A stretch of 36,216 nucleotides of DNA from Nitrococcus sp. (GTDB lineage Bacteria > Pseudomonadota > Gammaproteobacteria > Nitrococcales > Nitrococcaceae). Shown here piece by piece: positions 1 through 36,216 of the stretch. The position numbers and the translations under genes are program-made. Within the stretch, counting starts at the first letter, position 1. Each line of letters begins with the position of its first letter. The notes under the pieces were generated by a model, which had not been told where the DNA came from, did not search any database, and saw nothing but the letters and a program-made list of their open reading frames with translations. The stretch is from the NCBI GenBank assembly GCA_030452265.1, contig JAKDMQ010000008.1, positions 1 through 36,216 of the forward strand. Direction: 5' to 3'.

Positions 1-70
1 GTGTTGCTCGTCGTTCATTTGGAACAACCAAACTTCTCTCCTCGCGCCTTGCCTGACCGGCTGTTGGGCA

Positions 71-105
71 GCAACGCGACGCCGTGGGTGGATGTCAACA
101 GGCCC
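71..105 (-). repeat. Dispersed repeat copy 1 (GGGCCTGTTGACATCCACCCACGGCG... on minus strand), homologous tail continuing to about position 1
   Basis: Minus strand reads GGGCCTGTTGACATCCACCCACG from 105; CAAGGCGC lies exactly 54 nt further (51-44), as in the 8755 copy. Confidence 0.75.
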
Positions 106-140
106 GACATTCAGAGCGAGCGCCACACACTAGTTGGGGT

Positions 141-1196
141 TCAGTGCTGTGGATTCAAGGCATGTCCGAGCAGCTTCGCGGTCACATCGACGATTGGAAT
201 AATCCGATCATAGGGGATCCGCGTTGGGCCGATGACGCCAAGCACGCCCAGCACCTCATCATCGGTCTGATAGCGCGAGGTCACCAAGCTTAGGCCATCA
301 AAGACCTCATAGCCCGATTCCTGGCCAATAAAAATCTGAACCCCCTCCGCCGTCAGGCAGCGGTCGAGCAGATGAATAATTTCCCGTTTCTGATCGAATG
401 CCTCGAAAAGCTGCTTGAGCTTCTCGATATTGGATAGCTCGGCGAATGTCATGAGATTGGTTTCGCCAGCTATCACGTAGTCGTCATCCTCATCCTCCGG
501 CCGCGTGAACTGGCGCCGTGCCACCTCTATCGCCACGCTCATCAGCTCGGTCATCTCTTTGCGGTCATTGTTCATGGCGTCGAGAAGCGCAGCGCGGATC
601 TGCTCGATATCTTTGCCGACAAACTCCGCATTGAGGTAGTTGGAAATGTGCTCGAGCTCGGTTCCGCTGTAATCCCGGTCCGTGTGCAGAACCCGGTTTT
701 GCACCTCCCGTTCATTGACCACCAGGATTGCCAATACCCGCCGCTCGGACAGAGGCAGGAACCCGAGCTGTCGAACGGATCCCATGTGGCGACGCGGAAT
801 GGTCACCACCCCAGCCAACTGCGTCAGCCAGGAGAGCAGATTGGAGGCTGAATCGATCAACACCTCAGGGTTGCGGCCGCGGTCAAAGTGGATTCGCAGC
901 TGCTCGACCTCGCGCTCGCGCAACGGATTGACGGTGAGTAGGCTGTCGACGAAGAACCGGTAACCCCGATCGGTCGGCACCCGCCCGGCCGATGTATGGG
1001 GTGAGCGCAGGTAGCCCGCCTCCTCCAGATCCGCCATGATGTTGCGAACCGTGGCTGGACTGAGATTCAAGCCCGACTCACGTGTCAAGGTACGCGACCC
1101 GGTCGGCTGGCCCTCGCGGATATAACGCTGCACCAAGGCTTTCAGCAACTGCTGAGCACGCTCCTCGAGAATCGGATCCGCCGGCATCCTACTCAT
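141..1196 (-). CDS. hrcA: Heat-inducible transcription repressor HrcA (upstream in-frame ATG at 1253 also possible)
   Basis: ORF with HrcA-typical SGLNLSPATVRNIMADLEEAGYL and SPHTSAGRVPTDRGYRFFVD; CIRCE element just upstream. Confidence 0.96.
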   Translation of the reverse strand: MSRMPADPILEERAQQLLKALVQRYIREGQPTGSRTLTRESGLNLSPATVRNIMADLEEAGYLRSPHTSAGRVPTDRGYRFFVDSLLTVNPLREREVEQLRIHFDRGRNPEVLIDSASNLLSWLTQLAGVVTIPRRHMGSVRQLGFLPLSERRVLAILVVNEREVQNRVLHTDRDYSGTELEHISNYLNAEFVGKDIEQIRAALLDAMNNDRKEMTELMSVAIEVARRQFTRPEDEDDDYVIAGETNLMTFAELSNIEKLKQLFEAFDQKREIIHLLDRCLTAEGVQIFIGQESGYEVFDGLSLVTSRYQTDDEVLGVLGVIGPTRIPYDRIIPIVDVTAKLLGHALNPQH

Positions 1197-1271
1197 GGAT
1201 ACCGCCAGTGATAACGGTTTGCCGGTCCGAGATGGGGAAGTTTTGTATCCCATGATTTTTCAAGCATCCAA

Positions 1272-1298
1272 TTGGCACTCTCTAAGCTAGAGTGCTAA
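1272..1298. promoter_or_regulatory. CIRCE element (HrcA operator)
   Basis: TTGGCACTC-TCTAAGCTA-GAGTGCTAA matches consensus TTAGCACTC-N9-GAGTGCTAA with one mismatch; immediately upstream of hrcA. Confidence 0.93.
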
Positions 1299-1465
1299 CG
1301 GCAAGCTAACAGCCGCCCTCCGGGCTGTCAATAAACCGCCCGGCCACAGCGTGACGGCAATCACCAATCTTCATCCGCGGCAAGCAGATTACGCGTGTGG
1401 TGAAGGAAATTGGCCGGCTAAGGCCAACATGATAACTTGGCGGCGAATGACGAGGAGCGGCTGCG

Positions 1466-2344
1466 ATGCAACGTTTTCACACCATTGGAATCATCGGCAA
1501 AGCCAACGATCCCGATGTCGCGGATACTATCAGCCGTATCGCTCGGCACCTCCAAGGTATCGGGCTTTGTGTCCTGTTGGATGCCGAAAGCGCGCGCGAG
1601 GTACCGGGCCATGACTTCGTTCGGCGCGGGCGCGATGACCTGATCCATGAGATCGACCTGCTCATCGTTGTCGGTGGAGACGGCACGTTGCTTCATGCCG
1701 CGCGCCTGCTGGTCGATCACGAAGTACCGATCCTCGGTATCAACCGCGGTCGCATGGGATTTCTCGTCGATGTCTCCCCGAGCCACCTCGATGAAATCGA
1801 CGCCGTGTTCGCCGGCGAGCTCATTGCCGATGATCGAATGCTGCTGGCCGCGCAGATCTGCCGCGGCGAGGAGACCCTGAGCCGCGGTATCGCACTGAAC
1901 GACGTGGTACTGCATAAATGGAATACGGCACGGATGGTTGATTTCGAAACCTATATCGATGGCGAGCTCACCAATCATTATCACTCCGATGGACTGATTG
2001 TCGCCACACCGACGGGTTCCACGGCGTACGCCATGTCGGGAGGCGGCCCTATCATGCATCCAAATTTGGACGCCATCGCACTGGTACCGATATGTCCACA
2101 TACTCTGAGCAACCGCCCATTGGTGATCAGCGCCCAGAGCACGATCGAGATTGCCGTGCATCCCGGCTCTCTAAAGCAAATCCGGGTGAGCTGTGACGGC
2201 CAGGAGGATCTGGGCTTGGTGAACGCAGGGCGTATCGTTGTGCGCAAACACAGCCGCAAAGTGCACCTGATCCATCCCCCTGCGTATCGCTACTTTGATA
2301 TTCTCCGGGCCAAGCTTCGTTGGGGAGAGCCCAATTTCGGCTGA
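1466..2344 (+). CDS. nadK: NAD kinase
   Basis: VVGGDGTLLHAAR (GGDG motif), TPTGSTAYAMSGGGPIMHP; followed by recN. Confidence 0.96.
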   Translation: MQRFHTIGIIGKANDPDVADTISRIARHLQGIGLCVLLDAESAREVPGHDFVRRGRDDLIHEIDLLIVVGGDGTLLHAARLLVDHEVPILGINRGRMGFLVDVSPSHLDEIDAVFAGELIADDRMLLAAQICRGEETLSRGIALNDVVLHKWNTARMVDFETYIDGELTNHYHSDGLIVATPTGSTAYAMSGGGPIMHPNLDAIALVPICPHTLSNRPLVISAQSTIEIAVHPGSLKQIRVSCDGQEDLGLVNAGRIVVRKHSRKVHLIHPPAYRYFDILRAKLRWGEPNFG

Positions 2345-2380
2345 CGAAACAGCGCATCACCGCGCCGAGGAAATAGCCCC

Positions 2381-4045
2381 ATGCTGCGGCGAATCCAGAT
2401 ACGGAATTTCGCGATCGTCGACGCCGTCGAAATCGCCTTCGAGCACGGTATGACGGCGCTTACCGGAGAGACGGGCGCGGGAAAATCCATCCTACTCGAT
2501 GCGCTCGGTAGCTGCCTTGGTGAGCGCGCCGAGCGCTCGCTCCTGCCCGCCGACGCCGAGCGCGCAGAAATTCATGTCAGCTTCGATCTAGAGCATGCCC
2601 GGCAAGCCCGCGAGTGGCTCGAACAACGCGATCTCCACGCCGACGATGAGTGTATCGTGCGCCGAGTTTTGCAGCGCAGCGGCCGCTCCCAAAGCTACAT
2701 CAATGGCCGCCCCGTGCCATTACAGGATCTCACAGCGCTTGGCAGATGGCTTGTCGGCATTCATAGCCAGCATGCTCATCAATCGCTGCGCCGGCGCGAT
2801 AGTCAGCGTGAGATCCTGGACGCCTTTGGCGACCACGCTACTCTGCTACTGGAGATAGGTGGCTTATACCAAGAGCATCAACGGCTGCGTGGCGAGATTC
2901 GGCGCTTACAAATCGCAGGCGAAAACAACGATGGCCAAATGGAGCTTCTACGCTATCAGGTCAGTGAGCTGACGGCCTTCAATCCGAGCGCCCATGAGCT
3001 CGAGGAGCTAAACCTCGAGCATCGCCGGCTGGCCTCGGCCGAGGAGATCATCACCACCTGTCAGTCAGTCATCGCCGTGCTCTATGAAGACGAGCAAGGA
3101 GTGCAGAGTGTGCTCGGCGGGGCCATGCGCCAACTCGCCGGGAAGAGCGAGCTGGACCCGGCTATCGCCACGGCCCATGAGTTATTCAATGACGCTCTAG
3201 TGCAAATAGGTGAGGGCTGCGAGACCCTGCGCCACTTCAGCGCCAACCTCGAGGTCGACCCTGGTCGGCTGCAACAGGTGGAGCAACGGCTTGGGCAATT
3301 TACCGACCTTGCCCGTAAGCATCGGGTACGCCCGCAGGAGTTATCCGAGCGGTTACAGGTTCTGCGCAACGCGCTCGACGAACAGGCACTGGCGGGTGAG
3401 CGGCTCACTGAGCTGACTAGCCGGTTGGCGCAAGTCGAGCAGGACTATCGCGCCGCGGCCGGCAAGCTCGGTCGCGCGCGGCGCAAGGCAGCCAACGTCC
3501 TGCAGGAGCGCGTCACCTCCATGATCCGCGAGCTCGGCATGCCGGAGGGCGAATTCAGGATTCAGCTCGACCAGGCGGCACAGAACCTCCGCCCACATGG
3601 TATAGATAGCGTGTGTTTTGAGATCCGTACCGGATCCGAGCAGCCGTTTGGCTCGATCAACAAGATCGCCTCGGGGGGAGAGATCTCTCGCATCGGGCTT
3701 GCGCTCGAGGTTGCCACGGCGCGCACGACGCGCATCCCAACGCTGATCTTCGATGAAGCCGACAGCGGCATTGGCGGTGCCGTTGCCGAGGTGGTTGGGC
3801 GCAAGCTGCGCGAGCTTGGCGCGCACCACCAGGTGCTCTGTGTCACACACCTGCCCCAGGTCGCAGCACAGGCCCATCACCAGGTTCGGGTGAGCAAAAG
3901 TGCCATAAACGGGCGCGCCCGAACCGCGGTCGAGCCCCTTGATGCGGTGAGTCGGACCCAGGAAATCGCGCGCATGCTCGGCGGCCTGGAGATCACCGAA
4001 AACACCGTCAATCACGCACGCGAGATGCTACAACGGGTGGATTGA
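2381..4045 (+). CDS. recN: DNA repair protein RecN
   Basis: Walker A TGETGAGKSILLDALG, SGGEISRIGLALE signature, LIFDEADSGIGG Walker B. Confidence 0.97.
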   Translation: MLRRIQIRNFAIVDAVEIAFEHGMTALTGETGAGKSILLDALGSCLGERAERSLLPADAERAEIHVSFDLEHARQAREWLEQRDLHADDECIVRRVLQRSGRSQSYINGRPVPLQDLTALGRWLVGIHSQHAHQSLRRRDSQREILDAFGDHATLLLEIGGLYQEHQRLRGEIRRLQIAGENNDGQMELLRYQVSELTAFNPSAHELEELNLEHRRLASAEEIITTCQSVIAVLYEDEQGVQSVLGGAMRQLAGKSELDPAIATAHELFNDALVQIGEGCETLRHFSANLEVDPGRLQQVEQRLGQFTDLARKHRVRPQELSERLQVLRNALDEQALAGERLTELTSRLAQVEQDYRAAAGKLGRARRKAANVLQERVTSMIRELGMPEGEFRIQLDQAAQNLRPHGIDSVCFEIRTGSEQPFGSINKIASGGEISRIGLALEVATARTTRIPTLIFDEADSGIGGAVAEVVGRKLRELGAHHQVLCVTHLPQVAAQAHHQVRVSKSAINGRARTAVEPLDAVSRTQEIARMLGGLEITENTVNHAREMLQRVD

Positions 4046-4141
4046 GCCAAGTGCCATGAGCTCACGTAGGGCACGCAATACGCCAACTACCCAACCCGCT
4101 CCGCGGGGTAAGCGTGCCGTGTTCTTTACACTCGCTTGCCA

Positions 4142-4558
4142 TCAACGCTTGACGCGGCACTTATGGCAACGGCCATATAGGATCATTGAATGCGCCGTTA
4201 GATCGAATTCATGCTCCTGGGCGATCAATTCCTGCCGCTCCTCGATGATCGAGTCCATGAACTCTTCGATTCCGCCGCATTCGATGCATACCATGTGGTC
4301 GTGGTGCCCACCTTCATTGAGCTCGAAGACGCCCTGGTTGCCCTCGAAGTTGTGGCGCTGAACGAGCCCCGCCGATTCGAACTGCGTGAGGACACGGTAA
4401 ACCGTGGCGAGTCCAATCTCCTCACCTGAGTCCAAGAGACGGCGATAAACATCCTCGGCGGACATATGCTGACGCCGATTTCGCTCCAGGATCTCGAGTA
4501 TCTTCGTTCGCGGCAGCGTAACCTTAAGGCCGGCCTTTCTGAGGTCTTTGGATTCCAA
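4142..4558 (-). CDS. fur: Ferric uptake regulator Fur (likely TTG start; ORF is open to 4678)
   Basis: LESKDLRKAGLKVTLPRTKILEILE, HHDHMVCIECGGIEEF; GGGGAGG placed 5 nt before the TTG at 4558. Confidence 0.93.
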   Translation of the reverse strand: MESKDLRKAGLKVTLPRTKILEILERNRRQHMSAEDVYRRLLDSGEEIGLATVYRVLTQFESAGLVQRHNFEGNQGVFELNEGGHHDHMVCIECGGIEEFMDSIIEERQELIAQEHEFDLTAHSMILYGRCHKCRVKR

Positions 4559-4637
4559 GAACGCCTCCCCGACTCGTATGCAACCGTTGGAAGCTGCGGT
4601 ATCATGCGCCTCGGCTTGACGTAAGGGAACTCTTCCG

Positions 4638-5033
4638 GTGCGCACAACGCTCATATCGACAGCGCTATTATACACCATTTTTTTGCCGCTCTCGGGGTGC
4701 TCCCTATCACAGCTGCCTTTTGTCTACCGCCCGGCCCTGGAGCAGGGCACCGTGCTCAGCAAGGAGAAGATCGCGAAGTTGCGCCCCGGCATGACACCGC
4801 AACAGGTCAAATTCCTGCTCGGAACACCGACCATTCAGGATCCGTTCCATGCCCACCGCTGGGATTATGTATACCTGCGCGATCCCCGCGACGGCGGGCC
4901 GTTGGTGGAACATCGCCTAACGCTCTTCTTCGACCAAAGCCAGCACCTGGAAGCCGCCCGAGGTTATGCGCTACCTCCTGAGAGTGCGCTGCGGCGCGGC
5001 CCACAAAAAAAGGCTCGCCTATCCGCGCGCTAA
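4638..5033 (+). CDS. bamE: Outer membrane protein assembly factor BamE (SmpA/OmlA lipoprotein)
   Basis: Lipobox LSGC, KEKIAKLRPGMTPQQVKFLLGTPTIQDPFHAHRWDYVYLR; divergent from fur. Confidence 0.94.
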   Translation: MRTTLISTALLYTIFLPLSGCSLSQLPFVYRPALEQGTVLSKEKIAKLRPGMTPQQVKFLLGTPTIQDPFHAHRWDYVYLRDPRDGGPLVEHRLTLFFDQSQHLEAARGYALPPESALRRGPQKKARLSAR

Positions 5034-5052
5034 TAACTCGCCCTCAGTGCCG

Positions 5053-5349
5053 CTATTGCGTTGCTCGCTTGGCACGCTGGCGGCGCATCTCCTTGGGATC
5101 GGCGAGCAACGGCCGGTAAATCTCCACTCGATCCTTGTGGCGCAGCCGCTGCGTCAATGCAACGGGCCGACTGAAGATTCCAACCTTTTGGCGCGTAAGG
5201 TCGATTTCGACAAAGCGCTGCTGAATCCCCGAACGGCGGATCGCCCCCTCGACGGTAATGCCCGGGCTTGCTTGCAGTGCAATGATGACCTGATCGTCCG
5301 CATTGGCATAGGCCACTTCTATGCTAATGAGCTCGGGCTCCTGAAGCAT
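5053..5349 (-). CDS. rnfH: RnfH family protein
   Basis: ISIEVAYANADDQVIIALQ...GAIRRSGI...VGIFSRPVALTQRLRHKDRVEIYRPLLADPKEMRRQRA. Confidence 0.92.
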   Translation of the reverse strand: MLQEPELISIEVAYANADDQVIIALQASPGITVEGAIRRSGIQQRFVEIDLTRQKVGIFSRPVALTQRLRHKDRVEIYRPLLADPKEMRRQRAKRATQ

Positions 5350-5398
5350 CTCGATCCCTCCAGCTCAGCGCTCGGCGGACAACGGGCGGGGCATCGCA

Positions 5399-8140
5399 CT
5401 AGAAAAGGCGTTCCAACGCCGCATCAACTCGACTCTGCAGCGCCTCGCCCCCTGGCAACCCATACCACTTCGCAGCCAAACGTTGGGCTTCCTGGCGAGG
5501 CAATGGCTCACCGCCGCTGCCCATGCCCTCGGAGAGCCGTTTGACTTGAAGCTCCAGGCGTAGCGCTTCATCGGCCGGCGCAGACTCGATTCCTGCAAGG
5601 ATCTCCAGGCGCACGCAGATCCGACGTGATGCCTCTGGATCGGCTCCCTTGGGCTTGCCGGCTTCAGCCGCCGCCCAACGCTGCCGCAGCGGCTCGAGCA
5701 GCCATCCTGGAAGCTCCATAGCCTCCGCCGGCGAAATGGGTCCAGTCTCGCCAGCCTCCCAGGCTCGGCTCAGCTCGGCCAGGCGCTTGAGCTCGGCAAG
5801 CTCATGCCGCGCCGCCACCGCCTCGAGTTGCTGGAACCGTTCGCCGAGAGCGTCGCTGACCGCTTCGAAGCGCTCATTCATGGCTCGACCGCCCCGCCCA
5901 TGCGGAAGGGTGAGTGAGCGGAAGACAGACCGCAGTCGAGCCGCCTCTTTGCGCAAAGTCTCGCCGTCGGTGGGGCCACTCTCCCCCACCAGAGCTTCGA
6001 ATTGCACGCAGATCTCCTCCGCCTCCTGCACTAGCTGATCCCGGCGCGAACGGCGGCGAGCACGTTGCGCATCGCGGTCAGCGAATATACCGTCGCATGC
6101 GCCGCGAAACGCCTTCCAGAGCGCCCGATCGGCGGCCGGTCGCGCTGGCCCGAGTGCCTTCCAGTCCTGCTGCAGCCGTTTCACCTGTTCGGCAGCCGCC
6201 TCAGGATCGTCGTGCTCGAGTAGCGCCCGAGCCTGATCCACCAGCTTCGCTTTACACGCGCGATGCGCGGCTCGTTTGACCTCGATGTGGCGCGTCAAGG
6301 TCGCCATGAAAGTCTCAAAGCGCTGGCGCAACGCTCCGAGCTGCTCGCGGTCTACCGGGCCAAAGTGCCGCCACTCCTCCCGCGCTGTATGGCGAATCTG
6401 TTCCAAGGCGCCGACGGCGATTAGATCCCAATCGGCTCGCTCGCAAAATTCCGCGAGCTGGGTGCAGATACGCTCACGCTCGGCCGAATTGATCCGCCGA
6501 CGCTGCGCTTCGGTTTCAAACCACGCCCGACAGGGCGCAAAGGCCCGGTCGGCGGCACGGCTGAACTGCGCCCATAGCGCCCGCGACTGGGTCGAGTCGG
6601 AACCACCGGTTGCCTTCCACTGCGACTGCAGTTCGCGCACGCGCCGGGCGCGCTCCGGTGGGGTGAGCTCCTTGGCCTCGGCGAGCGCCTCCATGGCGTG
6701 GCATAAAGCCTCCTGTTTTGGCAGCACCGCAAACCGTCGCCAGTCCCGCAGCTCCGCGACGCGCGTCATGGCATGCCGCAGCCGGCGCTCGATTTGGCTT
6801 GGCAACGCTCCGCCAGTGCCTTCCGCGAGCTGCCCGGCGCGCTGCAGCAGACGCCGCGCGAGCCGCAGATGTCCCTCATCAAGCGCGTCCTCGAGCTCGT
6901 CGAGCTGGTGCTGCAGTCTCTCGAGAGCTGCATTGCGCACTTGCCGGTGCCGGTCTTGCTCGCTTTCCTCATGCGCGGCGATGAGCCGCCGTCCCTCTCG
7001 CAGCAAGGCGGGGCTCCGGAAATCGCCCGGCCAAGCGATGCGCCGCTCCAGGACGCGCACGACCTCATGGCCTGCGCTTTCTTCGCAAGCGAGCGCCGCC
7101 TCCAGTGCCGCGCACGCTGCCAGATAACGCTGTGCGGCATCCAACCAGGCTCGAGCCTTCGCCGGGCTTCGAGTTGGCTCGCGCGCGGATTGCTGAGATG
7201 GCCGTGCGAGGAGGCGTCGCACTTCCGCAACGGCCTCGGGTGAGGGCTCCCGATTAAAGATTATCTGGTCAATTTCGTCGAGCACGGTCTCGATAGACTC
7301 TGCGTGCTCCGCCTGTGCGGTCGTTTCCGCCGCGGCAGGATCCGCGGAAGTCGGCGCTGGCCGCGAAATGTGAGCCAACGCGTCGAGCGCCGCCGCTAAT
7401 CGCTGCTGCAGCTCCGCCGTCGGTGTATCATCCTGAGCTTCCCAGCGGTTGAGCAGCCGCCGGCGTTCGGCCTCCATTGCCGAGCTCCAGGGTTGCCGCG
7501 CCAGCGCCTCCAGCGCAGCCACCACCTCCATGCGCTCGCGCGCGACCGCCGCCAACCGCATGTGCAGACGATGGAGCTCATCCAGGCGCGCACGCGCAAG
7601 ACGAGCCAGCTTGCCATCGGCCCGCCGCAGCTTGCGCTCCAGGCGTTCCAGCACGGCTTGGTCACGAACGCGCTCGATAGCGATGCGCCGGATTCTCGCC
7701 GCGGCCTCACTGGTGATGATCTCCTCCAGCACCAGCGGATCATCCAGGCGCTCCAATGCCGCAATCCGGATGGGCTCCTCGCGGCCAAGGCGCGCCACCC
7801 ACGCCAATACGGGGCTCTCCTCACAAGCATGCAACGCGGCTAGGCGGGTGGGATAAGCAAGCGCTTCACAGCCCTCCGCCAGAAGCCGGCAGTAGCGAGT
7901 CCGGGCGACCTCGCGCACCGTGGCATCGGTGTCCTCGCGTGCCCGTTGGCACAGCGTCTCGAGCTCGAAGAGCCGTTTGACCGCCGTTGCCCGCACGACG
8001 GGCGAGGGATCGTCCACCGCGAGCGAGCTCAAGGTGGCATACTCGCCGGAATCGGTGGTCGAGAGAGAGGCCGCAGCCTCCTGGCGGATCTTGGGGTTGC
8101 GATGCTGCCAACGAGGTCGGCGAAATCGGTCAAACCACAT
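5399..8140 (-). CDS. DUF349 domain-containing protein, 913 aa, with N-terminal HEAT-like region
   Basis: Long Arg/Glu/Ala-rich helical ORF with repeated LQ.WKA(L/T)G and WKAFRGACDGIF/LWAQFSRAADRAF motifs typical of DUF349. Confidence 0.85.
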   Translation of the reverse strand: MWFDRFRRPRWQHRNPKIRQEAAASLSTTDSGEYATLSSLAVDDPSPVVRATAVKRLFELETLCQRAREDTDATVREVARTRYCRLLAEGCEALAYPTRLAALHACEESPVLAWVARLGREEPIRIAALERLDDPLVLEEIITSEAAARIRRIAIERVRDQAVLERLERKLRRADGKLARLARARLDELHRLHMRLAAVARERMEVVAALEALARQPWSSAMEAERRRLLNRWEAQDDTPTAELQQRLAAALDALAHISRPAPTSADPAAAETTAQAEHAESIETVLDEIDQIIFNREPSPEAVAEVRRLLARPSQQSAREPTRSPAKARAWLDAAQRYLAACAALEAALACEESAGHEVVRVLERRIAWPGDFRSPALLREGRRLIAAHEESEQDRHRQVRNAALERLQHQLDELEDALDEGHLRLARRLLQRAGQLAEGTGGALPSQIERRLRHAMTRVAELRDWRRFAVLPKQEALCHAMEALAEAKELTPPERARRVRELQSQWKATGGSDSTQSRALWAQFSRAADRAFAPCRAWFETEAQRRRINSAERERICTQLAEFCERADWDLIAVGALEQIRHTAREEWRHFGPVDREQLGALRQRFETFMATLTRHIEVKRAAHRACKAKLVDQARALLEHDDPEAAAEQVKRLQQDWKALGPARPAADRALWKAFRGACDGIFADRDAQRARRRSRRDQLVQEAEEICVQFEALVGESGPTDGETLRKEAARLRSVFRSLTLPHGRGGRAMNERFEAVSDALGERFQQLEAVAARHELAELKRLAELSRAWEAGETGPISPAEAMELPGWLLEPLRQRWAAAEAGKPKGADPEASRRICVRLEILAGIESAPADEALRLELQVKRLSEGMGSGGEPLPRQEAQRLAAKWYGLPGGEALQSRVDAALERLF

Positions 8141-8460
8141 GGAGCTACGGATCCTACTGATTCAAACTAGGGTCTGCCCGCCTGCTGCCGCATGATTCGC
8201 GGCGGGGCTAAGCAAAACCTATCACTTACGCGCAATCGCTGCTCGGCTCAAGCCAATCCGAGGGCCAAATGCCCTGATTGTGCACCGCCGGCGCGCTCGC
8301 GCCTAGGGCCCTGACTCGCAGCGCGGAACGAGGCTAGCATAACGCGGGCCAGCGAACCCGCGCGAGCTTCCGAGCAATGCTGTGAGTTCCCCAAGCGATC
8401 GAGCGAACCCGGGTGAGTTCGAATCAGCCGCGGCGCAGCTCGCCGACCCGATCCCGGGGG

Positions 8461-8736
8461 TCAAAGACCGATCGAGAACATGCTCTCGAGATCATGGCGA
8501 GAGTAAGCCTTAAAGGCAATCAGGGTCTCGGTGGACTCGATGCCGTCGAGATTCTGCATGTGCTCGGTAACCAGGTCCGCCAGCGCTTCGTTGCTGTGCA
8601 CGCGAATGATCACGACCAAATCATAGTGCCCACCTACGGAGTACACCTCGGTGACACCGTCCATCTCCGCCAGCACACCCGCTATCTCGTTGACCCGGCC
8701 GCGGGCGGCGTTCAGCAGCACGATCGCGGTTACCAT
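8461..8736 (-). CDS. Lrp/AsnC ligand-binding (RAM) domain protein without HTH
   Basis: 91 aa: MVTAIVLLNAARGRVNEIAGVLAEMDGVTEVYSVGGHYDLVVIIRVHSNEALADLVTEHMQNLDGIESTETLIAFKAYS, a whole RAM domain. Confidence 0.9.
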   Translation of the reverse strand: MVTAIVLLNAARGRVNEIAGVLAEMDGVTEVYSVGGHYDLVVIIRVHSNEALADLVTEHMQNLDGIESTETLIAFKAYSRHDLESMFSIGL

Positions 8737-8754
8737 GAGCTTATTACCTCCCTA

Positions 8755-8816
8755 GGGCCTGTTGACATCCACCCACGACGCCGCGCCGGCGGCCATTTTT
8801 TCGCAAGACAAGGCGC
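8755..8816 (+). repeat. Dispersed repeat copy 2 (GGGCCTGTTGACATCCACCCACGACGCCGCGCCGGC...CAAGGCGC)
   Basis: Identical 23-nt head to copies at 71-105(-) and (with two or three substitutions) 26689; same 54-nt spacing to CAAGGCGC as copy 1. Confidence 0.75.
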
Positions 8817-9018
8817 CACGAGCACAGCGTAGCCAGATTTGTTTGTGGGTGTTTTTTAACCCGGCATGGGTCAAAATGACCCACCTGCTTGCCCTTTGTC
8901 CATACCATTGTGCTGAACAACTCGAGGCGTGGACCACGGCCAAGCTAAAAGCCCCAACGTAATCGAGGCTACAAATGATTATTGAGCTCTCATGAGATAT
9001 TCTACCGATGAATCCGGG

Positions 9019-9591
9019 TCAGACAAAAAGCTCCGCAACTTGAACCTTGAAATCGGGCAGGGATTTCACCGAGATGCGGGTCGAAAGCGGCGGGGTGCGC
9101 CGGATGGTATAGATACCGTCGACCGGTTCTTCATAGATTTCGAGGGCGTTATTTTTGAGGTCGAGCAGCCAAACGACTTCGACGGCGTGTCGAGCGTAAA
9201 GCGGGATTTTGACCTCGCGGTCAAATTGCAGGGAGCTGTCGGCGACTTCGACCAGGAGCAATACGTCGGTGGGTCCGGGCATCACGGAGGCGTAGGAGTC
9301 ATCGCGATGGCGCAGGATCGTCAGGTCGGGTTGTGGCTCGGAGAACTCACCGAGTCGTAGCGGGTTTTGAACGCTGATTACGACCTGGCTTGCGAGCTGC
9401 CTATAAAAAAGAGAGCTCAAATAATTGACGTGGCCAGCATGTCGGGTCCCGATGGGACTCATTTCGATGATTTCTCCCTCGATCAACTCTACGCGATCAT
9501 CCTCGGCAAAGATGCCGGCTCGGCCCATCTGGTGGTAACCGTGAACCGAAAATCGATGGCGCTTAGGTTTTGCGGACATCACTGTTGTCAT
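9019..9591 (-). CDS. Uma2 family (DUF820) putative restriction-endonuclease-fold protein
   Basis: RVELIEGEIIEMSPIGTRHAGHVNYL...EPQPDLTILR...LLLVEVADSSLQFDREVKIPLYARHAVEVVWLLDLKNNALEIY. Confidence 0.92.
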   Translation of the reverse strand: MTTVMSAKPKRHRFSVHGYHQMGRAGIFAEDDRVELIEGEIIEMSPIGTRHAGHVNYLSSLFYRQLASQVVISVQNPLRLGEFSEPQPDLTILRHRDDSYASVMPGPTDVLLLVEVADSSLQFDREVKIPLYARHAVEVVWLLDLKNNALEIYEEPVDGIYTIRRTPPLSTRISVKSLPDFKVQVAELFV

Positions 9592-9694
9592 CGTATTTCC
9601 CGAATCTGGCAGACGATCAATAGCGACGAGGCATTCATAAATCTACGTGCCATATATTCACAGGTCAACGCGGGCGCGGCGGGATTCAGGGCGC

Positions 9695-10921
9695 TCATGC
9701 CATCCGCAGCGCGATAATCAGATCCATCACATTGGTTCCAGTAGCACCGGTCCGGATGAGATCGCCGCTGGCGGCGAGGAATCGTCCGCTATCGGCATCG
9801 AGCAGTGCCAAGTTGACATTGCCACCGGTGGCCGAGCCTCGCGACACGGTTTGCCCGTCGATCAAGGCGCCTGCGTCCTCGCTGCAGCCATCGGCGCCAT
9901 CGGTACCGGCGGCGAGTAGCCAAATATCGTCCCGCCCGGCGAGCGCCATAGCCGCCGCTAGCGCCAGAGTCTGCATCCGACCACCGCGTCCGGGGTTCTC
10001 CGGCAAGCGCACGGTCGGCTCCCCACCCCAGACGTGCACACCGGGGCTTAGGTATACGAGCTCTTGCGCAATGCGCCGCCCAGCGGCCGCGGCATCTCCT
10101 GTTATGAACTCCTTGTGATTGGTCACAGGCAGCCCGAACGTCTTGGCGGCATTCGCCGCAGCCGAGCGCGCTTGCCTATTGGTGGCAATCAGCTGCCATT
10201 GAATCGCCTGAAACATGGGGTCACTTGGCTTTGGAGCCGGCTCGGCCGTTGGGCAGAGATCACGCAGCGTCGGCGGTAGTGTTTCCGAACCGCTCGGCGC
10301 GCCATCCGGGATCAACAGCCCCGAGCCAATGACCGCCGGATCATCGCCGGGCACATCCGAGATGAGCAAAACGGTTGTCGGCCGCCCCGCGACCCAGCGC
10401 GCCAGACGCCCGCCCTTGATGCAGGAAACGGCCTTGCGGATGCGGTTGATCTCATGGATATCGCAGCCGCTCGCGAGTAAACGCCGGTTGAGCTCGGCGA
10501 GCCGCTCGGGGCTAATGCCATCGGGGAGCCGCTCGACCAGACTGGAACTGCCTCCGGAAATCATGACCAGTAGCGGCGCGTGCTCGGGGGTAGTCTCCAG
10601 GAACCGGATCAGGCGCTCACCCGCGGCGAGACTGCGGGCATCGGGTAGCGGATGGGCCGATTCCAGCTGCTCGACTCGGGGATCATTATCCAGCTCCGGA
10701 TCACGATAGCCTGTTCGGGTGATGACCAAGGCGCGTTCGATCGCGGCATCGCATGCCTCAACGGCCCCCTGGGCCATAGCCGCGGCCGCCTTGCCGATCG
10801 CAATGGCGTGCGTGGCATCGCGGCAAGGATGTCGCTGCAGCCAGCGGCCGACGCACTCGCCGCCGCGCACCGCATCGAGGCCCGCGTGATAGAGCGCCAA
10901 CAACGTCTCACGGGGACTCAT
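9695..10921 (-). CDS. Glycerate 2-kinase, MOFRL/DUF4147 family (TtuD/GckA-like)
   Basis: AIGKAAAAMAQGA, LVMISGGSSSLVERLPDGIS, INRIRKAVSCIKGGRLA, WGGEPTVRLP...GRGGRMQTLALAAA, GTDGADG. Confidence 0.9.
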   Translation of the reverse strand: MSPRETLLALYHAGLDAVRGGECVGRWLQRHPCRDATHAIAIGKAAAAMAQGAVEACDAAIERALVITRTGYRDPELDNDPRVEQLESAHPLPDARSLAAGERLIRFLETTPEHAPLLVMISGGSSSLVERLPDGISPERLAELNRRLLASGCDIHEINRIRKAVSCIKGGRLARWVAGRPTTVLLISDVPGDDPAVIGSGLLIPDGAPSGSETLPPTLRDLCPTAEPAPKPSDPMFQAIQWQLIATNRQARSAAANAAKTFGLPVTNHKEFITGDAAAAGRRIAQELVYLSPGVHVWGGEPTVRLPENPGRGGRMQTLALAAAMALAGRDDIWLLAAGTDGADGCSEDAGALIDGQTVSRGSATGGNVNLALLDADSGRFLAASGDLIRTGATGTNVMDLIIALRMA

Positions 10922-12117
10922 CCAGCCCTCGCGGCCGCAAGCCCACGGCCGAGATCGGCACGAAGATCCGCTCTGTCTTCCAGGCCGACCGAGAGCCGGA
11001 TCAGACCCTCGGTGATACCGGCGGCCAAGCGTTGCTCGGGCGGATTGCGCCCATGGGTGGTGCTCGCCGGATGGGTAATGGTGGTACGTACATCACCCAA
11101 ATTGGCGGTAATAGAGAGCAGGCGCGTGTGGTCGATCACGCGCCAGGCAGCCTCGCGCCCGCCTTCGACCTCGAAAGATACGATGCCGCCGAAGCCATTC
11201 TGCTGGCGCGCGGCAAGCTCATGTTGGGCGTGTGTCGCAAGCCCTGGATAATGCACCCGACTCACGCCGGGCTGCTCGGCAAGCCAAGCGGCGAGCGCGT
11301 GCGCATTCTCGCAATGGGCGCGCATGCGCAGAGCAAGAGTCTCGAGTCCCTTGAGAAATACCCAGGCATTGAACGGGCTCATAGCGGGGCCCGCGGTGCG
11401 CAGAAAGCCGAATACCTGCTTGCCCACCCGCTCGGCATCGCCAATCACGGCGCCACCCACGCAGCGCCCTTGCCCATCCAGGTATTTGGTGGCCGAGTGA
11501 ATGACTATATCCGCTCCAAGCGCCAGAGGCCGCTGCAGCACCGGGGTACAAAAGCAATTATCCACCACTAGAATAGCAGCATTGGCATGCGCAAGCTCCG
11601 CCAAGCGGGCGATATCGGCGACTTCAGTCAGTGGATTGGAGGGGGTTTCCAGGAAGAGCAGCCGCGTCTCGGGGCGCAGCGCCGCCTCCCAAGCGGCGTA
11701 GTCGGTGAGCGGGACGAAATCGGTCTGCACTCCAAAGCGGCTCAGGTGATTGCCGAACAGTGATATCGAAGTGCCGAAAATACCGATGGAGGAAACGATA
11801 TGATCTCCCGCATTGAGCAGCGCCATGCACGTCGTCAGGATGGCGGACATGCCGGATGCCGTGGCCACGCAGGCCTCACCGTCCTCCATAATCGCCAGGC
11901 GGTCCTGAAAGGCGCGTACCGTCGGGTTGCTGAAACGTGAGTAGATATTGCCCGCTTGCTGCTCGGAGAACTTTGCGGCGGCCTCGGCCGCGCTTTGGAA
12001 CGTGAAGCTGGAGGTGGGGAAGATCGGCTCTGAGTGCTCTTGCTCGTTCGTTCGCCGCTGCGCTGCCCGCAGGGCTTGGGTTGCGATTCCAAATTCCCGA
12101 AAGTCGATGTCGGTCAT
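10918..12117 (-). CDS. metZ: O-succinylhomoserine sulfhydrylase (Cys/Met metabolism PLP enzyme)
   Basis: TSSFTFQSAAEAAAKFSEQQAGNIYSRFSNPTVRAFQDRLA, VIHSATKYLDGQGR (PLP lysine), next to purF; ATGA overlap with the glycerate kinase. Confidence 0.93.
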   Translation of the reverse strand: MTDIDFREFGIATQALRAAQRRTNEQEHSEPIFPTSSFTFQSAAEAAAKFSEQQAGNIYSRFSNPTVRAFQDRLAIMEDGEACVATASGMSAILTTCMALLNAGDHIVSSIGIFGTSISLFGNHLSRFGVQTDFVPLTDYAAWEAALRPETRLLFLETPSNPLTEVADIARLAELAHANAAILVVDNCFCTPVLQRPLALGADIVIHSATKYLDGQGRCVGGAVIGDAERVGKQVFGFLRTAGPAMSPFNAWVFLKGLETLALRMRAHCENAHALAAWLAEQPGVSRVHYPGLATHAQHELAARQQNGFGGIVSFEVEGGREAAWRVIDHTRLLSITANLGDVRTTITHPASTTHGRNPPEQRLAAGITEGLIRLSVGLEDRADLRADLGRGLAAARAG

Positions 12118-12315
12118 AGCTCAACCTCGCGCTGGCGACGGATCGCATCGTATGGGGTGCGGCGCAGCGAGAGACAAAGCCCGGAGACGCAAAACCCGCC
12201 ATTGCGAAATCCACGCGGCGGGCCGATCTCGCTTTAGCCGAATTTCTAAGGCGCCCGCAAGCTGAGTTTCAAACCAGCGCCGTTTCGCTATCTTCCATCC
12301 TACGAGCCGGCGATG

Positions 12316-13836
12316 TCAATCCGCCGTATTGAAGATCCCGCTAAGGCTCATGGCATCCTCGCTGCGCTCATATCGCTGCCTGGCGGCGTCGCAACGCAAA
12401 GCCTCAAGCGCGCGAAGATAGTCGGGAGTCACGTCACCCGTGACGTATTCGCCGGAAAAACAAGAGCAGTCGAAACGCTCGATCCTGTCGTTACCCTCGC
12501 GCACCGCCTCGATGAGATCGGACAAGTCCTGGTAAATCAGGTGATCCGCGCCGATGGCATGGCAGATCTCCGGCTCAGTACGTGCATGGGCGATGAGCTC
12601 CTTAGCGGCCGGCATATCGATGCCGTAGACGTTGGGATAACGCACGGGGGGCGCCGCCGAGGCGAAATAGACCTTGTTCGCGCCAACGTCACGGGCCATC
12701 TGCACGATCTGGCGCGAGGTGGTGCCACGAACGATGGAGTCGTCGACCAGCAGCACATTCTTGTTGCGAAACTCGAGCTCGATGGCGTTGAGTTTCTGGC
12801 GCACCGAGCGCTGCCGCTCGGTCTGGCCCGGCATGATGAAGGTGCGGCCGATATAGCGATTCTTGATGAAGCCCTCGCGATAGGTTACACCCAATTCGTT
12901 GGCGAGATCCAAGGCGACCGTGCGGCTGGTATCGGGGATGGGAATAACGACGTCAATATCATGGCTCGCCCACTCGCGGGCGATTTTGCGGGCAAGCATG
13001 CGGCCCATTCTAAGCCGCGATTTGTACACGGAGACGTCGTCGATCATGGAGTCGGGGCGCGCGAGATAGACGAACTCAAAGATGCAAGGGGTGAGGACCG
13101 CGTTCGTGGTGCATTGCCGGGTGTAAAGCCGTCCACTCAAGTCGATGAACACGGCCTCACCCGGCGCCACATCGCGCACTAGCTGAAAACCGAGCACATC
13201 GAGCGCCACGCTCTCGGAGGCGATCATGTACTCGCTGCCAGCCTCGGTGTCCCGCTTTCCGAAACACAGCGGGCGGATGCCATAGGGGTCACGAAAGCCG
13301 AGCACGCCATAGCCGTTGATCATGGCTACGGCGGCATAGGCGCCGAATACACGGCGGTTAATGCCGGCAACGGCCATGAAGATGTCGTTCTCATCGATTC
13401 TGAGCTTGCGCAGCTCAGCAAGCTCATGGGCAAGGATGTTCAGCAGCACCTCGGAGTCGGATGCCGTATTGATGTGGCGCAAATCCTCCAGGTAGAGCTC
13501 GCGCTTTATCTCCTCGGCATTGGTCAGATTGCCGTTGTGAGCGAGGCTGATACCGTACGGCGAGTTCACATAGAAAGGCTGTGCCTCGGCCCGGCTGGAG
13601 CAGCCGGCCGTAGGGTAGCGCACGTGGCCGATGCCGACATTGCCCTGCAACTGCAACATGTCCTCGGCACGAAATACATCCCGCACCAGGCCGCTGCGCT
13701 TGCGTAGATACAAGCGCCCGTTGTCATAGGTCATGATGCCGGCGGCATCCTGACCTCGATGCTGAAGCACCGTGAGCCCGTCGTAGAGTGCTTGATTGAC
13801 GGGACCCTGGGCCACCATGCCGATCACACCGCACAT
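12316..13836 (-). CDS. purF: Amidophosphoribosyltransferase
   Basis: MCGVIGMV (catalytic Cys), [37 protein letters not shown] motif. Confidence 0.97.
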
Positions 13837-13905
13837 GTCACTTGATCATCCCTTGCGTGAGGCCAGACGATTTCGGCGGCGATGGTGATGATGATGTAGG
13901 GCCTC

Positions 13906-14472
13906 TCATCGCTCGGGAGCCTGGCAGTACTCGCCCCAGTACTCGCGCAACGGGGTACCGGTAACCGGCTCACTCGCGGCCGCGACCGGGCTATAGAGGC
14001 GCAAATCCTGCAGCCACTGACCTGCCCCCAGGGAACACACCCAAGGCCGAAAATGCGCCGCCAGCACGGAGTCCTGCCACCAACGCTCACGAGGTACGCT
14101 GGTGAGCCCCGCCATGAGCACCAACAACGCCACGACCAGCACGCCGCGAAGACCGCCGAATACCATCCCGAGAACCCGATCCGTTCCGCGAAGCCCCGTC
14201 TTGCCCACCAGTGTACCCGCAAGATAGTTCACGAGTGCGCCCAGCAGCAAAACAGCGATGAACAAAGCGGCGAAAGCAACCAGCAAGCGAAGCGTAGGCG
14301 ATTGGAGGTAGTCGTTCAGGAAAACCGCGAGTGGGGGCGCAAATCGCAGGCTGATCCAGAATGCGGCGACCCAGACCACGATGGATAGTACCTCGCGGAT
14401 GAATCCCCGCATTAGGCTGATGGCCGCGGAAACCGCGATAACACCGAGAAAAACGTAATCTAACCAGTTCAT
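13906..14472 (-). CDS. cvpA: CvpA family protein
   Basis: MNWLDYVFLGVIAVSAAISLMRGFIREVLSIVVWVAAFWI; adjacent to purF. Confidence 0.94.
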   Translation of the reverse strand: MNWLDYVFLGVIAVSAAISLMRGFIREVLSIVVWVAAFWISLRFAPPLAVFLNDYLQSPTLRLLVAFAALFIAVLLLGALVNYLAGTLVGKTGLRGTDRVLGMVFGGLRGVLVVALLVLMAGLTSVPRERWWQDSVLAAHFRPWVCSLGAGQWLQDLRLYSPVAAASEPVTGTPLREYWGEYCQAPER

Positions 14473-14514
14473 GCGTAGTGCCGTGCGATTAGGAGACGGG
14501 GTCGGTATTGCACG

Positions 14515-15261
14515 TCAACATTGCAGCCGGGCATGGTTCGGATCCGCCCCTGCCCGCAACAGAGCCCGGACCAGGTCGAGGTGTCCATTTTGCACGGCCA
14601 GCAGCAGTGGAAAATTGCGATCCAGACGATTCACCAGATTGGGATTTGCCCCTGCCTGCAGTAGGGCCTGCACCGCCTCTACGTGCCCATTTTGTACCGC
14701 CAGCAGCAACGGAAAGTTGCCGTTGTTGAGTTTTACTACGTTTGGGATTGCTCCCGCCCGCAGTAAAGCGCGGATCGCCTCTGCGTGCCCATTACGCGCG
14801 GCCAATAACAGCGGGAAATTACCGCTCTGGCCTTTCACCTGGTTTGGGTTGGCCCCGGCCTGTAATAAGGTTTGAACTGCGTCTGCGTGCCCCGCCTGTG
14901 CGGCCATCAGCAGCGGGAAGTTACCATCCCTAGGATTCACCTGACCCGGATCAGCTCCTGCGTGCAGTAGCGCTTTGACCACGTCCGCGTGACCGTTCTG
15001 GGCGGCCAGCAGTAGAGCGAAAACCCCGCTTTGCGGATTTTCCTGGCCAGGACTCGCCCCTGCCCGCAGTAAGGCTTGGACCGCATCCGCGCGACCATTC
15101 CGTGCGGCCAGCAGCAACGGAAATGCTCCGCTCTGGGGTGCGATCTGATTCGGATCCACTCCTGCCTGCAATAGCGCTTGAACTGCGCCCGCGTGCCCAT
15201 TTCGGGCGGCTAAGAGCAGCGGGAAAGCCCCGCTCTGGGGATTTTCCTGGTTCGGATTCAC
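14515..15261 (-). CDS. Ankyrin-repeat-only protein, 248 aa, about 7 repeats with 34-aa period
   Basis: Seven tandem copies of [GN]xFPLLLAAxNGHxxAVxALLxAGAxPNxxxxxx; exact 102-bp period (e.g. 14999, 15101, 15203); GTG start with GGAGG 5 nt upstream (15267-15271). Confidence 0.88.
   Translation of the reverse strand: MNPNQENPQSGAFPLLLAARNGHAGAVQALLQAGVDPNQIAPQSGAFPLLLAARNGRADAVQALLRAGASPGQENPQSGVFALLLAAQNGHADVVKALLHAGADPGQVNPRDGNFPLLMAAQAGHADAVQTLLQAGANPNQVKGQSGNFPLLLAARNGHAEAIRALLRAGAIPNVVKLNNGNFPLLLAVQNGHVEAVQALLQAGANPNLVNRLDRNFPLLLAVQNGHLDLVRALLRAGADPNHARLQC
14515..15261. repeat. 102-bp tandem repeat array coding for the ankyrin repeats
   Basis: Phase anchors of GNGCGGC spaced exactly 102 bp. 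Confidence 0.8.
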
Positions 15262-15414
15262 CTCTGCCTCCGGTGATAGGCGTAGCGGCTCGAGATCATC
15301 GCGGCATCAGCGCGAAGTCAGCGTGTGATGATGGGACCGTAACGGGAACGCGTCTTGCCATTACGCATCTCTGATTCGATTGCAGTCATTATGATCATTC
15401 TAGATTTAATTTAG

Positions 15415-15482
15415 CCACCGAAACACACCGACAACACGGAATTCAAGAATCTCTTTTTCAGTGTCTTTCGTGCTTTCCGTGG
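15415..15482. repeat. Imperfect long inverted repeat (about 27-bp arms), CCACGAAA-type
   Basis: Arm 1 CCACCGAAACACACCGACAACACGGAA (15415-15441); arm 2 TTTCAGTGTCTTTCGTGCTTTCCGTGG (15456-15482). Confidence 0.75.
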
Positions 15483-15583
15483 TTGACATTCTCGAGAGGC
15501 TTGTCTCGGCTGCCCATTGCTCAGTTGATTCCAGTGTCTCGCAATCAGGCCGATCCAGAGCGGGAGAGCTTGATGCAGCCGGC

Positions 15584-16222
15584 TTATTTCTCCACCACCA
15601 GCCCTTTTATGCCATGCTCCTCATGCAGTCGGGTGGCGAGTCGCTCGGCTTCGCCACGGCCGGCGACGGGGCCGACACGCACCCGAAAGAGCGTTTTGTG
15701 CTCGTATGGCGCTTGCTCGATGTAGGTGTTGAAGCCACCCTCGGCGAGTTTTTGCCGTAAAGCCTGGGCATTATCCCGATTCTGGAAACTGCCGACTTGC
15801 ACCGCCCACGCCAAAGTCGCTGCCGCACCGGCGGAGGCTTTGGATTCATTTTCGACGCCAGCGCGCTCGCCTACCGCAGCGGCAGACTCGGGCCGCGCTG
15901 ACGATTGCGAAGTCGAAGCGGGGCGCCTGGGCTCATCGGCTGGCACTGGCGATGACTCCAGCGCCCCGCTAGCAGAATTTGGCCGCGCTGCGCTTACCGG
16001 CGGCGGGCGCTCGGCAAGCTGGTGGCCGGGAGCGGGCTCCTCGAGCACATCGGCTTTGGGAATGTGAGGCACCGGTGCCACCCGCGGGCGTGGCGGAATC
16101 TCAACCGGGATCCCGGGGCGGTCGCGATCGACGGGGCCTTTCAGCAACATGGGGATGAAGATCACCCCCAGCGCGACCAGGATCACCGCACCAACCAGCC
16201 GTTGCTTGGCTCGCTGCTCCAC
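15584..16222 (-). CDS. dedD: SPOR domain cell-division protein DedD
   Basis: KQRLVGAVILVALGVIFIPMLLKGP TM segment; C-terminal SPOR WAVQVGSFQNRDNAQALRQKLAEGGFNTYIE; between folC and cvpA. Confidence 0.9.
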   Translation of the reverse strand: MEQRAKQRLVGAVILVALGVIFIPMLLKGPVDRDRPGIPVEIPPRPRVAPVPHIPKADVLEEPAPGHQLAERPPPVSAARPNSASGALESSPVPADEPRRPASTSQSSARPESAAAVGERAGVENESKASAGAAATLAWAVQVGSFQNRDNAQALRQKLAEGGFNTYIEQAPYEHKTLFRVRVGPVAGRGEAERLATRLHEEHGIKGLVVEK

Positions 16223-16308
16223 GTTCCTTCTCCTCGAGGCGCTGGAACATTCCTCTCAGTTTAACCGCCGCAAGCAAAGTCGGGAAGGCGCCTAGGTCCA
16301 GAGTCTCA

Positions 16309-17580
16309 TCACCCAGGACAGCCTAACTCGCGCATAACCTGCGCAATCACGCGGAAGGAGCCGAAAGCTACGATACAGTCATTTATGCCGGACTCGCCGC
16401 GCACCCTGGCTACCACCTCAGCGGCTGGTCCAAGCGCGGCGATCCGTGCATCACGTGCCCGCAGGCTATCCGCGACGCTCGTCGCCGCCAGCGCATCAGC
16501 GTCGGCCAAGTCAAGCAAATACCACTGATCCACTATGGCGAGCAAGGGCGTGGCGATGCCGTCGAGATCCTTGCGCCGCAACAACCCGAACACGCAGCGC
16601 AGCTCGCCCGGCCGCGGCCGCGAATGCAGCAGCGCCGCCAGACGCGCCGCCGCCGCGGCGTTGTGCGCAACATCCAACAGCCAATCCGGCGGACCGACAA
16701 CCCATTGGGCGCGCCCCGGCAGTCGGACTCCAGGCAGTGCACGGTACGCGGCACTCGCTAAACGCGCGGCCGGCTCGCCGAGCGCCTCCAGACCCGCCAG
16801 GGCAGCGGCCGCATTGGTTAGTTGATGTTGACCCGCCAAGCCCGGCAACGGCAATCCAGGCAAGTGAGCGCCGCGCCCGCGCCACCACCAATGCCCAGCT
16901 CCGCTCCCCGGCCCAAAGTCGAAGTCCCGCCCCAGGCGGCGCGCATCACTTCCAAGCCGCGCCGCATAGCCCGTCACCGAGCACGGCATATCCACGGAGC
17001 CGAGTATCACCGGGCGCCCCGAACGCATTATGGGAGCTTTCTCCCGGCCGATGCTGTCCCGGTCATGGCCGAGCCAATCGGTGTGGTCAAGCTCGACGTT
17101 CGTCAGCACGGCCACATTTGCCGACAGGATATTGACCGCATCCAGGCGTCCACCCATGCCGACTTCGAGCAGCCAGATATCGCATTTGGCTGCTCGAAAA
17201 ATGTAGAACGCGGCCAAGGTGCCGAATTCGAAGTAGGTCAGCGAGATATCCGCGCGCGCCTGATCCACGGCCGCGAAGGCCTCAACGATGGCCTCATCCG
17301 CCGCCTCGCGGCCGCCGATGCGAATCCGCTCGTTGTAGCGCTGTAAATGCGGTGAGGTATAGGCGCCCGGATGGTAACCCAATGCCTGTAGCATGGCATC
17401 CAGGTAGGCAACGGTAGAACCCTTGCCGTTGGTGCCGCCGACGGTAATGACCTGGGCACCGCAGCGGTCCACGCCCAAGCGCTTAGCAACCGCTGCCACG
17501 CGCTCGAGCCCCAGGTCGATCACGCGCGGGTGCAGCCCTTCCTGCCAACGCAGCCACTCTCCCAGGGTGGAGAAGCGCAT
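16309..17580 (-). CDS. folC: Bifunctional folylpolyglutamate/dihydrofolate synthase
   Basis: VGGTNGKGSTVAYLDAML, SPHLQRYNERIRI, LEVGMGGRLDAVN, DHTDWLG. Confidence 0.96.
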   Translation of the reverse strand: MRFSTLGEWLRWQEGLHPRVIDLGLERVAAVAKRLGVDRCGAQVITVGGTNGKGSTVAYLDAMLQALGYHPGAYTSPHLQRYNERIRIGGREAADEAIVEAFAAVDQARADISLTYFEFGTLAAFYIFRAAKCDIWLLEVGMGGRLDAVNILSANVAVLTNVELDHTDWLGHDRDSIGREKAPIMRSGRPVILGSVDMPCSVTGYAARLGSDARRLGRDFDFGPGSGAGHWWWRGRGAHLPGLPLPGLAGQHQLTNAAAALAGLEALGEPAARLASAAYRALPGVRLPGRAQWVVGPPDWLLDVAHNAAAAARLAALLHSRPRPGELRCVFGLLRRKDLDGIATPLLAIVDQWYLLDLADADALAATSVADSLRARDARIAALGPAAEVVARVRGESGINDCIVAFGSFRVIAQVMRELGCPG

Positions 17581-17598
17581 AGTAGGGCCTGCCGCGAA

Positions 17599-18516
17599 TT
17601 AGGTTACGACGCTGAAATGCTTCACGTTCGGCGACGGCCTATGGGTCAAGATGGCAAGCAGATTCGCCAGCCGCTCGCGCATTTCACGCCGATCGACGAT
17701 CAAATCGATGGCCCCGTGCTGGAGCAAAAATTCGCTGCGCTGAAAACCATCCGGCAAGGTCTCGCGCACGGTCTGCTCGATCACGCGCGGGCCGGCGAAG
17801 CCGATCAGCGCCCCCGGCTCGGCAACGTTGACATCGCCAAGCATGGCAAGGCTTGCCGAAACCCCACCCATAGTGGGATCCGTCAGCACTGAGATAAAGG
17901 GTATGCCCACAGCGGACAAACGTCCTAGAGCGGCACTCGTTTTCGCCATCTGCATGAGCGAAAACAGTGCCTCCTGCATCCGCGCCCCGCCGCTCGCCGT
18001 AAAACAGATCAGCGGCAAGCGCTCCTGCAAGCTGGTATTTGCGGCACGAACGAACTTCTCGCCCACCACCGAGCCCATTGAGCCGCCCATGAAGCGAAAT
18101 TCGAAAGCCGCGGCCACGACCGGGATGCCGTATAGCCCCCCCTGCATGACGACCAAGGCATCCTTCTCACCGGTTTCCTTCTGCGCCTGGGTCAGCCGCT
18201 CCTTGTACTTCCGGCTATCGCGAAAACGTAACGCATCCACGGGCTGCACGTTCTCGGCGAACTCGTAGCGCGTACCCTCGCCCTCGTCCAAAAACAACTC
18301 CAGGCGCTGGCGCGCGCCGATGCGCATATGGTGTGCGCACTTCGGACAAACCTCGAGGCTGCGCTCCAGCTCCGGGCGATAGAGCGCGCTGTTGCAGGCG
18401 TCGCATTTCGTCCACAGACCCTCGGGAATGTTGCGGCTACGGCGGTTGTTGGCCTCCGTACGGATCCGGGAAGGCATCAGCTTCTGAAACCAGCTCATGC
18501 TAATTACGTCGCTCAT
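17599..18516 (-). CDS. accD: Acetyl-CoA carboxylase carboxyltransferase subunit beta
   Basis: Zn finger [49 protein letters not shown]. Confidence 0.97.
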
Positions 18517-18519
18517 GGC

Positions 18520-19341
18520 TCAGGCGGTTTCCGTAACGGATGTGTCCATAGCCCGGCGCATCTCACCGAGCAGCTCCCGCACGATGGCATACATGGCCTG
18601 TGGCTCGTTCTGATGGGCTTCGATGCGCGCGACGATCGCGCTGCCGACCACCACCGCATCGGCAACGGCGGCAATACGAGCCGAAGCGGCTGCATCCCGA
18701 ATGCCAAATCCCACTCCCACCGGCAACTGCGTAACAGCACGGATGCGCGCCACGTGCGCGGCGACGTCATCGACATCGAGGCTCTCTGCGCCGGTGACCC
18801 CTTTGAGGGAGACATAGTAGATAAACCCGCGCGCCACCTCACAAATGCGCTCGATGCGCTCGGCGCGCGTGGTCGGCGCGATGAGCCAGATGGGATCGAG
18901 CCGGTTCGCCTGCAGCGCCTGGACCAAATCCTGGCTCTCCTCCGGCGGCAGGTCCACGCACAGGACACCGTCTACCCCGGCGGCGGCCGCCTCGCGGGCG
19001 AAAACGTCATAGCCCATCTGTTCGATGGGATTGAGATAGCCCATCAGGACCACGGGCGTGTGTGCATCACCCGCGCGGAACTCGCCGACCATCTCCAGAA
19101 CGCGCCGGATATTGACCCGATGCGCCAGTGCACGCTCGCAGGCCGCCTGGATGACCCGGCCATCGGCCATGGGATCGGAGAACGGCAAGCCCACCTCGAT
19201 GATATCGGCACCGGCCTCCACCAGCACCTGCATCAGCGGCACAGTAGCGTCTGGCTGTGGATCTCCCCCCGTAATGTAGGGGATCAGTGCCTTGCGCCCG
19301 TGCTCGCGGCAATAGGCGAAACGGCGCTCGATGCGGCTCAT
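18520..19341 (-). CDS. trpA: Tryptophan synthase alpha subunit
   Basis: [50 protein letters not shown]. Confidence 0.97.
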
Positions 19342-20555
19342 AGCTCCATTCCTTGCAGGGCGGCCACGGTGTTGATGTCCTTATCTCCGCGGCCGGAGAG
19401 ATTCACTACGATAATCTCATCTCGCCCCATCTCGCGGGCTAGGTGCTCCGCGTAGGCGAGCGCATGCGCGCTCTCCAGGGCAGGCATGATCCCTTCGGTG
19501 CGTGTAAGGGTGTGGAATGCCGCGATCGCCTCGCGATCGGTGGCGCTGACGTATTGGGCGCGGCCGTTGTCCTTGAGCCATGCATGCTCAGGCCCCACGC
19601 CGGGATAGTCCAAGCCGGCCGAGACCGAATGGGTGGCAAGAATCTGACCGTCGGCATCCTCCATCAGATAGGTTCGATTGCCGTGCAGCACCCCCGGCCG
19701 GCCGGTCGCAAGCGGCGCCGCATGGCGGCCAGTATCGAGCCCTTCACCACCGGCCTCGACGCCATAGAGGCGGATCGCGCTATCGTCGAGAAAGGGGTGA
19801 AACAGACCCATGGCATTGGAGCCGCCACCCACGCAGGCAATCAATGCATCGGGCAGGCGGCCTTCACGCTCGAGGATCTGCGTTCGGGTCTCGCGCCCAA
19901 TCACCGCTTGGAAATCCCGCACCAGCGCCGGGTAGGGATGCGGACCTGCCACCGTGCCGATGATATAGAAGGTCTCGTCGACGTTCGCGGCCCAATCTCG
20001 AAAGGCCTCGTTGAGGGCGTCTTTGAGGGTGCGCGTGCCGGCCTCGACGGCGACGACGCGGGCGCCGAGCAATCGCATCCGGTAGACGTTGACGGATTGG
20101 CGCCGAACGTCCGCCGCGCCCATGTAGATCACGCATTCCAGGCCCAACCGGGCCGCTACCGTAGCCGTCGCCACGCCGTGCTGCCCGGCACCGGTTTCCG
20201 CGACGATGCGCGTCTTGCCCATCCGAGCCGCAAGCAGCGCTTGGCCCATGGTGTTGTTGATCTTGTGGGCGCCGGTGTGATTGAGATCCTCGCGCTTGAG
20301 GTAGATCCGGGCTCCGCCGAGCTGCTCCGACCAGCGCCGCGCGTAGTAAAGCGGGCTCGGGCGCCCGACGTAATGCGCCAGATCCGCATCCAGCTCCTCT
20401 AAAAACCGGGAATCCTCGCGGTAGTGCGCATAAGCTTGCGTCAATTCTCCGAGCGGCGCCATCAGCAGCTCCGGTACGAACTGCCCGCCATAGCGGCCAA
20501 AATGTCCGCGCGCATCCGGGAGCTCCCGGTACTCGATTGGCAGCTTATCCGACAT
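19338..20555 (-). CDS. trpB: Tryptophan synthase beta subunit (upstream in-frame start at 20594 possible)
   Basis: [49 protein letters not shown]. Confidence 0.97.
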
Positions 20556-21180
20556 AGCAACCTTGGACACGAGCCACCTCGCTAACGAATGCATTCATGA
20601 GCTCGGGATCCTTGACCCCGGGTGCGGCCTCTACCCCGCTGCTGACGTCCACCGCCCAAGGGCGTGTTGCCTGGATCGCCGGCGCGACATTACCGGCATG
20701 CAGCCCACCGGCTAGCACGATAGGTCCTCCCAATGCCCGCGGCACGAGCTCCCAGTCGAAGGTGCGACCGCTGCCCCCGGCTTGGCCAATCCGGTTGCTA
20801 TCGAGCAGAAATCCAGCGGCGTCCGGGTAAGCACGGGCATAGGTTGCCGGATCAATACCCGCACCCATGGGCAGCGCCTTGATATAGGGGCGATGGAAGC
20901 GGGCGCAATAGGCCTGCCCCTCCGCGCCATGGAATTGCAACAGATCGAGCGCCACGCTCGCCAGAACGTCATCCACCATTGCCGCTGGCGCATCCAGGAA
21001 AAGACCGACCACGGTGACAAACGGCGGCAACGCCGCGACGATATCACAAGCGGCGCGCGGGGATAACCGCCGCGGGCTGCGCTCGTAGAAGACCAACCCA
21101 ACGGCGTCGACACCAAGCCGCGCGGCGGCAAGGGCATCATCCGGGCGAGTTAACCCGCAGATTTTAATGCGTGTACGCAA
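20545..21180 (-). CDS. trpF: Phosphoribosylanthranilate isomerase
   Basis: [44 protein letters not shown]. Confidence 0.96.
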
Positions 21181-21249
21181 CCAACGATTCCGTATGGATC
21201 GAATCGAGGCCCAAGAAACCGGAAGGTAATGTTACTCGGGCGGCGAGCG

Positions 21250-22029
21250 TTAAGCAAAAACCGGTAAGGCGCCGCGCTCAGGAATCGCGAAGCGCTCGGG
21301 ATAGCGCACGGAGACCAGATAAAGCCCCCCCGCCGGCGCGGTGATGCCACCGGCAGTGCGGTCGCGGGCCTGTAGGATCTCCCACGACCAGCGCGGCGGA
21401 TGCGCACCCGTGCCGATGCTAAGAAGAACCCCCGCGATATTGCGCACCATGTGATGCAAAAACGCATTGGCCTCCACGTCGACATAGAAGTAATCACCGC
21501 ACCGGGTGATGTCCAAGCGATGCAGCGTGCGCACGGGGTGGCGTGCTTGGCAGGCCAGAGCACGGTAAGAGGAGAAGTCATGCTCGCCCAGAAGATACTG
21601 CGCCGCGGCGCGCATCGGCGCGAGCTCGAGCCGCTGCCAAGTCCAAGCCACGCGCCTGCGCTGGAGCGCCGATTGCACCGGGCGGGATAGGATCACGTAA
21701 CGGTAGGTTCGCGCCGTCGCGGCGAAGCGGGCGTGAAATTCCGGCGCCACCGCGCGCATCCAGATCACCCGGATAACGTCTGGCAGATTGGAGTTAACGC
21801 CTCTAATCCAGGCCTGCGGCGGGCGCGGTGAGTCCGTATCGAAATGAACGACCTGTTGGGTGGCGTGCACGCCCGCATCGGTGCGCCCGGCACAGTTGAC
21901 ACTGACCGCATGATCGGCAACCCGCGAGAGCGCCTGCTCCAAGGCCGCTTGCACGGACGGCCGATGCGACTGACGTTGCCAGCCGCTAAAGCGCGTGCCG
22001 TCATATTCGATGCCGAGGGCAATGCGCAT
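21250..22029 (-). CDS. truA: tRNA pseudouridine(38-40) synthase TruA
   Basis: MRIALGIEYDGTRFSGWQRQ, CAGRTDAGVHATQQVVHFDT, HHMVRNIAGVLL; start chosen at MRIALG. Confidence 0.95.
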   Translation of the reverse strand: MRIALGIEYDGTRFSGWQRQSHRPSVQAALEQALSRVADHAVSVNCAGRTDAGVHATQQVVHFDTDSPRPPQAWIRGVNSNLPDVIRVIWMRAVAPEFHARFAATARTYRYVILSRPVQSALQRRRVAWTWQRLELAPMRAAAQYLLGEHDFSSYRALACQARHPVRTLHRLDITRCGDYFYVDVEANAFLHHMVRNIAGVLLSIGTGAHPPRWSWEILQARDRTAGGITAPAGGLYLVSVRYPERFAIPERGALPVFA

Positions 22030-22080
22030 AGCAAAGTGATGGACCACTCGAAGTAATGCTCGCGGCCTGCTGCGCCGGCG

Positions 22081-22114
22081 CCAGGAAAATAGCGGACAAA
22101 CCAGCATTTTCTGG
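22081..22114. repeat. Degenerate REP-like palindrome copy (CCAGGAAAATAG...CATTTTCTGG)
   Basis: Inverted arms CCAGGAAAATAG / CATTTTCTGG; core resembles the reverse complement of the 22145-22173 hairpin. Confidence 0.55.
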
Positions 22115-22144
22115 GGGCAGCGGCCGGAGCATTTCGGATCGGGT

Positions 22145-22173
22145 GGAAAATAGTGGTCTGTCTCCTATTTTCC
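22145..22173. repeat. Perfect REP-like hairpin GGAAAATAG-TGGTCTGTCTC-CTATTTTCC
   Basis: 9-bp perfect inverted arms around an 11-nt loop, abutting the 3' end of the Uma2 gene. Confidence 0.75.
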
Positions 22174-22740
22174 TCATGCCCACAGCTCGGACAAGCGAAT
22201 ATCGATGGCGTCGAAGGGCGCTACCGATACCATGTCATCGTCGCGAAAAACACCCAAGGGCCGCCAGCTTCCATCGGCAAGCGCATAGGCTTCCAAAGTG
22301 TAGGCTTTTGGATCCACGAGCCAGGCAAACTTGACGCCGTAATGCGCATACATCGGTGCCTTCTCCTCGCGATCAGTACTCTTCGTTGATGGGGAGACAA
22401 TTTCACATACCCAATCCGGTACTATCGAGATCTTGTGCCCTTGTGGAGGTGAAGGCATGCGTTCCTTGCGCCAACCGGCGATATCTGGCACCAGCACGGC
22501 CCGATCCAAAACAAAATGAACCTCCGGCTCATCGATGATCCACCAGCCTCCCGGTCCACCCCGGCCACGTCCGTAGGGCCCCTCGATATCCGCTCCCAGC
22601 CGCGAGGAAGCAAGTATATGCGCCCATCCGGGCCTGGGCTGGGTGCGCAATTGGCCATTGATGATCTCACCCGTTAGTCCTTCCGGCAGTGCCAGCAACT
22701 GCTGGTAAAGTGAAGGCTTTTTTGATGCATTTGGATGCAT
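22174..22740 (-). CDS. Uma2 family (DUF820) protein, second copy
   Basis: EIINGQLRTQPRPGWAH...VLVPDIAGWRKERMP...PDWVCEIVSPSTKSTDREEKAPMYAHYGVKFAWLVDPKAYTLEAY. Confidence 0.92.
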   Translation of the reverse strand: MHPNASKKPSLYQQLLALPEGLTGEIINGQLRTQPRPGWAHILASSRLGADIEGPYGRGRGGPGGWWIIDEPEVHFVLDRAVLVPDIAGWRKERMPSPPQGHKISIVPDWVCEIVSPSTKSTDREEKAPMYAHYGVKFAWLVDPKAYTLEAYALADGSWRPLGVFRDDDMVSVAPFDAIDIRLSELWA

Positions 22741-23014
22741 AGACCCTTTCCTCGTCGGCCACCATCCACCAAATTGCTCATTACGTATTCGGGGTATAAC
22801 ACCCGTAGGGCATCGCGCCTAGTCCGCGGCGAAGCCTCAACGCACTGCATGTAACCCTATACCTTTAGTGGGAGAACTGCGCATTTGCGCTCTGTTCTTA
22901 CCCCGCAATGTAGGCTGGCGGGCGCTGGCACCCCTTCTTAAGGAGATTGGGTGGCCGTAGTCTCGGTGACTTGACGCCGTCCCCATAAAAAGTATTTAAT
23001 TGGACTGTTAATCT

Positions 23015-23088
23015 AATGATCGAGGCGATTCTCGCATGCGAGCCAGGGCACGCAATTCATCACCATATCGCATGCTTTCTCGATCATT
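23015..23088. promoter_or_regulatory. Structured region upstream of nnrS (10-bp IR enclosing a 12-bp palindrome)
   Basis: AATGATCGAG (23015-23024) and CTCGATCATT (23079-23088); CTCGCATGCGAG palindrome at 23031-23042. Confidence 0.45.
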
Positions 23089-23166
23089 GACCCAATCCCG
23101 TTGGGGTAGCGCAGCGCGACAACCCGCTCTCGCTCGCTGCACGCGCGACTCAAGCTCGCTGCACGA

Positions 23167-24354
23167 ATGGCGAGGTCGGCCGCGGTGAGCCACTCGCCGA
23201 CGATGCTGCTTGCCTATCCGTTCCGGTTGTTCTTTTTGCTCACCGGGATGTTCGCTGCCCTAGCCATAATAGCGTGGGCCGCCATGCTGCTCGGTTGGCT
23301 GCATCTGCCGGCCGGGATCTCGCCACGGCTCTGGCACTCCCATGAGATGCTCTACGGGTTCGTTCCAGCCGCCATTGCCGGCTTCTTACTAACCGCGATG
23401 GCCAATTGGACCGGTGCTCCGCCACCGAGCGGCCAACGCCTGCTTGCGCTCGGTGCGCTCTGGCTCGCCGGGCGCACCGCCATGGCACTAGTGGGCTCGC
23501 TACCGGGCTGGCTGGTGGCAGCCGTGGATCTGAGCTTCCTGCCGACATTGGCGCTATACGCGCTCGTGGTGCTTCGCCGGGGCGGCAATTCGCGCAATCT
23601 GCCCCTAGCCGCGGTGCTGGCCATACTCGCAGTGGGCAACGCGCTCATGCACCTAGCCCTGCTCGGAGCCACCCCTAGGCTCGGCCACATGGGCGAGCTT
23701 GTGGCGCTCGATACCATCACGGTGCTCATGGCCATGATCGGCGGGCGTATTATCCCGGCGTTCACCGGTAACTGGTTGACCCGCCACGGCGAGGATTCCC
23801 CGCGCTCGCGCCCGCGTCTGGATCAGGCGGCGCTCCTCGCCACGGTGCTGATGCTGCCGGCTGACCTCCTCGCCCCCGCGAGCCTCGGCGCCGGCCTGGT
23901 CGCGCTTGTAGCCGGTGCGCTGCATTTATTCCGGCTCACTAGCTGGCAGGGCTGGCGCGCGCGGCGCGAGCCGCTGCTGTGGATCCTGCACGTCGGCTAC
24001 GCCTGGTTAGCCCTGGCGCTGGTACTGAAAGGGCTGACCCCGCTGCTGCCGGCACTCGGCGCGAGTGCTTGGTATCACGCGCTTGGCGTCGGCGCCATGG
24101 GAACCTTGATCGTTGGCGTGATGACGCGAGTTAGCGTCGCGCACACCGGCCGGCCGCTTGTCCTGGTACGCGGCGCGCAGCCGATCTATTGGCTGGTGAT
24201 TGCAGCAGCCGTTCTGCGCCTTAGCGCGGCACTGGGCGCGGGCCTATGGGCGCTCTACGCCGCCGCCGTGGCGTGGGCGGCTGCATTCACCCTGTTTCTC
24301 GTGTGCTATGCGCCGATTCTGAGCCAGCCACGGGTGGACGGGCAGCCAGGCTGA
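23167..24354 (+). CDS. nnrS: NnrS family membrane protein (NO response)
   Basis: LLAYPFRLFFLLTGMFAALAIIAW, WHSHEMLYGFVPAAIAGFLLTAMANWTG, GRIIPAFTGNWL, multi-TM. Confidence 0.93.
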   Translation: MARSAAVSHSPTMLLAYPFRLFFLLTGMFAALAIIAWAAMLLGWLHLPAGISPRLWHSHEMLYGFVPAAIAGFLLTAMANWTGAPPPSGQRLLALGALWLAGRTAMALVGSLPGWLVAAVDLSFLPTLALYALVVLRRGGNSRNLPLAAVLAILAVGNALMHLALLGATPRLGHMGELVALDTITVLMAMIGGRIIPAFTGNWLTRHGEDSPRSRPRLDQAALLATVLMLPADLLAPASLGAGLVALVAGALHLFRLTSWQGWRARREPLLWILHVGYAWLALALVLKGLTPLLPALGASAWYHALGVGAMGTLIVGVMTRVSVAHTGRPLVLVRGAQPIYWLVIAAAVLRLSAALGAGLWALYAAAVAWAAAFTLFLVCYAPILSQPRVDGQPG

Positions 24355-24391
24355 GTGCTCGGCGCACGCCGTCCGGCCCAAGGAGTAGACA

Positions 24392-24871
24392 ATGCGAATG
24401 ACTTCCTTCACCGACTATTCCCTGCGCGTGCTCATTTACCTGAGCCTCAAGGGGAGCGAGCTCACCACAATCTCGGAGATTGCCGAACGCTACGCAATCT
24501 CGCGCAACCACCTGATGAAGGTGGTCTACGAGCTCGGCCGGCTCGGTTATGTCGAGACGGTCCGTGGCAAGCACGGCGGCATGCGCCTGCGCCGCGAGCC
24601 TGGGCACATAAACGTGGGCGAGGTCGTGCGGCGCATGGAGAATAACCTCTCGCTGGTAGAGTGTTTTGGGAGCGAGAACTCTTGCCGCTTGGCACCTTCC
24701 TGCGTGTTGCATGGCATACTCGATGAGGCATTGCAGGCCTTTCTCGCCGTGCTCGATCGCTATTGTCTCGCTGACTTGCTCAGGCCTAAACGCGAGTTGG
24801 CGGCACTGCTCTCCATCGACATTCCCATGCGGCAAGCTCCCAACAGCACTGCACCGCCAGCGCAGAGGTAA
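24392..24871 (+). CDS. nsrR: Rrf2-family NO-sensing repressor NsrR
   Basis: MRMTSFTDYSLRVLIYL...AERYAISRNHLMKVVYELGRLGYVETVRGKHGGMRL; three Cys in VECFGSENSCRLAPSCVLHG. Confidence 0.93.
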   Translation: MRMTSFTDYSLRVLIYLSLKGSELTTISEIAERYAISRNHLMKVVYELGRLGYVETVRGKHGGMRLRREPGHINVGEVVRRMENNLSLVECFGSENSCRLAPSCVLHGILDEALQAFLAVLDRYCLADLLRPKRELAALLSIDIPMRQAPNSTAPPAQR

Positions 24872-25055
24872 GGCCCGCGTTCACTTGAGTTGGTCCTACA
24901 CCGCCCGTAGCCGCAAGTGCCCCGAAGAGGGGGCACCGATTCATTCGCACGAAGCCCGCGTGGCTCGCCCTCTGGATCCATTGGGCTGATTGGAGCAACT
25001 CGATATAAAGAGGTATATAATATCGTTATTAAAAGGGTAGCCGGAGAAACTCGCC

Positions 25056-25682
25056 ATGGACAACGTCATCGACCGCTTTCGGACCGGGCACCACAACGCC
25101 CATCACCTGCTTGACGTCTTCGCAAATCAGCTACGCGCCTTCGAGCATGGCAGGATGCCTGATATGCTCCTGATGCGCGACATCGTCGACTGTCTCAACC
25201 GCTACGCGGCCATCGGCGAGGATGCTTACGAAGGCGAGCTGATCGATGCGCTAACCCGCGCTGATGGCCGCTTCGCCTCGGCGCGGTTGGTGCTTACCAC
25301 CGAGCATGCGGCAATCACCGAGCTTGGCGGGCGTTGCCAGAGGCTCATCGAGGACATGATCGGCGGCATCGTGCATTCACGAACGGAACTGCTCGCTCCG
25401 GGATGGCGTTATCTGCGCAGATATCAGGCTCACCTCTCACGGGAGCGCTCCTACCTCCACAACCACCGCCGCGATTCCGGCGCTGCCGGGCCAGCGCAAC
25501 ACCTTCATCAGTCGCTACCGAAGGATCCGCTGACAGAGTTCACGGATCTCTGCAACCGCGTCACGCACGCCACGGCCCACCTGGCCACTGACGAGTTTGG
25601 GCTGTCGGTCTGCGCGGCTTGCGGCACCGATGCCGCCGCGGCCGGCGGCAAGCTGTTGACGAGTGAGCAAGACCGGGCATAA
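25056..25682 (+). CDS. Hemerythrin-like (HHE) domain protein with divergent ligand set
   Basis: MDNVIDRFRTGHHNAHHLLDVFANQLRAFEHG...VLTTEHAAI...YQAHLSRERSYLHN four-helix pattern; GGAG SD; follows nsrR. Confidence 0.75.
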   Translation: MDNVIDRFRTGHHNAHHLLDVFANQLRAFEHGRMPDMLLMRDIVDCLNRYAAIGEDAYEGELIDALTRADGRFASARLVLTTEHAAITELGGRCQRLIEDMIGGIVHSRTELLAPGWRYLRRYQAHLSRERSYLHNHRRDSGAAGPAQHLHQSLPKDPLTEFTDLCNRVTHATAHLATDEFGLSVCAACGTDAAAAGGKLLTSEQDRA

Positions 25683-25726
25683 ACGGCGCGGATCGCGTTC
25701 GGTTCGCAGAAGCTCAGCGCGTGGAA

Positions 25727-26644
25727 TTATTTTACGGCCACCCAGCCGCCTTGGCTACGGTGGGTCTTGTAAGGGTTGGCTTCGCCGGCCGGCTGGCGGG
25801 AGAAGCGTCGATAGCTCCATTGATACTGGCAGGGTCGCAGTCGAATCGCGGCCTCGATGACCCGGTTCAAAGCCGCTGCCGCTTGCAGCGGATCAGGGTC
25901 GCGGACAGCCTCATCCACCGCTCCCCAGTGCAGCCGATAGCCGCGCCCGTGCGCGAGGCGCTCGGCCCAGCCTATGACCATAGGGGCTTGGCTGCGGGCC
26001 GCGAGCTTGCTGAACAACGTCATGGTTTTCGCCGGCACCCCGAAAAAGGGTGCGAAAACGCCTTCTCTCCGCGGCTGCTGATCCGGCAGGATGCCGATTG
26101 CGCTACCGGCGCGCAGAGCCCGATACAGCGCCCGAATTCCGCCCGGACGCGCCGGCCAGAAACGCGCGCCGCTGCGCCCACGCGCGCTCCTGATCAAGTC
26201 CTCCAAATCGGCCTGCCGTGGCGCCCGATAGAGCGCGTGCAGACTCGTGCGCTTTGCCACCCACACCTGCAGCAGCTCCCAGGACCCGAGGTGGGGCGCG
26301 ATGATCAGCACGCCGCGACCGCTTGCGATCGCGGTATCCAGAATTTCGCCGCCCTCAACCTCCCGAATTAGACGTAGCAACCGCCGCGGTGGCCGATACC
26401 AAAGCGCCCCGAGCTCGAGCAGCGCCTTGGCCGATTCGCGCAAAGCGCAGCGGACCAAGGCTCGCTTGCGACGTACCGGCCAGTCGGAGAAACAAAGCTC
26501 GGCGTTGACCCGGGCGATGTGGCGAGCGTCGTTGGGAATCAGAGCGGCCAAGGTGCCGGCCAAAGCAGCGACCGCGTGCAGTAAAGGCAGCGGCAACCAT
26601 GCGAGCAGGCGCAGTAGATGCTCGATCAGATCGGCGCGCGACAA
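25727..26644 (-). CDS. Lysophospholipid/lipid A acyltransferase (LpxL/LpxM/HtrB family); start uncertain (TTG 26644 with GGAG SD, or in-frame GTG at 26710 inside a repeat)
   Basis: RGVLIIAPHLGSWELLQVWVA (HX4E-like), AIGILPDQQPRREGVFAPFFGVPAKTMT, QYQWSYRRFSRQP. Confidence 0.92.
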   Translation of the reverse strand: MSRADLIEHLLRLLAWLPLPLLHAVAALAGTLAALIPNDARHIARVNAELCFSDWPVRRKRALVRCALRESAKALLELGALWYRPPRRLLRLIREVEGGEILDTAIASGRGVLIIAPHLGSWELLQVWVAKRTSLHALYRAPRQADLEDLIRSARGRSGARFWPARPGGIRALYRALRAGSAIGILPDQQPRREGVFAPFFGVPAKTMTLFSKLAARSQAPMVIGWAERLAHGRGYRLHWGAVDEAVRDPDPLQAAAALNRVIEAAIRLRPCQYQWSYRRFSRQPAGEANPYKTHRSQGGWVAVK

Positions 26645-26688
26645 GTGCAGCTCCGGCGTGAAGCGACCTCGAGCGGCGGCCGGGAATA

Positions 26689-26724
26689 GGGCCCATTGAC
26701 ATCCACCCACGACGCGGCGCCGTC
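26689..26724 (+). repeat. Dispersed repeat copy 3 (GGGCCCATTGACATCCACCCACGACGCGGCGCCGTC), truncated
   Basis: Same head as copies 1 and 2; lacks CAAGGCGC at the 54-nt position. Confidence 0.7.
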
Positions 26725-26732
26725 CTGATTCG

Positions 26733-26987
26733 TCACTCCCGGCGGTGGTGTTCCCTGAGTGCCGGGTCGCTCGGGTCGAAGTCCTCGAGCCGATACTCGG
26801 CGCCGCAATACGGGCACTTGCCCTTACCCGTCTTATGCATTGGGATGTAGACCTTGGGGTGGGAGTTCCACAGGTACATCCCGGGCATGGGGCAGGACAG
26901 CGGCAAGTCGTCCACCGTCACCTCGTAGTGATTGGCGGCGCTGGGCTCAATCAAATCGTGACGATCGTGGGTCTGAGGATCAGGCAC
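26733..26987 (-). CDS. zf-CHCC zinc-finger domain protein
   Basis: LPLSCPMPGMYLWNSHPKVYIPMHKTGKGKCPYCGAEYRL; adjacent to ilvE. Confidence 0.92.
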   Translation of the reverse strand: MPDPQTHDRHDLIEPSAANHYEVTVDDLPLSCPMPGMYLWNSHPKVYIPMHKTGKGKCPYCGAEYRLEDFDPSDPALREHHRRE

Positions 26988-27012
26988 TTACGGGCCCCTC
27001 GTTCGAACGGCA

Positions 27013-27936
27013 TCAGCGCACCGCTACCAACCACTGCGGGTGGGCATCGCGCCGACCTTCTACTTGGTCGAAGAACAGGCTTTGCAGATGCTCGGTGACC
27101 GGGCCACGCTCGCCCGCGCCAATCTCCCGCTCATCCACCGCGCGGATCGGGGTCACCTCGGCCGCGGTGCCGGTAAAGAAGGCCTCATCCGCCGTGTAGA
27201 CTTCATCGCGCGTGATGCGTTTCTCCCGCACCTCGTAGCCCGCTTCCTGGGCCAGGGTAATCACCGCATCGCGGGTGACACCCGCCAGCGCCGAGGCCAG
27301 CTCCGGGGTGAAGATAGCTCCATCGTTGACAATGAAGAAATTCTCCCCCGAGCCTTCGGCGACGAATCCGTCCACATCCAGCAGCAGCGCCTCGTCGTAA
27401 CCGCACGTGACGGCCTCCTGCAATGCCAACATCGAGTTGATGTAGTGGCCGTTAGCCTTGGCCCGGCACATCGTCACGTTGACGTGATGGCGGGTGTATG
27501 AGGACGTTCTGACGCGGATGCCGCGCTGCATATTCTCCTCGCCGAGATAAGCCCCCCATTCCCAGGCGGCCACGCTGACGTGAGTGCGCAAGTTTTCCGC
27601 TCGCAGTCCCATACCCTCGGCCCCGTAATAGCACATGGGTCGTATGTAGGCGCTCTTCAGGGCGTTCTCACGCACGCAGTCAATGCAAGCCTGGTTGATC
27701 TCTTCCTGCGAGAATGGCATGTGCATGCCCAGGATCTTGGCGGAGCCAAACAGGCGCCGAGTATGCTCGCGCAGCCGGAAAATGGCGGGGCCGCTTACCG
27801 TATTGTACGCACGCACGCCCTCGAACACGCCAAGGCCGTAGTGGAGGGTATGGGTGAGCACATGAACCCTGGCCTCGCGCCAAGGCACGAGATCCCCGTC
27901 CATCCAGATGACTCCGTCGCGATCGGCCATGCTCAT
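27013..27936 (-). CDS. ilvE: Branched-chain amino acid aminotransferase
   Basis: GVIWMDGDLVPWREARVHVLTHTLHYGLGVFEGVRAY, AKANGHYINSMLALQEA, EALLLDVDGFVAEGSGENFF. Confidence 0.96.
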   Translation of the reverse strand: MSMADRDGVIWMDGDLVPWREARVHVLTHTLHYGLGVFEGVRAYNTVSGPAIFRLREHTRRLFGSAKILGMHMPFSQEEINQACIDCVRENALKSAYIRPMCYYGAEGMGLRAENLRTHVSVAAWEWGAYLGEENMQRGIRVRTSSYTRHHVNVTMCRAKANGHYINSMLALQEAVTCGYDEALLLDVDGFVAEGSGENFFIVNDGAIFTPELASALAGVTRDAVITLAQEAGYEVREKRITRDEVYTADEAFFTGTAAEVTPIRAVDEREIGAGERGPVTEHLQSLFFDQVEGRRDAHPQWLVAVR

Positions 27937-27973
27937 CCCGCGCGCTCCTCAGAATTCGTTGGCCATCAAAGTC

Positions 27974-28008
27974 TCCTCACTCCTCACTCCTCACTCCTCA
28001 CTCCTCAC
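27974..28008. repeat. Heptanucleotide tandem repeat (TCCTCAC)x5 (minus strand GTGAGGA x5)
   Basis: Five perfect consecutive units; includes the glnE stop codon (27998-28000). Confidence 0.97.
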
Positions 28009-30898
28009 CCATGATCTCGCACCACAAATCCGCGACTCGACCGCGCTCCTCTGGCAGCGCTTCGCCCGCTATGCAAGCCGGTTCCTCCTGCAATGTCAGG
28101 CGGTGCACACGAGCGCGGTAGGCCCGATAAGCATCCGCGAGCAACCGTGCGTGACTCGGCGCAATCCAACCGCAGGAACTGAGCTCGTCCAGGAGTCGAA
28201 TATTGTCTGTATAGCGCAGCAGGCCCGGGTTATCCACGGCACACGCAAGGGTTCCATATTGCACCATAAATTCGATATCGACGATACCGCCGCGATCCTG
28301 CTTGAGGTCGAAGGTCCCCGGCTGATTAGCGGCCTTCTCGGCGCGCATGCGCGCGCGCATTTGCCTCACCTCCCGGCGCAGGCGCGGGATGTCGCGCCGG
28401 CGCATCAGCACCTGGCGGCGTATGGCGTTTACCTCCTCGGCCAAGCGCGGCGAGCCGGCGACTACGCGTGCGCGAACGAGTGCCTGATGCTCCCAGGTCC
28501 AGGCCTGATGCAACTGATAATTGGCAAAGGCATCGAGGCTCGAGGTGAGCAACCCGGCCTTGCCGTTTGGACGCAGCCGCATGTCGACGGCGTAGAGAAT
28601 GCCTCCCGGAGTCGGGGTGGTCAAAATGTGAATGATCCGCTGCACCAAGCGCGCGAAGAACACGGAATTGTCCACCCGGCGCGTGCCGTCCGTTAGCTGT
28701 TCTTCGCCACGCGCCTCATGGATGAATACGAGATCCAGATCCGAGCCGTAACCGAGCTCGAAACTGCCGAGCTTGCCATAGGCGAGGATGACCAATCCTT
28801 GTTGCACCCATTCGCCGCCCACGCGCCCGCTGGGTTGCCCGTAACGCTCGCTCACATCCCGCCAGGCCAAAGACAGTACCGCCTCGAGGATCACTTCTGC
28901 GATGTCCGTGAGATAATCACTGACCACCATCAACGGCACGGCGCCAGTGATGTCCGCGGCCGCCACGCGCAGGCTGTTGGCCTGTTTGCAATGGCGTAGC
29001 GCCTCCATCGGCTGCTCGAGATCCGCGCCCGATACGTTATCTAGCCGCTGCGCGAGCTCACGCTTGAGGGCATCACGGCCGAGTGGGGCATAGAGCGTGC
29101 GCGGGTCGAGCAGCTCGTCCAGCAGCACCGGATGGCGGGTGAGCAGGCGCGCGATCCAAAGGCTGCCCGCGCAGAGCTGGACCAGCTGCGAGAGCGCCAA
29201 CGGATGTTCGTTGAGCAACGCGAGATAGGCGGTACGCCGCGCGATCGACTCCAGCAGCGCGAGCACGCGGGGCAGGGTTGCATCCGGGCAGCGCCCAGCG
29301 CCCACGGCCCGAACCAGCATGGGCATGAGCCGATCGAGGCGGCTGCGCCCTTGCGCCGAGAGCGCCCGGCAGCTATAGCTCTCGTGCAACGCATCCAATC
29401 GCTCGCGCGCCTTGGCCGGCTCGCGATAGCCGGCGACGTAGAGGCGTTCGGCCGCCTCATCCGCTTGCGCCCTGCCGAGCCAGACATCGGCCAACTCGGC
29501 CTGCTCCTTATCGCCCCCGTCCTCACCCTGCGGCGCCATGAACACCTGGTCGAAATGCTCATGCACCTTCTGCCGCCAAGCCTCGAGCCTGTGCTGCAAA
29601 GCGTCGTAATCGGCATATCCCATGGCGTGAGCCAGGCGTAGACGATCGAGCGCCTCGCTTGGTAGATCGTGCGTCTGGCGATCATCCAGCATCTGCAATC
29701 GATTCTCGATCCGGCGCAGGAATCGATAGGCTTCGCTAAGCTCATCGCGGGCAAAGCGCGGTAGCTGACCCTGCTCGGCCAGACAGTCCAGGACGGGCAA
29801 CAGCCCGCGCCGGCGCAGCGCACGCTCCTGGCCGCCGCGGATGAGCTGAAAAACCTGACCGATGAACTCGACTTCCCGGATTCCGCCGCGACCCAGCTTG
29901 ATATTCTCCTCCAGACCCTTGCGCTCGACCTCGCGCGCGACCAGCGCCTTCATCGCGCGTAATGACTCCAGCGCTCCATAATCCAGGTAGCGTCGGTAGA
30001 CGAAAGGCGCGAGGTGCTCCAACAGCTGTCGACCGCGCTCGGAGTCGCCGCCGACCACCCGCGCTTTGATCAGGGCGTAACGCTCCCACTCTCGACCCTG
30101 ATGCTCGTAGTAGATCTCCATGCCGTTAAAGCTCATGACCAGCGGACCGCACTGGCCATAGGGGCGCAGGCGCATATCCACGCGGTAGACTTGACCGTCC
30201 GGAGTTTGTTCGTCGAGCACGGCGATGAGCTGACGCCCCAGTCGCGTGAAAAACTCCTCGTTGCTGAGCCGTCGAGAACCGTCTGTGCGACCCGCTTCCG
30301 GATAACAGAAGATGAGATCGATGTCCGAGGAGAAGTTGAGCTCTTGCCCGCCTAGCTTACCCATCCCCAGGACGACCATCCGCTGAGGCTCGCCGGCGTC
30401 AGCGCGCGGCCTCCCGCATTGATTGCATAGCCATTCATGCAGGCAGGTGAGCGCCTGGTCGATGCACGCATCGGCAAGTGCCGAGAGCTCGCGCAAGGTG
30501 TCATCGAGCTCTGCCCAGCCGGCGAGATCCCGCCAGGCAATGCGCACCATCTCTCGACGCCGAAAAGCGCGCAGCGCGGCCTTCAGGGATGCGATCTCAG
30601 AGACTTCGACCGCGCGCTGGCGCAGCCGCTTATAGTAACCATCGGCCGCGTACGGCTGCAGCAGGTCAGCGCTGTCAGCGAGCTCGCCTAGCAGCTCGGG
30701 GTAGCGCAGGCAGGCACGGACGACGAATTGGCTGCACGCCCACACCCGTGGTAGCGAGGCGAGCACGGGCTCGGCCTCGAGGCGCTGCGCCGGCTCGCCA
30801 AGCTCTTCCAGAGCGGCGCGTACTGCTTCGCACAAGGGCGCGGGCAGGCCGGCAATTGCATCACTAAGCGCGCTTTGCGATTGCTTGACGGATGTCAT
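27998..30898 (-). CDS. glnE: Bifunctional glutamine synthetase adenylyltransferase/deadenylase
   Basis: VVLGMGKLGGQELNFSSDIDLIFCYPE, ILAYGKLGSFELGYGSDLDLVFIHE duplicated nucleotidyltransferase motifs; QDRGGIVDIEFMVQY. Confidence 0.97.
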   Translation of the reverse strand: MTSVKQSQSALSDAIAGLPAPLCEAVRAALEELGEPAQRLEAEPVLASLPRVWACSQFVVRACLRYPELLGELADSADLLQPYAADGYYKRLRQRAVEVSEIASLKAALRAFRRREMVRIAWRDLAGWAELDDTLRELSALADACIDQALTCLHEWLCNQCGRPRADAGEPQRMVVLGMGKLGGQELNFSSDIDLIFCYPEAGRTDGSRRLSNEEFFTRLGRQLIAVLDEQTPDGQVYRVDMRLRPYGQCGPLVMSFNGMEIYYEHQGREWERYALIKARVVGGDSERGRQLLEHLAPFVYRRYLDYGALESLRAMKALVAREVERKGLEENIKLGRGGIREVEFIGQVFQLIRGGQERALRRRGLLPVLDCLAEQGQLPRFARDELSEAYRFLRRIENRLQMLDDRQTHDLPSEALDRLRLAHAMGYADYDALQHRLEAWRQKVHEHFDQVFMAPQGEDGGDKEQAELADVWLGRAQADEAAERLYVAGYREPAKARERLDALHESYSCRALSAQGRSRLDRLMPMLVRAVGAGRCPDATLPRVLALLESIARRTAYLALLNEHPLALSQLVQLCAGSLWIARLLTRHPVLLDELLDPRTLYAPLGRDALKRELAQRLDNVSGADLEQPMEALRHCKQANSLRVAAADITGAVPLMVVSDYLTDIAEVILEAVLSLAWRDVSERYGQPSGRVGGEWVQQGLVILAYGKLGSFELGYGSDLDLVFIHEARGEEQLTDGTRRVDNSVFFARLVQRIIHILTTPTPGGILYAVDMRLRPNGKAGLLTSSLDAFANYQLHQAWTWEHQALVRARVVAGSPRLAEEVNAIRRQVLMRRRDIPRLRREVRQMRARMRAEKAANQPGTFDLKQDRGGIVDIEFMVQYGTLACAVDNPGLLRYTDNIRLLDELSSCGWIAPSHARLLADAYRAYRARVHRLTLQEEPACIAGEALPEERGRVADLWCEIMGEE

Positions 30899-31256
30899 AT
30901 ATAACGGAGCTTACTGGGCGCTTGGAGTATCAAGCAACTAGCAGGCCCTAGTTCCAACTGCAACCCAAGCGCCTTCAACGGCGCGCGTGAGCGGGGTTTG
31001 GCGCCGTAACCCGCTGCATGAGCACCGTTGCAAACGGCGCAAGGCTGGTCTAATGTCCACGGTGGTTCGTGAACTGGCCGACGCTTTGCGCCGCGGGGCA
31101 ATCGGCCTCGCTTCGGTAGCGCCGCGGAGGAATCCGCCGCTCAGCAATCGACCCACGGGGCAAGCCAGCGGCTTGCATCCGTCACCGGGTTCCGGGCATG
31201 ACCTGGCGCTCCGGCGAATTAGGACAACATGGCAGATGACTGGCGAGTGACTGAAG

Positions 31257-31544
31257 ATGAAATCGATCTATGTGGGGAACCTGCCTTTTACCGCATCCGA
31301 AGATGAAGTGCGAGATCTATTCGCGCAATACGGCGAGGTAAGTGAAGTGCGGCTCATCACCGACCGCGACACGGGGCGCCCACGGGGATTTGGCTTCGTG
31401 CGGATGTCTCCGGCCGAAGCTGACGCGGCTATCGAGGCCCTCAACGGGACCGAGCTCGGCGGACGTACCCTGCGTATCAATGAAGCACAGGAACGCCAGG
31501 AACGGCGGCCCCGGCAGCCGGGTCGTGGCCCTCGTCGCTTCTGA
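31257..31544 (+). CDS. RNA recognition motif (RRM) RNA-binding protein
   Basis: RNP2 IYVGNL and RNP1 RGFGFVRM; Arg-rich C-terminal tail. Confidence 0.95.
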   Translation: MKSIYVGNLPFTASEDEVRDLFAQYGEVSEVRLITDRDTGRPRGFGFVRMSPAEADAAIEALNGTELGGRTLRINEAQERQERRPRQPGRGPRRF

Positions 31545-31572
31545 TAACGTCGCAAACTAGCCATTGAAACCA

Positions 31573-31606
31573 GCCCCCAGCGAGGGAAACCGTTGGGGGC
31601 TTCGTG
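31573..31606 (+). terminator. Rho-independent-like terminator downstream of the RRM gene
   Basis: GCCCCCAGCG-AGGGAAAC-CGTTGGGGGC stem (10 bp, one G:U) followed by TTCGTG; weak U tract. Confidence 0.65.
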
Positions 31607-31634
31607 TGTTAGTGGGCGCATCCCAACCGATAAA

Positions 31635-31657
31635 TGCATAATACTAGACTTGACCCC
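31635..31657 (+). repeat. Dispersed repeat copy A (TGCATAATACTAGACTTGACCCC)
   Basis: Matches copies at 32655-32679 (inverted) and 32712-32736 (direct). Confidence 0.7.
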
Positions 31658-32606
31658 ACCGACACAAGTGATGCAGCACAACCTCGGGCCGGCAGTTGAA
31701 TCGCACGTCGACGATAGAGGAACCCGCGCCCACCGAGGTATAGCCGTACAGCGTGCGGTAGCGCCAGGCGCCGGCGGTAAAACTCCGCGGGCACTCGGCG
31801 TTGGTAAGCAATGCAATTCCGCCTGGCAGTCGGATCTGGCCACCGTGGGTGTGACCGCAGAGCACGGCGTCAAAGCCGCTATGGGCCGCCTGCCGGAATA
31901 GCTCGGGCGAGTGGCACAAGAGAATGCTGGGAGCCTGGTGTGGAACCCCATCGCAGGCCCTCTCTAGATTGTCCGTACGAAAGAAATGAGGGTCGTCGAC
32001 TCCAACGAGACAGAGGCTCTTACCGCCACGCTCGAGGCGAGCCCACTCATTGAGCAACAGCCGAATACCCATGGCCTCCATTGCCGGCACCATGTGGATA
32101 GAGTCGTGGTTTCCTAGGACGGCATACACTGGATCACGCAAGTGGCGGCGCAGGTAGTCAAGACCCTCCAGTGCCGGTTGCAGCGGACCGTACGTACGAT
32201 AACGATAATCTCCGGTCAATACGCAGACATCGTAATCGATCCCGCCTACCCGCTCGGCCAAAACCCTAGCGAATTCCGGATGGGCATCGATGTGTAGGTC
32301 CGAGAGCTGCAGCAGCCTCAAGCCTACCAAAGGCGCGGGCAGATTGCGGATCGGCAGGCGATGGTGGACGAGCGCAATATCCCGGGCATTGCGCTGGCCG
32401 CGGCGATAGAGGCCGGACAAACGCAAGGCGAGCCGCAGCAGCCGGCTCAAGGAAAGCGCATTCTCCGGATGGAAATAGGTGCGCCCGCGCCCGAACACGG
32501 GCGCTTCGCCTTCTGATTCGATGCCAAGACGCTGACGTAGGTGCACGGGGTCCACACGTGCGCTGAGCGTATCCATCGGTCCGAGACGTTGTAAAGGCTC
32601 GTGCAT
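31644..32606 (-). CDS. Metallophosphoesterase (YaeI-like calcineurin-like phosphoesterase)
   Basis: LRLLQLSDLHIDAHPEFARVL, VLTGDYRYR, YAVLGNHDS, LLCHSPELFRQAAHSGFDAVLCGHTHGGQIRLP; start chosen at MHEPLQR, the longer ORF overlaps rsmJ. Confidence 0.92.
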   Translation of the reverse strand: MHEPLQRLGPMDTLSARVDPVHLRQRLGIESEGEAPVFGRGRTYFHPENALSLSRLLRLALRLSGLYRRGQRNARDIALVHHRLPIRNLPAPLVGLRLLQLSDLHIDAHPEFARVLAERVGGIDYDVCVLTGDYRYRTYGPLQPALEGLDYLRRHLRDPVYAVLGNHDSIHMVPAMEAMGIRLLLNEWARLERGGKSLCLVGVDDPHFFRTDNLERACDGVPHQAPSILLCHSPELFRQAAHSGFDAVLCGHTHGGQIRLPGGIALLTNAECPRSFTAGAWRYRTLYGYTSVGAGSSIVDVRFNCRPEVVLHHLCRWGQV

Positions 32607-32654
32607 AAGGTTCTCGTTTGAAGCACCGGCATCTTCGCCGTGATACGCCCCGAT

Positions 32655-32679
32655 AGGGTCAAGTCTGGTATTGCGTATT
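32655..32679 (-). repeat. Dispersed repeat copy B (AGGGTCAAGTCTGGTATTGCGTATT on plus strand)
   Basis: Inverted relative to copies A and C; forms a long hairpin with copy C. Confidence 0.7.
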
Positions 32680-32711
32680 CCACAGGTGCGCAAATCATCT
32701 AAGTATCTGGG

Positions 32712-32736
32712 ATGCGCAATACTAGACTTGCCGCCA
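32712..32736 (+). repeat. Dispersed repeat copy C (ATGCGCAATACTAGACTTGCCGCCA)
   Basis: Paired with copy B: CAAGTCT[A/G]GTATTGCG arms; ends 2 bp from the rsmJ stop. Confidence 0.7.
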
Positions 32737-32737
32737 T

Positions 32738-33565
32738 TCATTCCGCGGCGCCCCGATAGACATCGAAGCGTGTGCTGCGTCCAACAATCTGATAGTCTGG
32801 CCGCTCTCCCGCCAGAGGCTCGGCATGCCGAGGGCGCTTGACCACTACCCGCTCGGTTGCGGTTTGTTGGGCGACTTGTAACAAAGTATCGGCAGTATCC
32901 ACTACCCCCAATAGTACTTGTAGGACCTGCATCTCCTTTCTGGGAGCCGCGCGCTTGATTTGCCGTGGATACATGGGATCGAGATAGACCACCTGCGGTC
33001 GCTCCTTGCGCGTGCACGTACGCAGCCAGGCCGCGGCATCGCCCGCGATGAGACGCATGCGAGCGAGGGAGCTCAGAGTGGGCGCCCGGCGGGCTGCGCG
33101 CTCGCACGCATCCTCCAGCAACGCAAAGACTACTGGGGATCGCTCGATTAGGGTTACGCGTGCACCGAGCTGCGCCAGGATGTAAGCATCACGCCCCAGC
33201 CCGGCGGTGGCATCCACCACTTGGCGCGAGCCATGCCGCGCCAGCCCGCAGGCGCGGGCGATGGCCTCACCTCGAGCGCTGGCACGATCGGCTCGATACG
33301 CCTGCTGGCCGCCGCTGAGCTGCGCGCGAACGGCAAGCTCCCGACCGGCCGTGCGCAATCGCAGCCACAACGCCTCAGGGCTGCACGCAAGATATAACCC
33401 CCGCGCTGGAGGGCATTCGATGAGTTTTGCATCGAGCCGCCGCGCGAGCGCCCGGGCCGCGGCGTGGCATTCCTCGGCGGTGGGCAGGACCCCGACTAGG
33501 CCAGCAGATCCAGGCAAGCTACTGATTGGATTGGTTGTGCCTAGGCGAGCGGGTGTGGTAAGCAT
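32738..33565 (-). CDS. rsmJ: 16S rRNA (guanine1516-N2)-methyltransferase RsmJ
   Basis: VVDATAGLGRDAYILAQLGARVTLIERSP, VVYLDPMYPRQIKRAAPRKEMQVLQ; start chosen at MLTTPARL. Confidence 0.93.
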   Translation of the reverse strand: MLTTPARLGTTNPISSLPGSAGLVGVLPTAEECHAAARALARRLDAKLIECPPARGLYLACSPEALWLRLRTAGRELAVRAQLSGGQQAYRADRASARGEAIARACGLARHGSRQVVDATAGLGRDAYILAQLGARVTLIERSPVVFALLEDACERAARRAPTLSSLARMRLIAGDAAAWLRTCTRKERPQVVYLDPMYPRQIKRAAPRKEMQVLQVLLGVVDTADTLLQVAQQTATERVVVKRPRHAEPLAGERPDYQIVGRSTRFDVYRGAAE

Positions 33566-33629
33566 GCGCAATTCGTAGTTTTCCCATTTTGCGCAAGAAG
33601 GTTTCGCGCAATGAAGGTAGCGCCAAGCG

Positions 33630-35417
33630 ATGGCTGATAATACCCAAGCCGCGATCGATCCGGCGGAGCTCGCGCGCGTAATCGCCGAGATCGCCGACAA
33701 AAGCCAGCAACTGGTCCAGGATTTCCTGACCCGTGAGGAATCCGCCCATCATCTCGCGCTGGCGGATACCCTGCAAATGAGCCGGCTGTTTCAGGATCTC
33801 TACGCCCGCATGATGGCCGATCCGCTGCAGTTGGCTCAGAGCCAGGTCGCATTCTGGCAGGATTACATGTTGCTCATGCAGCGCTCCACGCTGCGCATGA
33901 TGGGCTTCGATGTCGAGCCGATGATCCGCCCGCATGAGAAAGACCGGCGCTTTAAACACGAATCCTGGGAGTCGAACCTCTTGTTCGACTTCATCAAGCA
34001 ATCCTATCTGCTCTCGGCCGACTATATCCACCACATCGTCAAGAATGTCGACGGCCTGGATGACAAGACCGAGAGAAAGATCGATTTCTACACCCGGCAG
34101 TTCATCGATGCCTTGTCGCCTTCCAACTTTCTCGCTACCAACCCGGAGATTCTGGGCAAAACAATCGAAAGCCGCGGGCAGAACCTGCTCAATGGGCTCA
34201 ATAACCTGCTGGAGGATCTGGAACGCGGCGGTGGCACTCTGAACATTCGCATGACCGACCCGGATGCCTTCGAGCTCGGTCGGGATCTGGCCCTGACACC
34301 AGGCAAGGTAATCTATGAGACCGACTTGGCTCAGCTCATCCAATACGAGCCGGCAACGGAGAAGGTCTACAAGCGGCCGGTTTTGTTCATCCCGCCCTGG
34401 ATCAATAAGTACTACATCCTCGATCTGCAGCCGAAAAACTCCCTGGTCAAGTGGCTGGTGGAGCAAGGCCATAGCGTATTTGTCCTCTCTTGGCGCAACC
34501 CGAGCGCGGAGTTCGCGAACAAGGCCTTCGACGATTACCTGCTGGAAGGACCCATCGCGGCGCTAGGTGCCATCGAGCAGTCTGTTGGTGTGAACGAGGT
34601 CAACCTGGTCGGTTACTGCCTGGGGGGAACGTTGCTCGCCTGCACCCTCGCCTATATGGCGGCGCAAGGGGACCGCCGCGCCCACAGTGCGACGTTCCTT
34701 ACTAGCCTCTTGGACTTCGAGAATCCGGGCGAGCTCGAGATCTTCATCGATGAGGATCAGCTGCGATCATTAGAGGAGCAAATGCAGCGCCGCGGTTACC
34801 TGACCGGCGCGCAGATGGCCCACACCATGAGCAGCCTGCGGGCGAACGACCTCATCTGGTCGTTTTTCGTCAATAATTACCTGCGCGGCGAGGATCCCTT
34901 TCCCTTTGACCTGCTGTACTGGAACCAGGACTCCACCAACATGCCGGCCCGTATGCACGCGTTTTACCTGCGCAACATGTACTTGGAGAATAGACTGCGC
35001 GAGCCGGGCGGCATTACCCTCGCCGGCGAGCCCATCGATCTTGCCAAGATCCGAGTGCCGGCTTTTTTCCTCTCCACTCGGGAAGACCACATCGCGCCCT
35101 GGAAGGCCACCTATCAAGGCTTACGCTTACTAAGCGGCAACACGAGATTCGTTCTGAGCGGCTCCGGGCACGTTGCCGGTGTCATCAACCCCCCGGCCAA
35201 GGAGAAATACGGTTATTGGACCAACGCCAACACTCCGGAAGACCCGGACGAGTGGGTGGCGGCCGCGGCGTATCACACAGGCTCCTGGTGGCCATGCTGG
35301 GTTGGCTGGCTGAACCAAAAAGGCGGCGCCAAGGTAAAAGCCCGTCGCGTCGGCGCGGGCAAGCTCGAGCCTATCGAGGATGCACCGGGCAGCTATGTCC
35401 GAGAGCGCCATGATTGA
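33630..35417 (+). CDS. phaC: Class I poly(3-hydroxyalkanoate) synthase
   Basis: Lipase-like box GYCLGGTLLA, FIPPWINKYYILDLQPKNSLVKWLVEQGHSVFVLSWRNP, SGSGHVAGVINPP. Confidence 0.96.
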   Translation: MADNTQAAIDPAELARVIAEIADKSQQLVQDFLTREESAHHLALADTLQMSRLFQDLYARMMADPLQLAQSQVAFWQDYMLLMQRSTLRMMGFDVEPMIRPHEKDRRFKHESWESNLLFDFIKQSYLLSADYIHHIVKNVDGLDDKTERKIDFYTRQFIDALSPSNFLATNPEILGKTIESRGQNLLNGLNNLLEDLERGGGTLNIRMTDPDAFELGRDLALTPGKVIYETDLAQLIQYEPATEKVYKRPVLFIPPWINKYYILDLQPKNSLVKWLVEQGHSVFVLSWRNPSAEFANKAFDDYLLEGPIAALGAIEQSVGVNEVNLVGYCLGGTLLACTLAYMAAQGDRRAHSATFLTSLLDFENPGELEIFIDEDQLRSLEEQMQRRGYLTGAQMAHTMSSLRANDLIWSFFVNNYLRGEDPFPFDLLYWNQDSTNMPARMHAFYLRNMYLENRLREPGGITLAGEPIDLAKIRVPAFFLSTREDHIAPWKATYQGLRLLSGNTRFVLSGSGHVAGVINPPAKEKYGYWTNANTPEDPDEWVAAAAYHTGSWWPCWVGWLNQKGGAKVKARRVGAGKLEPIEDAPGSYVRERHD

Positions 35418-35467
35418 CTACCGCCCGGCGCGGCAAGCCGCTCGCGGATGCTGAAAATCCCTGCAGG

Positions 35468-36216
35468 CTACTTGGGAGACACCACGCGCACCGGTGCCTC
35501 GGAATCGATGCCAAGACCGCGACCGGTCGCAGCGTCGATCAGCAGCTCGCTGCCGTGGCGCTCGGCCGGCGCCAAGGTACAGCGGAATTCCCGCCAATGC
35601 CTGTTGCTGATCAGCAGTCGCGGAGCGGACTCGGGAACCTGCCCGATGCACGCGTGCAGGCACTCGCTGTAGCGCACGGAACGAATCTGCCCCACCCGGG
35701 CTTCCAAGGTCGGACCGCCGTCGAAGATATCCACGTAACCTTCGTAGTGAAATCCTTCCTCCTGCAGCAGACCCAACGCGGCCCGCGTGTGGTCATGGAC
35801 GCGGCCGATCACAGCCTGTGCTTCGGGTCTTAGCAAGGGCACATAGATGGGATTGCGCGGCATCAGCTCGGCGATAAAGGTCTTCCCTCGCGTCCCGGAA
35901 AGATAATCGGCGCGGCGGAATTCCATTGAGAAGAAATGCTGCCCCAGGCAATCCCAAAACGGCGAGCGCCCGCGCTCGTCGCTGACACCACGCATCTCGG
36001 CCACCACTTTGGGCGCAAAGCGCTCGCTGAACTCGGCGAAAAAGAGGAAGCGGCACTTGGACAATAGCCGACTATTGCCGCGTCCGCGGTACTCCGGATC
36101 CAAGTAGAGCGAGCCGATCTCGGCGCAGCCCGTGTAATCGTTGGTCAAATAGAGGGTCGGTATCGATTTGTATACACCGAGCTCGCGCGAGGCGTGCACG
36201 ACGGTGCTGAGGCGAT
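35468..36216 (-). CDS. astA: Arginine N-succinyltransferase, N-terminus beyond the window edge
   Basis: YTGCAEIGSLYLDPEYRGRGNSRLLSKCRFLFFAEF, VVAEMRGVSDERGRSPFWDCLGQHFFSMEFRRADYLS, FDGGPTLEAR. Confidence 0.94.
   Translation of the reverse strand, partial: RLSTVVHASRELGVYKSIPTLYLTNDYTGCAEIGSLYLDPEYRGRGNSRLLSKCRFLFFAEFSERFAPKVVAEMRGVSDERGRSPFWDCLGQHFFSMEFRRADYLSGTRGKTFIAELMPRNPIYVPLLRPEAQAVIGRVHDHTRAALGLLQEEGFHYEGYVDIFDGGPTLEARVGQIRSVRYSECLHACIGQVPESAPRLLISNRHWREFRCTLAPAERHGSELLIDAATGRGLGIDSEAPVRVVSPK

Follow-up and report, generated by a model that had tools for sequence, protein, structure and literature searches.

Between dedD and cvpA, in the 36,216-nucleotide stretch of Nitrococcus DNA analysed here (the window), lies ank, a gene whose product is a genuine, intact, ankyrin-only member of the ankyrin-repeat proteins. 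In the account that we favour, with a probability of about 60%, ank is a transferred accessory module that encodes a cytosolic protein-binding solenoid. A single-gene module, consisting of the ribosome-binding site, the ORF and ~10 nt, would have been acquired horizontally and, along with a spacer of foreign sequence, inserted between dedD and cvpA. There, ank would be translated from its own Shine-Dalgarno sequence on the dedD-cvpA-purF transcript, and the product would remain in the cytosol, fold as a seven-repeat ankyrin solenoid and bind, and hence sequester, inhibit or scaffold, a partner, with gain and loss of whole units altering the length of the array.

Such a history would represent a clean and roughly datable movement of an ankyrin-only gene between species of one bacterial genus, in which the gene was kept by selection after landing in a housekeeping operon, in a genus otherwise without a multi-unit ankyrin gene. 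The general picture of ankyrin proteins is unchanged, and the ank product is a modest case of a binding protein in an accessory role; the two-member family, with its conserved ends and variable repeat number, offers a direct route to seeking the binding partner.

Architecture of the ank protein

The ank ORF (14515..15261, minus strand) encodes 248 residues, starts with GTG and is preceded, 5 nt upstream, by a GGAGG Shine-Dalgarno sequence (15267..15271, minus strand), which is also present in the orthologue described below. These coordinates and this spacing agree exactly with the intact frame and well-placed ribosome-binding site described in an earlier note, which had been made from the sequence alone. 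The ankyrin-like array described there was recovered by the Pfam Ank profile (PF00023), which scored 168 bits against a cut-off of 21.1 and matched the protein in seven stretches. A tandem period of 102 bp was detected in the ORF by TRF, and the proposed unit length of 34 residues was exact in all seven copies. The FPLL tetrapeptide, which had been assigned to all of the units, is present in six of them, whereas unit 3 carries FALL. The array thus departs from the typical, though not obligatory, 33-residue unit with TPLH. No unrelated Pfam family exceeded its cut-off, in line with the earlier note, in which no effector domain was visible, and NCBIfam and PADLOC returned repeat-level matches only. 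A dedicated capping repeat was not evident in the protein, and a signal peptide was not apparent on reading its sequence.

Structure modelling, which the earlier note had proposed, gave an ordinary ankyrin solenoid. The AlphaFold2 model (pLDDT 81, pTM 0.77) contains 14 paired helices, predicted to form a stacked helix-turn-helix solenoid, with about 11 residues at the N-terminus (1-11) predicted to be disordered and a short C-terminal helix at 243-247. The suggestion that the array begins and ends mid-repeat was not upheld, since seven complete helix-turn-helix units are seen in the model. The structural matches of this prediction, obtained with Foldseek, were DARPins and ankyrins (probability 1.00), and the sequence itself also matches DARPins and ankyrin-1. 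The ank protein therefore resembles the natural ankyrins and DARPins (PF00023/PF12796) in its helix-turn-helix units, its Pfam score and its model and sequence matches, but differs from them in that all of its units are 34 residues long, FPLL or FALL replaces TPLH, caps are not evident and the surface is nearly uniform.

The extent of this departure was described with a reference set of 379 units from 56 ankyrin proteins, a convenience sample of search hits whose figures are therefore only descriptive. FPLL occurred in none of the 379 units, and in no other protein of the set do 34-residue spacings occur more than twice in succession, the reference units being mostly 33 residues long. Since TPLH itself was found in only 33 of the 379 units, the FPLL motif and the 34-residue length do not exclude ank from the ankyrin family. 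In canonical repeats, the Thr and His residues of TPLH take part in hydrogen bonding (PMC8415598); this pair is absent in ank, and most bacterial reference units also depart from TPLH. In the order-wide search, the pattern FPLLLA[AV][QR]NGH matched only the window genome and one congener, G003. In addition, the units are unusually similar to one another at the binding-surface positions, which normally vary: the identity there is 0.52 and 0.56, compared to 0.22 ± 0.10 in 38 other ankyrin proteins, and the codon divergence between units (pS) is 0.69 and 0.47.

The dedD-cvpA interval and its insertion

The neighbours of ank are those named in the earlier note: folC (16309..17580; Mur ligase family, Pfam), dedD (15584..16222; SPOR domain, Pfam/NCBIfam profile match), cvpA (13906..14472; Pfam Colicin_V) and purF (12316..13836; TIGR01134 above the cut-off), all on the minus strand. 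The gene order is folC-dedD-ank-cvpA-purF, with ank on the operon strand. The ank stop lies 42 nt before cvpA, and the 322 nt between dedD and ank make a long gap by the standards of a tight operon. On the ank strand, the scan revealed neither a consensus promoter within the region it covered nor, in the gaps between the genes, any site resembling a terminator, and the Rfam search of the window returned no RNA family. Judged from this arrangement, ank appears to be placed for co-transcription with cvpA-purF, and their co-expression is plausible.

Elsewhere in the 36-kb window, two genes of the Uma2 family (putative nucleases) are present, at 9019-9591 and 22174-22740. At 27973-28008 (minus strand), five head-to-tail copies of TGAGGAG lie at the end of a glnE-like gene, before an aminotransferase class IV gene; changes in the number of these units could alter coupling, because each carries a stop codon together with a motif resembling a Shine-Dalgarno sequence.

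The dedD-cvpA interval was compared across 27 relatives, drawn from the genus, the family and the order, each of which has both genes at a single locus; none of them has an ankyrin gene at this position (0/27). Thus, ank does not belong to the dedD-cvpA-purF operon by positional conservation, and the ORF is not conserved between dedD and cvpA throughout the order, which the earlier note had named as evidence against a recent insertion. In three congeners the two genes are separated by 77-80 bp, a figure that counts the stop codon, against ~1.1 kb in the window.

The boundaries of the inserted DNA can be placed on both sides. After the dedD stop, the native sequence (15538..15583, minus strand) is similar to the intergenic region of the congener G001 (0/1000 shuffles), the first 49 bases counted from the dedD stop matching that region. 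On the other side, the native cvpA leader (14473..14504, minus strand), of which the last 32 bases match the leader of the congener G002 (shuffle p 0.002), is abutted by the right edge of the stretch similar to G003, the tail of this shared unit after the ank stop codon being 14505..14514 (minus strand). Between the native sequence and the Shine-Dalgarno sequence lies a foreign spacer (15272..15537, minus strand), for which none of the other four genomes of the genus has a counterpart (0/4); the GC content of the 322-nt gap that contains it is 52%, versus 62% for the window. The left and right insertion flanks match each other no better than chance when searched for a target-site duplication. 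The spacer also contains, at 15380-15490 (minus strand), CCACGGAAAGCACGAAAGACACTGAAAA and related short motifs, which we take to resemble a sequence common in other bacteria.

The same interval appears to be disrupted in G002, which by its CvpA and DedD is the closest relative and whose dedD and cvpA lie on different contigs (G002:C635, L092, and G002:C48, L096). There, dedD is followed by an opposite-strand gene that reads as sucD-like, and cvpA is preceded by an apparent antitoxin/PIN-type pair and a putative SNF2-type helicase. With separate contigs and unrelated neighbours, the operon looks broken at this position, and the dedD-cvpA interval thus resembles a breakpoint in two lineages. Both genomes that carry ank, the window genome and G003, are fragmented assemblies.

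Transfer between species and the likeliest carrier

The search for homologues with the same 34-residue FPLL array, which the earlier note had proposed, yielded one such orthologue, in G003 (G003:C97:32359-33309, JAUILK010000036.1, corresponding to L052:537-1487). Exact peptide patterns, applied to genomes of 84,980 species, matched this orthologue and 39 other ankyrin loci, and the 22 of these loci whose ORFs were read encode generic, mostly 33-residue arrays. No further orthologue was found with the order-wide pattern or the class-wide profile sample (369 genomes), and none on viral contigs; the phage and plasmid searches returned nothing but generic ankyrins, none above 43% identity.

The G003 orthologue has nine 34-residue units and shares both the GGAGG-GTG start and the C-terminus, ARLQ[CS], with the window gene, and it sits on a different contig from the intact dedD-cvpA of G003. 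The DNA similarity between the window and G003 spans the Shine-Dalgarno sequence, the ORF and ~10 bases past the stop, and nothing beyond. The difference in length between the two copies amounts to two whole units, located in the N-terminal half; the last five units pair one to one. The possibility raised in the earlier note, that the ORF is a fragment or an assembly remnant, was rejected because the orthologue begins and ends as it does, the difference between them being two complete units within the array.

For the seven matched units, the dS of ank between the window genome and G003 is 0.44, compared to 0.87-1.22 for eleven flanking housekeeping genes of the same genome pair, and the dN/dS is 0.18 (bootstrap 0.11-0.27); both values for ank rest on one pair because there is only one orthologue. 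The low dS indicates that ank is more recent than the split between the two species, and the two values together point to horizontal transfer and purifying selection, so that we hold it very probable that ank was acquired horizontally and is under selection. The interval without an ankyrin gene in the relatives, the different location of the orthologue and the low dS support the earlier note's description of ank as a recently inserted accessory gene on the operon strand.

As for the carrier, insertion-sequence activity is the likeliest. In G003, ank follows the end of an IS5-family element and lies between two inverted IS5-family transposase fragments: the element end and the first fragment occupy L052:1-545, and the second, inverted fragment (L052:1519-1664) abuts an apparently truncated antitoxin-like gene. 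The left IS end is present, the right fragment is without its outer end, and neither an IS end nor any IS remnant was found at the insertion in the window; the case for IS-mediated movement therefore comes from one other genome. Sequences matching this IS are numerous in G003 and occur twelve times in G001, which supports the binning of the G003 ank contig. The arrangement is reminiscent of the passenger genes of insertion sequences (mobile insertion cassettes) in that the G003 gene lies between inverted transposase fragments, but differs from them in that no paired terminal inverted repeats are shown around it and the window bears no IS trace.

Possible roles of the ank product and alternative histories

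We lean towards the view that the ank product is a cytosolic binder in an accessory role. No particular binding target is supported by the data, and no toxin or enzyme is genetically linked to ank. DedD, CvpA and PurF are not likely to be the partner, because the orthologue sits elsewhere. This location of the orthologue, together with the absence of ank from the operon in all of the other genomes examined, makes it very unlikely that ank is integrated in the function of the operon, for example as a divisome scaffold with DedD or as a regulator of CvpA or PurF, a role with which the shared strand, the 42-nt distance to cvpA and the gaps without a terminator-like site would be compatible. An ancestral gene, translocated in one lineage and lost in the others, is conceivable in that ank is found in genomes of one genus only; the contrast in dS with the eleven flanking genes leaves such vertical inheritance hardly probable at all. 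It is also quite improbable that ank is a functionless passenger of mobile DNA heading for decay: the IS debris around the G003 copy and the patchy distribution of the gene would fit such a passenger, but the low dN/dS, the intact frame and the Shine-Dalgarno sequence conserved in both genomes disfavour it.

The most specific rival to an accessory binder is an immunity or self-protection protein, that is, an orphan inhibitor of a toxin or cell-wall enzyme gained without its toxin, and we regard it as unlikely. Small ankyrin-only proteins with such a role are known (PMC4686830, PMC3482391), and the mobility of ank fits an orphan immunity gene. Bd3460 of Bdellovibrio, an exported self-protection ankyrin that binds the endopeptidases Bd3459 and Bd0816 through a 4+2 arrangement of repeats (PMC4686830), resembles the ank product in that both are small bacterial proteins of comparable size, made only of ankyrin repeats; however, neither its export, nor its binding of these enzymes, nor its 4+2 arrangement is seen for ank, whose protein has no apparent signal peptide. 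The Imm-ank proteins of polymorphic toxin systems, with gammaproteobacteria among their carriers (PMC3482391), likewise consist of ankyrin arrays but are recognised by a neighbouring toxin, and no toxin or enzyme gene lies beside ank in either genome, the neighbours in G003 being IS fragments and glycosyltransferase-type genes. The gene for the type VI secretion sheath protein VipB, which makes contact-dependent toxins plausible, is present in the window genome and in four of the five genomes of the genus overall (G000, G001, G002 and G004), but was not found in G003, indicating that ank does not track the sheath gene. The uniform surface of the array is also unlike the usual interface with one target. 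Because this surface is kept alike despite codon divergence, and whole units are gained or lost while the ends are fixed, ank might instead be a periodic binder, a mobile 34-residue FPLL subtype of ankyrin suited to self-assembly or to a ligand that is itself repetitive, be it a filament, a polymer or a repeat protein, a tentative reading that we consider rather improbable. An effector secreted into a eukaryotic host is most improbable. Ankyrin proteins are enriched in host-associated bacteria (PMC3932732), and ank has weak repeat-level matches to models of Dot/Icm ankyrin effectors; these matches, however, are confined to the repeats and lie far under the cut-off (best 74 versus 500 bits), DotI/IcmL had no match in the genus, nor in any control genome, and ank is the only multi-unit ankyrin gene of its genome, unlike the situation in many host-associated lineages.

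In the three congeners that lack ank, a single-stretch match to Ank_2 was observed within a long frame of 738-969 residues (G001:C1:416976-417134, G002:C204:1696-1878 and G004:C19:5497-5655).
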